In this document: positions 1-64,000 of the stretch, in pieces
How positions within the stretch are numbered: position 1 is the first letter of the stretch
Layout: every line of letters begins with the position of its first letter
NCBI GenBank assembly: GCA_012729635.1
Contig: JAAYCT010000009.1
Span: 1 to 64,000 of the forward strand
DNA length: 64,000 nucleotides
Direction: 5' to 3'
DNA from: Clostridiaceae bacterium
Lineage (GTDB): Bacteria; Bacillota; Clostridia; Saccharofermentanales; Saccharofermentanaceae
The notes under the pieces: model-generated
Told to the model about the DNA's origin: nothing
The model's input: only the letters and a program-made list of their open reading frames with translations
Database searches by the model: none
Position numbers and translations under genes: made by a program

Positions 1-1
1 A

Positions 2-214
2 TTTATCGGACTTCGCATGCCGCAAGGGGCGCATGAGTACCATCTCCGCTTTGTTCCGAACGGACTTTTGGAAGGCTTCGCAATTACGGTTGCGTTTTTT
101 GTGGCAACACTGGGTTGGGTATATGCGATGAGTCACGGATTTCGGACAAAGAAACGCTCAATCGACAAAGGGAGCAGGAGACGAATGAACGGCGCATCGG
201 AATTCATGGATTAA
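2..214 (+). CDS. C-terminal end of a membrane protein, possibly YfhO family (partial)
   Basis: The reading frame is open from the window edge to a TAA at 212-214, so only the last 70 residues are seen. They hold a short beta-like stretch (GAHEYHLRFVPNGLLEG), then one hydrophobic helix (about ITVAFFVATLGWVYAM), then a basic cytoplasmic-type tail (RTKKRSIDKGSRRR). A surface domain followed by a last membrane helix and a basic tail is how YfhO-type multi-pass proteins, implicated in glycosylation of wall polymers, usually end. That family call rests on the pattern alone. What is firm is that this is the 3' end of an integral membrane protein. Confidence 0.45.
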   Translation, partial: FIGLRMPQGAHEYHLRFVPNGLLEGFAITVAFFVATLGWVYAMSHGFRTKKRSIDKGSRRRMNGASEFMD

Positions 215-278
215 TTGACCCGAATGTATTCCGATTTCCGTCAATCCCGTGGGTTTTGTTACTTTTTGATGGCAAGAC

Positions 279-307
279 TTTATCTATCCGGCCTTTCGGG
301 GTATAAT
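279..307 (+). promoter_or_regulatory. Candidate promoter of the NlpC/P60 gene
   Basis: A perfect TATAAT at 302-307 lies 17 bases after a weak TTTATC (279-284). It is 65 bases upstream of the GTG start at 372 and inside the only intergenic space before that gene. The -10 is strong and the -35 is poor. Confidence 0.35.
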
Positions 308-371
308 CGGAGACAGGATGGGGTATTCTTGAGATATCGTCATTCCCGACTTTCCTTATGATGGAGGTCCT

Positions 372-1658
372 GTGAAGTCATCAATCGATAAAAACAGCGG
401 GCAGACCCGTAATAAGAGAGTTCAGATCGGCCGGATTGTTTTTCGAGTGGGTTCGGCATTGGTCGGTGCGTTGATTATGACCGCGCTTCTGCCGATGTTT
501 CGAGCAGGAAATGCCGTTGATATCGAGCTTCAGATTCCTGAAGGACAGGAGGTATTTGCTACTCAATTTCTCGCTTTATCGAGCGATGAATTGCTTGGCG
601 GCCGTTACTACGAACCCGAGCTCGTACCCGATGATGTCATGCAGGAAATCGATGTTCCGATTGAACCGGAAACGTCGGATAAAGGATCGAACCCCGTTGT
701 AATCAAAAATACATTTGAAATCATCGAACAATTTGACGAGAAAGGAATTCCCGAGGAATTACTCGCTTTGTCGGAATTTGTTTTGGATGATTCGACGGTA
801 TATGTGAGCGCAGGAGAGGCCAACATTCGATCGACACCTTCGGGAGATGCGGAGATTATCGGAATTGTTCACTACTCGGATCGAGTAAAAAGAGTCGGTA
901 TCGGATCTTCGTGGACAAGGATTCAAATGGACGATGTCAGTGAAGGTTACATTCTGTCATCGCTTCTGACGACATCTTTTATCGCAACTCCCACGCCTAC
1001 TCCGTCGCCGACGCCGACACCTTCTCCGACGCCGTCGATCACCGAGCACGCCGCTTCGGGAACCTACTATGCCAAAGGGAAGGTAAATGTTCGATCGGGT
1101 CCGGGCACCCGGTATACTTTATTAAAAACGCTCTCGTTGGGAGATCCGGTTGAAGTAGTCGCGAAGACAAGTAACGGATGGTTTAAATCGGTTCGCGGTA
1201 CTTATGTTTTGGCAAGTCTGGTTTCGTCGACTCCCCCCAGCTCCGGAGGTGGCGGTTCAACACCCACAACCCCAAACGGGCCTACCCCGCCGGATCCAGC
1301 GTCTACCGACTTTGTTACTTATGCGAAATGGTTCATCGGTGTGCCGTACGTATACACGGGGATGTCCACCAGTGGTTTTGACTGCTCCGGATATGTATCC
1401 TACGTATATGCGCATTATTATAAAATCTACCTGCCCCATCAATCCGCGAAAATATCCTTGCTTGGAACCGAGGTTTCTCAATCGGATATCAAGATGGGTG
1501 ACGTTGTCTGTTATGATTACAGCGGGGACGGTGTTGTCGATCATGTTGCACTCTATATCGGAAGCGGAATGATTGTTCATGCCTCAAGCAGGCAGGGAAA
1601 AGTTGTTTTGGCCTATTTTTCGATGAACAGCGTAACAACGATTCGAAGATTCATATAA
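372..1658 (+). CDS. SH3 domain / NlpC-P60 peptidoglycan endopeptidase
   Basis: Exported cell-wall hydrolase of 428 aa. NlpC/P60 enzymes cut D-Glu-diamino-acid bonds in peptide stems. A hydrophobic segment near residues 27-45 after a basic start acts as signal peptide or anchor. Two bacterial SH3 modules follow (about 145-195 and 233-283), separated by a Thr/Pro/Ser linker of TPTP type (about 205-220), and a second Pro-rich linker leads to the C-terminal NlpC/P60 domain. Catalytic Cys338 lies in FDCSGY and His391 in VDHVALYIG, so the enzyme looks active. The start is GTG at 372 with GGAGGT at 363-368. The gene stands alone and converges on the downstream peptidase. The hydrolase class is secure; the exact bond cut is not. 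Confidence 0.9.
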   Translation: MKSSIDKNSGQTRNKRVQIGRIVFRVGSALVGALIMTALLPMFRAGNAVDIELQIPEGQEVFATQFLALSSDELLGGRYYEPELVPDDVMQEIDVPIEPETSDKGSNPVVIKNTFEIIEQFDEKGIPEELLALSEFVLDDSTVYVSAGEANIRSTPSGDAEIIGIVHYSDRVKRVGIGSSWTRIQMDDVSEGYILSSLLTTSFIATPTPTPSPTPTPSPTPSITEHAASGTYYAKGKVNVRSGPGTRYTLLKTLSLGDPVEVVAKTSNGWFKSVRGTYVLASLVSSTPPSSGGGGSTPTTPNGPTPPDPASTDFVTYAKWFIGVPYVYTGMSTSGFDCSGYVSYVYAHYYKIYLPHQSAKISLLGTEVSQSDIKMGDVVCYDYSGDGVVDHVALYIGSGMIVHASSRQGKVVLAYFSMNSVTTIRRFI

Positions 1659-1691
1659 TTTCGTTGAAACAGTGACCCGAAAAGATCTTGA

Positions 1692-1729
1692 AAAATAATC
1701 GCCTGACTCAGATGTGGGTCAGGCGATTG
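1692..1729 (-). terminator. Intrinsic terminator of the M20 peptidase gene
   Basis: A perfect 11-bp stem (AATCGCCTGAC 1698-1708 with GTCAGGCGATT 1719-1729) has a 10-base loop. On the - strand it is followed by ATTTTT, which fits termination of the peptidase gene ending at 1767. The + strand side has only a weak T tract, so it may be a poor terminator for the opposing gene. Confidence 0.7.
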
Positions 1730-1766
1730 ATTTGACAGCGGATATTGAACCGGTTGTTTTTTTGAC

Positions 1767-3110
1767 TTATCTCTCCAATGAAAGACAAAGATTTCGTATC
1801 GCCTCTGAGTACAAATCGATGGATGCAATCGTGGCCGCTTCGGAACAGGACTCGTTTTTTTGATGCATTTTGCTCTCTTCCCAGGGAAAGACAGGCCCGA
1901 AGGCGACAATTCCGGGAATCGATCGGGCGTAGGTTCCTCCTCCGATCGCGATCGGATCGCATGATTGATACGGCAAAGGGATACTTTTTTCGAAAGGGTG
2001 GTCCGCAGAATAAACTTCGGGCAGATGATGCTCATAAGCCTTTCGAAGTGCTCGCAGATAATCATGGTTCGGATCTGTATAAAGAGGGGGAAGGTGGTGG
2101 ATAATTTCTGCCTCAAGACCGAAAACGGAAGCCTTTCGAAAGACTTCCCCGCAAACTGAGTCTCCGTCCGAGAGTACAGGATATCGTATATCCAGGCCTA
2201 CGATTGACTCCTCCTTATTGATTCGAAGAATTCCGTTGTTAATCGTCAGTGATCCGGAAATGTCTGCCGGGGCACAACCGACCAGCGGATCGTTTCCGAT
2301 TTCCGCCATCAGATTTCTCCGTATAAACGAAAGAGCAGGTATTTCATCCGCGAAATCGTTCGGAATCAATGAGATGGCTTTATAAATCGCGTTCTCGCCT
2401 TTTTCGGGGGTGGAGGCGTGCGCAGGCGTACCGACGGCACTGAATTGAAGCGATGTTGCGGTGTTTTTGATGGAGCATGAGGAGGGGACAACGTTGTATG
2501 CGTCTCCGCCGACCGCTTCCAGAAGCGATGAACCGGGGCCGCGTAACCTTATTTGTAAAAGACCTTTTTCCGCGAAAATCGCAGGAAAGGATGCGTCCGG
2601 GGTAAAACCTGCTTCCGGCAACTCTTCATTGGCCACATAATGATCCATGCAGGAACAGCCGTGCTCCTCATCCAATCCGAAAATCAGGCGAATCCTGCAC
2701 GTCGGCTGATATCCGCTTTCGCGAAGTCGGAGCAGAGAGAACAGGGAAGACACCGCGGGTCCCTTGTTATCCGTCACACCCCGACCCATGAGAAGGCCGT
2801 TTTTGCGCGTCAGTGTAAAGGGATCGTTTTCCCATCCTTCTCCGGGCGGTACGATGTCCAGATGACATACAACGGCAATCATTTTTTTACCGCTGCCCCA
2901 TTGAGCGTATCCGACCCGATTATCCATATTTTTCACCCAAAGACCATTTTGCTCGCAAATGCTCAGCATGTAATTCAGCGCCTCGGATGTATGTATTCCG
3001 TAGGGGGCACCGGGTTTCGGATCACTTTTGATACTCGGAATCGAAATTAAGTCCGAAAGAACACGGATATAGTCATCCGTGCAATCCGGGCGAATCGTAT
3101 TACAACGCAT
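1767..3110 (-). CDS. M20 family metallopeptidase, dipeptidase PepV/Sapep-like
   Basis: Cytosolic two-zinc dipeptidase of 447 aa, close to the usual 450-470 aa of PepV-type enzymes, which split dipeptides during nitrogen nutrition. Metal and catalytic motifs are in place: His83 and Asp85 in CHLDIVPPG, Asp114 in GRGVTDNKGP, and the Glu148-Glu149 pair in FGLDEEHGC. The lid-type insert expected of PepV follows. There is no signal peptide. The ATG at 3108-3110 is preceded by GGAGG about 8 bases upstream. It is a single gene transcribed towards the NlpC/P60 gene, with its own hairpin terminator. The family is secure; substrate preference is inferred. Confidence 0.9.
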   Translation of the reverse strand: MRCNTIRPDCTDDYIRVLSDLISIPSIKSDPKPGAPYGIHTSEALNYMLSICEQNGLWVKNMDNRVGYAQWGSGKKMIAVVCHLDIVPPGEGWENDPFTLTRKNGLLMGRGVTDNKGPAVSSLFSLLRLRESGYQPTCRIRLIFGLDEEHGCSCMDHYVANEELPEAGFTPDASFPAIFAEKGLLQIRLRGPGSSLLEAVGGDAYNVVPSSCSIKNTATSLQFSAVGTPAHASTPEKGENAIYKAISLIPNDFADEIPALSFIRRNLMAEIGNDPLVGCAPADISGSLTINNGILRINKEESIVGLDIRYPVLSDGDSVCGEVFRKASVFGLEAEIIHHLPPLYTDPNHDYLRALRKAYEHHLPEVYSADHPFEKSIPLPYQSCDPIAIGGGTYARSIPGIVAFGPVFPWEESKMHQKNESCSEAATIASIDLYSEAIRNLCLSLER

Positions 3111-3139
3111 ATTTATCCTCCGTCCAATATTTGCGCCTC

Positions 3140-3148
3140 ATTATATCA
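3140..3148 (-). promoter_or_regulatory. Extended -10 promoter element for the M20 peptidase
   Basis: Read on the - strand this is TGATATAAT, a perfect -10 with the TGn extension, about 30 bases before the start codon. No good -35 is visible, which extended -10 promoters tolerate. Confidence 0.4.
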
Positions 3149-3209
3149 CGAATCATCATTTTTCTTCGGGCAGGAAGACGATTCACATGCTTTTTTGAAT
3201 GGGCTCCCC

Positions 3210-3238
3210 TTGATTAATGAAACTTCTCGTGTTAGTAT
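3210..3238 (+). promoter_or_regulatory. Promoter of the rpsB-tsf operon
   Basis: TTGATT (3210-3215), a 17-base spacer and TAGTAT (3233-3238) resemble a sigma-70/sigma-A promoter. It lies about 90 bases before rpsB, leaving a leader of about 80 bases. Confidence 0.55.
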
Positions 3239-3255
3239 CGAAAGGCTAAAAAACA

Positions 3256-3301
3256 CACGAGGCAGTCCTTTTGTGCCGAAAGGCTCGGTTTAGCACTCGT
3301 G
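3256..3301 (+). promoter_or_regulatory. Structured rpsB leader (possible autoregulatory RNA)
   Basis: A 6-bp stem CACGAG (3256-3261) with CTCGTG (3296-3301) closes a structure containing a GCC-GAAA-GGC hairpin with a GNRA tetraloop (3275-3284). It sits between the promoter and the ribosome binding site of rpsB. Ribosomal protein operons are often controlled by leader RNAs that bind the protein product. Whether S2 binds here is inference. Confidence 0.4.
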
Positions 3302-3325
3302 GAAGGAAAACAGGAGGTTTATATT

Positions 3326-4126
3326 ATGCCGGTTATTTCTATGAAACAGCTCCTTGAAGCAGGTGTTCATTTCGGACACCAGACACGCCGTTGGAATCCC
3401 AAGATGGCGGAGTATATCTACACGGAGCGTAACGGAATCCACATTATCGATCTACAGAAAACGGTTCGTAAGGCGGATGAGGCTTATATGTTTATTCGCC
3501 AAGCCGCAATGGACGGAGGATACATTCTTTTCGTCGGAACCAAAAAGCAGGCGCAGGACTCCATTGCTGATGAGGCCTTGCGGTGCGGGATGTTTTTCAT
3601 TAACAACCGCTGGCTTGGCGGTACATTAACGAACTTTACAACGATTAGAAGAAGAATCGGACGATTGAATGAATTGCGCAGGATGGCCGAGGACGGTTCC
3701 TTCGAACTGCGCACGAAAAAAGAAGTGGCGAAGCTTAAGTTGGAATCCGAAAAACTTGAAAAGAACCTGGGCGGCATTCAGGCAATGAATCGTCTCCCGG
3801 CCGTTCTCTTCGTGGTTGATATCAAGAAAGAGCACTTGGCTGTTGCCGAGGCAAGAAGATTGGGTATTCCCGTTGTTGCGATCGTTGATACGAATTGTGA
3901 TCCCGAAGAAGTGGATTATGTGATTCCCGGTAACGATGATGCGATTCGTGCGGTCAAGCTGATCGCAGGTCGTATGGCAGATGCCGTTATTGAAGCGAAG
4001 CAGGGAGAACAGCTCGATGAAGGATCCGATTCGGCACAGGACGCCGAGCCCGAGATTACGGGTGAGGAATCCGAAGTTCCGGCGGAATTCACCGAAACCG
4101 TTACGGAGACTGCTGAAGAAGCGTAA
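3326..4126 (+). CDS. rpsB: 30S ribosomal protein S2
   Basis: Small-subunit protein of 266 aa. The N-terminus [20 protein letters not shown] and the FVGTKKQAQ and [12 protein letters not shown] segments are diagnostic. The last 35 or so residues are an acidic Glu/Asp-rich extension beyond the conserved core. The ATG at 3326 is chosen over a GTG at 3299 because AGGAGG (3312-3317) lies 8 bases before it and family alignment starts at this Met. It is followed by tsf 47 bases downstream, the classic rpsB-tsf pair, and is preceded by a promoter and a folded leader. Confidence 0.98.
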
Positions 4127-4173
4127 GTATCTATCATGACCGTCCGTTTGGGACAAACAGGGAGGATATATAA

Positions 4174-4827
4174 ATGGTTGAGATTTCTGCATCACAGGTC
4201 AAAGAACTTCGTGAGATTACGGGTTCGGGAATTATGGACTGCAAAAGAGCACTTCAGGAAAGTGAAGGAAATGTCGAAAAAGCGGTAGCTTGGCTTCGGG
4301 AGAAAGGGATTGCTTCCGCCGCAAAAAAAGCCGGCAGAATAGCGGCTGAGGGTATCGTTGACTCGTATATCCATGCCGGCGGAAGAATCGGCGTTCTCGT
4401 TGAGGTTAATATCGAGACGGATTTTGCGGCAAAAAACGAGATGTTCCGCTCCTTTGTTCACGATCTCGGACTTCAGATTGCCGCCGCAAACCCGAAATGG
4501 GTATCCAGAGAGGATGTTCCCGATTCCGAAATCGAAAAGGAAAAGGAAATCATTCGAAATAAAGCACTGAACGACGGTAAGCCGGAAAAGATACTGGACA
4601 AGATTGTAGAGGGATCCATCGCGAAGTTCTTTAAGGACAATTGTCTGCTGGAGCAGGAATTTGTTAAGGACGATTCGAAAACCGTCGAAGTTCTTCTTAA
4701 GGAGATGATTTCGTCCATTGGCGAGAATATTTCCATTCGTCGCTTTACCCGCTATGAGATGGGAGAGGGACTTGCCAAAAAAGAGGACAATTTTGCGCAA
4801 GAGGTCATGAGCCAGATTCATACGTGA
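4174..4827 (+). CDS. tsf: Elongation factor Ts
   Basis: Guanine nucleotide exchange factor for EF-Tu, 217 aa. This is the short form of the family (about 200-220 aa rather than about 290 in Escherichia coli). The UBA-like N-terminal motif [19 protein letters not shown] and the [11 protein letters not shown] exchange motif are clear. The ATG at 4174 follows GGGAGG. It is cotranscribed with rpsB, and a strong hairpin terminator lies about 85 bases after the stop. Confidence 0.97.
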
Positions 4828-4910
4828 TCGGATTTCCCGATCCGATCGTAACGCAAAAAATCGAATCGCTCGGGCTTTTTTCTTTCCGATTGAATGGCAA
4901 TCAAAAAACC

Positions 4911-4947
4911 AAGTCGTCACGAAATATTTGTGGCGACTTTTTTTTAT
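4911..4947 (+). terminator. Intrinsic terminator after rpsB-tsf
   Basis: AAGTCGTCAC (4911-4920) pairs with GTGGCGACTT (4930-4939) with one G-T pair and is followed by a run of eight T. It cleanly separates rpsB-tsf from pyrH. Confidence 0.85.
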
Positions 4948-5002
4948 CGGGATTAACGTATAGAATATAAGAGGCTTGAGAAGAAATTCGGGAGGTAATC
5001 AG

Positions 5003-5710
5003 ATGGATAAACCGGTATACAACAGGATTCTGTTGAAAGTCAGCGGCGAGGCCCTGGCCGGAGAAAAAAAGTTCGGTATCGATGATACGGTATTGAAGAG
5101 TATGAGTCAGATGATCAAAAAAGTATCCGATACCGGTGTCGAGGTTGCTATCGTAGTAGGCGGCGGTAACTTTTGGAGAGGACGAACGAGCGGAATGATG
5201 GATCGAGTAACTGCCGATCACATCGGAATGCTCGCCACCTTGATGAATTCTCTGGCACTTTCGGATGCGCTCGAACAAGTCGGGGTGATTACTCGTGTCC
5301 TTTCCGCGGTGGAGGTCCGTCAGATGGCGGAACCGTATATCCGGAAACGAGCGATTCGCCATTTGGAAAAAAAGAGAGTGGTTATATTTGCTTGCGGTAC
5401 CGGCAATCCCTTCTTTTCGACGGATACGGGCGCTGCGTTGCGGGCGGCCGAAATCGAGGCGGACATTTTCTGCAAAGCGACCATGGTCGACGGTGTGTAT
5501 GATAAGGATCCGAACAAGTTTCCGGACGCGCGGCGTTATGATAAGGTCACGCATAATGATATTCTGAAGTTCGATCTGAAGGTTATGGACGCGACCGCAG
5601 CGGCTCTTTGTCGCGATAATCATACGGCTATCATGGTTTTTTCAATGGAGGATCCCGAGAATATTTACCGAATCGTTTTCGGAGAAAACATCGGAACGCT
5701 CGTGCAATAA
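5003..5710 (+). CDS. pyrH: UMP kinase
   Basis: Phosphorylates UMP to UDP, 235 aa. It has the bacterial amino-acid-kinase fold: [11 protein letters not shown] at the N-terminus, [11 protein letters not shown] in the phosphate-binding region, and late [11 protein letters not shown]. The ATG at 5003 is chosen over an upstream TTG (4976) because GGGAGGT (4990-4996) has correct spacing and the family begins at this point. It heads the pyrH-frr pair, with frr 31 bases downstream. An AT-rich TATAGAATATAAG around 4960-4972 may hold the -10, but no clear -35 was found. Confidence 0.97.
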
Positions 5711-5741
5711 ACGAAGCAACACATGGAACGGAGGTACAAGT

Positions 5742-6308
5742 ATGCAAACGATTAGCAAGGAAGAATACGACCAATATGAAGAGCGGATGAAAAAGACGCT
5801 CAAGAATTTGGGCGAGAATTTTAATGCCCTTCGGGCGGGTCGTGCCAATCCGCATGTTTTGGATCGGATTACGGTGGATTACTACGGGGTTCCTTCCCAG
5901 CTCAACACCGTAGCGAATATTCAGGTTCCCGAGCCGAGAATGATTACCATTACGCCATGGGACTCATCAATGCTTCGAGATATTGAACGCGCGATTCAGG
6001 CTTCCGATTTGGGAATTAATCCTTCGAATGACGGGAAAACAATTCGTCTATTGTTCCCGATCCTGTCGGAAGAAAGAAGAAAAGACCTCGTAAAAAATGT
6101 GCATTCATTCGGCGAAGAAGCGAAAATTGCGCTTCGAAATATTCGAAGAGACGGTATTGATAAATATCGTTCCCTGAATAAAAAGAAGGAATTGACGGAC
6201 GATGATCTGCACGAGTTCGAGGACGAAATTCAGAAGCGAACCGACAAATACGTAAAAGAAGTGGATACGATGTGTGCGGACAAAGAAAAGGATCTGATGG
6301 AGATCTGA
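5742..6308 (+). CDS. frr: Ribosome recycling factor
   Basis: Splits post-termination ribosomes together with EF-G. At 188 aa it is standard length. Typical RRF segments are LRAGRANPHVLDRI and PILSEERRKDLVK, with the coiled helical domain at both ends. ATG at 5742 with GGAGGT about 8 bases upstream. Followed at once by a GC-rich terminator before uppS. Confidence 0.97.
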   Translation: MQTISKEEYDQYEERMKKTLKNLGENFNALRAGRANPHVLDRITVDYYGVPSQLNTVANIQVPEPRMITITPWDSSMLRDIERAIQASDLGINPSNDGKTIRLLFPILSEERRKDLVKNVHSFGEEAKIALRNIRRDGIDKYRSLNKKKELTDDDLHEFEDEIQKRTDKYVKEVDTMCADKEKDLMEI

Positions 6309-6334
6309 TAAACTCCACATGTGCCGGCTGACTC

Positions 6335-6360
6335 GGCGGGCCGGAGCGGCCCGCCTTTTT
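6335..6360 (+). terminator. Intrinsic terminator between frr and uppS
   Basis: A perfect 8-bp GC-only stem (GGCGGGCC 6335-6342 with GGCCCGCC 6348-6355), loop GGAGC, then five T. It lies 22 bases before the uppS start, so uppS is likely expressed by readthrough or from a promoter not recognised here. Confidence 0.85.
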
Positions 6361-6382
6361 CAAAGAATCGGAGCGAGTATTT

Positions 6383-7270
6383 ATGGGAAAAGGCAAGAAG
6401 CCTTACGGTCTTGCTGCGCGAGTTAAGAATTGGATAGATCGATTCTTCAAAAAAGGGAGTCGAGTTTCTTTGGTGTCCGAATCCGAAAATGTGATCGTTG
6501 CCCCGAAGCATTTGGCCGTTATTATGGATGGAAACGGGAGATGGGCGGCCGGCAAGGGGCTTCCCCGATCCGCGGGACACCGTATGGGTGCGGAAAATCT
6601 TAAGACCCTTTGCCGAAACTGCGGCAAGTATGGTGTCCGGTTTGTAACGGTGTATGCCTTTTCGACCGAAAATTGGTCGAGACCCGAAAAAGAAATCCGG
6701 AATTTAATGGATTTGTTTGTCGAGTTTTTTAATAAATACGATGCTGAGTTGGAAAAAGAGGGGATTCGTGTCCGTTTTTCCGGCGATATCGAGGCTTTAC
6801 CGGAGCGGATACGAAAGGTCTGTGTAATTGCAGAAGAAAGATCGGTCAATCGAAAGAAAATGGATTTGATTATCGCAATGAATTACGGCGGCAGACATGA
6901 GATCGTACAAGCATGTCAACGCATTGCGAAATGCGTTGCAAACGGACAGATTCAACCCTCCGAAATTTCGGAACAAATGATACGGGAGCACTTGTATCTT
7001 CCCGATGTTCCGGATCCCGATCTGGTCATTCGACCGAGCGGTGAGCAAAGGCTCTCCAATTTTCTTCTATGGGAAAGCGCATATTCCGAAATGTGGTTTT
7101 CAGACACCCTATGGCCGGATTTTGATCTGAATGACCTGGAAGAGGCTTTTATTGCATACTCGAAAAGGGATCGCCGCTTCGGAGGTCTTTCGCAAAATGA
7201 CAGCGGCGCTCAAATAATCGGTTCAAAAGAAAAGACGGAGGTCAGCTTAGACCGGGACGGGTCGGTCTAG
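6383..7270 (+). CDS. uppS: Isoprenyl transferase (undecaprenyl diphosphate synthase)
   Basis: Cis-prenyltransferase that makes the C55 carrier lipid for peptidoglycan and teichoic acids; 295 aa against about 240-260 usual. Catalytic Asp is in MDGNGRWA, and the substrate motif RPSGEQRLSNFLLWESAYSE is present. The extra length is a basic N-terminal segment of about 45 residues (KGKKPYGLAARVKNWIDRFF) that could lie on the membrane. ATG at 6383 with GGAGCGAG upstream; a later start is possible but has no better ribosome site. First of a lipid/isoprenoid run with cdsA 21 bases on. Confidence 0.95.
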   Translation: MGKGKKPYGLAARVKNWIDRFFKKGSRVSLVSESENVIVAPKHLAVIMDGNGRWAAGKGLPRSAGHRMGAENLKTLCRNCGKYGVRFVTVYAFSTENWSRPEKEIRNLMDLFVEFFNKYDAELEKEGIRVRFSGDIEALPERIRKVCVIAEERSVNRKKMDLIIAMNYGGRHEIVQACQRIAKCVANGQIQPSEISEQMIREHLYLPDVPDPDLVIRPSGEQRLSNFLLWESAYSEMWFSDTLWPDFDLNDLEEAFIAYSKRDRRFGGLSQNDSGAQIIGSKEKTEVSLDRDGSV

Positions 7271-7291
7271 GCGCCCGAAGGGAATGGAATT

Positions 7292-8143
7292 ATGAAACAG
7301 CGAATTATTACAGGGATACTCTTTACAATGGTCATTCTGGCCTTTGTGATACCCGGATATTATTTCCGTTGGATAACGATTGCGCTGACGATCCTGGTCA
7401 GTATCATAACGGCATATGAAATGGGGAAAACACTCGAAGCAAAGGGAATACGATATGCCCGGTCGTTACTTTATATCGGTGCTTCTTTCTCGTTTATCCC
7501 CGTTTTTCTGTTTCCACTTGTAGATACGGCATACACGGTTTTTACCGTATATGCTTTGTTTTCTCTGATGTACTCGATGATTTCCATTATTCTGCCTGCC
7601 TTGTTTCATGCTTCCGATGGCAGGATTACCGATGGAGTGGCATCGTCGGTGTCTGCGCTGTATATATCTTTTCCCATGGCTTGCGCGAATACAATGCTCC
7701 TTTTTGTCCGGGACGGGTGGTTGTTCTTTGCGCTTGGCTTGTTTTCTCCTTGGATTTCGGATGTTTTTGCGTATTTTACCGGCGTTTTTTTGGGAAAACA
7801 CAAAATTGTTCCGCATATCAGCCCCAAAAAAACGTGGGAAGGCTGTGTGGGCGGCGCGGTCGGGACCGCTGCGATCGTCGCAGTGTTTTTTTCGATTGTG
7901 ATCTTTCCGAATTTTGAATCCAGACTGTCTTTTTCCGGATTTTTAATCGCCTCTGTTTGCGTCGGAATTTTGCTTTCTGTGGTATCTCAATTTGGTGACT
8001 GGACCGCGTCCGCGATCAAGCGTTGGGCCGGTATTAAGGATTTCGGATCCATGCTTCCCGGACATGGAGGCTTGCTGGATCGATTTGATAGTGCGTTTTT
8101 CACTTTGCCGGTTGCTTTTGTGTTCGGTCTTTTGTTGGTGTAA
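7292..8143 (+). CDS. cdsA: Phosphatidate cytidylyltransferase
   Basis: Integral membrane enzyme of 283 aa making CDP-diacylglycerol from phosphatidic acid and CTP, the branch point to all phospholipids. Several hydrophobic helices span most of its length. The CDS signature is seen in SPKKTWEGCVGG and the C-terminal SQFGDWTASAIKR followed by LPGHGGLLDRFDS. ATG at 7292. It lies between uppS and dxr with short gaps, as in most Bacillota. Confidence 0.96.
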   Translation: MKQRIITGILFTMVILAFVIPGYYFRWITIALTILVSIITAYEMGKTLEAKGIRYARSLLYIGASFSFIPVFLFPLVDTAYTVFTVYALFSLMYSMISIILPALFHASDGRITDGVASSVSALYISFPMACANTMLLFVRDGWLFFALGLFSPWISDVFAYFTGVFLGKHKIVPHISPKKTWEGCVGGAVGTAAIVAVFFSIVIFPNFESRLSFSGFLIASVCVGILLSVVSQFGDWTASAIKRWAGIKDFGSMLPGHGGLLDRFDSAFFTLPVAFVFGLLLV

Positions 8144-8155
8144 CGGAGTATAGGA

Positions 8156-9325
8156 ATGAAGAAAATATCTGTATTGGGCTCGACCGGATCCATCGGTCTG
8201 CAAACGCTTGATGTGATCCGCCGGTTTCCGGAAAAATTCTCTGTGGTCGCATTGACCTGTCGTTCCAGTATTTCATTGATCAAAGCGCAGGTTAAGGAAT
8301 TTACACCGCTTCTCGTGAGTGTCGAATCGGAAGAAGACGCGAGAAATGTCCGGGAATACATACGGGACGAAGGACTTCATACGGAAGTGGTTTTCGGACC
8401 GCAAGGCAATATCGACTGTGCTACATTACACGAGGCGGACACCGTTGTAGCCGCTATGGTTGGAATGTGTGGATTATGGCCTGTTGCGGAATCGATTCGA
8501 TCGGGTAAAAACATCGCGCTTGCGAACAAAGAAACATTGGTGGCCGGCGGATCCTTCATTATGAAGGCTGCTCGGGATCACGGCGTGGATATTCTTCCGG
8601 TCGACAGCGAACACTCGGCGATATGGCAATGCATTCGCGGAAGAGCAAACGAGCGACTCGAACGAATAATCCTGACCGCCTCGGGAGGACCGTTTCGGGG
8701 ATATTCCAGGGAAATGCTCGAAAATGTAACGCGTGAGCAGGTCTTAAAGCATCCGACATGGAATATGGGCGGAAAAATAACGGTGGATTCGGCGACCATG
8801 ATGAATAAAGGCCTGGAAGTGATTGAGGCATCGTGGTTGTTCGGCATTCCGGTTGATCGGATTGATGTGGTTGTGCATCCTCAAAGTGTTATCCATTCGA
8901 TGGTTTCGATGTCGGACGGTTCAATACTTGCGCAACTCGGGCGTCCGGATATGATTTTACCGATTGAGGTTGCACTCTTTTATCCGGATCGCGGCCCGAG
9001 GATCATACCCGAGTTCGATCCGTTTGCGGAGGGGATCAACAAACTGACCTTTGAAAAATGTGATACAGAAGTTTTTCCTGCGCTCGATCTTGCTTTTCAT
9101 GCGGGACGAATCGGCGGGTCGCTGCCTGCCGTTATGAATTCCGCAAACGAAGAGGCAGTTCAAGCATTCCTGGGAGGAAAGACAGGATACAATCGGATTA
9201 TTCCAGCGGTTCGAAAATGTATGGAATATCATGAGCGGTCGGGTATAATAAAGACTCCGGATCCGGATTCTGTTTTTGAGGCGGATCGGTGGGCCCGCGA
9301 GTTTGTTCGTGCGGATCTGTTTTAA
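8156..9325 (+). CDS. dxr: 1-deoxy-D-xylulose 5-phosphate reductoisomerase
   Basis: Second step of the MEP isoprenoid pathway: DXP plus NADPH to MEP. It is 389 aa, standard size. The NADPH site GSTGSIGLQTLDVI is at the N-terminus, with NKETLVAGG and the substrate/metal region DSEHSAIWQC in order. ATG at 8156 follows GGAGTATAGGA. With ispG 1.3 kb downstream and UppS upstream, it links precursor supply to carrier-lipid synthesis. Confidence 0.97.
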   Translation: MKKISVLGSTGSIGLQTLDVIRRFPEKFSVVALTCRSSISLIKAQVKEFTPLLVSVESEEDARNVREYIRDEGLHTEVVFGPQGNIDCATLHEADTVVAAMVGMCGLWPVAESIRSGKNIALANKETLVAGGSFIMKAARDHGVDILPVDSEHSAIWQCIRGRANERLERIILTASGGPFRGYSREMLENVTREQVLKHPTWNMGGKITVDSATMMNKGLEVIEASWLFGIPVDRIDVVVHPQSVIHSMVSMSDGSILAQLGRPDMILPIEVALFYPDRGPRIIPEFDPFAEGINKLTFEKCDTEVFPALDLAFHAGRIGGSLPAVMNSANEEAVQAFLGGKTGYNRIIPAVRKCMEYHERSGIIKTPDPDSVFEADRWAREFVRADLF

Positions 9326-9352
9326 TGAAAGACCAGAAACAAGGAGACATCT

Positions 9353-10657
9353 ATGTTACCCATAACGATAATTTTCAGTCTGATCGGAATCGGTATTCTT
9401 GCAGCCGCGCATGAGATCGGCCATTTTCTTGTAGCAAAATCACTGGGTATCAAGGTTTATGAACTGTCGATTTTTGTCGGCCCAAAGCTTTTTAGTTTTA
9501 AGAAAAAGGGGATAGAATACAACATTCGGATGATTCCCTTCGGTGCGTATGTTCGCTTTTCGGACTTCGAAGAAGAAGAAGATACCAGTGACGATCCTTC
9601 CCATATTTTGAATCAACCCCGCTGGAAACGATTACTGGTTTCACTGGCGGGTCCCTTAATGAATGTGCTGTTGGGCGTTTTAATCCTTACGATACTGTTT
9701 TCGGTTTCGGGTTATTACACGACCATACAAAGGGACATCTACCCCAATACCCAACTGGAGGGAACTGCGGCACAAGCGGGCGACCGGATTATTTCGATCA
9801 ACGGGCAAAGGGTGTACACGGAATATGATATGTATGCGGAAATATCGGTGACCGACCCGGAGGAAAACCTCACCGTCGGATTCCGTTCCGCCGATTCCGG
9901 CAAAAGATACAGTGTCGTTCTCGTGCCGGATTTGCAAACCGTCTCCAGGATCGGAATCTCTCACCTGAGCGAATTAACCGAGGAGGGCGGATGGAAAGTC
10001 GTTGCGGTAGACCCCCGTCAAAATCAGGGGAATCCCGTAATCATGAATGGTGACACTGTTCTTCGTATTAATGGTGTGTCGGTTTCCGATCCGGAAATTG
10101 CACGGGTGGTCGATTCCGCTTACGCAGACACGGTGACTGTTGACGTTTTGCGTGATGGAACCGAATACTCTTTTTTGATTGTACCGTTTACCGAGGTCAT
10201 CACCAACTCCAGAGGATTTGATCCGAAGCCCGGCGAAGGTCTTTTGGAAGCTGTGCGGGAAGCGGCGGTTTTTCCTCTTGCCATGTTTCGGCTTACGGTA
10301 TTCAGTGTCCGAAGTGCGATAAGCGGGGATCTGGAGCCGTATAATGTCGTATCCGGGCCGGTAGGGATGGTCACAATCGTATCTGACGTGGTCAGTGAAC
10401 CCAATGTGGACAATTCCGTTAAGATCGAATCGCTTGCGCTGATTGCGGCGGTTATTTCAATCGGACTTGCCATCACAAACCTTCTTCCTCTGCCGGGACT
10501 GGACGGAAGCGATTTAATCATGTTGGTAATCGAGACGATACGGGGAAAGAAACTATCGAAAAAGGCGGAGCGGGTTATCAATATCGTTGGATTTGCCGTC
10601 ATCATTCTTTTGGTTTCTTTTGCCCTGACATCGGACATTATTCGGCTTTTTAAGTAA
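9353..10657 (+). CDS. rseP: RIP metalloprotease RseP/RasP (site-2 protease)
   Basis: Membrane zinc protease that cuts anti-sigma factors and remnant signal peptides inside the bilayer; 434 aa. The HEIGH zinc motif lies in the first helix (about residues 21-25), and the C-terminal NLLPLPGLDGSD motif provides the third ligand region. Between them are two PDZ-like segments (about 125-200 and 215-285; note AGDRIISINGQRV and NGDTVLRINGVSV). Many Bacillota homologues are described with one PDZ. ATG at 9353, RBS AAGGAG. It sits between dxr and ispG as in the standard cluster. Confidence 0.95.
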   Translation: MLPITIIFSLIGIGILAAAHEIGHFLVAKSLGIKVYELSIFVGPKLFSFKKKGIEYNIRMIPFGAYVRFSDFEEEEDTSDDPSHILNQPRWKRLLVSLAGPLMNVLLGVLILTILFSVSGYYTTIQRDIYPNTQLEGTAAQAGDRIISINGQRVYTEYDMYAEISVTDPEENLTVGFRSADSGKRYSVVLVPDLQTVSRIGISHLSELTEEGGWKVVAVDPRQNQGNPVIMNGDTVLRINGVSVSDPEIARVVDSAYADTVTVDVLRDGTEYSFLIVPFTEVITNSRGFDPKPGEGLLEAVREAAVFPLAMFRLTVFSVRSAISGDLEPYNVVSGPVGMVTIVSDVVSEPNVDNSVKIESLALIAAVISIGLAITNLLPLPGLDGSDLIMLVIETIRGKKLSKKAERVINIVGFAVIILLVSFALTSDIIRLFK

Positions 10658-10667
10658 GGGGTATTTC

Positions 10668-11744
10668 ATGGAGCGATCCGGAACAAATACAATTCGACTG
10701 GGTGCATTGATGATCGGAGGAGGTCATCCGATTGTCGTCCAGTCGATGAACAATACGGACACCCGGGATGTTGTCGGAACGCTTCGTCAAATCAATATGT
10801 TAAAACAAGCGGGCTGCGAGTTGACACGGGTCGCGATTCCGGATGCGGAAGCGGCAAGGGCTTTGGCCGAAATTGTCTCGAAATCTCCGATTCCCGTCGT
10901 TGCGGATATTCATTTCGATCCGAGACTTGCGATGGCGGCGATCGAAAACGGTGCTGCAAAAATTCGGATAAACCCGGGAAATATTAAGGATCGAACCGCA
11001 CTTGCGAAAATCGCGAAGTCAGCAAAGGCAAGAGGAATACCGATCCGGGTCGGAGTCAATTCCGGCTCGCTTTCCAAAGAAATGATCCGTCGATTCGGCG
11101 GTGTCAACCGCGACTCTATGGTTTTCAGCGCCTTGGAAGCGATTCGTTTAATGGAGGATAACGATTTTTTTGATCTTGTGGTCAGCATTAAATCCTCGGA
11201 TCCGGTCCTGACGATCGAAAGCTACCGGCTCTTGTCAAAAAAGATCAAGTATCCTCTTCATATCGGGTTAACGGAAGCCGGTACGGTTAACGAGGGTACG
11301 ATACGATCATCGGTTACAATCGGAGCCTTGCTTGCGGAAGGGATCGGCGATACGATTCGCGTATCGTTAACCGGTGATCCGGTGGAAGAGGTTCGCGTCG
11401 CGTATTCGATTCTGAAATCCTTATCCCTTCGTCGTCACGGAATGACTTTGGTGTCTTGTCCGACATGCGGAAGGACTGCCGTACCGTTGATTGAAATTGC
11501 AGGCCGGGTCGAAGACATGATCCGGGATCTTCCATATGACTTGAAGGTAGCGGTAATGGGATGTGCGGTCAATGGTCCGGGTGAAGCGCGTGAGGCTGAT
11601 ATCGGAATAGCGGGCGGAGACGGAGATTTTCTGCTTTTTCAAAAAGGAAACATCATCGGCCGGATTGCACCGGACGATGTTTACGACGTGCTGATGAAAC
11701 GAATTCATGAGCTCGGAAAAAACAATCAAACAGACAAAAAATAA
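10668..11744 (+). CDS. ispG: 4-hydroxy-3-methylbut-2-en-1-yl diphosphate synthase
   Basis: Iron-sulfur enzyme of the MEP pathway that converts MEcPP to HMBPP; 358 aa. VVQSMNNTDTRD near the N-terminus and VADIHFDPRLA are typical TIM-barrel segments. The C-terminal Cys ligands lie in SCPTCGRT and VMGCAVNGPGEA. ATG at 10668, 10 bases after rseP. The other MEP genes are not in this window. Confidence 0.97.
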   Translation: MERSGTNTIRLGALMIGGGHPIVVQSMNNTDTRDVVGTLRQINMLKQAGCELTRVAIPDAEAARALAEIVSKSPIPVVADIHFDPRLAMAAIENGAAKIRINPGNIKDRTALAKIAKSAKARGIPIRVGVNSGSLSKEMIRRFGGVNRDSMVFSALEAIRLMEDNDFFDLVVSIKSSDPVLTIESYRLLSKKIKYPLHIGLTEAGTVNEGTIRSSVTIGALLAEGIGDTIRVSLTGDPVEEVRVAYSILKSLSLRRHGMTLVSCPTCGRTAVPLIEIAGRVEDMIRDLPYDLKVAVMGCAVNGPGEAREADIGIAGGDGDFLLFQKGNIIGRIAPDDVYDVLMKRIHELGKNNQTDKK

Positions 11745-11762
11745 GGAGCATAAACTTCACTC

Positions 11763-14700
11763 ATGGTGGAATTAACACATTTTGTCCGGTCATTTTCGGA
11801 CAATGACCGTCTGATAAATGCGGCCTCGCGAATACCCTGCGTGATAAAAAGAGTCATGATGGACGTCCGCGCAAAAAGAATGGCCTTGATTCTTTCCTGT
11901 CCGCAGACGATCCCGGACGGAAAGGATTTGATTGCCCTTGAGGCAGATCTGATGGATGCGACCGGAATATCGGGCGTTCGCATTCATCTGGAGGGCGAAG
12001 CTTTTCAGGATATCTCGGAGGCGGTTGCAGGACCATTACGTGACTGGATCTTAACATGCGTCACCCGCAACGATCCGATGCTTCTGTCGCTAGTGGAGGA
12101 TGCCGGTTTCTGTGCAAAAGGCGGAAAGGTCATTGTCTCCTTCGCGATTCCCTCCGACCCTGTCTTGGTCACGGAGCTATCAAGAAAAATCGAGAGATTC
12201 TCGGAACAACATCTCCCTGCGCGGTGCAACATCGAGATTGTTTCCATAGCCAAAAGTACCGGGCGCGTTGCCATTGAGCAGGTTCGAAAAATAGAGGATC
12301 AATGGAGGTGTGAAGCGCGTAAAATCATGTCCAGACAATCCAAAGAGCCGGAATCGACGGAGCCGGAACTTTCTCAAAAATCTAACCTGACGAAAAAGCT
12401 TACACCTCCCTTCGGGACGGGAAGCGATACATGGGAAAAGCAGGCCGAAAGAGCTTCATCGGATGTCCGAACGGACAAGACTCGAATGAAAGCAAAACCC
12501 GAAAACAACGATCTTGCTTGGGGGAAAATAGACGAGGATTTCCCCAAAGCGTTGATTGGTGATATGGATGAAACGACCGGAACGGTGATCTTCGAGGGTA
12601 AAATCGAAATTGAGGAGATGAAACTGACGAAGTCCGGGCGAAAAATATGCGCGCGATTCTTCGTTACGGATGATACGGGGTGCATACCCTGCATCCGCTT
12701 TTTTTCGCCGAAGGATGCGGATCGGTTTGTGCATTCATTTTCTTCGGGTGGGTATGCGGCGGTTCAGGCAGATGTTTGTTTTGACGCACGTTACACCAAG
12801 GATCTTTCCGCCTCCGTTCTCGGGATTCGATCCATCGACGAGCCCGAGAAAAGAATGGACCACTCGCCCGTCAAGCGGGTCGAGCTGCATTGTCATTCGA
12901 AAATGAGTGAAAAAGATGCGGTGATCAATGTTTCGGAGCTGATGGAAGAGGCTGCACGGATGGGGCATCGCGCTTGCGCCTTGACGGATCACGGAGTGGT
13001 ACAGGGATTCCCCGAAGCTTCTGAAACGGTTGCGAAAATCCGGAAGAATCATCCCTATTCATCTTTTTCCGCGATTTACGGAATGGAGGGATATCTCATC
13101 GATGACGGTCCCTGTTCCGTATATTTCCCGGAACAAAGGCAAGCATCCGTTTCGTCATTTGCGGTGTTGCGCGTCGGTCCGATCGGATCGGAAACCACTG
13201 CTCAAGTCAGAGGAATCCGGATTGACCGTAATTCGGAAGGCTCGTTTGAAATAACCGGAAATCTGAATATTGCGCTTTCCTTCCAAGAGAAAGGCATGAG
13301 GGATGAAGGCTCGGAAGATAAGACGGGGGAAGTTTTCGAAAAGCTTCTGCGAATCAAGGAATTCATCGGAGACCGGCCGGTTTGCGGGACGGGGATTCTA
13401 CCTGCTCTCGGAATGCTTCGTTCTGTCGGGTTTCAGGCCGATGTTGAAAAACATGATCGATATCGCGTCAAATTCAACCCGGTTGCGGTCGAAATATCGA
13501 ATTTAGAAAATATGCTCGGAGAAAAAAAGCCGAAACGGGACAACAACGCTTGCTCCGATCTGTTTTCGGATTGTTCCCAAGAAGCCGATTCCGAATTATG
13601 GGGTGACGTAATGACCGTAATTGATTCGGTTGTACGGATCGGTGCGAAAGATTTTTCGGAATTCGACGAAGCGGCCGGAAGAGCATCCGAGGATCAAATC
13701 CTTTCGCGCAAACAACCGGTTTATCATATTATTATTTTGGCAAAAAATCTTTTGGGATTATATCATCTGTACCGACTCGTATCCGAGTCTCATCTCCGAT
13801 ATTTTTCACACCGGCCGAGAATTCCCAAATCCCTGCTTCGTTATTTTCGGGAGGGTCTGATCGTCGGAAGCGCCTGCGAACGCGGTGAGATATTCAAGCG
13901 TATTCGTATGCATTATTCGCTGAGCAACTCAAATTTGAAAAAAGCATGCGTATCCGTTCAACAGGATTCCTACTTTGATAGCGTGACCGATATTTATGAC
14001 TATTTCGAGGTCCAACCGATTACAAACAATTCCTTTTTTCTTCGGGATCCGGAAAGCGGTCTTGAATCCGAAGAGGATTTAATGAATCTGAACCGGCTTG
14101 TCGTTCACGCCGGGGAGCATTTCGGGAAGCCCGTTTGTGCGACGACGGACGCACATTTTCTTGAGCGTCGAGACGGAGAGTTTCGAAAATATCTTTTGCT
14201 GGACATGGAGTATAAGGATGCCGAGGAACAGGCGGATCTCTATTTTCGAACCACGGAGGAGATGCTGACCGAGTTTGCGTACCTCGGAGAATCAAAGGCC
14301 CAGGAAGTCGTCATTACCAATACAAACAGAATTGCCGATCAAATCGACTTTTCCATTCAGCCTTTCCCGCAGGGGACATTCCCTCCGATTATCGAGAAAG
14401 CGGCGGACGAAATCACTCGTGTCGCAAGAGGCGCGATGTATGAGCAGTATGCATATAAAGGGGTTCCTTCTCCGGTTGTTGAAGAGCGTTTGAATAAAGA
14501 ACTGAATTCGATTATCGGAAACGGATTTGCGATTATGTACTATATCGCGTATATGCTCGTAAAAAAATCAAACGAGGACGGCTATATCGTCGGTTCACGC
14601 GGCTCGGTCGGATCATCGCTCGTCGCAACACTTTGCGGGATTTCGGAAGTCAATCCTCTGCCGCCGCATTACCGGTGCCCGAAGTGCTTGTATTCCGAAT

Positions 14701-16268
14701 TCACCCCTTCGGGCACGTACGGGTCCGGGTATGACATGCCGCACAAGGATTGTCCGAATTGTTTGCTGCCGATGATTCGTGACGGTCAGGAGATTCCGTT
14801 TGAAACATTTTTGGGATTTTACGGCGATAAACAGCCGGATATTGATCTGAATTTTTCAAGCGAATATCAGTCCAGAGCGCATCACTTTGTGGAAGAATTA
14901 TTCGGAACGAGTCATACATTCCGGGCCGGAACCATCGGCTGTTTTGCGGAAAAAAACGCCGTCGCCGTTATCAATAAAATTAGCGAAATAAAAGGAGAGC
15001 GGATTAATCGTGCGGAAGTTCGGCGAAGATCTCAGGGACTGATCGGTGTGAAGCGTACGACGGGACAACACCCGGGCGGGATTGTCGTTGTACCCAAGGA
15101 AATGGATGTGTACGAATTTACCCCGATCCAGTATCCGGCCAATAAGCGCGATGCGGGTGTGATAACGACACATTTTGATTTTAACGCGATGCATGACACA
15201 ATTTTAAAACTTGATATCCTCGGTCATTATGACCCGACCGTGCTTCGTATGCTGGGAGACTTGACCGGTATAGATGTTCGAACGATTCCCATTCCCGATC
15301 CGAAAGTAATGTCCTTATTTGTTTCGCGGGAAGCGCTTGAAATTAAGGATGAGAACTATGAAAACATGGCGGCCACGCTCGGACTATCCGAAATGGGCAC
15401 ATTTATGGCGCGCGATATGATCGCGGAAACGCGACCGTCGACATTTTTTGAACTGGTTCAGTTGATGGGTCTTTCACACGGAACCGACGTCTGGAAGGGA
15501 AACGCACAGGATTTGATTCGCAAGGGAGTGTGTACGCTCGAAAATGTCATCGGATGCCGGGACAGTATTATGACCGTGCTGATTCAGAAGGGCATTTCCA
15601 ACAAAGAGTCATTTGATATCATGGAACGCGTTCGGAAGGGAAAAGGTCTTCTTCCCGAACAGGAATCGACGATGCGGGAGCATGGTGTTCCGGAGTGGTA
15701 TATTGAGTCCTGCCGGAAGATAAAATACATGTTTCCGAAAGCACACGCCGCCGCTTACGCGATTTCTTCCTTACGGATCGCTTGGTTTAAGGTCTATTAC
15801 CCGGAAGAGTATTACTGTGCTTTTTTCTCGATTCGGGCGGATGAATTCGACGGAGAATCAATGTGTAGAGGAATCCATACAGTGAGGCGGAAGAGAAAGG
15901 AGCTTCACGAAGGCTTCTCTTCACGGAAACCGACCGAAAAGGCTCAGTACTATCTTTACGAGCTCATCGAAGAAATGTATGCTCGTGGAATCGAATTTGT
16001 TCCGTTTGATCTCAATCAATCCCATGCGGAAAAATTTATAAAGCTGGACAAGGGAAAAATCCTTCCGCCGATTAATGCGATTACTTCCGTAAGCACGGCG
16101 ATGGCTCGCGCAATCTGCTTCGCTCGTGATCGTAAGCCGTTCGGGACACGCGAGGAATTGATGATTCGCAGCGGTATCGGTCCCTCGGCGCTTGAGAAAC
16201 TGACGGCTTCGGGTGTATTGGACGCACTTCCCGAGTCTGTTCAGATAGACCTTTTTTCCTTACTGTGA
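11763..16268 (+). CDS. polC: DNA polymerase III PolC with degenerate exonuclease domain
   Basis: Replicative polymerase, 1501 aa against about 1440 in Bacillus subtilis. Order: N-terminal domain, OB fold (about 265-350), PHP domain first half with His376 and His378 in ELHCHS, an inserted segment at about 461-632 where the DEDDh exonuclease belongs, PHP second half (from about 650), zinc finger (CPKC ... CPNC), and polymerase core with Asp1026 and Asp1028 in PDIDLNFS. Against the remembered B. subtilis sequence, the insert keeps the length and flanks of the exonuclease but not its acids. The FDVETTG motif reads LRVGPIG (Arg470 and Gly472 for Asp and Glu), and the HNASFD motif reads TGILPA (Ala548 for Asp). 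The His/Asp exo III motif is not recognisable. Polymerase residues look intact, so proofreading is probably lost. ATG at 11763. Confidence 0.96.
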   Translation: MVELTHFVRSFSDNDRLINAASRIPCVIKRVMMDVRAKRMALILSCPQTIPDGKDLIALEADLMDATGISGVRIHLEGEAFQDISEAVAGPLRDWILTCVTRNDPMLLSLVEDAGFCAKGGKVIVSFAIPSDPVLVTELSRKIERFSEQHLPARCNIEIVSIAKSTGRVAIEQVRKIEDQWRCEARKIMSRQSKEPESTEPELSQKSNLTKKLTPPFGTGSDTWEKQAERASSDVRTDKTRMKAKPENNDLAWGKIDEDFPKALIGDMDETTGTVIFEGKIEIEEMKLTKSGRKICARFFVTDDTGCIPCIRFFSPKDADRFVHSFSSGGYAAVQADVCFDARYTKDLSASVLGIRSIDEPEKRMDHSPVKRVELHCHSKMSEKDAVINVSELMEEAARMGHRACALTDHGVVQGFPEASETVAKIRKNHPYSSFSAIYGMEGYLIDDGPCSVYFPEQRQASVSSFAVLRVGPIGSETTAQVRGIRIDRNSEGSFEITGNLNIALSFQEKGMRDEGSEDKTGEVFEKLLRIKEFIGDRPVCGTGILPALGMLRSVGFQADVEKHDRYRVKFNPVAVEISNLENMLGEKKPKRDNNACSDLFSDCSQEADSELWGDVMTVIDSVVRIGAKDFSEFDEAAGRASEDQILSRKQPVYHIIILAKNLLGLYHLYRLVSESHLRYFSHRPRIPKSLLRYFREGLIVGSACERGEIFKRIRMHYSLSNSNLKKACVSVQQDSYFDSVTDIYDYFEVQPITNNSFFLRDPESGLESEEDLMNLNRLVVHAGEHFGKPVCATTDAHFLERRDGEFRKYLLLDMEYKDAEEQADLYFRTTEEMLTEFAYLGESKAQEVVITNTNRIADQIDFSIQPFPQGTFPPIIEKAADEITRVARGAMYEQYAYKGVPSPVVEERLNKELNSIIGNGFAIMYYIAYMLVKKSNEDGYIVGSRGSVGSSLVATLCGISEVNPLPPHYRCPKCLYSEFTPSGTYGSGYDMPHKDCPNCLLPMIRDGQEIPFETFLGFYGDKQPDIDLNFSSEYQSRAHHFVEELFGTSHTFRAGTIGCFAEKNAVAVINKISEIKGERINRAEVRRRSQGLIGVKRTTGQHPGGIVVVPKEMDVYEFTPIQYPANKRDAGVITTHFDFNAMHDTILKLDILGHYDPTVLRMLGDLTGIDVRTIPIPDPKVMSLFVSREALEIKDENYENMAATLGLSEMGTFMARDMIAETRPSTFFELVQLMGLSHGTDVWKGNAQDLIRKGVCTLENVIGCRDSIMTVLIQKGISNKESFDIMERVRKGKGLLPEQESTMREHGVPEWYIESCRKIKYMFPKAHAAAYAISSLRIAWFKVYYPEEYYCAFFSIRADEFDGESMCRGIHTVRRKRKELHEGFSSRKPTEKAQYYLYELIEEMYARGIEFVPFDLNQSHAEKFIKLDKGKILPPINAITSVSTAMARAICFARDRKPFGTREELMIRSGIGPSALEKLTASGVLDALPESVQIDLFSLL

Positions 16269-16292
16269 GAAAATACGGGAAGGAGGTTTTCC

Positions 16293-18521
16293 ATGATCGT
16301 ATCGGTCTATTTACGCGATTCGGTCCGTCGTACCGACCGTGAATATGATTACCTGGTCCCGGATGAATGGTCGGATCGTATTGGTCCGGGCTATTATGTG
16401 CGCGTTCCCTTCGGAAGCCAAAACCGGACGGAGACGGCGTTGGTTATATCGACTCGTGAAACCACCGAAATCTCCCAACCGCTGAAGACCGTCTGCGGAA
16501 TTTTAGATAATCTTCCGGTTCTTCAAAGGGACCAAATCGGGTTAATCCGTTTAATCCGATCCAGATATACATGTACCCACGGAGATGCGATTCGTCTGAT
16601 GGTTCCCTCCGCGGTTGCGGAAATGAAAGGAAATACTCGTTTCGTCGCCGCTCTGAAGGATGAAGAGAAGGCCTTGTCGGTTTTAGCCGAGAACGAACTG
16701 AACAGCCTGGCACAGATCCGTGTTTTGGAGCTGCTTCTGGAATGTAAGGAAGCATCGGTCGCCGAGATTATGAATTCGTTGTCGGTTTCACGTTCTCCGA
16801 TCCATTCTCTCCGCGACAAAGGATTGATTGATATTATTAAAAAGAAGGTGGAGACGGAGCTTTCCTGCATGGAGGACACGATCGTTGATGAAGATGATAT
16901 GCCGACACCGAACGAAAGCCAATGCGAAGCCGTCAAAGAGATATTATCCGGGGAAGGGCCGAACGAGTGCTTGCTTTTCGGCGTTACCGGCAGCGGGAAA
17001 ACGGAGGTATATCTTCGTTGCGCGCAAAAGGTCGTTGCGGAAGGCGGAAGTGTAATCTTCCTGGTGCCGGAAATTTCCTTGACGCCGCAAATGATACGCT
17101 GGGTCCGCGGCCGTTTTCCGGAGGAAACAGCGGTGCTTCACAGTCGCCTGACTCCGCGGGAACGATACGACCAGTGGAACAGAATCCGCCGGGGAGAAGC
17201 GAAGGTCATCGTCGGCGCCCGCTCCGCGATATTTGCGCCTGCCGTTCATCTACGGCTTATCATTGTGGATGAGGAGCAGGATACGTCGTATAAATCCGAA
17301 ACACATCCGAGATATCACGCAAGAGACATCGCGCGCATGCGATCACGGATCACCGGGGCACGCCTTGTATTCGGCTCGGCAACGCCGGCGATTGAGACAT
17401 TTTTTTCCGCCAAGTCCGGATACACGAAGATGATTACGCTTCCCGAACGAGTGCGGGATGCCGCGATGCCTTCGGTTCGCGTAATCGATATGAGAGATGA
17501 ATTGCGAAGAGGCAATCGATCGGTGTTGAGTCAATCGTTGGTGAATGAAATGTCCCGGGCTTTAAAAACCGGCGAGCAGGTTATTCTTTTTCTCAATAAA
17601 AGAGGGTATTCCAGCTTCATCTTATGCAGGGCTTGCGGGAATACGATACTTTGTCCGCACTGCTCGGTTGCCATGACGCTTCACGCACCCGGTAAAGGGA
17701 GAAAACCGGTTCTAATCTGTCACTATTGCATGTTTGTTCAGAAAGTACCGGAGGCTTGTCCCGAGTGCAAAAGTACACTCCAGGGGAAAGTCGGACTGGG
17801 GACACAACAACTGGAGGAGACCGTAAAAGAAATTTTCCCGAATCACCGGGTCATACGGATGGACCGCGATACGACCGCAACCCGGGGAGCGCATGCCCGA
17901 TTACTGGATGCTTTTCGAAATAAAGAAGCAGACATTTTAATCGGAACACAAATGATCGCGAAGGGCCATGATTTTCCCAAGGTGACTGTTGTCGGCATTA
18001 TTAGTGCCGATATGTTGATTCGCGCATCCGATTTTCGGGCGGGCGAACGGGCGTTTCAGTTGATCACGCAGGCTTCCGGAAGATCGGGTCGGGCAGACCG
18101 GCCGGGAAGCGTTTTCATACAAACATATCAGCCGGACGATGAAATCGTAGCGTACTCTGCCGCTTTTGATTACGAAGCCTTTTATGAAAAAGAGGTCGAG
18201 TACCGGAAAAGACTCGGCTATCCGCCGTTTCTCGCGTTTGGATCCTTGATTTTATCCAGCACGGATGAAAGAGTCGGAACGAGTGAAATCCGGCGTGTCA
18301 AAGCATACCTTGATGAGCGGATTTCTTCCGAGTCGCCTTCTGTCGTAAGCGTTTTCGGACCGGGACCGGCCTATATTTATAAGGTTCGCGACCGATTCCG
18401 TTTTCAGATCAATATCAAAGCGCCGAACAAGAGCACTCTGGCCTCGCTTTTTCGAGAAATAACGGATTATTTTGATCGCCCGGAGTATGCAATCCAAACA
18501 GATATTGATCCCATGTGGTAA
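16293..18521 (+). CDS. priA: Primosomal protein N', replication restart helicase
   Basis: 3'-5' helicase that reloads the replisome at broken or stalled forks; 742 aa. The N-terminal DNA-binding domain is followed by helicase motifs: Walker A GVTGSGKTEVYLR (about 232), DEEQ motif II, and GSATPAIETF. Eight zinc-binding cysteines follow in CRACGNTILCPHC and CHYCMF ... CPEC, then TQMIAKGHDFPKVT and a RecG-like C-terminal part. ATG at 16293 with AAGGAGG. It follows polC by 24 bases and begins the priA-def-fmt-rsmB block. Confidence 0.96.
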   Translation: MIVSVYLRDSVRRTDREYDYLVPDEWSDRIGPGYYVRVPFGSQNRTETALVISTRETTEISQPLKTVCGILDNLPVLQRDQIGLIRLIRSRYTCTHGDAIRLMVPSAVAEMKGNTRFVAALKDEEKALSVLAENELNSLAQIRVLELLLECKEASVAEIMNSLSVSRSPIHSLRDKGLIDIIKKKVETELSCMEDTIVDEDDMPTPNESQCEAVKEILSGEGPNECLLFGVTGSGKTEVYLRCAQKVVAEGGSVIFLVPEISLTPQMIRWVRGRFPEETAVLHSRLTPRERYDQWNRIRRGEAKVIVGARSAIFAPAVHLRLIIVDEEQDTSYKSETHPRYHARDIARMRSRITGARLVFGSATPAIETFFSAKSGYTKMITLPERVRDAAMPSVRVIDMRDELRRGNRSVLSQSLVNEMSRALKTGEQVILFLNKRGYSSFILCRACGNTILCPHCSVAMTLHAPGKGRKPVLICHYCMFVQKVPEACPECKSTLQGKVGLGTQQLEETVKEIFPNHRVIRMDRDTTATRGAHARLLDAFRNKEADILIGTQMIAKGHDFPKVTVVGIISADMLIRASDFRAGERAFQLITQASGRSGRADRPGSVFIQTYQPDDEIVAYSAAFDYEAFYEKEVEYRKRLGYPPFLAFGSLILSSTDERVGTSEIRRVKAYLDERISSESPSVVSVFGPGPAYIYKVRDRFRFQINIKAPNKSTLASLFREITDYFDRPEYAIQTDIDPMW

Positions 18522-18547
18522 AATGGAAAATTGAAAGGGGTGTGGAA

Positions 18548-19015
18548 ATGGCACTCAGAGAAATTGTGACGGTCGGGGACGAAGTCCTTCGGAAGCGCGC
18601 AAGAGAAGTTTCTTCCTTTGATGCAAAGCTGGGGATTCTTTTGGACGATATGACCGAGACGATGAAATACGATAACCGCGGGATCGGATTGGCTGCCCCT
18701 CAGGTTGGAGTGTTGCGGCGTGTATTTGTTGTGGACGTCGGAGATGAGAACGGATTGATGGAGTTTGTCAATCCGGAAATTATTACGACGGAAGGATCGG
18801 TTATCAGTGAAGAGGGGTGTCTGTCGGTACCGGGGAGATCCGGTTGCGTGAACCGACCGGAACGAATCATTGTTCGGGCGCATAACCGATCGGGTGAGCC
18901 TTTTGAACTAAAGGCCGAAGGGTTACTTGCCATATGTATATGCCATGAGAGCGACCATCTGGACGGCGTTCTGTTTATCGATAAATTAACGGAACAGGAA
19001 GAAGCCACGGATTGA
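18548..19015 (+). CDS. def: Peptide deformylase
   Basis: Removes the formyl group from nascent proteins; 155 aa. The three active-site motifs are intact: GIGLAAPQ, EEGCLSVP with the metal Cys, and CHESDHLDG with the two His ligands and the catalytic Glu. The ATG at 18548 aligns with the family start. AAGGGG (18535-18540) is upstream, and a GTG two codons earlier is a minor alternative. Its stop overlaps the TTG start of fmt, so formylation and deformylation enzymes are translationally coupled. Confidence 0.97.
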   Translation: MALREIVTVGDEVLRKRAREVSSFDAKLGILLDDMTETMKYDNRGIGLAAPQVGVLRRVFVVDVGDENGLMEFVNPEIITTEGSVISEEGCLSVPGRSGCVNRPERIIVRAHNRSGEPFELKAEGLLAICICHESDHLDGVLFIDKLTEQEEATD

Positions 19016-19983
19016 ACGCGCGCATAATTTTCATGGGAACACCCGTATTTGCTTCCGTTGTGTTGGAACGTCTCGTTCGAACCGGATACAAAGTTGTCTT
19101 GTGCATCACTCAACCCGATAAACCTTCGGGAAGGAAGATGATCATGACACCGCCTCCTGTAAAGGAAACGGCCGAATCTGCGGGGATTCCGGTTTTTCAG
19201 CCGCAACGACTCCGGGAACCTTCGGTGGAAGATCAAATCCGGGCTTTTCGTCCGGATTTAATCGTGACCGCCGCATACGGGAAAATTCTTCCCGCTTCAA
19301 TATTAAATATCCCGGAAAAGGGCTGTTTGAATGTTCATGGTTCTCTTCTGCCGCAGTATCGAGGGGCGGCTCCGATACAATGGTCGATTCTGAACGGAGA
19401 TACACGCACCGGTGTCACCATTATGAAGATGGATGAAGGCATGGACACCGGACCGGTGTTGCGGTTTGCCGTCTGCCCCATCGGTGCGGATGAAAATGCG
19501 GGTACGCTTACTCAAAAGCTTGCTTTGCTCGGTGCGGAGTTGCTCGCTGAAACAATACCCGGCTACCTTGACGGATCCATTACTCCGATTGCTCAGAAAG
19601 AATCCGGAGTGACATACGCTCCTCCGATCATGAAAGAACAAGGGGAAATTAATTGGAATAATACCGCCGAGTCCATCCACAATCAAATCCGCGGATTGTC
19701 GGAATGGCCGGGGGCATACTCGGAATATAGAGGAAAACGGATCAAAATCTATTGCTCCTTGCTACCGAAGGATCCGGATCGATTGATTCGGGAGTACCCA
19801 CCCGGAGAAGAAAAGCCTCTGCCGGGAACGGTCATTTGTGCTCGAAAAGAAGTTCTCGCGGTGATGTGCAAGGATTCTCCGTTGTTGCTTACCTGCATTC
19901 AACCCGAGTCATGCAGGAAAATGCAATCGGCGGAATGCGCACATAATTTCGCCGTCTCGGATCGTTTCGGTGATTCTTTATGA
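19012..19983 (+). CDS. fmt: Methionyl-tRNA formyltransferase
   Basis: Formylates initiator Met-tRNA with 10-formyl-THF; 323 aa. FMGTPVFAS at the N-terminus, LNVHGSLLPQYRGAAPIQW (catalytic Asn and His region) and MDEGMDTGPVL are typical. The C-terminal OB-like domain follows. The start is TTG at 19012, the only one that includes the first beta strand, and it overlaps the def stop by four bases. The stop overlaps the rsmB ATG (ATGA). Confidence 0.95.
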   Translation: MNARIIFMGTPVFASVVLERLVRTGYKVVLCITQPDKPSGRKMIMTPPPVKETAESAGIPVFQPQRLREPSVEDQIRAFRPDLIVTAAYGKILPASILNIPEKGCLNVHGSLLPQYRGAAPIQWSILNGDTRTGVTIMKMDEGMDTGPVLRFAVCPIGADENAGTLTQKLALLGAELLAETIPGYLDGSITPIAQKESGVTYAPPIMKEQGEINWNNTAESIHNQIRGLSEWPGAYSEYRGKRIKIYCSLLPKDPDRLIREYPPGEEKPLPGTVICARKEVLAVMCKDSPLLLTCIQPESCRKMQSAECAHNFAVSDRFGDSL

Positions 19984-21362
19984 GTTTGCGTCGTACGGAT
20001 CCGAGAGAAGTATGTTTTGATATGCTTTTTGAAGTATACGAAAAGGGCGGATACGCTCAGCTGGTCGTGAATCAGAGCGTACGAAAGACTCCTTTTCTGA
20101 ACGATCGGGATAAAAGCTTCGCGATCGCTATTTTTTACGGAGTCATCACCCGAACGTTCACCATCGATTATCTGATTGAACAAATCGCTCACCGAAAGGT
20201 CGAGACTCTGGATCCGTCCGTAAGAATTGCTTTGCGAATGGGGATCTGGCAAATCCTTTTTTCCGAATCAATCCCCGAATACGCCGCGGTCCATACATCG
20301 GTCAAAATCGTTTCATCGCGCAATAACCCCGGTGGGAAATCATTAGTAAATGCCGTCCTGAGGGTTGTTGGTCAGAATCGAATCTTTTGGAAAGAAGAAA
20401 TCAGTCGGGCCAAGCCGTACGTTCGCTTTTCTCTCAGTAAAGAAATCGCGGGGCTTCTGATCAAGTGGTACGGCGAGGCAAAGGCGAACTCCATTGCGGA
20501 TGCCATGCTTGGTGATGCGCGGGTTACGGCTCGCGTAAACGTTTTAAAAAATACCCGTGAAGAATTGGTCGATCTTCTCAAGTCGGAAGGCGTCTCAGCA
20601 AAAGAAGGACTTTTTTGCGAACAGGCGTTGAACCTTTCGCTGAACGGAATGTCCGTCGAGGATCTCAAGACGTTTCGTGACGGGCGGTTTATGATTCAGG
20701 ATGAAGCTGCGATGCTTACGGGAATCGTTGCGCATCCTCATTCCGGGCAACGGATTCTTGATGTCTGTGCCGCTCCGGGCGGAAAAAGCTGCCATTTGGC
20801 TGAGCTTTCGTTGGATCAAAGTGAAGTCCTTGCTCTGGATAATCACGAGAGTCGGCTCCGACTGATAAACGATAACGCCCATCGTCTCGGTATCCGATCG
20901 ATTCGTACGGGCTTATCCGACGCGACGAATCCGGACACGGAGATCACCGGTCCGGAAAAAAGTTATGATCTTGTGTTGGCGGATGTTCCCTGCAGCGGAT
21001 TGGGGCTTCTCATGCGAAAGCCGGATATTCGAATCCGTTTGAGTTATGAGCGTATTCAATCGATGATTAAGCTTCAGAAAGAAATTCTTCTGAAATCTTC
21101 TGCCTATGTTGCGCCCGGAAAAACACTTGTTTACAGTACATGTACGATTAATCCAGAGGAGAACGAAAATCAAGTCGGTTCCTTTATTAACGAGAATCCT
21201 GACTTTGAAATAACGTCCATATCAGAGGACCTTCCGGCAGAGCTTCTTTCCGGAAACGAGAGAAATAAGAGGGAAGCACAGTTCGGATCAATCCTTCTCC
21301 TTCCGGATGAGGTTGCCTGTGACGGCTTTTTTATCGCGAAAATGAGGCGTAAGAGTGACTGA
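19980..21362 (+). CDS. rsmB: 16S rRNA (cytosine-967-C5) methyltransferase
   Basis: 460 aa. An N-terminal NusB-like RNA-binding domain (about 1-140) leads to a Rossmann methyltransferase. The SAM site is VCAAPGGKSCHLAE. The two catalytic cysteines lie in ADVPCSGLG and YSTCTINPEENE. ATG at 19980 overlaps the fmt stop, and its own stop lies inside rlmN, which starts 8 bases before the end. Confidence 0.95.
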   Translation: MSLRRTDPREVCFDMLFEVYEKGGYAQLVVNQSVRKTPFLNDRDKSFAIAIFYGVITRTFTIDYLIEQIAHRKVETLDPSVRIALRMGIWQILFSESIPEYAAVHTSVKIVSSRNNPGGKSLVNAVLRVVGQNRIFWKEEISRAKPYVRFSLSKEIAGLLIKWYGEAKANSIADAMLGDARVTARVNVLKNTREELVDLLKSEGVSAKEGLFCEQALNLSLNGMSVEDLKTFRDGRFMIQDEAAMLTGIVAHPHSGQRILDVCAAPGGKSCHLAELSLDQSEVLALDNHESRLRLINDNAHRLGIRSIRTGLSDATNPDTEITGPEKSYDLVLADVPCSGLGLLMRKPDIRIRLSYERIQSMIKLQKEILLKSSAYVAPGKTLVYSTCTINPEENENQVGSFINENPDFEITSISEDLPAELLSGNERNKREAQFGSILLLPDEVACDGFFIAKMRRKSD

Positions 21363-22398
21363 AAAACTATTTATCCTGGATATGTCTTCCGAAAACTGGG
21401 AGGAGTGGGTGCAAAGCCACGGGTTCCCCAGATTCCGTGCGGATCAGATATTTGCGTGGCTTATCAAAGGAGTCATTCGTCCGAATGAGATGACGAATTT
21501 GCCCCGGGGGATAACGGAGGCCTTGGAAAATGACTTTAATTCGGAGGCATTTGTTGTTGACAAAGAAACGATTTCAAAAATCGACGGGACGCGAAAATTC
21601 GTTTTTCGTCTCGGAGATCAAAATCGGATTGAAACCGTTTGGATGAAATATCGCTTTGGTAATTCCGTTTGTATTTCTTCACAGGCGGGATGCAAGATGG
21701 GATGCGCATTTTGTGCTTCCGCTCATGCCGGATTCGGTCGCGATCTTACTGCGGGTGAGATGCTTGGACAAGTGCTTGTTCCCGCCCGAATCACGTCAGA
21801 ACGGGTTTCACGGGTCGTGGTTATGGGAATCGGTGAGCCTTTTGACAATTATGATCAACTGATTGCTTTTCTTGATATGGCCAACTCCCCGAAAGGCCTG
21901 AATCTCGGCGCCCGACACATTACCGTTTCAACTTGCGGACTGGTGCCTCAAATGATAGAATTCATGTGTGTCAATAAGCAGGTGAATCTTTCGGTTTCCC
22001 TGCATGCGGCCAATGACGATTTGCGGTCTCAACTGATGCCCGTCAATAAGAAGTATTCGCTGGATCAACTGATTTCTGCGGCCAGGGAATATGTCGAAAA
22101 GACCGGCAGAAGGATTACTTTCGAATATGCCCTTCTCAACGGGATTAATGATTCCGTTGCGGATGCCGGTCAGTTGGCCGTATTGCTTAAAGGGATCAAC
22201 GCTCATATTAATCTGATTGCGGCCAACGAGTTTCCGGGAACTTCCTTCTCAAGAAGCCCTCAGAAGGTCGTAAACGCATTTCGGAGTGAATTGGAGAGGC
22301 TCGGCATGAACGTTACGGTTCGCAGGGAAATGGGATCGGACATTATGGCCGCTTGCGGACAGCTTCGCAGAGGGCTCGGAGAGATCGAAAAAAAATGA
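21355..22398 (+). CDS. rlmN: Dual-specificity 23S rRNA A2503 / tRNA A37 methyltransferase
   Basis: Radical SAM enzyme making 2-methyladenosine; 347 aa. The cluster ligands are in CKMGCAFCAS (CxxxCxxC). GIGEPFDNYD and STCGLVP are family motifs, and a C-terminal Cys is present in MAACGQL. GTG at 21355 overlaps rsmB by 8 bases. The stop overlaps the ATG of prpC. Confidence 0.95.
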   Translation: MTEKLFILDMSSENWEEWVQSHGFPRFRADQIFAWLIKGVIRPNEMTNLPRGITEALENDFNSEAFVVDKETISKIDGTRKFVFRLGDQNRIETVWMKYRFGNSVCISSQAGCKMGCAFCASAHAGFGRDLTAGEMLGQVLVPARITSERVSRVVVMGIGEPFDNYDQLIAFLDMANSPKGLNLGARHITVSTCGLVPQMIEFMCVNKQVNLSVSLHAANDDLRSQLMPVNKKYSLDQLISAAREYVEKTGRRITFEYALLNGINDSVADAGQLAVLLKGINAHINLIAANEFPGTSFSRSPQKVVNAFRSELERLGMNVTVRREMGSDIMAACGQLRRGLGEIEKK

Positions 22399-23150
22399 GA
22401 TACGCCAGTGCGACGGATAAAGGAATGGTTCGCGAGAAGAACGAGGATTTTCACGCTATATTAAGCGTGGGAGACAGTGGCGTGTTTGTCGTTGCGGACG
22501 GAATGGGCGGTCATGCGGTCGGAGAGATTGCAAGCAGGACCGCCGTCGAATTTGCCTTGTCTACTTTGCCGCACGAACTCGAAAAAGCCCGTTCGATCGA
22601 AGAAATCGAACATTTGCTTGAGGAAACGATCGAAAAGGCGAATGTTCGTGTTTATCTTCAATCATTGGATAATAAGGACTATCGCGGTATGGGGACGACA
22701 TTGACATTGGCGGTTTTCCGTCATTGGCGCCTCTACATATCTCATATCGGAGATTGTCGTGTTTACCTTCTTCACGGAGGATCATTGGAACGGCTCACTG
22801 TTGATCATACCCTGGTTCAGGAGCTGGTCGAAATGGGTTCCATTTCCGAAAAAGAAGCCGAGAAGCATCCGAAAAGACATGTTCTTGTGCGATCTTTGGG
22901 TGTCAATGAATACATGAAGCCGGATACATATTCCTTTGATATCTCCGAAGGTGATTTGATTTTGATGTGTACGGACGGGCTTTACGGATATGTTGAGGAG
23001 GAAATGATTCGTAAAATAATGAAAAGGCATAAGAATCTGGATTCCTGTGTTCAGCAGTTGATTGATGCGGCAAATGCCGCGGGAGGTTCAGACAATATTA
23101 CCGCGATACTGATTCACTGCGCGATGGATAAGAATAAGGAGACGGTATGA
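22395..23150 (+). CDS. prpC: PP2C-family Ser/Thr protein phosphatase
   Basis: Cytosolic metal-dependent phosphatase that reverses PrkC phosphorylation; 251 aa. Motifs in order: REKNEDF, VVADGMGGHAVGE (metal Asp and Gly), HIGDCRVYLL, LILMCTDGLYGYVE and GGSDNITAIL. The ATG at 22395 overlaps the rlmN stop and matches the family N-terminus (RYASATDKGMVREKNED); earlier in-frame starts lie inside rlmN. The kinase gene overlaps its end, so phosphatase and kinase are coupled. Confidence 0.96.
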   Translation: MRYASATDKGMVREKNEDFHAILSVGDSGVFVVADGMGGHAVGEIASRTAVEFALSTLPHELEKARSIEEIEHLLEETIEKANVRVYLQSLDNKDYRGMGTTLTLAVFRHWRLYISHIGDCRVYLLHGGSLERLTVDHTLVQELVEMGSISEKEAEKHPKRHVLVRSLGVNEYMKPDTYSFDISEGDLILMCTDGLYGYVEEEMIRKIMKRHKNLDSCVQQLIDAANAAGGSDNITAILIHCAMDKNKETV

Positions 23151-25261
23151 GCAGTGCTGTTCAAGGCCCCGAGGGTAAAATACTCGGCGGAAGATATCAA
23201 ATTGCCAAACTGATCGGTACGGGAGGAATGGCAAACGTTTATCTTGCTTCGGATCTCGCATCCGGGGCAACGGTCGCGATCAAGATTCTCAAACCCGAAT
23301 TTTCCATCGATACGGAATTCATCAAACGATTTGATTCCGAGGCGAAGTCTGCCGCCGCATTGACGCACGCGAACATTGTCCGAGTCCTGGGAATCGGTCA
23401 AGAAGGCAATTTCCGATATATGGTTCAGGAGTTTGTTGACGGAATCACTTTGAAGGAGTTGATTCGACAGAACGGTCGCCTGGATTGGAGAATTGCCGTT
23501 CCCATTGCGATACAGGTCGGATTGGCACTGGATCACGCGCATCAGAACGGTATCGTTCACCGGGATATCAAGCCGCATAATATTATGGTTACCAGGGATC
23601 GGATCGCGAAGGTAACGGATTTCGGGATTGCGCGGGCGGCGACGAGTAATACGATTACGTTGACCTCCGGCGGCGCATTGGGTTCGGTTCATTATTTTTC
23701 CCCCGAGCAGGCCAGAGGGGCGATGGTCGGTCCCCCTTCGGATATCTACTCAATGGGTGTTATGCTTTTCGAGATGGTGACCGGTCGGCTGCCGTTTGAC
23801 GGCGATACTCCGGTAGCCGTTGCGGTAAAGCATTTGCAGGAGCCGATTCCGCTCGCTTCGGGATTTGTTCCGGGTGTTCCAAACGGACTGGACGCAATCA
23901 TTCAAAAAAGTATGCAAAAATCGACGGAGGCACGATATTCTTCCATTCGCGAGATGGTTTCCGAACTGGACTCGCTGATGATTGATCCGAACGGAACGTA
24001 CGGAGTCGTTACGCAACAGGAAGCATATGAAACGACCACCAACCAGATGCCATCCATGCGTCAGGAGCCGAATTACTCCAAACTCCGTGACATCGAACGA
24101 TCCATCGAAAAAAGGCGTCGCTCCCGATTGAAGGATAATATTCTGGTCTTGGTGCTGGTAACCGTGATTATCGGTGTTCTGATCGGTGTGGTCGCTTTGG
24201 TGGGAGAAACGCTTTCGGGAACAATCAACCGGAAAACGACGCCCTCATTTGTCGTGGAAAACTATGTCGGAAGATCGATTAACGAAGTGTTGGAAATTTT
24301 TAAGGCGCAGGGATTTACCAATTTCGATTATAAGTACGAACCTCGCTCCGATTACGCGCCCAATATCATTTTCGAACAGAGTCATCCGCCCGGCGAGGTC
24401 ATCAAGTCGACGAGTAATAAATTGATTCTTAAGGTCAGTAAAGCGGTCGATTCTATTGTTCTGGAAGACTATCGCGGAATGGACTACAGAACGGCGGAAA
24501 CGATTCTTCGCGCGATGGGGTTTGTCGTTTCCGTCAGCCCCGAGATCAACGATTCACTGGAGCCCGGGATGGTCATCCGGACCGACCCTCCTTCGGGAAC
24601 GCCGGTCAAGAACGGAAGTCAGATCACTCTGATTTACAGTATTCAATCCGAACGCATCACCGTTCCGAAACTGATTAATCTCACGCTTGAAGCCGCGATT
24701 CGGATCTTGGAACAAAACGATCTCGTTTTGGGTCCGGTTGAAGTCAGCCCGGCAGCGGAAGGTTTGTCTCAAAAAGAGCAGTATGTTCTATTAACGGATC
24801 CTCCGGAGGGAACGCCCGTCAACCGTAAATCGTCAATCAAGCTTTATGTCGGGACATATGAGGATGCTCAAAACGGAGGAACGCCGACACCGACACCGAC
24901 ACCCGCCCCGCGCATTCTGACGGTTCTGGTGCATCCGAACGGGACGGGGACCGTTCATGGAGGCGGAACGATTTTGGAGGGGACTCAGGTGACCGTAACC
25001 GCTACCCCTGTGGAAGGATACGTTTTTTCCTCCTGGCAGGACATGGGAGGACAACCGGTTTCGACGTCCGCGGAGTATGCGTTCATTATGCCGATGCAGG
25101 ATCTGACACTTACGGCAATATTTATTCCGGCACCGACGGCAACACCGACGCTGACGCCGACATCGACACCGACGCCGACGCCGACGCCGTCGCCGTCACC
25201 GACACCGACGCTGACACCGTCACCGACACCGACCGAGTCGCCGGAACCGACACCGGAATAA
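23147..25261 (+). CDS. prkC: PASTA-domain Ser/Thr kinase PrkC with InlB-B-like repeat and Thr/Pro tail
   Basis: Membrane kinase that senses muropeptides or lipid II and controls wall growth; 704 aa. Kinase domain at about 16-275: GTGGMANVYLA loop, Lys in VAIKILK, HRDIKPHN catalytic loop, DFGIARA. Then a basic juxtamembrane stretch, one helix (about 331-353), and three PASTA domains (about 364-570). Unusually, after a TPTPTP linker (579-587) comes one repeat of InlB-B/Listeria-Bacteroides type (about 589-657; note GTVHGGGTILEGTQVTVTATP and FSSW) and a 45-residue Thr/Pro/Ser tail. Typical PrkC ends after PASTA. ATG overlaps prpC (ATGA). Confidence 0.95.
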   Translation: MSSAVQGPEGKILGGRYQIAKLIGTGGMANVYLASDLASGATVAIKILKPEFSIDTEFIKRFDSEAKSAAALTHANIVRVLGIGQEGNFRYMVQEFVDGITLKELIRQNGRLDWRIAVPIAIQVGLALDHAHQNGIVHRDIKPHNIMVTRDRIAKVTDFGIARAATSNTITLTSGGALGSVHYFSPEQARGAMVGPPSDIYSMGVMLFEMVTGRLPFDGDTPVAVAVKHLQEPIPLASGFVPGVPNGLDAIIQKSMQKSTEARYSSIREMVSELDSLMIDPNGTYGVVTQQEAYETTTNQMPSMRQEPNYSKLRDIERSIEKRRRSRLKDNILVLVLVTVIIGVLIGVVALVGETLSGTINRKTTPSFVVENYVGRSINEVLEIFKAQGFTNFDYKYEPRSDYAPNIIFEQSHPPGEVIKSTSNKLILKVSKAVDSIVLEDYRGMDYRTAETILRAMGFVVSVSPEINDSLEPGMVIRTDPPSGTPVKNGSQITLIYSIQSERITVPKLINLTLEAAIRILEQNDLVLGPVEVSPAAEGLSQKEQYVLLTDPPEGTPVNRKSSIKLYVGTYEDAQNGGTPTPTPTPAPRILTVLVHPNGTGTVHGGGTILEGTQVTVTATPVEGYVFSSWQDMGGQPVSTSAEYAFIMPMQDLTLTAIFIPAPTATPTLTPTSTPTPTPTPSPSPTPTLTPSPTPTESPEPTPE
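25126..25258 (+). repeat. Low-complexity ACACCG/ACGCCG tract coding the Thr/Pro tail of PrkC
   Basis: The 3' end of prkC is a run of near-repeats of CCGACA, CCGACG and CCGTCG, all codons for Pro, Thr and Ser. The unit is a multiple of three, so slippage would change tail length without frameshift. Shorter tracts of the same kind occur near 988-1037 and 24880-24905. Confidence 0.75.
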
Positions 25262-25266
25262 TCGGT

Positions 25267-26187
25267 ATGGACAGACAAGCTATGGGAGATAATGAAAAAG
25301 ATCCGATGTCCGATCCGACTACGGGAGTTATTGTTAAAGGCGTAGGCGGGCTGTATACCATCCGGGACGATGACGGGCATCGAATTCGTGCAAAACCCAG
25401 AGGAATTCTTCGAAGAAAGAGACTGGTGCCGACGGTAGGAGATCGGGTCGAATATGAATCTTCCGGAGACCCGGACATACCCTATGTGATTACTTCGATA
25501 TATCCGAGGAAGAACCTCATGCTTCGTCCTCCGATTTCAAATCTGGATGTTCTCGTTCTCACCTTTTCGACCCGACACCCGACGCCTTATTTTGAGTTGT
25601 TGGATAAGCTTCTGATTCTTTGTGCTCAGAATATGATTCATCCGCTCATATGGATAACAAAAATGGACTTGGACCCCGAATTGGGGGGGTATTTTCGATC
25701 CGTATACGAAAATGCCGGATATGATGTGGTTTGCTCGAGTCATTCGGAGCCAATCGATCCGAGTCTGTTTTCGCGATTTATCACCGGAAAGATTGTGGGG
25801 TTTGCCGGTCAATCCGGAGTCGGGAAGTCCACTTTATGCAATATGCTTACGGGTATCTCCGAAAGAGAGGTCGGGAAAATCAGTAATCGTCTGAACCGGG
25901 GAAAACACACGACGCGGCATGTAGAGCTTTATCCTTTCGGAGACGGATTCTTGGCGGATTCACCCGGATTTTCGAATCTGGATATTCTTCGTACAAAACT
26001 CTCTGAAAAGGACATCCTTCTCGGGTATAATGAATTGAGCAGAATTGCGGGGAAATGCCGGTTTGACAATTGTCTTCACATCGGAGAGAAGGGGTGCGCC
26101 ATTGATCAGACCGAAATGGATCCCGAGCGACTCCGGCGTTACCGCTCCCTGGTACGGGAAGCGATGGCGGACCTAAAAAAATATTGA
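25267..26187 (+). CDS. rsgA: Ribosome small subunit-dependent GTPase A
   Basis: Late 30S assembly GTPase; 306 aa. An N-terminal OB fold (about 14-80) leads to the circularly permuted GTPase: WITKMDLD (G4-like), GQSGVGKSTLCNML (P-loop), TTRHVEL (switch), DSPGF (G3). A C-terminal zinc motif has C and H ligands around CRFDNCLHIGEKGCAI. The ATG at 25267 is 6 bases after prkC with no clear ribosome site, so ATG 25282 or 25306 are alternatives. Its position after prkC is standard. Confidence 0.94.
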   Translation: MDRQAMGDNEKDPMSDPTTGVIVKGVGGLYTIRDDDGHRIRAKPRGILRRKRLVPTVGDRVEYESSGDPDIPYVITSIYPRKNLMLRPPISNLDVLVLTFSTRHPTPYFELLDKLLILCAQNMIHPLIWITKMDLDPELGGYFRSVYENAGYDVVCSSHSEPIDPSLFSRFITGKIVGFAGQSGVGKSTLCNMLTGISEREVGKISNRLNRGKHTTRHVELYPFGDGFLADSPGFSNLDILRTKLSEKDILLGYNELSRIAGKCRFDNCLHIGEKGCAIDQTEMDPERLRRYRSLVREAMADLKKY

Positions 26188-26208
26188 TGGAGGGGCAGGG
26201 AAATAACG

Positions 26209-26874
26209 ATGACAGAACCGTTGAAATATGAGGTGGCACCGTCAATACTGGCGGCAGATTTTGCCCGGCTCGGCGAAGAGATCGGGAAAGTGGAATCGGT
26301 TTCCGGGCGGATTCATGTCGATGTGATGGATGGACATTATGTGCCGAATCTGACCATCGGCGTTCCGGTTATTCGTTCCATCCGGAAGGTAACGGATTTG
26401 ATTTTAGATGTCCATCTCATGGTTACGGATCCGCTAAGATTTGTCGTTCCTTTTGCTGAAGCGGGATCGGACGTCATCACGGTTCATGTGGAAACTTTGG
26501 AGAACCCGATCGAGGCAATCGAATTGATCCGCTCCGTAGGAAAAAAAGCCGGATTATCGATCCATCCCGATACTCCCGTAGAGGTTCTTTTCCCTTATCT
26601 TGCCATGTTGGACAATGTATTGATTATGTCTGTCCGACCGGGCTTCGGCGGTCAGGAGTTTATGCCGGAAGCTATGGGGCGAATCCGTCGGATTCGAGCG
26701 GAGATGGATCGAATGAAAAGCAGCGCGACTTTATCCGTAGACGGGGGGATATCCAAAGAGAATGCCCGGGCTGTCGTAAACGCAGGGGGGAGAATATTAG
26801 TTATCGGAAGTGCGGTATTTGAGTCGATAAATCCGAAAAAGGCGGTTGAGGATATTTTGAAGTGCGCTATGTGA
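26209..26874 (+). CDS. rpe: Ribulose-phosphate 3-epimerase
   Basis: Interconverts ribulose 5-phosphate and xylulose 5-phosphate in the pentose phosphate pathway; 221 aa TIM barrel. APSILAADFARLGEE, HVDVMDGHYVPNLTIG, DVHLMV and SVRPGFGGQEF carry the metal and phosphate ligands. ATG 26209 with GGAGGGGCAGGG upstream. thiN starts 13 bases before its end. Confidence 0.96.
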   Translation: MTEPLKYEVAPSILAADFARLGEEIGKVESVSGRIHVDVMDGHYVPNLTIGVPVIRSIRKVTDLILDVHLMVTDPLRFVVPFAEAGSDVITVHVETLENPIEAIELIRSVGKKAGLSIHPDTPVEVLFPYLAMLDNVLIMSVRPGFGGQEFMPEAMGRIRRIRAEMDRMKSSATLSVDGGISKENARAVVNAGGRILVIGSAVFESINPKKAVEDILKCAM

Positions 26875-27545
26875 TTTTGTCGGGAGGCCGAAACATAGAT
26901 CTTGCGAAAGTCGCGTCCCGCATTCATTCGGATGATTATTTGCTTTGCGCGGACGAAGGCGCGGTACATGCCCGGAATATGGGGCTCATACCCCATAAAA
27001 TTATCGGTGATATGGATTCGATCGACCTGCGGACAAAGCGATGGGCCGAGAGAAATAATGTTGAGACCGAGGTTTTTCCCGAGGAAAAGGATAAGACCGA
27101 TTCGGAGCTTTGTCTGGAAGTTGTGCCCGAAAATGATACCGTTCTTTTTGTTTTACCTCTGTGCGGACGAATTGATCACGTAATATCCAATATAATGGTC
27201 GCCGCTAGGTATACGGCGGAGGGCAGAGATATCGTGCTTACGGACGGCCGAACCGACATTATACCGATATTCGGACCTTCCTCAAGGACATTTTGCGTTC
27301 CCGATGCTTTGGACCGGCTCGGAGCGAAGAAATTGATTGTATCGTTACTGCCTGTGTTCGGACGGGCAGAAGGCGTTTATACAACGGGTCTGTATTATTC
27401 GCTTGAAAATGATGCGCTCTGCCCGGGCCATTCGTTCGCCGTAAGCAACAAGCCGTCCGACGGGGTCGAAAGAATTTCCGTTTCACTTCAGTCCGGACTG
27501 CTTTTAGTTATTATCTCATCGGAAGATTCTGTGCATAAACCGTAA
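26862..27545 (+). CDS. thiN: Thiamine diphosphokinase
   Basis: Makes thiamine diphosphate from thiamine and ATP; 227 aa, standard. CADEGAVHARNMG, IGDMDSI and EKDKTDSELCLE are the Asp-rich family motifs, and GRIDHVISNI follows. The GTG start at 26862 lies within rpe. The last 58 bases are also the 3' end of the aminotransferase gene on the other strand. Last gene of the long + strand block that starts at priA. Confidence 0.92.
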   Translation: MRYVILSGGRNIDLAKVASRIHSDDYLLCADEGAVHARNMGLIPHKIIGDMDSIDLRTKRWAERNNVETEVFPEEKDKTDSELCLEVVPENDTVLFVLPLCGRIDHVISNIMVAARYTAEGRDIVLTDGRTDIIPIFGPSSRTFCVPDALDRLGAKKLIVSLLPVFGRAEGVYTTGLYYSLENDALCPGHSFAVSNKPSDGVERISVSLQSGLLLVIISSEDSVHKP

Positions 27546-28699
27546 TATTTTCCGACTTCCCGGAAGGCTTTTTCGGACTGAAAGATTGTTTTCTCGGACA
27601 CACAAAAAGCAAGACGAAAATATCCGGGGCAACGAAAAGCGGAGCCCGGAACGACCAACAATCGATATTCCGCACATTTTCGACAAAATGCCATGTCATC
27701 TTCCGGAGAACGTACAAACAGATAAAAAGCTCCGTCCGGGCGATTCACGGAAAAACCGGCTTGCTTAACAATTTCGTAGAGCTGATTTCTTCTTGTTTCG
27801 TATCGGCTGATATCGGATTTGGCATGGATGGCGAACTCCACCACTTTCTGAAACATTGCAGGGGCATTCACACTTCCGAGAATTCGATTCGAAAGGACGA
27901 TGGCTCTGCTCAGCAGATCAAAATCCTCGTGATTCGGATTGACCGCCGCATAGCCGATTCTTTCGCCGGGAAGTGAAAGCGATTTGCTCCAAGAGTAACA
28001 AATAATCAGATTTCGGATCCAATCCATGGTTCTGGGTGCGTGTTTTCCGTCGTAAACCAGTTCGCGGTACGGCTCGTCGGATATCACGTGAATCAGATGA
28101 TCGACGGACAATATGAGGTCGTTCAGTTTTCTTAAAGTCTCTTCCGAATAGAGCACCCCGCTCGGATTATTCGGTGAATTGATTACGATCGCTTTCGTTT
28201 TGGGTCCGATCGCCGCCGAAATTCCTTGAAAATCCGGAAGGAAGGTGTCCGGTTCCGTCGGCACAATAACCGGAATGCCGCAATGATTTTCGATGTAATT
28301 CGTATACTCCATAAAGAAAGGCGAGAGAAGAATGACTTCGTCGCCCGGGTCCAGAACGGATTTCAACACTGCGTTCATTGCGCCCGCCGCACCGACGGTC
28401 ATACAAATCGCTTCGGGAGGGACAATGATTCCCGGAGTGGAAAGGGAGTCGGCCACGGCGGTTCGCGTTGAAAGATAGCCGCTGTTTGACATATAGCCGT
28501 GCATGCCCGGAGTCGGCGACAAGGCGAGCGAGCAAAGTGCGCGGGATACTTCTTCCGGAGGTTCCAGATCCGGATTCCCGATCGAAAAATCGAATACGCT
28601 ATCCTCACCGTAAAGCGATTTAAGACGATTGCCTTCTTCGAACATCTTTCGAATCAGAGAACCGGACACGAGTCTGTCGGCCATATTTTTGGATATCAT
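27488..28699 (-). CDS. PLP-dependent aminotransferase, class I/II
   Basis: 403 aa fold-type I aminotransferase, aspartate/aromatic type by overall look. NSPNNPSGVLY and DEPYRELVYDG match substrate/PLP regions, and the PLP lysine is in CYSWSKSLSLPGERIGY. C-terminal Arg region: AFRCPGYFRLAFC. The ATG at 28697-28699 has GGAGG about 8 bases upstream on the - strand. Its 3' end overlaps thiN by 58 bases tail to tail. Substrate cannot be assigned; the adjacent genes give no pathway hint. Confidence 0.9.
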   Translation of the reverse strand: MISKNMADRLVSGSLIRKMFEEGNRLKSLYGEDSVFDFSIGNPDLEPPEEVSRALCSLALSPTPGMHGYMSNSGYLSTRTAVADSLSTPGIIVPPEAICMTVGAAGAMNAVLKSVLDPGDEVILLSPFFMEYTNYIENHCGIPVIVPTEPDTFLPDFQGISAAIGPKTKAIVINSPNNPSGVLYSEETLRKLNDLILSVDHLIHVISDEPYRELVYDGKHAPRTMDWIRNLIICYSWSKSLSLPGERIGYAAVNPNHEDFDLLSRAIVLSNRILGSVNAPAMFQKVVEFAIHAKSDISRYETRRNQLYEIVKQAGFSVNRPDGAFYLFVRSPEDDMAFCRKCAEYRLLVVPGSAFRCPGYFRLAFCVSEKTIFQSEKAFREVGKYYGLCTESSDEIITKSSPD

Positions 28700-28769
28700 C
28701 GTTTTTTCCTCCGAAAATGGATTTGCAACCCATTATAGCATGGATCACTCTGTTTTTCGGACCGTTTGG

Positions 28770-28798
28770 TTGACAAGTCAAATCCGAACGTGTAATAT
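28770..28798 (+). promoter_or_regulatory. Strong promoter of infC-rpmI-rplT
   Basis: TTGACA (28770-28775), 17-base spacer, TAATAT (28793-28798). It lies about 145 bases before the infC start and so yields a long leader. Confidence 0.75.
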
Positions 28799-28804
28799 GT
28801 GTCC

Positions 28805-28942
28805 GTTACATCAAGAAGAAGCATCCGCTTCTCACCTCAAGCGCTTGCGAAGAGGTTTACGTGGAAAGAAGAACGGCGTAGTCGGTTTTCGCGGGGCGGA
28901 TGGTGATTCGTTCCGTTTTTATATTTAAGGGGGTGTGTTCTT
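28805..28942 (+). promoter_or_regulatory. Untranslated leader of infC-rpmI-rplT, candidate L20-type regulatory RNA
   Basis: The leader has a clear hairpin AGAAGC-ATCC-GCTTCT (about 28818-28833), then ACCTC paired with GAGGT around an AAGCGCTTGCGAA loop (about 28835-28856). A later GC-rich stretch ends in CCGTTTTTAT (about 28912-28922), which could serve as an attenuator. Bacillota infC operons are often controlled by an L20-binding leader at this position. The match here is by location and stems, not by a covariance search. Confidence 0.5.
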
Positions 28943-29464
28943 ATAGCAAGACAATCAGGCGGACAGATAACCAACGATGCCATTCGATATCGTCAGGTCA
29001 GACTGATCGAATCGGACGGGGAAATGGTCGGTGTCGTACCGATTGAGGAAGCCAAAAAAAGAGCGGAAGACCAGAACTTGGACCTGGTATTGATTGCAAA
29101 CAATCCGGAGAATCCCGTATGTAAAATAATGGATTACGGTAAGTTTCTTTTCGAGAAGTCCAAGAAAGAAAAGGAAGCCAAGAAAAATCAGAAGGTTACG
29201 GAGATCAAGGAAATCGGCATGAAGCTGACAACCGAAGATCACGACCTGAACGTCAAAGTGAAAAATGCGTGTCGATTCCTAAAAGACGGGGATCGTGTTA
29301 AGGTTCTGATCAAGTATCGCGGACGGGAGATGGCTTACCAATCACAAGGGTACGCCGTCATGGAGAAATTCGCACAGGCCTGCGGGGAACTCGGTCAGAT
29401 CGATAAAGCGCCCAAGGTGGAAGGCAGGAATATGGTTATGTACCTTGCCCCCAAGAAGGACTGA
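28943..29464 (+). CDS. infC: Translation initiation factor IF-3 (AUA start)
   Basis: IF-3, 173 aa, keeps subunits apart and checks start codons. The first residues after the start read ARQSGGQITNDAIRYRQVRLI, the normal N-terminus. No ATG, GTG or TTG precedes this in frame at a useful place. The codon at 28943 is ATA, 8-9 bases after a strong AAGGGGGT (28928-28934), so translation very likely starts at AUA. infC is known for AUU/AUC/AUA starts that let IF-3 repress itself. The first in-frame ATG (29024) would remove 27 conserved residues. Followed by rpmI and rplT. Confidence 0.93.
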   Translation: MARQSGGQITNDAIRYRQVRLIESDGEMVGVVPIEEAKKRAEDQNLDLVLIANNPENPVCKIMDYGKFLFEKSKKEKEAKKNQKVTEIKEIGMKLTTEDHDLNVKVKNACRFLKDGDRVKVLIKYRGREMAYQSQGYAVMEKFAQACGELGQIDKAPKVEGRNMVMYLAPKKD

Positions 29465-29483
29465 AATAAGGAGGAAGCAGCAG

Positions 29484-29681
29484 ATGCCAAAGCAAAAGAC
29501 ACACAGCTCATCAAAAAAAAGGTTCAAAGTGACGGGTACAGGGAAGATTCTCCGAAACCAAGCGTTTCGCCGCCATATCCTGAGTAAGAGACCGACCAAA
29601 AGAATGCGTCATCTTCGAGGTACCGTCGTGGTTTCTCCGGCCGATGCCAAAGTGATTCGGCCGATGATCCCTTACAAATAA
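29484..29681 (+). CDS. rpmI: 50S ribosomal protein L35
   Basis: 65 aa basic protein. MPKQKTHSSSKKRFKVTGTGK and SKRPTKRMRHLRG are diagnostic. ATG at 29484 with AAGGAGG (29468-29474). It is the middle gene of infC-rpmI-rplT. Confidence 0.97.
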   Translation: MPKQKTHSSSKKRFKVTGTGKILRNQAFRRHILSKRPTKRMRHLRGTVVVSPADAKVIRPMIPYK

Positions 29682-29749
29682 TCCCGTTCATTTTCCGATA
29701 GTATTCCGACCGGGTCGGTTAAAACATCAGACTTTAGGAGGTTATTCTC

Positions 29750-30103
29750 ATGTCAAGAGTGAAAAGAGGGATTCGTACCCGCGCGCGCCATACAAAAATT
29801 CTGAAACAAGCCAAGGGCTATTTCGGACATAAGAGCAAGTTATTTAAGGTTGCGAATCAACAGGTATTGAAATCCGGAAACTACGCATATCGTGACCGCA
29901 GAAACAAGAAGCGCGAGTTCAGAAAACTTTGGATTCAGCGCATCAATGCGGCCGCCCGCATCAACGGACTTTCTTACAGCCGTTTTATGAACGGTCTGAA
30001 GAAAGCAGACATCGCTTTGGACCGAAAGGTTCTTTCCGATATTGCGATAACCGATCCGAAAGGTTTTTCCGCCCTTTGCGAACAAGCAAAAGCAGTTAAA
30101 TAG
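29750..30103 (+). CDS. rplT: 50S ribosomal protein L20
   Basis: 117 aa, standard. Early-assembly 23S rRNA binding protein and, in many Bacillota, the repressor of its own operon through the leader. [29 protein letters not shown] and [18 protein letters not shown] are diagnostic. ATG at 29750 with TAGGAGG. Confidence 0.98.
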
Positions 30104-30107
30104 TGCC

Positions 30108-30911
30108 GTGATCGAGACATATATCACAAGCCGGCACAACCCTCGCATTAAGTTTTTCCGTCTGTTACACGATCGGAAGACGGCGCGGAGAGAAGGCATC
30201 GTTCTGGTCGAAGGCGTGCGTCTGTGTAATGAAGCATTTCTTTCCGGGATGATACCGAGGATGCTGGTCTATGTTAAGGATCGTCAGACGCTTGCTTTGG
30301 AATGGAGCGGGCGTTTTGCATTTCCGGAAGACACGGAAATGCTTTGTGTATCCGAGGATATCATGGAGCATACGTTCATGACCGTGCACCCCCAGGGGAT
30401 TGCGGCGGTGATTGAAGCGCCCGATTTTTCTCGTACGCTTCCTTTTTCCGAGAATGCCCTATACATGGTATCAGACGGCATCTCCGACCCCGGAAACCTC
30501 GGGACCATAATAAGAACGGCGGATGCGTTTCATTTTTCCGCAGTCATTCTTTCGGACGATACTGTCGATCCTTTTAACGAAAAAGCGATTCGCGCCTCCA
30601 TGGGCTCTTGTTTTCATGTTCCGATCGTTTTGCTCGACTCAATCGGGGAGATTAACTTGAAAATAAAGGGAATGGGTGTACAATTGATTGCATCACGTTT
30701 GGACGGAGATCCGATAGAGGACGTGCAGTTATCTTTTCCGGCGGCTCTGGTCGTCGGAAACGAAGCCAGAGGGGTTAGTGATGAGCTTAACAAAATGTGT
30801 GATTTGACCGTTAAAATACCGATGCCCGGTGCGGCGGAGTCCTTAAATGCCGCGTCGGCATTTGCTATACTCGCTTATGTTCTTGACCAGAAAAGATCGG
30901 AATCCTTATAA
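30108..30911 (+). CDS. TrmH-family (SpoU) RNA 2'-O-methyltransferase
   Basis: 267 aa. An N-terminal L30e-like substrate-binding domain (ITSRHNPRIKFF, REGIVLVEGVRL) precedes the knotted SPOUT domain with its three motifs: SDGISDPGNLGTIIRTADAF, ALVVGNEARGVS and IPMPGAAESLNAASAFAI. Such genes often follow rplT in Bacillota and act on 23S rRNA. The exact nucleotide is not predictable. GTG at 30108, 4 bases after rplT, with a weak ribosome site, so coupling to rplT translation is likely. Confidence 0.92.
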   Translation: MIETYITSRHNPRIKFFRLLHDRKTARREGIVLVEGVRLCNEAFLSGMIPRMLVYVKDRQTLALEWSGRFAFPEDTEMLCVSEDIMEHTFMTVHPQGIAAVIEAPDFSRTLPFSENALYMVSDGISDPGNLGTIIRTADAFHFSAVILSDDTVDPFNEKAIRASMGSCFHVPIVLLDSIGEINLKIKGMGVQLIASRLDGDPIEDVQLSFPAALVVGNEARGVSDELNKMCDLTVKIPMPGAAESLNAASAFAILAYVLDQKRSESL

Positions 30912-30932
30912 ATCGAATCCGGGAGGGGTATT

Positions 30933-31562
30933 GTGCAGATTATTGTTTTGGGTGCATCCAGAGCCGGGTTGGCACTAGTCAAGCGTTTGATTGCCAAGGA
31001 GCACGATGTCGTTCTCGTCGACCCAGAGGCTTCCTCGGTGGTTGAAGCCATGAAAATCGATGTCGTTTACGTAGATGGCGTTATCATTGACCTGGATATT
31101 CTTCGCGAGGCCGGAATCGAAATGGCAGACGCGATTTGTGCCGTGAGCGAAAATGAAAACCAGAATCTGATGGCATCGCAAATCGCACGCGAGTTGTTCT
31201 CGGTGAAGCATGTTATTACTCGTGTGTTTGACACGGACGACTATCGTCTGTTCAATGAGGGCGGCTTTGTTACCATCTCCTCTCCTGAATTAACGGTGGA
31301 TGCGTTTATTCGGGAATTGGGCGATGATACGGTCGAGAAACGGGTAGGCTTTTGTGAGCAAAATGTATTGGGCCATCAGATCAGCTTCAGCCTGATTCAG
31401 CCGGATGACGATCTGATCGGAAGCAAAATCAGAGATATCGAGGATACGGACGGCAGACATGTTTTCGGTGTAATTCGTCATGAGCACCTTCAACTGGCCG
31501 TTCCCGGCATGAAAATCGAAAAGGGGGACAAACTCATTTTGGCGACACAAAAGCAAAAATGA
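30933..31562 (+). CDS. TrkA/KtrA-type potassium channel regulatory subunit (first copy)
   Basis: 209 aa cytosolic RCK protein: RCK_N Rossmann domain (VLGASRAGLALVKRLIAKEH, with Asp ending strand 2) and RCK_C domain in the last 75 residues. These gate TrkH/KtrB channels in response to nucleotides. GTG at 30933 with GGGAGGGG. It forms an operon with a second RCK gene 10 bases on and the channel gene. The two RCK proteins differ clearly in sequence. Confidence 0.88.
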   Translation: MQIIVLGASRAGLALVKRLIAKEHDVVLVDPEASSVVEAMKIDVVYVDGVIIDLDILREAGIEMADAICAVSENENQNLMASQIARELFSVKHVITRVFDTDDYRLFNEGGFVTISSPELTVDAFIRELGDDTVEKRVGFCEQNVLGHQISFSLIQPDDDLIGSKIRDIEDTDGRHVFGVIRHEHLQLAVPGMKIEKGDKLILATQKQK

Positions 31563-31572
31563 GGAGTAGATT

Positions 31573-32229
31573 ATGAAAATCGTTATTGTCGGCGGAGGGA
31601 AGGTCGCATTCTACCTGATCAAGGAATTTGTTCAGGAGCATGAAGTTGTGATTATCGAGCAAAACGAGAAGGCTGCAAACCGAATCGCCAATCAACTTTC
31701 CGCTGAGGTGGTTTACGGAGACGGTTCTGTGTATTCCGTGCTGGCTCCCGCATGTGTGAACGCCAAAATCATCGTTGCCCTTACCGGTCGGGACGAGACC
31801 AATCTGATCGCCTGTCAGATCGCCAAGCGTCATTGCGGCGTCCCTGTTTCCATTGCCCGGGTGAACAACCCGAGAAATCTTGAGGTAATGAAGCGGTTCG
31901 GTGTGGATAAATCATATTCCGGTACAAAAATTCTTGCCGAAATGATCGAGCAGGAAATCGATTATGAGGGACTCCGAATCGTTCATCGGATTCAGGAATC
32001 CGAATATGTTTTGGTCGAGTTTCATTTGTCGCCCAAGTCGAAGGCTTGTGATCGGTCATTGGCCGAATACACATTCCCTTCCGGAGCAAAGGTGGTTGTT
32101 ATCACTGCAACGGACGGGCAAATGATAACCCCGCGGGGCGATACGGTGATGAAGGCTGACGAGTTGATGGTTCTGGTTTGTTCCAAAAAGAACATCGAAC
32201 AGATCTGGAAAGAGATGGTCCGTCGATAG
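31573..32229 (+). CDS. TrkA/KtrA-type potassium channel regulatory subunit (second copy)
   Basis: 218 aa. RCK_N begins KIVIVGGGKVAFYLIKEFVQEHEVVIIE; the third glycine of the usual GxGxxG is Ala. ALTGRDETNLIACQIAKRH is typical TrkA. RCK_C from about residue 140. ATG at 31573 with GAGGAG upstream. Its stop is directly followed by the TrkH start. Confidence 0.9.
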   Translation: MKIVIVGGGKVAFYLIKEFVQEHEVVIIEQNEKAANRIANQLSAEVVYGDGSVYSVLAPACVNAKIIVALTGRDETNLIACQIAKRHCGVPVSIARVNNPRNLEVMKRFGVDKSYSGTKILAEMIEQEIDYEGLRIVHRIQESEYVLVEFHLSPKSKACDRSLAEYTFPSGAKVVVITATDGQMITPRGDTVMKADELMVLVCSKKNIEQIWKEMVRR

Positions 32230-33636
32230 ATGCTGATTCGTAAGCGAAAGACACAGGAATTCACGAAATGGCTTCTCGCCAAACCGGCACGAATGATCAT
32301 GTCGAGCTTTTTGTTCGTCGATATAGTCGGCTTCATTCTTCTGATGCTTCCGTTTTCATCCGCGAACGGAAAAAGTGTCGGAGTGGCGACTGCAATATTT
32401 ACCACGGTTTCCTCAACTTGTGTTACGGGCCTGGTTGTATCCGACACCGCCTCTACGTTTTCGACATTCGGGCGAGCGGTTATCATTTCTCTGATTCAAA
32501 TCGGAGGTCTCGGACTGGTCACGATTACAACGTTTTTCATCAGCCTGGTTCGAAGAAAAGTAGGTCTGAGAACCCGTGTTCTGGCTCAGGAGAGCTCCGG
32601 CAGCTTTACGTTTACCGAATTGCCCGCATTGCTTCGATCGATTATTTTGCTTACCTTTCTTTTCGAATTTTTTGGTTTTATTATGTTTGCGACACAGTTT
32701 GTTCCGCTGTTCGGAATGAGGGACGGTCTTGCCAAGGCGGGGTTTCATGCCGTTTCCTCTTTTTGTAACGCCGGGTTTGACCTGATGGGAGATACTGTCT
32801 CGGGACCGTACTCCAGTATGACCGCTTTTTCCGGAAATATTGTCGTCATGTTTACGACTATGTTTTTGATTGTATCGGGCGGTCTCGGATTTATTGTTTG
32901 GAGAGATTTGTTCTCATCCGTTAAAACGAAAAAAATTAACGTCCACAGCAGGATAACCTTATTTGCTACGGCGATATTAATCATTGTCGGGGCGCTTTAT
33001 ATTTTGGTGGCGGAATGGAGAAATGTCGCAGACCAGTCGATGGGGACGTTGCCGGAATGGCAGCGGCCGATTGCCGCTGTTTTTCAATCGATCACAATGA
33101 GAACCGCAGGATTTAACACGTTAAACATGGCCACGCTATTGGACGGTACAAAGCTACTGTGCGTCGTGCTGATGTTTATCGGTGCAGGATCGGGTTCGAC
33201 CGGAGGCGGTATCAAGGTCTCCACATTCTCGCTTCTTGTGTATTCGGTTTATTCGGAAATCAGAGGAAGAACGGATATCGTCATTCGAAAGCATCAGATT
33301 GCGCGTGTCGCGGTTCAAAGGGCCATCGCCATTTTTGTGCTCGGCCTGACTTTAATCTTGTTTTTATCTTTCATCCTTACGTTTACGGAAGCGGCCGCGC
33401 TGGCGGAGGGACGGTTTGAGTATCTTGATTTGCTGTTTGAGTCGGTTTCCGCCTTCGGAACGGTCGGCGTTTCTTCTGCCAATACATCCGGGCTGACCAC
33501 GTTCAGTCAGATGTGTCTGATTCCGATCATGTTTATCGGTCGGGTGGGCCCGGTTACCTTTGCCGTCAGCTTAGCATTGCGCGAACCGAAGGATTATTCG
33601 AGTATTTTCCCGGAAGGGAAAATACATATCGGATAA
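32230..33636 (+). CDS. TrkH/KtrB potassium transporter channel subunit
   Basis: 468 aa integral membrane protein with four pore repeats. Selectivity-filter segments are visible in STCVTGLVV, SSFCNAGFDL, MRTAGFNTLN and AFGTVGVSS. GAGSGSTGGGIKVSTF follows the third repeat. It takes up potassium with the two RCK subunits encoded just upstream. ATG at 32230 abuts the previous stop with no spacing, so it is probably translationally coupled. Confidence 0.93.
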   Translation: MLIRKRKTQEFTKWLLAKPARMIMSSFLFVDIVGFILLMLPFSSANGKSVGVATAIFTTVSSTCVTGLVVSDTASTFSTFGRAVIISLIQIGGLGLVTITTFFISLVRRKVGLRTRVLAQESSGSFTFTELPALLRSIILLTFLFEFFGFIMFATQFVPLFGMRDGLAKAGFHAVSSFCNAGFDLMGDTVSGPYSSMTAFSGNIVVMFTTMFLIVSGGLGFIVWRDLFSSVKTKKINVHSRITLFATAILIIVGALYILVAEWRNVADQSMGTLPEWQRPIAAVFQSITMRTAGFNTLNMATLLDGTKLLCVVLMFIGAGSGSTGGGIKVSTFSLLVYSVYSEIRGRTDIVIRKHQIARVAVQRAIAIFVLGLTLILFLSFILTFTEAAALAEGRFEYLDLLFESVSAFGTVGVSSANTSGLTTFSQMCLIPIMFIGRVGPVTFAVSLALREPKDYSSIFPEGKIHIG

Positions 33637-33723
33637 CCGGATTTCTTCTCCGACCCGATTTCATAATGGTTGCATTTGGCGCTTCAAGCGTGTTTTTCGG
33701 TTCTCATTCGGCCGGGTGTTTCC

Positions 33724-33753
33724 TTGACAATCCATCCCTGCGTAACGGATAAT
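33724..33753 (+). promoter_or_regulatory. Promoter of aconitase-citrate synthase operon
   Basis: TTGACA (33724-33729), an 18-base spacer and GATAAT (33748-33753) lie 34 bases before the acn start, leaving a very short leader. Confidence 0.65.
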
Positions 33754-33786
33754 TAGTTTTCGAGAAACGATTCGGAGGACGATAAC

Positions 33787-35766
33787 ATGGGTTACACGCT
33801 ATCACAAAAAATCATCAGAGAGCACTTGGTTTCCGGTGAAATGACACCGGGAAGCGAGATATCCGTTCGGATTGATCAGACCCTGACTCAGGACTCGACC
33901 GGAACCATGGCGTATCTGCAATTCGAGGCAATCGGTGTTCCGCGCGTTAAAACAAAACTTTCCGTTGCATATATAGACCATAACATGCTTCAGTCCGGAT
34001 TCGAAAATGCGGACGATCATAAATATATCCAAACAGTGGCGGCGAAGTACGGCATTCGGTTTTCAAGGCCCGGAAACGGGGTTTGTCATCAGGTTCATAT
34101 TGAGCGATTCGGCATTCCCGGTCAAACGCTTCTCGGCTCCGACAGCCATACCCCGACATGCGGCGGACTCGGCATGCTTGCAATCGGAGCGGGCGGACTG
34201 GACGTCGCTGTCGCAATGGGCGGCGGCCCATATTATATAAACATGCCGAAAATGTGTAAGGTGGAATTGACCGGTCGACTGGCTCCGTGGTCGACCGCAA
34301 AAGATGTCATCCTTGAGCTTCTGCGAAGAATGAGCGTAAAGGGCGGAGTCGGTAAAATCATAGAGTATTCGGGGGAGGGTCTTCGGTATCTGTCGGTTCC
34401 TGAACGGGCGACCATCACAAACATGGGCGCGGAACTTGGGGCCACAACATCGATATTCCCGTCGGATGAGGTTACGTTACGATTCCTGGAAGCACAGGGG
34501 AGATCTGAATCGTTTGTGTCGATCTCTGCCGATTCGGATGCGCATTATGATGAGGTCATATCCATTGATTTGTCGAGCCTTGAGCCGATGGTCGCAAAGC
34601 CGCACATGCCGGATAATGTCGTGCCGGTCGCGGAGATTTCCGGTCTGAAAGTAGATCAGGTCTGTATCGGCTCGTGCACAAATTCGTCGCTTACCGACAT
34701 GCTCAAGGTTGCGGCGATTCTTCAGGGGAAAACCGTTCACGACGATGTATCGCTCGTAATCTCTCCCGGTTCAAAGCAGGTATTTAATATGATTGCTCAG
34801 ACCGGAGCGCTCTCGGATATGATTGCTTCCGGAGCACGAATTTTGGAGTGTTCCTGCGGACCCTGCATCGGAATGGGACAATCCCCGAAGACCGACGCGA
34901 TATCGCTTCGCACGAACAACAGGAATTTTTACTCGAGATCCGGCACCGCCTCGGCACAGGTCTATTTGGTCAGTCCGGAGGTTGCCGTTATCGCCGCAAT
35001 CCGCGGCGAGGTTACGGATCCTCGCGATTACGGCACGCCGCCGGAAATTGAGATTCCGAATCGTTTTTTAATCAACGACAATCTCGTCGTAATTCCTCCG
35101 GAGGATTCCTCCTTAGTTCGAGTTGTTCGCGGCCCGAATATCAAACCGTTTCCGCTGAACACCGAGATGCCGGATCAAATGGAAGGAAAGGTGCTCACCA
35201 AGCTGGAAGATAATATAACGACGGATCATATCATGCCGTCGAATGCAAAGCTGTTACCGTATCGGTCCAACATTCCGTATCTTGCCGATTATTGTCTGAC
35301 CCCTTCCGACCCTGATTTTCCGGAAAAAGCAAAGAAACACGACGGCGGATTCATCGTCGGCGGGGCAAATTACGGACAGGGATCCAGCAGAGAGCACGCA
35401 GCCTTGGCGCCCCTTCAACTCGGAGTCAAAGCGGTTTTAGCCGTTTCCTTTGCCCGCATACACATGGCGAACCTGATCAACAACGGGATACTTCCGATTA
35501 CCTTCGCAAACGCGTCGGATTATGATAAAATATCCGTACTTGACAATCTTGTAATCGAAGATGCTCGGAAACAGATTCTGTCTTCGGTGAACGGATTGAC
35601 CATAACGATTAGAAACGTGACGCAAGAATGTTTGCTTGAGGCACGGTGCGAGATTTCCGAAAGACAGGCTCGTATTCTTTTATCCGGCGGCCTTTTAAAC
35701 CATACCCGTCAGATTGCCCGAGACGAATCTGATGTCTCTGACACAAATGGACAGGAGGATACTTGA
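33787..35766 (+). CDS. acn: Aconitate hydratase
   Basis: Iron-sulfur enzyme converting citrate to isocitrate; 659 aa, the shorter single-chain form common in anaerobes rather than the about 900 aa AcnA. The Fe-S cysteines are in GSCTNSS and CSCGPCIGMG. The swivel domain has TTDHIMPSNA and GANYGQGSSREHAA. Early substrate motif: LGSDSHTPTCGGLG. ATG at 33787 follows GGAGGACG. Citrate synthase overlaps its stop by one base, so the two enzymes form the entry to 2-oxoglutarate for glutamate synthesis. Isocitrate dehydrogenase is not in the window. Confidence 0.95.
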   Translation: MGYTLSQKIIREHLVSGEMTPGSEISVRIDQTLTQDSTGTMAYLQFEAIGVPRVKTKLSVAYIDHNMLQSGFENADDHKYIQTVAAKYGIRFSRPGNGVCHQVHIERFGIPGQTLLGSDSHTPTCGGLGMLAIGAGGLDVAVAMGGGPYYINMPKMCKVELTGRLAPWSTAKDVILELLRRMSVKGGVGKIIEYSGEGLRYLSVPERATITNMGAELGATTSIFPSDEVTLRFLEAQGRSESFVSISADSDAHYDEVISIDLSSLEPMVAKPHMPDNVVPVAEISGLKVDQVCIGSCTNSSLTDMLKVAAILQGKTVHDDVSLVISPGSKQVFNMIAQTGALSDMIASGARILECSCGPCIGMGQSPKTDAISLRTNNRNFYSRSGTASAQVYLVSPEVAVIAAIRGEVTDPRDYGTPPEIEIPNRFLINDNLVVIPPEDSSLVRVVRGPNIKPFPLNTEMPDQMEGKVLTKLEDNITTDHIMPSNAKLLPYRSNIPYLADYCLTPSDPDFPEKAKKHDGGFIVGGANYGQGSSREHAALAPLQLGVKAVLAVSFARIHMANLINNGILPITFANASDYDKISVLDNLVIEDARKQILSSVNGLTITIRNVTQECLLEARCEISERQARILLSGGLLNHTRQIARDESDVSDTNGQEDT

Positions 35767-37133
35767 TGAATAAATTATCTCGCGAAACCATCCGAATCAT
35801 TGAACAACTTGCCGAAAAAGCCGGAGAGAAGGCGAAAATCGATCCGGCCTTATACGAGCGCTATAATGTTAAACGCGGTCTTCGAAATGCTGACGGCACC
35901 GGTGTTCTTGTAGGTCTTACGGAGGTCGGTGAGGTAATGTCCTACATCGTCGATGATGTAGAGCGAGTGCCGATCGAAGGTCGACTCTTCTATCAGGGGA
36001 TCGAAATTTCGGACATCGTAAACGGATTTTTTGAAAACAAACGTTTCGGCTTCGAAGAAACCGCTTATCTTTTGCTTTTCGGCGAGTTACCTACCGTAGA
36101 AGAGCAAGCGCAGTTCGAGAAGTTACTTGACGAATTGCGTCCGCTCCCGCAGGGATTTACGGAGGATATGATTCTTAAGGCTCCGAGTCCCGACATCATG
36201 AATAAGCTGGCGCGTTCTGTTTTGGCGCTCTACTCATACGATGGCGATGCGGATTCAATCCATCTTCCGAACGTAATGCGCCAGTGCATTGAATTGATTG
36301 CCCGTTTTCCCGTTATGACGGCCTACGCATATATGGCGAGGCGACATTACGTTGAGAAGGAGAGTCTGTTTCTGCATTCGCCGCAACCCGGGTACAACAC
36401 CGCTCAGAACATTTTGCATATGATTCGTCCGGACGGTCAGTTTACAGAGCTGGAGGCAAGGATCCTTGATCTTGCGCTGGTTCTTCATGCGGAGCACGGC
36501 GGAGGTAACAATTCCTCCTTTGTGACGCATTGTGTTTCATCGTCCGGATCGGATACGTATTCGGTTATTGCGGCTGCCATCGGATCATTAAAGGGCCCTC
36601 AGCACGGTGGTGCAAGCAATAAGGCCTTCGCGATGATGCAGGAGCTTAAGGAAAGCGTTAAGAATTGGCGTAACGAGCCGGAAATCTGCGATTATCTGAC
36701 GAAAATACTGAACAAGGAGGCGTATGACCGTTCCGGCTTGATTTACGGGATCGGACACGCAGTGTACACGGTTTCGGATCCTCGGACCAAATTGCTACGG
36801 GATTATGCAAGAATGCTTGCTTATGAGGCCGGCCGCGAGGAAGAGTATGAGCTTTATACATTAACGGAGCGCCTCGCTCCGGAGGTTTTTACCTCGGTGA
36901 AGAAGATCGATAAGATCGTTTGCGCGAACGTCGACTTTTACGCCGGCTTCATCTATTCCATGCTCCAGATTCCGCCGGAGCTGTTTACGCCGATATTTGC
37001 TTGTGCGCGTGTCGCCGGATGGAGCGCACACCGGATTGAGGAGCTTGTTTCCGGGGGAAGAATCATGAGACCTGCATACAAATGTGTCCAAAAAAGAAGA
37101 AAATATACACAGGTTGAGAACAGAGGAAGATAA
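35766..37133 (+). CDS. Citrate synthase
   Basis: 455 aa. Condenses acetyl-CoA and oxaloacetate. The active-site His lies in LHAEHGGGNNSS; the second His motif is KGPQHGGASNKA; GIGHAVYTVSDPR carries the third catalytic region. The N-terminal 60 residues are longer than in standard type II enzymes but typical of the clostridial form. ATG at 35766 is preferred to TTG 35763 because AGGAGG (35753-35758) is 7 bases away. A terminator follows 30 bases after the stop. Confidence 0.95.
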   Translation: MNKLSRETIRIIEQLAEKAGEKAKIDPALYERYNVKRGLRNADGTGVLVGLTEVGEVMSYIVDDVERVPIEGRLFYQGIEISDIVNGFFENKRFGFEETAYLLLFGELPTVEEQAQFEKLLDELRPLPQGFTEDMILKAPSPDIMNKLARSVLALYSYDGDADSIHLPNVMRQCIELIARFPVMTAYAYMARRHYVEKESLFLHSPQPGYNTAQNILHMIRPDGQFTELEARILDLALVLHAEHGGGNNSSFVTHCVSSSGSDTYSVIAAAIGSLKGPQHGGASNKAFAMMQELKESVKNWRNEPEICDYLTKILNKEAYDRSGLIYGIGHAVYTVSDPRTKLLRDYARMLAYEAGREEEYELYTLTERLAPEVFTSVKKIDKIVCANVDFYAGFIYSMLQIPPELFTPIFACARVAGWSAHRIEELVSGGRIMRPAYKCVQKRRKYTQVENRGR

Positions 37134-37162
37134 TAAAGCTTCATTTGTGATCGGGTTCCGGA

Positions 37163-37191
37163 CGCCGCGAAGTGATCCTTCGCGGCGTTTT
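37163..37191 (+). terminator. Intrinsic terminator after citrate synthase
   Basis: A perfect 10-bp stem CGCCGCGAAG (37163-37172) / CTTCGCGGCG (37178-37187), loop TGATC, then four T. Confidence 0.8.
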
Positions 37192-37195
37192 ACAT

Positions 37196-37224
37196 GAAAA
37201 AGCATCCGCTTGGGCGAATGCTTT
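37196..37224 (-). terminator. Intrinsic terminator of tRNA-Glu
   Basis: On the - strand AAAGCATTCGC pairs with GCGGATGCTTT (one G-T pair), loop CCAA, and ends in five T. It lies directly after the CCA end of tRNA-Glu. Confidence 0.8.
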
Positions 37225-37225
37225 G

Positions 37226-37300
37226 TGGTGACCCTAAGGAGAATCGAACTCCTGATTCCGCCTTGAGAGGGCGGCGTCTTAACCGCTTGACCATAGGGCC
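37226..37300 (-). tRNA. tRNA-Glu (anticodon CTC)
   Basis: A full cloverleaf reads on the - strand: acceptor GGCCCTA/TAGGGTC, anticodon stem CCGCC/GGCGG with loop CTCTCAA (anticodon CTC, codon GAG), T-arm with TTCGATT, discriminator A and an encoded CCA. It is a single tRNA gene on the strand opposite to its neighbours. Confidence 0.95.
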
Positions 37301-37477
37301 GATATGACCGAACGCAAAAGGAATGATAACACAGGAGCATTCGTCAAGGCAAGTGGAAATCGAACAAATTGTTAAATTTGTTATTCCCGCAATCTTGTCG
37401 GATTCTTGCGAAAAAAACTGTGATACACTGGTTTTACAAGAGAACATATATTCGGATTTGTTGAGGATGTCGAAAAA

Positions 37478-40400
37478 ATGATTGAATTTATTCAAATAAG
37501 AGGAGCCAGAGAGCACAACCTGAAGAACATAAATGTGGATATCCCCAGAGAGAAGCTGGTCGTTCTGACCGGCTTATCGGGATCCGGAAAATCATCATTG
37601 GCCTTCGATACGATTTACGCGGAGGGACAAAGAAGATATGTCGAATCTTTGTCATCGTATGCACGCCAATTTTTGGGGCAGATGGAGAAACCGGAGGTCG
37701 ACAATATTGACGGACTTTCTCCGGCCATTTCGATTGACCAGAAAACGACGAGCAAGAATCCTCGTTCAACGGTGGGAACCGTTACCGAAATATATGATTA
37801 TCTTCGATTGCTTTATGCCCGCGTCGGCATTCCTCATTGTCCTCAATGCGGCAAAAAAATCAGTTCTCAGTCTGTGGATCAGATCGTGGACGCATTGATC
37901 GCCTATCCGGACGGAACCCGTGTCATTCTTATGGCTCCGGTAGTTCGCGGACGGAAGGGAGAATACTCCAAGCTTTTCGATGAGTTTCGGAAAGCCGGAT
38001 ATGCCCGGGTTCGGGTGGACGGGGAAACATGGGAGTTGGATGAGGAGATGGTTCTGGATAAAAACAAGAAGCATTCGATCGAAGTAGTGATGGATCGCGT
38101 GATCATTCGGCGCGATATCCACAGTCGTTTGGCCGACTCGGTCGAGAGTACCGTAACCTTGTCCGACGGACTGTTGATCGTGTCGGTTCAAATTCCCGAG
38201 GATGAGAATGAGTTCGGAGACATTATTTACAAAGAAGAAGAATTGGTTTTTTCACAGAAATACTCTTGTCCGGATTGCGGAATCGCGTTTGAAGAGTTGA
38301 ATCCGAGGATGTTTTCGTTCAATAATCCGTTCGGCGCATGCCCGGACTGTTCCGGGATCGGATCCCATGCATTTGTAGATCCGTTTCTTTGCGTGACCGA
38401 TCCGAACAAATCCATCAACGAGGGCGCTATTCGCACGGCCGGATGGAATTTTGACGACGATACCAGTTGGGGGCGAGCTTTCATTACTGCGCTTTCGGAG
38501 AAATATGGCTTTTCACTGGACGTTCCGTGGAACCGGCTTTCCGAGAATACCCGGAACATTATTTTGTTCGGTAATAACGGAGAGGTGCTTTCGATCGACA
38601 CCAGAAACAGCAAATACTCAAGGGGAGCCGAGTACCGCTCCAGCTGGCAGGGGATTGTCCCGAGTCTGGAACGCCGATACAGGGAAACCGGATCGGATGA
38701 CATGAAGGAATATTATGAGCAGTATATGAGTATCCATCCCTGTCCGACATGCGGCGGAGCCAGGCTGAATGATAAAAGCCTATCCGTTACCGTTGCGGAT
38801 ATGAATATATATGAATTGACCTGTCTTCCGATTCGAAAATGCATGAAGATAATCGATAACGCGAAGTTTTCCGATCGGGAGCACATGATTGCCGATCCGA
38901 TTATTAAGGAGATTCGCGCACGACTCGGATTTCTTTTGGATGTCGGACTGGAATATCTATCGCTGAATCGCGCTTCTTCCACGCTTTCGGGCGGAGAATC
39001 TCAGAGAATACGGCTCGCGACACAAATCGGTTCCGGATTAATGGGGGTGCTGTATATTCTGGACGAACCATCCATCGGGTTGCACCAACGGGATAACGCA
39101 AAACTATTGAAAACACTGAAACGACTGAGAGATTTGGGGAATACGGTTCTTGTCGTTGAGCATGACGAGGAAACCATGCGGGAAGCGGACTGTGTGATCG
39201 ATCTCGGTCCGGGCGCCGGAGAACACGGAGGCGAACTGATTGCTATCGGAACAATCGACGATATCATGAAGGAGAAGCGATCGGTGACCGGTCAGTATCT
39301 CGGAGGGGTCAAACATATACCCGTTCCCGCAGTCCGAAGAATTCCGAACGGAAATGTTCTGGTTGTCCGTAAGGCGCGGGAGAATAATCTGAAAGGCATC
39401 GACGTAAAGATTCCACTCGGGCTGATGACTTGTATTACGGGGGTGTCCGGCTCCGGGAAAAGCTCACTGGTGAACGGTATCATATTGAAAAAGCTTTCTG
39501 CGGACCTTAACGGAGCGAAGCGACAATACGGTTCTTTTGAATCCATGGAAGGCCTGGAGCATCTGGACAAGGTCATCGCGATTGATCAGTCTCCGATCGG
39601 AAGAACTCCCCGGTCCAATCCGGCAACATACACCGGTTGTTTTGATCTGATTCGTGAGCTGTATGCGGGAACAAAGGAAGCTCGGGCGAGAGGCTACCAA
39701 AGAGGACGTTTCAGCTTCAACATCAAAGGGGGCCGCTGCGAATCCTGCGGAGGAGACGGAGTCAATCGGATTGAGATGCATTTTTTACCCGATGTGTATG
39801 TTACCTGCGATGTATGTAAGGGTAAACGATACAACAGGGAGACCTTGGAGGTTAAGTACAAGGGGAAAAACATTTCGGACGTTTTGAATATGACCGTAGA
39901 TGAGGCGCTCGTATTTTTTACCGAAATCCCTCGGATCCGAAGAAAACTCGAGACCTTATCGGATGTTGGAATGGGCTATATCCGCCTGGGTCAGCCGTCG
40001 ACGCAACTTTCGGGAGGAGAAGCGCAAAGAGTCAAGCTTGCTACGGAATTATCGAAAAGGAGTACGGGCAGGACCTTCTATATTCTTGACGAACCGACGA
40101 CGGGGTTGCATATCGCCGATGTGCATAAGCTTGTTGACATTTTGCAAAGACTGACAGAAAATGGTAATACTGTTTTGGTCATAGAACATAATCTCGACGT
40201 CATTAAGACGGCCGACCATATTATTGATTTAGGTCCGGAGGGAGGAGACAAGGGTGGTCGCCTGATTGCCCAGGGAACGCCGGAAGAGGTTGCGGAAAAC
40301 CCAAATTCATATACCGGACAGTATCTGGCCCCATTGCTTGAGAGGTCTCGCTCCTTAGGCCCGAAGCACAAATCTGAGATAGAAAAATTTGACGCCGTTG

Positions 40401-40480
40401 TAAATAGAGATCGACTGGAAATTGCGACGGCGGCGAAACCGCGAAGAAGGAATGCCGCGAGGAAGACAAAGGAAAGTTAA
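37478..40480 (+). CDS. uvrA: Excinuclease ABC subunit A
   Basis: DNA damage sensor of nucleotide excision repair, an ABC-type ATPase dimer; 1000 aa, slightly longer than the usual 940. Two Walker A motifs ([27 protein letters not shown]), two ABC signatures ([22 protein letters not shown]), and zinc fingers (CPDCG ... [12 protein letters not shown] ... CDVCKG). The C-terminal 45 residues are a basic extension ([12 protein letters not shown]) with no known domain. ATG at 37478 after GAGG. The stop overlaps the ATG of the clpE-like gene. uvrB is not adjacent. Confidence 0.97.
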
Positions 40481-42954
40481 TGACAAAATGCATCATTTGC
40501 AAAAAAAATGTGGCGGTGGTTTTTACAACCCGTATTGAAAACGGAAGGCGAATAAGCGAAGGTCTTTGCTTGAAGTGTGCTTATCAGACCGGAATCGGCG
40601 GGATCGACGAAATGTTTGCCAAGGCCGGAATCAACGAAAAAAATATCGACCGCGTATCCGAGCGGCTTAACAGCCTGATGAGCGGCGTCGAGGGAAGTCG
40701 TCCCGAGGATGTCTTTAAGATGTTGCTCGGCTCCGAAGATTTTCTGGAAGATAAAGCATTTTCCGAAGAGGACTCGGAGACGGAGGATGACAGCGGTCAG
40801 CGACCGCTTACCGACCTCGGATTTCTTGAAATCGGAGAGCAGGATCTCGGCGGATCATTTGATATCAGCGATGAAGCCTTTTCGTCGGAAGAGTCGGATG
40901 AAATGTCGGAGACTTCTACAGGAAGCGATAAATTAGCAGACCCCGAGAATCCTTTGAAAAAAAGAACTTCAGACCGAAGACGCGATCAGAAGTTTCGATT
41001 CTTGGATCAGTTCGGATCCAATCTGACCCAGAAAGCAAGGGAAGGAAAGATCGACAGAATAATCGGCCGGGAAAAGGAGCTGGAGCGTGTGATTCAGATT
41101 CTTAATCGCCGGTCCAAAAATAATCCCGCAATACTCGGCGCTCCCGGCGTCGGGAAAACGGCGATTGCCGAAGGATTGGCGGTCCGAATCGCGGAAGGCC
41201 GCGTTCCGGCGAAACTTTTGGATATGTCCGTATACCTTTTGGATATGACCGCGATGGTTGCGGGAACACAGTTTCGCGGGCAATTCGAGAGTCGAATGAA
41301 GGGTGTCGTCGATGATGCAAGGAAGAGCGAAAACATCATTCTCGTTATCGATGAACTTCATAATATTATGGGTGCGGGGGATGCCGAGGGTGCGATGAAC
41401 GCGGCAAACATCTTAAAGCCCGCCCTGGCCAAAGGAGAAATCCGCGTAATCGGGTCGACGACCCTTGACGAGTATCGACGCTTCATCGAGAAGGATTCCG
41501 CACTGGAGCGTCGCTTCCAGAAGGTAATCGTCGAGGAACCGAGTGAACAGGAAAGCATAGAGATTTTAAAGGGAATCCGGGATTATTATGAGAAGCACCA
41601 CCACGTGTCCTATTCGGACGATGTCATCGAGTATGCCGTCAAAGCTTCGGCACGGTATATCATGGACCGTTTTCTTCCGGATAAGGCGATTGATCTTTTG
41701 GATGAATCCGGTTCTCGCGCAAACCTTGCCGAGGTTCGCCTCGTCAAGCTGAAGACAATTTCAAGGGAGCAGGCTCAGGCGGAAACGCTCCTTAAAGAGA
41801 TTGAGCAAAAAATCGAAGAATCCGCTCCGCAAGTAATCGAGGAAGAAGGTCTCTATGAGAAACAGGCAGAAAACAAGGCGAATCTCCTGAGGATGGAGGA
41901 GGAGCGAAAGTCACTTGAAAGCGAACTGGTTCCGACGATCATTACACAGGAGGATATTTCCCGTGTAATCGAAATGTGGACGGGCATTCCCGTGAAACGG
42001 ATATCCGAAACCGAATCCGAGAAATTGATGAAGCTGGAAGAACGCTTACATAAGCGGGTCGTCGGACAGGAGGATGCGGTCAGCGCTCTCGCGCGTGCGA
42101 TTCGCAGAAACCGCTCCGGCTTCGGCAAGAAACACAAGCCCGCATCATTTATCTTTGTCGGACCGACCGGGGTCGGGAAGACCGAACTGGTGAAGGCAGT
42201 CGCGGAAGCGATGTTTGCCCGGGAAGATGCGTTAATCCGTATGGATATGTCCGAATTTATGGAGGCACACACCGTCAGTAAACTGATCGGATCACCTCCC
42301 GGATATGTCGGATATGATGACGGAGGTCAATTGACGGAGCGTGTCCGTCGCAAACCGTACTCGGTTATCCTTTTTGACGAAATCGAAAAGGCGCACCCGG
42401 ACGTGTTTAACCTGCTCCTCCAAATACTCGACGACGGCCGACTTACAGACAGTCACGGACGATTGGTGAATTTTGAGAACACGATCGTTGTTATGACCTC
42501 AAATGCCGGAACCACTTTAAAATCGAACGGGTTCGGGTTCGGGGCGGAGGGTCATGTTGCGATGGAAAGCAGAGTTCAATCCGTTTTGAAAGACATGTTT
42601 CGTCCCGAGTTCCTGAACCGAGTTGACGAAATCGTCGTTTTTCATGAGTTGACACGCGACGAAATTCGAAAAATCGTCGATTTGATGCTGAGGGAGTTGT
42701 CTGCTCAGTTATCCGAAAAGGGAATATCGATGACCGTGTCCGAGAAAGCGAAGGATGCGCTCGCGATCGAGGGATATGACATTAAATACGGTGCGCGCCC
42801 GCTTCGGAAGACCATTCAGCGTCGTCTGGAGGATCCCCTGTCCGATCTGTTCCTTACCTCCAAACTCGAAGACGTGAAGGATGTGCAAATTGACCACGAC
42901 GGAGATGCATTCAAGTTCGAACTGATTCGCACGGAAGATGCAAGTTCGAACTGA
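40480..42954 (+). CDS. ClpE-like AAA+ unfoldase with N-terminal zinc finger
   Basis: Clp/Hsp100 protein of 824 aa that unfolds substrates, probably for ClpP. The N-terminus is a four-cysteine finger (C4, C7, C30, C33), as in ClpE and McsA, instead of a Clp N domain. A long acidic linker (about 80-155) follows. AAA1 has [13 protein letters not shown], a short coiled-coil/UVR-like middle lies near 430-490, and AAA2 has [18 protein letters not shown] near residue 685 could be the ClpP-docking loop. ATG at 40480 overlaps the uvrA stop. A 29-bp tandem duplication has changed the last residues to ASSN. ClpC with a divergent N-terminus is the alternative name. Confidence 0.9.
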
Positions 42955-42969
42955 TTCGCACGGAAGATG
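42912..42969 (+). repeat. Perfect 29-bp tandem duplication at the end of the clpE-like gene
   Basis: Bases 42912-42940 are repeated exactly in 42941-42969 (unit begins CAAGTTCGAACTG). 29 is not a multiple of three, so the second copy is read in another frame and stops at 42952-42954. Without the insert the gene would end in GAT GAT TGA at the present 42967-42975. Confidence 0.95.
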
Positions 42970-42986
42970 ATTGAGCGACTTAGTCG

Positions 42987-44195
42987 TCAGGACCGATAGC
43001 TTCCGTTGATTTTTACGTAATCATATGAGAAATCACAGGTCCACATTCGATCCGAAAAATCTCCGGAGCCGACCCGCACCCGGATTATGATGTGTTTTTG
43101 TGATAAAATGCGCTTCGCTTCGCTTTCATCAAACGGTAGCGCACTGCCGTTTTTGCACATTTGCAGGGAGTCAAAGAAGATGTCTACCGACTCGGGGTCA
43201 AAGGCGGCACCGGAATAGCCGGCGGCGTTGATAATTCTCCCCCAGTTGGCATCCTCTCCAAAAATCGCGGTTTTACATAACGGGGAACGGCAAATACTCC
43301 GAACAATGAGCAATGCGTCCTCCTCGGATGAAGCTCCCTCCACACAAACCTCGATCAATTTGGTTGCTCCCTCGCCGTCCGCGGCGATTTTTTTCGAAAG
43401 GTCCTCCGAAACAAAAAGAAGCGCTTCGGCAAAGCGTTTGTATTCCTCTGTCCCGGGTTCTATGGTCTTTCCGGACGCTCCGTTTGCCATAAGGATAATC
43501 GTATCGCAAACCGATGTGTCCCCGTCGACCGATACACGATTGAAGGTGTGTTTCACGGCATTTTTTAAAAGCGTATCCAGGTGCTTTGATTCAATTCTTG
43601 CATCCGTAGTGATTACACCGATTAATGTGGCAAGATCGGGATGAATCATTCCCGATCCTTTTGCCATTCCCGCGATGGTTACTATATCGCCATCAACGGA
43701 TAAAACGGCGGAGGATTCTTTCGGAACGGTGTCCGTAGTCATCATCGCTCGCAAAGCCAAATGCGCCGATTCTTCCGAGGAGGATAAATGCTCCGGGATC
43801 GACTTGATTCCGAGGAACATCTTTTCGACATCCAACCGCTTTCCGATTACGCCGGTTGAACACGTCAGGATATCCTCCGGGAGCGTACCAAGCACCTTAG
43901 CGGCCTCGGCGGCCACTTCCTCGGCGTCCCGGTCACCGATCGGGCCGACACAAGCGTTCGCGCTTACACTATTAATCAGGACGCCTCGACAACATCCTCT
44001 TTCGGTAATCAGTCGGGCGGTTCTTTTCAGCGAGTGACCTCGAATCAGGTTTCGGGTGTACACGCCCGAAACGTTGGCCGGAGTCGTTGAGATGACGACC
44101 GAAAGATCGGGGTCTCCGTCCTTTTTCATGCCGCATCGGATACCGGCGGCCAAAAATCCCTTTGGCATTGTGATGTAAGCGGATTGATTATGCAT
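42987..44195 (-). CDS. argJ: Ornithine acetyltransferase / N-acetylglutamate synthase
   Basis: Recycles the acetyl group between N-acetylornithine and glutamate in arginine synthesis; 402 aa. The proenzyme cleaves itself before a Thr, here in GSGMIHPDLATLIG, into alpha and beta chains. The oxyanion-hole Thr-Gly type motif lies in TCSTGVIG, and FGEDANWGRI is typical of the beta chain. The ATG at 44193-44195 has GAGG 8 bases upstream; a longer frame reaches 44240 but adds no conserved sequence. No other arg genes are in the window. Whether it also uses acetyl-CoA cannot be told. Confidence 0.94.
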   Translation of the reverse strand: MHNQSAYITMPKGFLAAGIRCGMKKDGDPDLSVVISTTPANVSGVYTRNLIRGHSLKRTARLITERGCCRGVLINSVSANACVGPIGDRDAEEVAAEAAKVLGTLPEDILTCSTGVIGKRLDVEKMFLGIKSIPEHLSSSEESAHLALRAMMTTDTVPKESSAVLSVDGDIVTIAGMAKGSGMIHPDLATLIGVITTDARIESKHLDTLLKNAVKHTFNRVSVDGDTSVCDTIILMANGASGKTIEPGTEEYKRFAEALLFVSEDLSKKIAADGEGATKLIEVCVEGASSEEDALLIVRSICRSPLCKTAIFGEDANWGRIINAAGYSGAAFDPESVDIFFDSLQMCKNGSALPFDESEAKRILSQKHIIIRVRVGSGDFSDRMWTCDFSYDYVKINGSYRS

Positions 44196-44312
44196 ATATA
44201 CCTCGATTATTATCCGGAATAACTGCGTATTATACACCATTTGGGATATTTTGGCATACCCGAACCTTGAAAATAAGATATAATCAAAGAGTGTGTAAAG
44301 GAGGATATGATT

Positions 44313-45218
44313 ATGTGGAATTATAAAGAAATACGAAGATTAGCCAGAGATCGCATGAATCTGGACTTATCCGGCGTGCTTCTTGCGGGATTGGTTTTCA
44401 TATTGATTTCGGGAGCCCTTCCGGCCGCTCAATACATTGTGTCGACCGTGATGCAAATAATCATCCGAAGAGGCGGAGACTCTTTGTATTCCGACGGGGG
44501 GATGCAATTGGTTTCCATGATGACGACATATCAACTGCTCTCGGCTGTCTTAAGTATAATGATTATCTTATCGACAATTTTTATCATTAACCCTCTTTAT
44601 GTGGGACTGATTCGCTTCATTTCAGATCTCGGCCCGGCCGGCTCGCCGAAACATAAGCCGACAGGAGACTTGTTCTGGACGTTTAAGAAGGAAAGATACT
44701 CGGGAGTTCTCGCAGGCACCGCTTGGAAGTTTTTGTGGACCTCGCTGTGGAGAATGTTGACCTCCTTTATTTTGTATGTTCCGATTATTTTCATTACCAT
44801 TTCTTTGATCATTAATTTTTCGATGCATTTTTATCAGTCCGATCGGGGCATCGATTCGGAGCAATTTCTGTTCCTTTTTGTGGAACGTTTTTTCACTTCC
44901 GTTCTGGTCCTTCTTGTTTGTTATGTTTTCATTATCCCAGTGGTGGTTTTTATTCAGATGAACCGGGCATACGCATATAAGTTCTGTGATTTCATCCTTT
45001 CGGAGAATCCTGGGATGAGGGCGTCGGATGCTCTTGACCAAGCTAAGCAGATGTCGAAAGGCATCAAAGGAGATATGTTTTTGTTGGACATGACCTTTTT
45101 CGGCTGGGGATTATTGAGCGCGTCTACGTTCGGTCTCCTTGAGATTTGGCTGACGCCGTATCGAAGCGCGGCTTTTCTCGAGGTCTATAATCATCGGAAA
45201 GCAGAATTTCGGTCCTGA
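44313..45218 (+). CDS. DUF975-family integral membrane protein
   Basis: 301 aa with about five or six hydrophobic helices. The N-terminus (MWNYKEIRRLARDRMNLDLSG) and the GD-F/W pattern around GDLFWTFKKERY, with AWKFLWTSLW, are typical of the DUF975 family, whose function is unknown. The ATG at 44313 is 8 bases after AAGGAGG (44298-44304) and is preferred to ATG 44307, which is only 2 bases from it. A TATAAT at 44279-44284 may be the -10, but no -35 at proper spacing was found. Confidence 0.8.
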   Translation: MWNYKEIRRLARDRMNLDLSGVLLAGLVFILISGALPAAQYIVSTVMQIIIRRGGDSLYSDGGMQLVSMMTTYQLLSAVLSIMIILSTIFIINPLYVGLIRFISDLGPAGSPKHKPTGDLFWTFKKERYSGVLAGTAWKFLWTSLWRMLTSFILYVPIIFITISLIINFSMHFYQSDRGIDSEQFLFLFVERFFTSVLVLLVCYVFIIPVVVFIQMNRAYAYKFCDFILSENPGMRASDALDQAKQMSKGIKGDMFLLDMTFFGWGLLSASTFGLLEIWLTPYRSAAFLEVYNHRKAEFRS

Positions 45219-45269
45219 AATATTTCTTCGATAAATCGCCGAAGGTAAGCATGTAAACGGGGGATAAGT

Positions 45270-46673
45270 ATGGTCCGCAACAAGAAATATGATGTCGCAA
45301 TTATCGGCGCCGGAATTTCGGGGATTTTTGCATCGTATGAGTTAATGATTTCCGATCCGTCCATGAAGGTCGTTCTGATTGAACAGGGACAACCGGTATC
45401 GAAAAGGTCTTGCCCGATCATCAGAGGTGCGACGGAAAGTTGCATCGGTTGCGATCCTTGTGCAATTATGCGCGGTTTCGGCGGGGCCGGAGCGTTCTCC
45501 GACGGAAAATTCAATTTTACAACTTTATTCGGAGGATGGCTCAACGAATATATTTCGGATCGGGAGTTGATGAGACTGATCGAATATGTTGACGGCATCA
45601 ACGTTTCTTTCGGTGCGACCACCGACGTTTTTTCGACCGATACACCCGAAGCCGATGTGATTCGCCGGAAGGCTATCGCTTTGGATTTACACTTGATGGA
45701 TGCGAAATGTAAACATCTCGGAACCGAACGAAACCGTGATCTTCTCGCTACTCAGTTCGAATGGCTCAGTAAAAGGATTGAAGTCTTGTGTGATACACGG
45801 GTCGAAGAGATTGTTGTTCTTCCGGACGGAAGCTTTGAATTGGAATCGTCCGCAGGGACCATCAACTGTGAATACTTGGTTGCCGCTCCCGGTCGATCCG
45901 GAGCGGAATGGTTTTCAAAACAATGCCAGAAGCTGAAGCTCGTAATGATTAACAACCAAGTTGATCTCGGACTCCGTGTCGAATTACCCGCGATTGTTTT
46001 TAAAGAAATCACGGATGCGATGTATGAGGCAAAGCTCTTGTATCGTACCGCACGGTATAAGGATGTGGTTCGTACCTTCTGCATGAATCCGTACGGCTAC
46101 GTAGTTACCGAGAACACCGACGGAATTATTACGGCAAACGGTCACAGTTATACGGATCCTTCCATGAGGAGCGAGAATACGAACTTTGCGCTTCTGGTCA
46201 GCAATCGATTTACGACCCCTTTCAACGAGCCGTATCAATACGGGAAAAGGATTGCGTCCCTTTCCAATATGCTCGGAGGAGGCATAATGGTACAACGATT
46301 CGGAGACCTGATGGACGGCAGGAGAACCAATGCACACCGGCTTCCGCAGGGCTTTGTGAAGCCGACTCTGAACGCGACTCCCGGAGATTTATCACTGGTT
46401 TTACCGAAGAGGCATCTGGACAATATCATTGAAATGATTCAGGTTCTGGATCGGCTCGCTCCGGGCACGGCGAATCAGGACACGCTTCTTTACGGGGTCG
46501 AGGTGAAATTCTACAGCGCACGTATCAGCCTGACAAATGAGCTGGAAACGATGATTCCGAACTTTTTTGCGATCGGTGACGGAGCAGGGATTACGCGGGG
46601 ACTTTCTCAAGCGGGAGCCAGCGGCGTCCATGCCGCGCGTGCGGTGCTGCGCCGAAAGGGAGTTATCCAATAA
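45270..46673 (+). CDS. FAD-dependent oxidoreductase (COG2509-like)
   Basis: 467 aa. The dinucleotide site VAIIGAGISGIFASYEL opens the protein and Glu in VVLIEQG ends strand 2. The segment GFGGAGAFSDGKFN and the C-terminal IGDGAGITRGLSQAGASG match the uncharacterised FAD-dependent dehydrogenase group. Cys pairs CIGCDPC lie near residue 63. The substrate is unknown. ATG at 45270 with GGGGGATAAG upstream. Single gene followed by a tRNA cluster. Confidence 0.85.
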   Translation: MVRNKKYDVAIIGAGISGIFASYELMISDPSMKVVLIEQGQPVSKRSCPIIRGATESCIGCDPCAIMRGFGGAGAFSDGKFNFTTLFGGWLNEYISDRELMRLIEYVDGINVSFGATTDVFSTDTPEADVIRRKAIALDLHLMDAKCKHLGTERNRDLLATQFEWLSKRIEVLCDTRVEEIVVLPDGSFELESSAGTINCEYLVAAPGRSGAEWFSKQCQKLKLVMINNQVDLGLRVELPAIVFKEITDAMYEAKLLYRTARYKDVVRTFCMNPYGYVVTENTDGIITANGHSYTDPSMRSENTNFALLVSNRFTTPFNEPYQYGKRIASLSNMLGGGIMVQRFGDLMDGRRTNAHRLPQGFVKPTLNATPGDLSLVLPKRHLDNIIEMIQVLDRLAPGTANQDTLLYGVEVKFYSARISLTNELETMIPNFFAIGDGAGITRGLSQAGASGVHAARAVLRRKGVIQ

Positions 46674-46858
46674 ATATTGACAGACATATATCGCAATGAT
46701 GTGGTGTTCAACATTGTAGCATGAACCCAGGGGAATTGTTCTGCAGGTATTCTGATTGTAAGATTATTTCCGGTCATTTCGGTAAGGCAAATAATAAAAT
46801 GTTTTTCTCGCGTTGCGTTGAAGGAAGTCTTTCTGCAGCGATATGCCCGAGGTCGTTG

Positions 46859-46887
46859 TTGACAATTGTCGCCGGCAAACATATAAT
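46859..46887 (+). promoter_or_regulatory. Consensus promoter of the His-Gln-Lys tRNA cluster
   Basis: TTGACA (46859-46864), 17 bases, TATAAT (46882-46887): perfect in both boxes and spacing, 30 bases before tRNA-His. The 180 bases between the oxidoreductase stop and this promoter hold no recognisable gene. Confidence 0.9.
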
Positions 46888-46918
46888 TTCATTCGTGCCT
46901 TTATTGCGGCATTTTACG

Positions 46919-46995
46919 GTGGGATTAGTTCAGCTGGTTAGAGCGCTAGTTTGTGGCACTAGAAATCGTGGGTTCGAATCCCATATCCCACCCCA
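46919..46995 (+). tRNA. tRNA-His (anticodon GTG)
   Basis: Acceptor GTGGGAT/ATCCCAC, anticodon stem CTAGT/ACTAG with loop TTGTGGC (anticodon GTG), T-loop TTCGAAT, discriminator C and encoded CCA. A G at 46918 can serve as the -1 guanine that marks tRNA-His. First of three tRNAs in one transcript. Confidence 0.96.
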
Positions 46996-47046
46996 ACCGA
47001 CTCATTGAAGCGGGGATTTGAGAATTCATTGAATTCCCGATTTCGA

Positions 47047-47121
47047 TGGGGTGTAGCCAAGCGGTAAGGCACGGGACTTTGACTCCCGCATGCGTAGGTT
47101 CAAATCCTGCCACCCCAGCCA
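47047..47121 (+). tRNA. tRNA-Gln (anticodon TTG)
   Basis: Acceptor TGGGGTG/CACCCCA, anticodon stem CGGGA/TCCCG with loop CTTTGAC (anticodon TTG), T-loop TTCAAAT, discriminator G and CCA encoded. Confidence 0.96.
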
Positions 47122-47124
47122 TTC

Positions 47125-47200
47125 GGTTCACTAGCTCAGTTGGTAGAGCACCTGACTTTTAATCAGGGGGTCCGGAGTTCGAACCTCCGGTGAGCCACCA
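47125..47200 (+). tRNA. tRNA-Lys (anticodon TTT)
   Basis: Acceptor GGTTCAC/GTGAGCC, anticodon stem CCTGA/TCAGG with loop CTTTTAA (anticodon TTT), T-loop TTCGAAC, discriminator A and CCA encoded. A terminator follows at once. Confidence 0.96.
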
Positions 47201-47201
47201 G

Positions 47202-47232
47202 CCCCTTCGGGATCTTTCCCGGAGGGGTTTTT
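47202..47232 (+). terminator. Intrinsic terminator of the tRNA cluster
   Basis: CCCCTTCGGG (47202-47211) pairs with CCCGGAGGGG (47218-47227) with one T-G pair and is followed by five T. Confidence 0.85.
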
Positions 47233-47298
47233 ATATTTTGAAACTTTCATGTATAATACTTGATTGCCTAGGCGTCCCGCAAAAAAACATCAGCTATG

Positions 47299-47340
47299 AT
47301 ACTGTTTTGTAACAGTATTGTCAGGTGTTTCTGGTAGAAT
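47299..47340 (+). promoter_or_regulatory. Inverted repeat and extended -10 before the glucosaminidase gene
   Basis: A perfect 8-bp inverted repeat, ATACTGTT-ttgt-AACAGTAT (47299-47318), lies just before TGGTAGAAT (47332-47340), an extended -10. The repeat therefore covers the -35 region, as a repressor or activator site would. The 20-base palindrome with a 4-base loop has no T tract and is not a terminator. The binding protein is unknown. Confidence 0.5.
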
Positions 47341-47468
47341 GTCTTTGTTGCATATAAATCATGTGTAAGTATGCGGAGGTCTGTGTCATCGACAATCATT
47401 GTCACTGCAACAAACCGATTCGGACACGAGCGGATTATTGTGAAATTTTTCCGAAATCCTCGGTGAAG

Positions 47469-49685
47469 ATGAGGGTTTCCTGTGCGTTGTTATCTTTTCT
47501 TTTTTTCATGTTCTTATTTCCGGGGGCATTTGTTCATGCGAAAACGATCGATGCATCCTCCGTTTATCAGAAGACAGATATATCTGCGTTGTTTGATTTG
47601 CCTCCCTCGACCGATTTATTCGGTGTGGTGTGTGGAAGTTATGCGAACGTCAGAGCTTCCACTTCGACCAATTCAAGTATAATAACCGTTCTGTACTGCG
47701 GGCATCGTGTGCGTTTGGTCAATCTGATCACCGTTAACGAAGATCAATGGTATCAGATCGATTTTATCGATTTGGACGGAGTTTCGAAGCAGGGATATAT
47801 CTTTTCAACCCTCATTCTTCCGGACTCGACGGATCCGATTGATCCGGCATCCGATTTCGAGATATCCATCGCGGAATTCCCGGAATCATATAAGTGCGGG
47901 CTTCGAGCGCTTCATAAGAAGTACCCGAATTGGGTTTTCGTGCCGTTTATCACAAATCTGGACTATGAAACGGTGGTCTCGATGGAAGCCAACGAAAGCA
48001 GTTATAATCCCCGAAGCCTGATTGAGAATTATGTGGATGACGCATGGCAGTCAACATATACCAGAAACGATGCCACGCAGCCGGGATGGACGCCGTATGT
48101 TAATCCGGATTACCTGGGGCGAAAATATGATGCGTACAATTGGCTGACCGACACCTATGTCCCTTATGATGCGACCCGATGGGTGAAAGCGTCCAGAGGG
48201 TACGTGGCGTACGCCGTCGATCCGAGAAATTTTTTATCGGACACTCAGATTTTTCAGTTTTTCAAGTTGTCCTTTGATCCGGTCACGCAAACACTGGAAA
48301 CCGTTCAGTCCATGCTGGATACGCCTTCTAACTCATTCATGAAGTCCGGACTGATTAAGAATGATTTGGGTGAAGACATCTCCTACGCACAGGCGATCAT
48401 GGATGCCGCGATAGCTAAACAGGTAAACCCGTATTTTCTCACAACGCGGATTAAACAGGAAATCCTAAAATCGGACGGTCAGCCGGCCGCAACCGCATCG
48501 GGAACGTTTCCTGGATTTGAAGGATATTATAACTTTTATAATATCGGTGCCGTGTCGAGTGATGATCCGATTCGACCGGCTCTGATCTATGCGAAATCCA
48601 CTTCGACCGATCCTACGAAGAACTTTATGCGGCCCTGGGATTCTCAATACAAGGCGATTCTCGGTGGGGCGGAGTGGATAGTCAGCGGATATATATCCAG
48701 AGGTCAGGATACACTATATCTTCAAAGATTCGATTTAATCGACAATGCCGACGGGTTGTACAGCCATCAGTACATGACCAGCACGCAAGCTCCGGTATCC
48801 GAGGCGATTCGACTGAGGGCCGCTTATGATCAGTTAACGGATCTTCCGCTGATGTTTTCGATTCCCGTATTTACCAATATGCCGGAAGCCAATGTCCTTC
48901 CTCCGGAACGAAAGGGGAATCCGAATAACTGGGTGACGTCGATAAACATAACGGATCAGGCACTGACTCCGTCTTTTGATCCGAATATTTTCGAGTATGA
49001 TTTGGTGGTCGGATTTTTCGTGGACTCGCTTCAGCTTTCAGCGACCAAGGCGTCAACGTTTTCATCGCTTACCGGAATTTCATGGGATCCAGCGGATCCG
49101 AGTGTTCCGCTTCTTCGAACCGGCTCGATTCCTTTGCTTGTGGGGGAGAATCAAGCGGTGATTACCTGTACGGCACAGAACAAAGATGTCCGTACATACC
49201 GGATCAATATTGTTCGCCTCAATCAGGGAGCGGAGCCGATATTCGAGTCCGATTATGTAATCACCGGAGCCTACCTTTCCGGAATTGCCGAGCAGATGAC
49301 CCTTCAGACCTTTATGAGCGGAATAACCTTGCCGGAAGGGGCTGTCGCCAAGGTGACCGACCGGCTCGGTGCCGAAGTTACCGATTTAGCCCGGATAATG
49401 AGGACGGCCGATCGTCTGCTGGTATATGATGCAAGCGGAGAGCTGGTCAACTGGTATCAGATCATATTATACGGCGATCCGTCGGGAGACGGACGAATCA
49501 ATTCGTACGACATGACGATTCTCGCCCGTCACATTCTAAAGGAGTCGGAGCTGGTCGGCTATGAATTTATCGCTGCGGACGTGGATAAAAGCGGCAGGCT
49601 GAACAGTATGGATATGACGATGATTGCGCGGCATATCCTTAAGGAAGTAATCCTTCCCCAGAAAGGAACCTATGAACAGAGGTAA
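47469..49685 (+). CDS. Secreted SH3 / N-acetylglucosaminidase / cadherin-like / dockerin protein
   Basis: Exported peptidoglycan hydrolase, 738 aa from ATG 47469, where a signal peptide starts (MRVSCALLSFLFFMFLFPG, cleavage near VHA-KT). An upstream ATG at 47361 would add 36 residues with many Cys and no better ribosome site. Order: SH3-like module (about 30-95), glucosaminidase domain (about 115-440) with the catalytic Glu in TTRIKQEIL and the family segment FEGYYNFYNIG, cadherin-like beta-sandwich (about 485-585), a linker domain, and a dockerin (669-730). The dockerin has two calcium loops, DPSGDGRINSYD and DVDKSGRLNSMD. It overlaps by 14 bases the cohesin gene, its likely partner. Confidence 0.88.
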   Translation: MRVSCALLSFLFFMFLFPGAFVHAKTIDASSVYQKTDISALFDLPPSTDLFGVVCGSYANVRASTSTNSSIITVLYCGHRVRLVNLITVNEDQWYQIDFIDLDGVSKQGYIFSTLILPDSTDPIDPASDFEISIAEFPESYKCGLRALHKKYPNWVFVPFITNLDYETVVSMEANESSYNPRSLIENYVDDAWQSTYTRNDATQPGWTPYVNPDYLGRKYDAYNWLTDTYVPYDATRWVKASRGYVAYAVDPRNFLSDTQIFQFFKLSFDPVTQTLETVQSMLDTPSNSFMKSGLIKNDLGEDISYAQAIMDAAIAKQVNPYFLTTRIKQEILKSDGQPAATASGTFPGFEGYYNFYNIGAVSSDDPIRPALIYAKSTSTDPTKNFMRPWDSQYKAILGGAEWIVSGYISRGQDTLYLQRFDLIDNADGLYSHQYMTSTQAPVSEAIRLRAAYDQLTDLPLMFSIPVFTNMPEANVLPPERKGNPNNWVTSINITDQALTPSFDPNIFEYDLVVGFFVDSLQLSATKASTFSSLTGISWDPADPSVPLLRTGSIPLLVGENQAVITCTAQNKDVRTYRINIVRLNQGAEPIFESDYVITGAYLSGIAEQMTLQTFMSGITLPEGAVAKVTDRLGAEVTDLARIMRTADRLLVYDASGELVNWYQIILYGDPSGDGRINSYDMTILARHILKESELVGYEFIAADVDKSGRLNSMDMTMIARHILKEVILPQKGTYEQR

Positions 49686-51810
49686 ATTATTCTCATATGC
49701 GTCCCTATTCCTTGCATTGTTGGTGGTCGTATCGGTAATTCCGATCGCTTCGGTTCGTGCCGCCGCTTCGCCATCCATATCAGTCGGAGGAACCGCCGAA
49801 GTCGGGAAAACGATTGCGGTTTCAATTAAAATTTCGGGTACCGACGGACCATACAGCGGATTTTCGGGTCAAATTATATATAATTCCAATATGCTTCGAT
49901 TGGATTCGATATCCAGTAATTATTCTGCGTACAACTGGTATACTAGCCTTGCTTTAGGTACATTTGGCTGTGCTGGTGCATCCATTACGACAGGAAGCAC
50001 CATCGTCACCGCCCAATTTACCTGCCTTGAGGCCGGAACCACACAGATTTCGTTACATGATTTCGAGGTCGACGCGAATTACTCATCCGCATCGGCATCG
50101 GTTACCATTAAGACACCCGTTCCCTTATCCGGAAATGCGAATTTGTCTTCGCTTAAGGTTTCTCCCGGATCGCTTTCACCGGGCTTTTCTTCCTCCAGAA
50201 CATCGTATTCGATGGAGGTCGGTGAGGATGTGTCCAAGGTAACCGTGACGGCCGTTGCCGAGCACAGTAAAGCAAAGGTGACCTTAAACGGGGTTCAGAA
50301 CAATATTAAGCCCGGCGTTAACACGATTAAAATTACCGTAAAGGCCGAGGACGGGACGACAAAGGTATATTCGATTAAAGTGACGCGAGCAACCGGACCG
50401 ACCGGAACCCCGACGCCCACGCCTCAACCGCTTCCCCTGATGGAGTATCTCGGACAAGAGTTGATGATTATTCCGATTGATGAAGACACGACGACTCCCG
50501 AGGGATTTACGCCGTCTACATCCACATACAAAGGTGTAGAGATACCGGTTTTTATGGGCCCTTCGTTTGCAGGCTCTTCGGATCGTATCCTTTTGGTGCA
50601 ACTGCTTTTCGAAAGCGATATTAAGCTTTTCGTATATGATCCGAAAACGCAGACCGTGCATCCTTTTCTGTTTATTTCCCAGCCGGACGTGATATTTCGT
50701 ATTTTGGCTGTTGCCGATACCGCATTGATTCCTTTTGGATATGAACCGTTCGACTATGAATATGACGGGGAGAGAATCATTGCATATCGTTTAATCAGCG
50801 ATCCCGATCATCCGCAGATTCTTCTGAATTTGATGAATGATTCGGGACAGGCATCGTTTTTCTTCTACGATACCGAGAATAAAATGATGCTGCCGTATCG
50901 TGGAGAAACCGTCCTGGTCGAGCCGACATCGACCCCGACTCCTTCGCCTGCGCCGACCGATCCGACCCAGGGCTCTCTGAGTTCGGAGTCGACCGTTCCC
51001 TCGGAAACAATAGTGGCCACACCGGAGAAGGAATCGCTTGTACGGCAATTAATGGATATCAGAAACCCGCTTACCTTGCTGTTTTATTTGGTGTCTTTAC
51101 TTGCCGTGGTTTTGGTTGCGGGTGTTATCGCACTTGCAATCAATCGAAGAAGTGATCTTAACGATGAATATTATGAAGAAGAATACCTGCCCGATGAGCC
51201 GATTCCTCCGATTGCGGTGATGCCGAAAGGCAGTCGGCAAGCTTATTCGGGCGACGATGTATTCCTTGATGAGGATTCGTTCTCCTCCGACTATAAAAAA
51301 ACTACCGACGAATATATCCCTTCGATTGTTCGGACAGGCGCGCCGGAAAAATCAAGAGGTCCGGTTGAACCCGAGTATTTCGCGAAACCGCCTCATCCGG
51401 TAGCGGACTCGGTTTCCCGGATGGGTGTTCGTACCGTGAACGCAAATCTGCTACCGGGTCTTTCGAATCACCCGGAGAACGACCAACCGAAAACAAATCC
51501 GAGCCCGGTTGTCTCCGCTGAAACGCCTGAACATATACCGGTTCGATTGAAGCAGGAGCTCGTTGAAGAAAGCAAAAAAGCCAATACGAATGCAAAGAGC
51601 GGAATCGACACGGTTTTAAAATCCAACGAGGAGAAGCAGACTGCCGATCCGAAACAAGAGGAGAGAAAGACACAAAGCGCAGTTGAAAATCAAAAGGATA
51701 AATCCGATGCCGTTCCTGATTTCCCGGATATTTCAACACGACGTGTTTCGGATCTCCCCCCATCCAAACTGCCGAAAGCCGAGCCGGACCCGGATCCGGA
51801 TCTCGGATAA
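49672..51810 (+). CDS. Membrane-anchored cohesin-like / cadherin-like beta-sandwich protein with acidic cytoplasmic tail
   Basis: 712 aa. Signal peptide (about 1-33, ending VRAAAS). Cohesin-like domain (about 34-150): VGGTAEVGKTIAVSIKI, GFSGQIIYNSNMLRL and FTCLEAGTTQISL follow the cohesin strand pattern, though it is at the short end of the family. Cadherin-like beta-sandwich (about 155-242). After TPTPTP, an unrecognised domain (about 255-420). A second Thr/Pro linker, one membrane helix (about 466-488) followed by NRR, then about 220 residues that are acidic and look disordered. The cohesin should face outside and the tail inside. The ATG at 49672 overlaps the dockerin gene by 14 bases. The cohesin call is by pattern and needs a profile search. 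Confidence 0.72.
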   Translation: MNRGKLFSYASLFLALLVVVSVIPIASVRAAASPSISVGGTAEVGKTIAVSIKISGTDGPYSGFSGQIIYNSNMLRLDSISSNYSAYNWYTSLALGTFGCAGASITTGSTIVTAQFTCLEAGTTQISLHDFEVDANYSSASASVTIKTPVPLSGNANLSSLKVSPGSLSPGFSSSRTSYSMEVGEDVSKVTVTAVAEHSKAKVTLNGVQNNIKPGVNTIKITVKAEDGTTKVYSIKVTRATGPTGTPTPTPQPLPLMEYLGQELMIIPIDEDTTTPEGFTPSTSTYKGVEIPVFMGPSFAGSSDRILLVQLLFESDIKLFVYDPKTQTVHPFLFISQPDVIFRILAVADTALIPFGYEPFDYEYDGERIIAYRLISDPDHPQILLNLMNDSGQASFFFYDTENKMMLPYRGETVLVEPTSTPTPSPAPTDPTQGSLSSESTVPSETIVATPEKESLVRQLMDIRNPLTLLFYLVSLLAVVLVAGVIALAINRRSDLNDEYYEEEYLPDEPIPPIAVMPKGSRQAYSGDDVFLDEDSFSSDYKKTTDEYIPSIVRTGAPEKSRGPVEPEYFAKPPHPVADSVSRMGVRTVNANLLPGLSNHPENDQPKTNPSPVVSAETPEHIPVRLKQELVEESKKANTNAKSGIDTVLKSNEEKQTADPKQEERKTQSAVENQKDKSDAVPDFPDISTRRVSDLPPSKLPKAEPDPDPDLG

Positions 51811-51836
51811 CACTTACCGCAGGAATGATTACGTTC

Positions 51837-51868
51837 AAAAAGCCGTGCTCGTCGAACACGGCTTTTTT
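51837..51868 (+). terminator. Bidirectional terminator between the cohesin gene and nadE
   Basis: AGCCGTG (51841-51847) pairs with CACGGCT (51857-51863), with A-rich and T-rich flanks on either side, so it can end both the + strand cohesin transcript and the - strand nadE transcript. Confidence 0.8.
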
Positions 51869-51921
51869 GTGTTATTTGTTTAATTGCTCGAAAAAAGTGC
51901 CGAAAAGAGCGAACGGACCTG

Positions 51922-53835
51922 TCAGTCATCCAGATCCGACAGGAAGGCAGTGACGGTTGAGTCACTCGGCATCCGCCAGTCTGCTCTCGGAGAGAGGCTG
52001 ACCGATCCGATTTTGGGACCGTCGGGCACGCATGAGCGCTTGAATTGCTGTGTGAAAAACCTTTTAAGGAATACTTTCATCCAACGAACGATCACGTCTC
52101 TTTCATAATCGCTTCCAAAAGCAATCTGTGCCATAAAGACGATTTTTCGAGGCGAAAAGCCGTACCGGACGAAGTAATAGAGGAAAAAATCATGCAGTTC
52201 ATACGGTCCGATGATATCCTCCGTAATCTGTGTGATTTGATTGTTATCGTGCGGAATCAGCTCCGGACTCGGAGGCAACTCAAGGATCTCCGCAAGCAGA
52301 ACATCCGACTCGGTCCCGCGATCGGAAATCATATGCCGGATTAAACTTCGGACAAGGGTTTTCGGGACGGAACAGTTCACCGCATACATGGACATATGGT
52401 CTCCGTTATACGTGGACCAGCCGAGTGCGGACTCGGAAAGATCTCCGGTTCCGATTACCAGGCCGTTAACGGAATTTGCGATATCCATCAGCACTTGCGT
52501 GCGTTCGCGAGCCTGAGCATTTTCGTAAGTAACATCGTGGATCAAGGGATCATGACCGATATCCGAAAAATGCCGGTTCACCGCGTCTCGAATATCGATT
52601 TCACGAAGATCGGTACCGACCTGTTTCGCAAGTCGTATCGCTTTGCTCTTGGTGCGTTCGGTCGTACCGAAGCCGGGCATGGTAACGGCATGGATACCGG
52701 ACAGCGGAAGGGAAAGCATATTGAATGCGCGCACGGTAACCAGAAGAGCCAGTGTCGAGTCGAGACCTCCGGAAAGACCGATCACGGCATCACGTATGCC
52801 GGTGTGTGAAAGTCTTCGCGCCAAACCGGTTGCCTGTATGGAAAGAATGGTCTCGCAGCGTTCGCGAAGCTCCTGAGGGAGGTTCGGAACAAAGGGATGT
52901 CGAGCAATGGATCGCCGCACATCGACTTCACGGAAGGGCAGATCAAATTCGATGGTTCGGTATTCCGTCTCTTCGTTGTTATCCGGTCTGGCCGGAAAGG
53001 TAGACTGACGAATACGGTCCTGAATCAGCAAGTCGGTATCAATATCGGCGGTGAGTATTTGTTGCGAAAACAGAGGCGTCTGATCGAGAAGTACACCGTT
53101 TTCCGCGATCAGATTATGTCCTGCGAAAACCATATCCGTGGTCGACTCACCCAATCCTGCGTTCGCATAAACATATGCGCAAATCGAGCGTGCAGATTGA
53201 ACGCGGACCAGATTTCTTCGGTAGTCGGCCTTCGTGACCAGCTCATTGCTTGCCGAAAGATTCAGAATGACCGTAGCACCGTTCACTGCGTGCGCGGATG
53301 AAGGCGGGGACGGAACGAACAAATCCTCGCAAATCTCAACGGAGAGACGAAGATTTTTTATGGACCGGCACGAAAAAATCTGACGGGTTCCGAACGGATA
53401 TGCTTTTCCGGAAAAAATCAATTGTCCGGTAGTCGGACCGCTTGAAAAATGCCTTCTTTCATAAAACTCACCGAAATTAGGCAGATGCTTTTTCGGCACA
53501 AAACCGAGAATTTTACCCGAGCAAATGACCGCGGCGCAGTTATAGAGCTTGGAGCCCACCGTAAGAGGCAATCCGACAGCAAACAATACCGGCAGATCCT
53601 TTGTCTGCTCGACGAGAAAAGACAGCGCATCCTCGGCTAAGGATCGTAATCGATGCTGACCGAAAAGATCCTGGCAGGTATACCCGGTGATGCACAGCTC
53701 GGGAAAGACCGCCACCGAAGCCCCCAAATCGTTGGCCTGAATCACGCAGTCCGCAATGGTCTTGGCGTTTGACATCGGATCGGACAATAAAAGAGAGGGC
53801 GTACATGCGCAAACGCGAACAAATCCGTATTTCAT
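51922..53835 (-). CDS. nadE: Glutamine-dependent NAD+ synthetase
   Basis: Final step of NAD synthesis; 637 aa. An N-terminal nitrilase-type glutaminase domain has Glu in FPELCITGY, Lys in FVPKKHLPNF and Cys in SVEICEDLF. A C-terminal synthetase domain has the PP-loop GLSGGLDSTLALL and TGDLSESALGWSTYNGDH. It therefore can draw ammonia from glutamine. The start at 53835 has GGAGG about 10 bases upstream on the - strand. Monocistronic. The nearby sirtuin and FAD enzymes are not evidence of linkage. Confidence 0.96.
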   Translation of the reverse strand: MKYGFVRVCACTPSLLLSDPMSNAKTIADCVIQANDLGASVAVFPELCITGYTCQDLFGQHRLRSLAEDALSFLVEQTKDLPVLFAVGLPLTVGSKLYNCAAVICSGKILGFVPKKHLPNFGEFYERRHFSSGPTTGQLIFSGKAYPFGTRQIFSCRSIKNLRLSVEICEDLFVPSPPSSAHAVNGATVILNLSASNELVTKADYRRNLVRVQSARSICAYVYANAGLGESTTDMVFAGHNLIAENGVLLDQTPLFSQQILTADIDTDLLIQDRIRQSTFPARPDNNEETEYRTIEFDLPFREVDVRRSIARHPFVPNLPQELRERCETILSIQATGLARRLSHTGIRDAVIGLSGGLDSTLALLVTVRAFNMLSLPLSGIHAVTMPGFGTTERTKSKAIRLAKQVGTDLREIDIRDAVNRHFSDIGHDPLIHDVTYENAQARERTQVLMDIANSVNGLVIGTGDLSESALGWSTYNGDHMSMYAVNCSVPKTLVRSLIRHMISDRGTESDVLLAEILELPPSPELIPHDNNQITQITEDIIGPYELHDFFLYYFVRYGFSPRKIVFMAQIAFGSDYERDVIVRWMKVFLKRFFTQQFKRSCVPDGPKIGSVSLSPRADWRMPSDSTVTAFLSDLDD

Positions 53836-53973
53836 ATGCGTTTTCCTCCGTGAATGCGAAGCATTGGTCAGACATCTTTTCCTGATTATTATACATCATT
53901 TGAAGAAGTCGGACACGAGAGGTGTTTTGGGGTGTGATATAATCCGTTTATAAGAAAAAACGGTGGTGATGAT

Positions 53974-54576
53974 ATGTTTCTCCGACCTCCAACCGGATTA
54001 AAATCGGTTTTTGAACTTACATCCGAACGTCTTTTTCTTTCGGTGTTATCTCCGTCATCCGCCGAGCGCGTATCTGATTATCTTGTGAGAAATCGATCTT
54101 TTCACGAGCCGTTTCACCAGATTCACGATAATTCGTATTTCCTTCCGTCCACACAGCGGCGTTATTTGCGCGCGGATATGGACGGATTTCTTGCGGGCAG
54201 CCAGTGTCCTTTCTGGATCATCAAACAATCCGATCCGAGCCTCATCGTCGGAAGACTCGCCTTTTCATCCTTGATACGAGGGGCATTACAGTCTTGCCTG
54301 ATGGGGTACCATTTGGACCGGAAAGAGGAAGGGAAAGGGTATATGACGGAGGCGATCCTATGCGCTTGCGACTATATGTTTAACACATGGAAAATCCATA
54401 GAATACAAGCGGATATCATGCCGGAAAACCAACGCTCCGTTCATACAATCGAGCGTTGCGGTTTTAAGTACTCGGGAACGAATGAAAAATACATGGCAAT
54501 CAACGGTCAATGGAGAGATCACGCGACATACGCTCTGCTTAACGATGAATATTTCAATCCGGATATAATCCGATAA
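53974..54576 (+). CDS. GNAT acetyltransferase, RimJ/RimL type
   Basis: 200 aa. The fold is shown by LTSERLFLSVLS at the N-terminus, then GRLAFSSLIRGALQSCLMGYHLD, the acetyl-CoA loop KEEGKGYMTEAI and NQRSVHTIERCGFKYSG at the end. RimJ/RimL relatives acetylate ribosomal proteins or small amines; the substrate here is unknown. ATG at 53974 with GGTGGTGA upstream. TGATATAAT (53935-53943), an extended -10, is a likely promoter. Confidence 0.87.
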   Translation: MFLRPPTGLKSVFELTSERLFLSVLSPSSAERVSDYLVRNRSFHEPFHQIHDNSYFLPSTQRRYLRADMDGFLAGSQCPFWIIKQSDPSLIVGRLAFSSLIRGALQSCLMGYHLDRKEEGKGYMTEAILCACDYMFNTWKIHRIQADIMPENQRSVHTIERCGFKYSGTNEKYMAINGQWRDHATYALLNDEYFNPDIIR

Positions 54577-54682
54577 CGTTTCAAATAAATGGTTTATGAT
54601 TTTGAAAAATGAGGTATAATATATTTGATTGTTTTTGAAGGTAATCGAGACTCGGCGAATTTCGTGCGAAGGAGATGTTTTT

Positions 54683-55117
54683 ATGACTGAGAACACAATA
54701 AATAAAATAGTATCATCGGCGGTAATCATCGGAATGGCCTTTTCCGTGGCCGCCTGTTCGAAAGAAGACGATAATAGACCCGAGACCAGTCTTACGACAT
54801 CGTCCACCTCTACTACAATGATTACCATCGAAACCGTGCCGGAGACCACACTATTTGTTTTTAGAGAGCCAATTGAGGAGAACGATCAAGAGGTGACCTG
54901 GCAGGAAACGGAGCTTCAGAGCGAACTTCCCAAATACGTCAAAATTAATTCCGACTATCTGCGTGTCCGTAAGGGACCGGGGACGGAGTATGATCAGGTT
55001 GCCGCGCTTACCAAAAATATGTTGGTCATTGTTGTGGCGAAGACGCAGAATAATTGGTATAAACTGGACAGCGGATACTACGTATCCGGCGAGTACCTGT
55101 CGGATACCAAGATCTGA
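54683..55117 (+). CDS. SH3-domain lipoprotein
   Basis: 144 aa. Signal peptide IVSSAVIIGMAFSVAAC ends in a lipobox, so the mature protein is lipid-anchored at Cys24 or so. A Thr/Ser-rich linker leads to a bacterial SH3 module (about 85-140; YLRVRKGPGTEYDQVAAL), which in other proteins binds peptidoglycan. No catalytic domain. ATG at 54683 with AAGGAGATG; an in-frame extension to 54629 lacks any signal. A TATAAT at 54615-54620 may be the -10. Confidence 0.85.
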   Translation: MTENTINKIVSSAVIIGMAFSVAACSKEDDNRPETSLTTSSTSTTMITIETVPETTLFVFREPIEENDQEVTWQETELQSELPKYVKINSDYLRVRKGPGTEYDQVAALTKNMLVIVVAKTQNNWYKLDSGYYVSGEYLSDTKI

Positions 55118-55149
55118 CGATTTTTCCGGCACATGAAAATTCGGCTTCA

Positions 55150-55179
55150 GGGCGCAGGGAAGAACTTGCGCCTTTTTTT
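55150..55179 (+). terminator. Intrinsic terminator after the SH3 lipoprotein
   Basis: GGCGCA (55151-55156) / TGCGCC (55167-55172), then seven T. Confidence 0.8.
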
Positions 55180-55222
55180 GATAAGATTTTTCAATCATTT
55201 TTATCGTGCCGTGCTTGCGCTA

Positions 55223-55251
55223 TGGACAAGTTACGTAGGGTGTTGTATTAT
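55223..55251 (+). promoter_or_regulatory. Promoter of tRNA-Gly/tRNA-Arg
   Basis: TGGACA (55223-55228), 17 bases, TATTAT (55246-55251), about 80 bases before tRNA-Gly. Confidence 0.6.
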
Positions 55252-55332
55252 GTCTAGGCGAGTTTTCGGAACAGATCTATAAGTCGGGATGAGAACCCGT
55301 GAAGGTAATCGTTTTCGTACTCGGCCGTTTAT

Positions 55333-55406
55333 GCGGGTGTAGTTCAATGGTAGAACTTCAGCCTTCCAAGCTGACCACGTGGGTTCGATTCCCATCACCC
55401 GCTCCA
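55333..55406 (+). tRNA. tRNA-Gly (anticodon TCC)
   Basis: Acceptor GCGGGTG/CACCCGC, anticodon stem TCAGC/GCTGA with loop CTTCCAA (anticodon TCC), T-loop TTCGATT, discriminator T and CCA encoded. Confidence 0.96.
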
Positions 55407-55441
55407 ATCAATGGCGGTCCTCGGGCCGCCATTGCATTCAT

Positions 55442-55518
55442 GGGTCTATAGCTCAGTTGGATAGAGCAACAGCCTTCTAAGCTGTGGGTCGGAGGTTCGA
55501 GTCCTCCTAGGCTCGCCA
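55442..55518 (+). tRNA. tRNA-Arg (anticodon TCT)
   Basis: Acceptor GGGTCTA/TAGGCTC with wobble pairs, anticodon stem ACAGC/GCTGT with loop CTTCTAA (anticodon TCT), T-loop TTCGAGT, discriminator G and CCA encoded. It reads AGA, and shares the tRNA-Gly transcript. Confidence 0.96.
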
Positions 55519-55520
55519 AA

Positions 55521-55559
55521 GGGACCGGCAAGAATTATTGTGGGTCTCTTTTTCTTTTT
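55521..55559 (+). terminator. Likely terminator after tRNA-Arg
   Basis: GGGACC (55521-55526) pairs with GGTCTC (55543-55548), large loop, then a TTTTTCTTTTT tract. The stem is short, so it may be partly leaky. The 200 bases from here to the next gene contain nothing else recognisable. Confidence 0.55.
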
Positions 55560-55761
55560 CGGTCTTCTCCCGATCACGACGAAATGCCCGGTCTGACTTT
55601 GTGAATCAATCGAATTGTGCATTGGGGGAGGGGTTTGACTATAAAAATGAAACAATAATGTTAACTTATCCGAACGTGATTTCTCGCGTAATGTGATACG
55701 CTGAATATGGGTGATTTTCATGGAAGTGAATAAGCCCGATTATTAGGTTAGGAAGTGCGAA

Positions 55762-57747
55762 ATGCCCAAAAAAGCGGTTTACAACAATGAAAGCATCACC
55801 TCGCTCAAGGGTGCGGATCGTGTGCGGAAAAGGCCCGGAGTCATTTTCGGATCGGACGGTCTTGAAGGTTGCGAGCATTCTTTTTTCGAGATTCTTTCCA
55901 ATTCGATTGATGAAGCCAGAGAAGGCCATGGGGACCGAATTGAAGTGATTCGTTTTCCGGACGGTTCCATTCAGGTGGAGGATTTCGGAAGAGGAATACC
56001 TCTGGACTATAACTCGAAGGAAGGAAGATATAACTGGGAGCTTGTATACTGTGAGCTTTATGCCGGAGGTAAGTACAATAACGATACCGGAGAAAATTAT
56101 GAGTTCAGCCTGGGCCTGAACGGATTGGGTGCGTGTGCAACCCAGTATGCTTCCGAGTATTTTGATGTAACGGTTTTTCGTGACGGTCAAATATTCTCTC
56201 TTCATTTCGAGAAGGGCGAGGTTGCCGGAGAGTTGAAGAAGGAAACAACGCGCTTCAAACGAACCGGAACGATTCAGAAATGGAAACCGGATCGTGATGT
56301 TTTCACGGAAATTGTCATCCCGCTCGAATCCTTCAAAATGATCATGAAAAGGCAGGCGGTCGTGAACAACGGGGTAACCTTTATTCTCCGTGATGAAGAG
56401 AGCAAAGAAACCTTTTCGTTTTGTTATCCCGATGGGATATTGGGATATGTCGCGGAGCTTTCCGGAGACGCCGCACTGACCGCTCCGTATTCCTTTGACG
56501 GAGTCGGAAAAGGTAGGGACCGCAGCGATAAGCCGGAATATAAGGTTCGCTCTCAAATTTCCTTCTCCTTCAATAATGAGATCAACGTAATCGAGTATTA
56601 TCACAATTCGAGCTTTCTTCAGCACGGCGGGGCACCCGATAAAGCGGTGCGGAATTCCTTTACCGCCGAAATCGATCGACAGATTCGTCTTCGTGATAAA
56701 TACAAGAACGGCGAAAGTAAAATAACCTTTCAGGACATCATGGACAGCCTGGTCTTGGTCACCAGCTCGTTTTCAACACAAACGAGTTATGAAAACCAGA
56801 CCAAAAAAGCGATCAACAATAAATTTATCCAGGAATTCATGAGTGATTTGATTCGGGAAAAGCTGGAGATATGGTTTATTGAAAACAAGGCGGATGCGGA
56901 CAAGGTAATCGAGCAGCTTTTAATAAACAAGAGAAGCCGTGAAAATGCCGAGAAGACTCGTTTAAACGTAAAGAAAAAACTGATGGGTTCGATTGATATC
57001 GGGAACCGCGTGAAAAAATTCGTTGATTGTCGTACCAAGGACAACTCGGAACGCGAGCTCTATATTGTGGAAGGCGATTCAGCCCTCGGAGCTTGTAAAA
57101 TGGGTCGGGACGCCGAATTCCAAGCAATCATGCCGGTTCGAGGGAAAATTCTGAATTGCCTGAAATCCGATTACGGAGTGATCTTTAAAAGCGAAATCAT
57201 TATCGACCTGCTCAAGGTCCTCGGATGCGGTGTCGAGATCAAATCAAAGCACAATAGGGATTTGTCTTCCTTCGACCTGGATGCCTTGCGATGGAGCAAA
57301 ATAATCATTTGTACGGATGCGGACGTGGACGGATTTCAGATCCGCACATTGATTTTAGCGATGTTGTATCGCCTCACCCCGACACTGATCGAGCGAGGAA
57401 AAGTTTATATCGCGGAGTCTCCGCTTTTCGAAATAACATATCGCGACCGCAAGGGAGAGCGGACGCATTTTGCTTATGACGAACGGGAGAAAGCAGAGAT
57501 TCTTCGGATGTATCCTCCGGATACCTGTTCGATTCAGCGATCCAAGGGTTTGGGTGAAAACGAACCGGAGATGATGTGGGAAACGACTATGAATCCGGTG
57601 ACGCGCCGATTAATCGAGGTTCTCCCCGAAGATCCCGTAAAAACCGACAGGGTTTTCGATCTTCTTCTCGGGGATAATCTTCAGGGTCGGAAAAGTCACA
57701 TTGAGAAGAACGGTCATCTGTATCTGGACCAACTGGACATCGGCTGA
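55762..57747 (+). CDS. Divergent type II topoisomerase subunit B (ParE-like)
   Basis: 661 aa ATPase subunit of the GyrB/ParE family. GHKL motifs: ILSNSIDEAREG and VEDFGRGIPLD. The ATP lid reads GLNGLGACA where ParE/GyrB have G-x-H-G-V-G. The TOPRIM domain has LYIVEGDSALGACKMGRD instead of EGDSAGGSAKQGRD, keeps RGKILN, and has IICTDADVDGFQIRTL instead of DGAHIRTL. Catalytic Glu and Asp residues are retained, so it should be active, but it belongs to a side branch. ATG at 55762 with a weak site. The A subunit follows 58 bases later. Confidence 0.88.
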   Translation: MPKKAVYNNESITSLKGADRVRKRPGVIFGSDGLEGCEHSFFEILSNSIDEAREGHGDRIEVIRFPDGSIQVEDFGRGIPLDYNSKEGRYNWELVYCELYAGGKYNNDTGENYEFSLGLNGLGACATQYASEYFDVTVFRDGQIFSLHFEKGEVAGELKKETTRFKRTGTIQKWKPDRDVFTEIVIPLESFKMIMKRQAVVNNGVTFILRDEESKETFSFCYPDGILGYVAELSGDAALTAPYSFDGVGKGRDRSDKPEYKVRSQISFSFNNEINVIEYYHNSSFLQHGGAPDKAVRNSFTAEIDRQIRLRDKYKNGESKITFQDIMDSLVLVTSSFSTQTSYENQTKKAINNKFIQEFMSDLIREKLEIWFIENKADADKVIEQLLINKRSRENAEKTRLNVKKKLMGSIDIGNRVKKFVDCRTKDNSERELYIVEGDSALGACKMGRDAEFQAIMPVRGKILNCLKSDYGVIFKSEIIIDLLKVLGCGVEIKSKHNRDLSSFDLDALRWSKIIICTDADVDGFQIRTLILAMLYRLTPTLIERGKVYIAESPLFEITYRDRKGERTHFAYDEREKAEILRMYPPDTCSIQRSKGLGENEPEMMWETTMNPVTRRLIEVLPEDPVKTDRVFDLLLGDNLQGRKSHIEKNGHLYLDQLDIG

Positions 57748-57805
57748 TTTGTCTTTTTGGTTACCGGATTTTCTATTTTGAGAACAAACCATTCGGGAGA
57801 GAGAA

Positions 57806-60070
57806 ATGAAGAAAAAGGGAAAAGAGACGGCGGGGGATCCGCAAATCAGACCTTCGCTCAAAGAACTTCTGCGCGAAAGCTCCGGATTACAACAGCCGGT
57901 TCGGACGGAGCCGATCACGGAAACGCTTGAAAAAAATTACATGCCGTACGCGATGAGCGTAATCGTTTCTCGTGCCATCCCGGAGATTGACGGGTTTAAG
58001 CCGTCCCATCGAAAGCTCCTTTATACGATGTACAAGATGGGTCTGTTAACCGGTAATCGAACCAAATCCGCCAACGTGGTCGGGCAGACGATGAAACTCA
58101 ATCCGCACGGTGATCTGGCCATTTATGAAACGATGGTTCGTCTGACGCGAGGGAACGGAGCATTGTTGCATCCGTACATCGACTCGAAGGGTAATTTCGG
58201 CCGGCAGTACTCCAGAGATATGCAATTTGCCGCATCAAGATACACGGAAGTTCGGCTGGATAAGATTTGTGAGGAGCTGTTCCGCGGTCTGGACAAAGAT
58301 GCCGTTGATTTTTCGGATAATTACGACGGTACGATGAAGGAGCCGACTCTCCTTCCCGCAACGTTTCCGTCCATTCTCGTTAACAGCAATCAGGGGATTG
58401 CTGTCGGAATGGCGTCCAATATTTGCTCATTCAATCTTGCCGAGGTCTGCAGGGCGACTATTGCGTTTATGAAGGATCCGACAAAGGATCTGATGGAGAT
58501 CATGCCGGCTCCGGATTTCCCGGGCGGAGGCATTATACTTTATGATGAAGAAACGATGCGTCAGGTTTTCGAAAATGGACGCGGACCGATCCGGGTTCGC
58601 TCAAAATTCCGGATTGATCGAAAAAACAATATGATCGATATTTATGAAATTCCTTATTCGACGACCGCTGAAGCAATCATCGATGAAATCAGTGAATTGG
58701 TCAGATCCGGAAAAATCAAGGAAATATCGGATGTTCGTGATGAGACGGATTTGGACGGACTGAAGATAAGCATCGAGTGTAAAAGAGGAGCCGATCCGAA
58801 TGCACTGATGACCAAGCTGTTTCGTTTCACCAAACTGGAGGATACATTCTCATGTAATTTTAACGTACTTATTAACGGAATGCCGCGTGTGCTCGGCGTG
58901 AAGGCTTTGATCGGAGAGTGGCTGTCATGGCGGAGATCGTGTTTGAAACGTGAGTTGCTTCATGATCTGCAAAAAAAAGAAAGTCGACTTCATTTGCTTG
59001 ACGGACTTGCAAAGATTCTTCTGGATATCGATCAGGCCATTGCGATTATACGCAACACGGAATGGGAGGCGGATGTCATACCCAACCTGATGAAGGGGTT
59101 TGATATTGATGAGCCGCAAGCGGAGTATGTTGCCGAGATCAAGCTTCGCAACATTAACCGGCAATACATCATTAACCGAACCGCGGATCGTGAACAGCTT
59201 GTGAATGAGATCGCCGATTTACGCGATATTCTGGGCAAACCCAAACGATTGGATTCATTGATTGTCACCACGATTGAAGGCGTTATCAAGCGATTCGGAA
59301 AGGATCGCAAAAGTGAGTTGCTCAAAGCGGAGCAGGCAGTCACTTTTTCCGATGATAATTTAATCGAGGATTATCGGTTGAAGCTGTTTCTAACGGAGCA
59401 CGGATATCTAAAAAAACTTCCGCTTACATCTCTTCGGAGTGCCGGTGAATTGAAGACCAAGGAGGAAGATCGGATAATCATTGAATCGGAAGGAAAAAAC
59501 AAGAGCGAGGTCCTGTTTTTTTCAAGCGCGTGTTGCGTTTATAAAATGCGAATCCACGAGATTGCGGACACAAAACCTTCCGAACTGGGAATATACCTCC
59601 CGAATATTTTGTCGAGTGAAACCAACGAGAGAATTTTGTATATGCTAATTACCGAGGAGTATGAGGGTGAGATGCTTTTCGCATACGAAAACGGAAAAAT
59701 GTCACGAATTCCTCTTTGCTCCTACGAGACAAAACAGAATCGGAAGAAGCTGATTCACGCATGCTATGAAGGTTCTCCGATTGTGAGCATCCACTATCAG
59801 AAGGAGCCGGAGGATTATGCGGCTTTTTCTTCTCTTCGTAAGGCGATTGTTTTTTCAAGCGCCCTGATTCCGGTCAAGTCAACACGATCTTCTCAAGGCG
59901 TACAGCTTCTTGTTTCAAAAAAGGGAAGCCGGATGATTTCGGTCAGACGGCTCTCTGAGGTCGGATTTTCGGACCCGGAATACTACCGTATTCGCAAAAC
60001 GCCCGCCATCGGTTATTATTTGAAGGAAGAGACACTGGAAAACCGACAACTGTCCATGGGAGAGGTTTAA
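57806..60070 (+). CDS. Divergent type II topoisomerase subunit A (ParC-like)
   Basis: 754 aa DNA-cleaving subunit. YAMSVIVSRAIPEIDGFKPSHRKLLY opens the winged-helix part. The active Tyr lies in AASRYTEVRL (usually AAMRYTEAR). GIAVGMASNICSFNL follows. The C-terminal third has weak blade-like repeats and no QRRGGKG GyrA box, which favours decatenation over supercoiling. ATG at 57806 with GGGAGAGAGA. It forms an operon with the B subunit. A second, canonical gyrase is expected elsewhere in the genome. Confidence 0.88.
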   Translation: MKKKGKETAGDPQIRPSLKELLRESSGLQQPVRTEPITETLEKNYMPYAMSVIVSRAIPEIDGFKPSHRKLLYTMYKMGLLTGNRTKSANVVGQTMKLNPHGDLAIYETMVRLTRGNGALLHPYIDSKGNFGRQYSRDMQFAASRYTEVRLDKICEELFRGLDKDAVDFSDNYDGTMKEPTLLPATFPSILVNSNQGIAVGMASNICSFNLAEVCRATIAFMKDPTKDLMEIMPAPDFPGGGIILYDEETMRQVFENGRGPIRVRSKFRIDRKNNMIDIYEIPYSTTAEAIIDEISELVRSGKIKEISDVRDETDLDGLKISIECKRGADPNALMTKLFRFTKLEDTFSCNFNVLINGMPRVLGVKALIGEWLSWRRSCLKRELLHDLQKKESRLHLLDGLAKILLDIDQAIAIIRNTEWEADVIPNLMKGFDIDEPQAEYVAEIKLRNINRQYIINRTADREQLVNEIADLRDILGKPKRLDSLIVTTIEGVIKRFGKDRKSELLKAEQAVTFSDDNLIEDYRLKLFLTEHGYLKKLPLTSLRSAGELKTKEEDRIIIESEGKNKSEVLFFSSACCVYKMRIHEIADTKPSELGIYLPNILSSETNERILYMLITEEYEGEMLFAYENGKMSRIPLCSYETKQNRKKLIHACYEGSPIVSIHYQKEPEDYAAFSSLRKAIVFSSALIPVKSTRSSQGVQLLVSKKGSRMISVRRLSEVGFSDPEYYRIRKTPAIGYYLKEETLENRQLSMGEV

Positions 60071-60071
60071 C

Positions 60072-61949
60072 TTGTCCATCAGTTTCGAACCGGATAAAAA
60101 AAATCGTATGCCGCTGACATATGGGAGACGGACCATTATTTATGTTTGTCTGATTATTCTGATTCTTTACACAATAAGTATCGGCGTAATTCATAACGAG
60201 AACACGCGCCTGTCCGATGTCATCCCTCAATTTCGTGAGGCCTTGGACGCAAGAGACTACAGTGCGGCTCTACAAATGTATCGGGACATCCATGCGCGTA
60301 TCGTGGAAGTACCGCCCGAAAAATCATATTCGGTTGAAAAAGAAAAGCAAATTCTTTCAGATATGGAAGGCATTGTTGACGAACGGGTTCGTTTGATTGA
60401 GCATCGTATTCGAAACAATCGTTACATGCCGGTAATGGATGATCGTGCTTTTCTGGAACAGATGAAGGAGATGACGGGTGCTTCTCTGTCAACATGGTTA
60501 AGTGAACTGGCGGAGGAGTTTTTGCTCGGAACCATCGAAAAGCCGACACTCCATTTTATCTTCGAGCAAATCGGTGATTATTCAAATGTCGAATCGTTTG
60601 CGACTCCGTTGCAAAGAGAAATAGACAACATTGAAATCTCCCGCGGTGACATACAGACCGCAGAGAACTTGTTTATGGATGAAGAATATATTTCTGCCGC
60701 AATCAAGTATATTTCGGTGCTTGAATCAACGGATGGGTTTGTTCATGCTTATGCCGATAGACGTCTGTCCGATCTTAAAGAGGTGATGTACACCCCGATC
60801 ATGGAGGAATGTGACACTCTTCTTGACAATTATCGTTACTATTCGGCCGAGGCAATTCTTTCCGATATGGCAACCATATTTCCGGAAGATCAAAGGATTC
60901 AGGCGAAACTTCTTGAAGCGACAACGAACACGGATCTTGTTACTCAATACACCGGACAGATTGAAGTCATATGTGTAAAACCGCTGATTGCCGATAAGGA
61001 GTTGGCTTTTTCCGTTTCCGGAAGTTCGACGACGGAGTCCTTTTATCTGACGACCGATGAGTTTCGGAAAATTTTACAGTCTCTTTACGAGAGAGATTAC
61101 ATTCTGATCGACGCGCATTCCATTGTAGATATGTCCAACGACACCTTTTTACTGGACAAAAATCTGATGATTCCCGCAGATAAAAAGCCGTTGGTGATTA
61201 TCGTAGAAAATGTAAACTATACCGCTTATTTAAACGAAAAGGGTTTTTGTACGAGGCTGGTCATTAATGATCAGGGGCAGGTGAGCGGCGAGTACCGGAA
61301 TGCGGCCGGACAGAAGGTTGTCAGCCGGTCTGCGGAGGCAATCGGAATCGTCGATGCCTTTGTTGAATCCAATCCGGATTTTTCATTTGACGGCACAAAG
61401 GGAGTAATTTCTCTTACCGGGTATGAAACCGTTTTCGGTTATATAACCGATGCGGATCAAATCGATGACAGAAATTCGGCGCTTACGGCGATGGGTTTAC
61501 CACAGGAAAATCCTTCGGAGGAAGAAATAGAGCAAAACCGGGAAAAAGTAACCGAGCTCATTCAAAAACTGAAGGATACCGGCTGGGTTTTTGCATCCTC
61601 AACCTACGGTTTCATCAATGCAAATGATAGCTCTTTGCAAGTAATTCAAGCCGATACGGAGAAATGGCTCAATCAGGTTGCTCCCCTGACCGGTGAAGTG
61701 GATATGCTCGTTTATCCGAACGGGAATTTTATTAAAGGCTCGGATATGCGTTGTGTTTACCTGAAAAATCTGGGGTTCCGAATCTTTTTCGGGGTGGGAT
61801 CCACCGCATATCGTACCTTCGGAGATAACTATCTGTATTTTGACCGCGCGATGATGAACGGAGATACATTAAGAAATGTCAATTATTCGCGTTTTTTTGA
61901 TGTTCGGGAAATTTACGACGAGAGTCGGAATAAAAAGTTGAACGCCTAG
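60072..61949 (+). CDS. Membrane-anchored polysaccharide-deacetylase-like protein, probably catalytically inactive
   Basis: 625 aa. Basic start, one membrane helix (about 20-40), a long helical region with TPR-like character (about 50-290), and a C-terminal NodB-like domain (about 370-600). The latter follows a clostridial deacetylase group (AYLNEKGFCTRLVINDQG; NPDFSFDGTKGVISLTGYE; DTEKWLNQVAPL). The metal Asp-Asp is replaced by Glu379-Asn380, and the usual SHSxGH reads S-S-T-Y-G-F (509-514), so zinc binding and catalysis are doubtful. TTG start at 60072, 1 base after the topoisomerase stop, with GGGAGAGG upstream. Confidence 0.7.
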   Translation: MSISFEPDKKNRMPLTYGRRTIIYVCLIILILYTISIGVIHNENTRLSDVIPQFREALDARDYSAALQMYRDIHARIVEVPPEKSYSVEKEKQILSDMEGIVDERVRLIEHRIRNNRYMPVMDDRAFLEQMKEMTGASLSTWLSELAEEFLLGTIEKPTLHFIFEQIGDYSNVESFATPLQREIDNIEISRGDIQTAENLFMDEEYISAAIKYISVLESTDGFVHAYADRRLSDLKEVMYTPIMEECDTLLDNYRYYSAEAILSDMATIFPEDQRIQAKLLEATTNTDLVTQYTGQIEVICVKPLIADKELAFSVSGSSTTESFYLTTDEFRKILQSLYERDYILIDAHSIVDMSNDTFLLDKNLMIPADKKPLVIIVENVNYTAYLNEKGFCTRLVINDQGQVSGEYRNAAGQKVVSRSAEAIGIVDAFVESNPDFSFDGTKGVISLTGYETVFGYITDADQIDDRNSALTAMGLPQENPSEEEIEQNREKVTELIQKLKDTGWVFASSTYGFINANDSSLQVIQADTEKWLNQVAPLTGEVDMLVYPNGNFIKGSDMRCVYLKNLGFRIFFGVGSTAYRTFGDNYLYFDRAMMNGDTLRNVNYSRFFDVREIYDESRNKKLNA

Positions 61950-62047
61950 TATTCTTTATCTTTTCAACGTCCGTTTCGGTACATGATAAGCGATTTGTGG
62001 TATTGTATTATTTATACCCGAGTGTACATGTGTGGAGGCGATCCGGA

Positions 62048-63037
62048 TTGAAAAAGACCGACGGGGTCTTTATTCGACTGAATAATAAGATTCGTGTATC
62101 CGTAGCGATAGCGATGGCTATCTGTGTTTTGTTGCCCTGTTTTATCCTTTCGTCATGCTCCGTGCCATTTTCATTTCCTTCCATTTCCGTTAATGAGGAC
62201 TTACTCGGTCGTTTGCCGTCAAACGGTGTCGGCATGGGTAACCTTCAGCCTCCGGAAGGACAAAAACAATATGAGATCGGAAGCAGCGAGGACTTATTTT
62301 ATTCCGTTCAGGATTCTCTTTACTCGTTTTCTTCGGAAATATATATTCGCATTGATGATTATTCGATTTTTTCCCGATACTGGGAAGAGTTGACGGTCGC
62401 GGGTGCATTACATTCCGCGTTTCAGCAGGGACAGGTACAAATTGAATACGAAAATCGAACGCCATGCAATATCAGGGTCAATCTGAATTTCAACGAATGC
62501 GGATTGTTTCTAAAGCAGTACCTGTCTTCGGATAAACCCTCGTATGAAACCAACGAGCAAATTATGCTGGATCAATTGATCCGGGAAATCCGTGAAAACA
62601 TCATCCGTGAAGATATGAATGACTTTCAAAAGGTTGTGGCTGTCCATGATTATATTGTTGTAAACACCGAGTATATCGAGTCGGAGAATTCTGATTATTT
62701 AGCGACAGCCATTTCCGTTTTGAAGGACGGGAAGGGACAGTGTCAGGGCTATTCCGAGGCATTTGCCGCAATTATGATTGTACTGGGAGTGGAAACGAGA
62801 GTGATTTCCGGGAAGGCTTTCGATTCGCAAATGCGATTTGTCCCTCATGCTTGGAATCAGGTGAAAATCGACGGGGTATGGTATCATGTGGATGTTACAT
62901 GGGACGATCCGATACCGGATACGGGCGGATCCGCTTTGCGCACCTATATGCTTCGATCCGACGAATTCTTTGAAACCGACCATATGTGGAGCGATTATTT
63001 CCCGCGTTGCGCGAAAGATAATCCGGTTCTCGGTTAA
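62048..63037 (+). CDS. Transglutaminase-like lipoprotein
   Basis: 329 aa. Signal peptide with lipobox (LLPCFILSSC), then an N-terminal region without known domain (about 35-190), and a transglutaminase-like cysteine protease domain (about 190-310). The triad is visible: Cys in GKGQCQGYSEAF, His in PHAWNQVKI and Asp in YHVDVTWDDP. Relatives act at the cell surface as peptidases or crosslinkers; the target is unknown. The start is TTG 62048, 9 bases after GGAGG (62034-62038); an in-frame GTG/ATG region back to 61997 lacks a ribosome site. Confidence 0.82.
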   Translation: MKKTDGVFIRLNNKIRVSVAIAMAICVLLPCFILSSCSVPFSFPSISVNEDLLGRLPSNGVGMGNLQPPEGQKQYEIGSSEDLFYSVQDSLYSFSSEIYIRIDDYSIFSRYWEELTVAGALHSAFQQGQVQIEYENRTPCNIRVNLNFNECGLFLKQYLSSDKPSYETNEQIMLDQLIREIRENIIREDMNDFQKVVAVHDYIVVNTEYIESENSDYLATAISVLKDGKGQCQGYSEAFAAIMIVLGVETRVISGKAFDSQMRFVPHAWNQVKIDGVWYHVDVTWDDPIPDTGGSALRTYMLRSDEFFETDHMWSDYFPRCAKDNPVLG

Positions 63038-63119
63038 CTTCATTCATAATTTGTTTAATGGACGAACTTATCAGTCAATACTATAATGAGGTGAGGATGC
63101 GTTTCTTCGGGAGGGTGTT

Positions 63120-63572
63120 ATGGCGAAAAAAAACGAGAAATTAATGAATCTATTGGTTGAGGATGAAATTCTTTGGAAGGATCGCAAACGCTATTTGGGA
63201 CTGCCGATATCGTTTACGGTGTATAGTTTTGACGAAAATCGATTATATTTGAAAAAGGGCTTATTCAACACGACGATAGATGAACTGCTTTTATATCGTG
63301 TTCTGGATATCAAGCTGAGTCGATCTCTGATACAGAAAATATTCAGGGTTGGGACGATTACCTTGGTTACGGCTGATAAATCTCATGGATCCATTGAATT
63401 AAAGAATATCGCACGATCGGAGCAAACGAGAAAAGCATTGAGTACGATCGTTGAAAAAGAAAGAGACGAGAAGAGAATTCTCGGTAAAGAAATGTTTGGT
63501 GCATCCGGATCGGTAAGTGGGGATAGCTTGGATTTTTTTGTAAATGACATCGGCGGCGGAAACGAGGATTGA
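63120..63572 (+). CDS. Bacterial PH-domain protein
   Basis: 150 aa, no signal peptide or membrane helix. Residues about 13-110 match the bacterial PH (bPH2/YdbS-like) pattern: ILWKDRKRYLGLPISFTVYSFDENRLYLKKGLFNTTIDELLLYRVLDI and a late strand SHGSIELKNI. The last 40 residues are polar and probably flexible. ATG at 63120 follows GGGAGGGTGTT. Function unknown. Confidence 0.75.
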   Translation: MAKKNEKLMNLLVEDEILWKDRKRYLGLPISFTVYSFDENRLYLKKGLFNTTIDELLLYRVLDIKLSRSLIQKIFRVGTITLVTADKSHGSIELKNIARSEQTRKALSTIVEKERDEKRILGKEMFGASGSVSGDSLDFFVNDIGGGNED

Positions 63573-63619
63573 CGATGATCGTGTCAGCAATTCGCTTGAG
63601 CGGGGGTTTGAATTAGTCC

Positions 63620-64000
63620 GTGGAAACCAGACTGGATCGATATGACGGAGCCAGAGAAAAGAAGATCGCTCTCTTGAAGCGATTGATTTCGGAGTCGGAA
63701 AAAATCGTGTTTCTCGGCGGAGCGGGCGTATCCACGGAAAGCGGTATTCCCGATTTTCGGAGTGGGCAGGGCATTTTCAATCAGGACAGCGGTCTTGAGT
63801 ATCGACCCGTCGATATCATAAGCCATTCGTTTTTCACGAAACACCCGGAGGAATTCTTTGATTTTTACAGAAGAAAGCTCTGTTACCCGAACGCAAAACC
63901 CAATAAAGCACATAAGGCATTGGTGCGATTGGAGCGACAAGGGAAGTTGTTCGCCGTGATTACCCAAAATGTTGATAATCTGCACCAAATGGCGGGAAGC
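63620..64000 (+). CDS. NAD-dependent protein deacylase, sirtuin (partial, 3' end outside window)
   Basis: The first 127 residues are visible and run to the window edge. FLGGAGVSTESGIPDFRS is the NAD-binding motif, and TQNVDNLHQMAG carries the catalytic region with Asn-Asp; the catalytic His lies beyond the end. RRKLCYP (Tyr/Arg region) suggests a CobB-type enzyme. The GTG at 63620 is the only start, because an in-frame TAG lies at 63614-63616. The ribosome site is weak. Confidence 0.88.
   Translation, partial: METRLDRYDGAREKKIALLKRLISESEKIVFLGGAGVSTESGIPDFRSGQGIFNQDSGLEYRPVDIISHSFFTKHPEEFFDFYRRKLCYPNAKPNKAHKALVRLERQGKLFAVITQNVDNLHQMAGS

Follow-up and report, generated by a model that had tools for sequence, protein, structure and literature searches.

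The window, a stretch of 64,000 nucleotides from the genome of a Clostridiaceae bacterium, contains two genes on the forward strand, termed A and B here, the second of which begins within the first (Table 1). The overlap amounts to 14 bases, as the stop codon of A occupies 49683-49685 and B starts at 49672. The reading frame of A is open already from 47361 (ORF 47361-49685); 47469 is the likelier start because a clean, normal signal peptide begins there, and the residue numbers of A are counted from this position. Three tRNA genes (His, Gln and Lys; 46919-47229) and a terminator-like hairpin (47200-47229) are situated directly upstream of A. A small protein with an SH3_3 domain and an N-terminus resembling that of lipoproteins is encoded near the pair, at 54629-55117.

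Table 1. Genes A and B and their features, in positions of the window.
Feature	Position	Strand	Details and basis
Gene A, secreted SH3_3/GH73-type glucosaminidase/Cadherin-like/type I dockerin protein	47469..49685	+	738 aa
Signal peptide of A	47469..47540	+	MRVSCALLSFLFFMFLFPGAFVHA; read off the sequence by eye
SH3_3 domain of A	47640..47807	+	residues 58-113; Pfam 2.3e-7
GH73-type glucosaminidase catalytic domain of A	48168..48872	+	limits approximate; NCBIfam SagB and PDB matches
Cadherin-like β-sandwich of A	48942..49217	+	residues 492-583; Pfam 4.5e-8
Type I dockerin of A, two calcium-loop repeats	49470..49640	+	residues 668-724; Pfam Dockerin_1 5.7e-11
Ribosome-binding site AAAGGA of gene B	49662..49667	+	inside gene A, 4 nt before the ATG of B
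Gene B, membrane-anchored cohesin protein	49672..51810	+	712 aa
Signal peptide of B	49672..49761	+	read off the sequence by eye
Cohesin domain of B	49747..50133	+	modelled residues 26-154, nine strands; AlphaFold2 model, Foldseek, profile against PDB
Cadherin-like domain of B	50143..50388	+	residues 158-239; Pfam 1.1e-15
Unnamed extracellular domain of B with internal two-fold repeat	50455..50919	+	residues 262-416; alignment
Transmembrane helix of B	51079..51141	+	residues about 470-490; sequence, and equivalent position in relatives
Cytoplasmic tail of B, acidic, poorly conserved	51142..51807	+	alignment

The catalytic domain of A matches SagB in NCBIfam (1.2e-13), and its matches in the PDB include the Atl glucosaminidase of S. 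aureus (6fxo, 8.6e-9), SagB (6fxp, 3.3e-8; 6u0o, 4.6e-8) and 4pi7; autolysin E is among the nearest solved proteins. No Pfam match was obtained for this domain, PF01832 being unscored for protein A. Glu331 is near-invariant among the relatives and is a candidate for the catalytic residue. The similarity to characterised enzymes together with the conserved glutamate places A in the GH73 family (Atl/SagB type) by sequence, and A is predicted to be a peptidoglycan glucosaminidase of the type that cuts the bacterium's own cell wall. The dockerin at its C-terminus is matched over the full length of the Pfam family (PF00404), and in the PDB it matches the Xyn10B dockerin (1ohz_B, 1.4e-10). The two calcium loops read DPSGDGRINSYD and DVDKSGRLNSMD, and the helices that follow the loops are present in the modelled dockerin of a relative, which corresponds to the two-loop-plus-helix architecture of PF00404. 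A sequence-only reading of this DNA had described A as a secreted glucosaminidase ending in a two-loop dockerin, a description borne out by these matches.

The same reading had assigned to B a cohesin-like domain on a membrane-anchored protein, and Cadherin-like modules to both proteins. The latter are recovered by Pfam in A as well as in B. Anchoring through a transmembrane helix in place of a sortase signal also holds: a single hydrophobic helix near the C-terminus, with no LPxTG motif, is found in all 74 complete relatives of B and is visible in B. The Pfam search that the reading had proposed for both proteins was successful for Dockerin_1 in A, but Pfam Cohesin (PF00963) has no match in B itself or elsewhere in its own genome. 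The Cohesin family does score in orthologues of B (6.8e-7 in G035 and 9.8e-7 in G025), reaches 9.1e-12 in more distant relatives that adjoin dockerin genes, and at E<=0.01 is detected in 20 of 76 named B-type partners.

A profile built from the N-terminal domain of B and 68 relatives was searched against the PDB and the bacterium's own genome. The top PDB matches are mainly cohesins, with ScaB (3l8q, 1e-12) and CipC (2vn5, 9.5e-11) at the head, and NagJ (2w1n, 3.8e-8) and Sca5 of R. bromii (5.7e-6) among the lower ones. The AlphaFold2 model of the domain of B itself (pLDDT 93.2, pTM 0.85) has the nine strands of the cohesin fold, and the first 14 Foldseek matches of this model are all cohesins, the best with a TM score of 0.79 (2vo8). 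An unrelated Ig-like fold, the outcome that would have spoken against the sequence-only reading, is thus the opposite of what the fold and profile searches returned. Orthologue Pfam matches, the profile and the predicted fold support the first domain of B as a cohesin.

The source genome has exactly one dockerin, that of A, and the cohesin profile finds exactly one cohesin, in the gene beside it; the count of such domains, which had also been suggested beforehand, comes to one adjacent pair. A dockerin of A that binds a cohesin elsewhere, be it a protein encoded on contig 43, a cohesin missed in the search or one on another cell, is very improbable. The N-terminal region of the contig 43 protein is cohesin-like, with Pfam Cohesin matching its orthologues, and the assembly is 96.65% complete; against this, the profile detects no further cohesin in the genome, and the gene overlap and the conserved adjacency point to B.

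The remnant of a cellulosome or amylosome was also considered. The pair would then serve in feeding, by hooking a glycan-degrading enzyme onto the surface, with the GH73 domain acting on external substrates such as the walls of other bacteria, and many of the carrier genomes do come from gut and rumen communities in which cellulosomes occur. The combination by which a cellulosome is recognised, a multi-cohesin scaffoldin with several dockerin-bearing plant-polymer enzymes, was not found in the source genome: it holds one dockerin and one cohesin of B's type, no scaffoldin and no dockerin-bearing enzyme for plant polysaccharides. The catalytic domain of A further resembles autolysins, and a membrane anchor lies on the inner side of the thick wall, a position that suits action on the cell's own wall. 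With its single dockerin and single cohesin of B's type, the source genome is unlikely to preserve such a remnant, and we attach little probability to this origin.

In known dockerins, the cohesin is recognised via positions 10, 11, 17, 18 and 22 of each repeat. The symmetry of these positions was examined in 35 non-redundant dockerins of the A-B type system with 5000 shuffles. At positions 10, 11, 17 and 18, the two repeats of one dockerin are 78% identical, as against 20% between proteins, and none of the 5000 shuffles exceeds 34%. The within-protein excess is 0.60 at these four positions versus 0.19 at other variable positions; position 22 displays no special within-protein excess in the 35 dockerins. 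The dockerin of A has S/S, Y/M, A/A and R/R (repeat 1/repeat 2) at positions 10, 11, 17 and 18, respectively. The recognition residues thus differ between species but are matched across the two repeats of a dockerin, a pattern that functional cohesin binders with dual-mode binding would be expected to show.

The conservation of the pair was followed in two surveys, one of 118 related genomes by Pfam alone and one of 80 named loci retrieved in a search with B. A dockerin is present in 66 of the 118 genomes, 54 of which have exactly one. Pfam alone identifies 36 same-strand neighbours with the dockerin followed by the cohesin, in 35 of the 118 genomes, and the two domains are separated by 136-283 bases in all 36. 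Among the 80 named loci, a dockerin gene adjoins the relative of B at 66, on the same strand at 65 and mostly with gaps of less than 100 nt; several of the 14 loci without an adjacent dockerin gene stop at a contig end. The 80 loci span uncultured Clostridia, Lachnospiraceae, Oscillospiraceae, Erysipelotrichales and other Bacilli, with Eubacterium sp. MSJ-21, Pseudoflavonifractor and Amedibacillus dolichus among the cultured carriers. Adjacency at this frequency would not arise from genes scattered at random over a genome of about two thousand. Judged from gene order and domain matches, the dockerin-glucosaminidase/cohesin-membrane-protein unit is real and widely conserved, and it recurs in many bacteria of gut and rumen, cultured and uncultured, that lack a cellulosome. 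A phylum-wide sample has the pair in 4 of 8 genomes of the class, too few for an estimate of class-wide prevalence. Not all Lachnospiraceae may carry the pair, since for the rumen bacterium Butyrivibrio proteoclasticus neither dockerins on the polysaccharide-degrading enzymes nor any cohesin components were reported (PMC2914790).

Of the 66 dockerin neighbours, 52 have a glucosaminidase domain like that of A and 14, some of them fragments, have no detectable similarity to it; the latter include M6 proteases, one polysaccharide deacetylase, RCC1-like proteins and others that resemble a different glucosaminidase. As some neighbours lack the glucosaminidase domain of A, the dockerin and the membrane cohesin are the constant features of the system. 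A hydrophobic segment beyond residue 60 occurs in only 2 of the 66 dockerin proteins. We also note the B-type genes at loci L133, L138, L114, L124, L125, L136 and L146, whose dockerin neighbours have no glucosaminidase domain of this kind; among these neighbours are Cadherin-like repeat proteins of about 2000 residues or more, next to the M6 proteases, polysaccharide deacetylase and RCC1-like proteins just mentioned.

As the most economical explanation, we propose that A and B constitute a minimal cohesin-dockerin pair, independent of any cellulosome, in which B holds A at the membrane; a wall hydrolase docked on a membrane receptor is also what the sequence-only reading had suggested. A would leave the cell as a soluble peptidoglycan glucosaminidase of the GH73 type that lacks a membrane anchor. 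The dockerin at its C-terminus would fold with calcium and plug into B's cohesin, and the transmembrane helix of B would keep the complex on the outside of the cytoplasmic membrane, with the Cadherin-like and two-repeat domains of B serving as a stalk. The enzyme would thereby be kept near the nascent wall, so that the cutting of glycan strands may be local instead of diffuse. The proposal builds on computed domain identities, the cohesin fold, the single dockerin beside a single cohesin, their adjacency, the repeat symmetry and the membrane topology, from which we infer calcium-dependent binding, the tethering role and the effect on the wall. We estimate its probability at about 0.74, a value set by the dockerin-less pairs, the non-specific distance correlation and the docking model described below and by the predicted nature of the binding.

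A second pair is present on contig 43 of the source genome (L062, 1923-6063), in which the gene of a dockerin-less glucosaminidase with an N-terminal hydrophobic segment precedes a gene for a related protein with cohesin-like, Cadherin-like, two-repeat and transmembrane parts. This pair is conserved through the family, with folylpolyglutamate-synthase-like and threonine-synthase-like genes downstream. A dockerin-less enzyme is also found beside a B-type gene in five relatives, namely Enterocloster (L087, L113), [Clostridium] aminophilum (L094, L096) and Ventrimonas (L119), where a Gly/Ser-rich tail with GPG motifs forms its C-terminus. Four of the five genomes are devoid of dockerins, and in the remaining one a single marginal match lies elsewhere. 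Among the 118 related genomes, 9 contain cohesin matches in the absence of any dockerin. As the contig 43 pair shows, a dockerin is no prerequisite for pairs of this kind. The hydrophobic N-terminus of its enzyme is possibly an uncleaved anchor, in which case docking may not be needed, and the arrangement fits docking as a substitute for a membrane anchor.

These observations bear on a different role for B, in which the glucosaminidase has B as its obligate partner or as an activator that works via the Cadherin-like or two-repeat domains of B, with cohesin-dockerin binding absent or a secondary reinforcement. The persistence of the glucosaminidase-B pair without a dockerin, in the contig 43 paralogue, Enterocloster and [C.] aminophilum, and the 9 genomes with cohesin matches alone would be explained by it, as would the distances of the cohesin, which track those of the catalytic domain best (partial r 0.46). 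It accounts poorly for the B-type genes that pair with dockerin proteins bearing non-glucosaminidase domains and for the symmetry retained on the dockerin recognition face, and the possible anchor of the contig 43 enzyme offers another explanation for the missing dockerin; we regard an activator role of this kind as unlikely. The dockerin and cohesin distances are correlated (raw r 0.72, partial r 0.33), and the dockerin correlates with the Cadherin-like domain to a similar degree (partial r 0.30); the correlation is not specific to the dockerin-cohesin pair.

Docking was also modelled as a single chain with the dockerin and cohesin of L070, in which the two genes are in one frame, so that the intervening stop codon could be read as glycine and the signal peptide used as the linker; 21 relatives in the alignment were treated alike, and the genes of the window are in different frames. 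Both domains are folded in the model (pTM 0.51), which has no confident interface and was run with no control.

Comparison with cellulosomal type I pairs, such as the Xyn10B dockerin/CipA cohesin of C. thermocellum (1ohz) and CipC of C. cellulolyticum (2vn5), reveals a two-repeat dockerin symmetric at positions 10, 11, 17 and 18, as in A, and a nine-stranded cohesin fold, as in B. In contrast to these pairs, A-B comprises one dockerin and one cohesin of B's type, with no scaffoldin or cellulose-binding module, and has a GH73 wall enzyme as the cargo and a single-pass transmembrane anchor. The non-cellulosomal cohesins of C. perfringens NagI and NagJ (2vo8, 2jh2, 2w1n) are nearest to that of B by fold and among the nearest by profile. 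There the cohesin resides on a secreted glycosidase, whereas in A-B it resides on the membrane protein and the dockerin on the enzyme. The animal neural proteins of the TMEM132 family (PMC6030884) share with B a signal peptide, a cohesin, β-sandwich domains and one transmembrane helix; no dockerin partner is known for them.

S. aureus provides a functional parallel, as its glucosaminidase SagB trims newly made strands to their proper length under the control of the membrane protein SpdC (PMC12272431). There, too, a GH73 glucosaminidase, to which the catalytic domain of A is similar, is held by a membrane partner, and by analogy the placement of the wall enzyme in A-B may parallel the control of SagB by SpdC. 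SpdC, unlike B, belongs to the integral membrane proteins of the CAAX protease family; it makes direct contact with SagB, with neither cohesin nor dockerin involved. B has no CAAX-protease match and a single transmembrane helix. In the titles, abstracts and passages covered of the open-access literature, an A-B type pair is not described, nor is it in the passages found of a paper on mucin-degrading complexes; a 2009 survey of non-cellulosomal cohesins and dockerins may list some of the genes. Within that literature, the nearest precedent found is RflaF_05439 of R. flavefaciens (PMC3573020), which combines a dockerin with a papain-like module resembling NlpC/P60, a superfamily that includes wall peptidases. 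Unlike A-B, it is related to a large cellulosome and has no dedicated pairing with a membrane cohesin.

Research on cohesin-dockerin pairs has dealt almost exclusively with their role in holding together cellulosomes and related complexes for feeding. The domain content and gene order of A and B suggest that the plug and socket of the cellulosome also serve to keep wall enzymes at the membrane of the cell. A plug on a wall hydrolase and a socket on a membrane protein, if true, would represent a housekeeping use of the interaction; it would suggest a simple ancestor for cellulosomes, offer a testable way for many gut bacteria to hold and place autolysins, and account for solitary dockerins and cohesins where a genome lacks a cellulosome. 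More tentatively, the pairs could constitute a widespread surface system of two components, so far without a name, in Clostridia and other Bacillota of the gut. Its single-pass membrane receptor, bearing one cohesin, would capture a single exoprotein with a dockerin, in most cases a peptidoglycan glucosaminidase, and the system would be a dockable, calcium-dependent equivalent of SagB-SpdC that sets glycan strand length at the membrane. Should this doubtful extension be true, cellulosomes could be a specialised offshoot of housekeeping pairs. For studies of specificity and for protein engineering, the loci also provide a large number of pairs matched by nature. The two-repeat domain of B, for which Pfam, NCBIfam and PDB searches returned no match, is kept in dozens of relatives and is a candidate for a new domain family.
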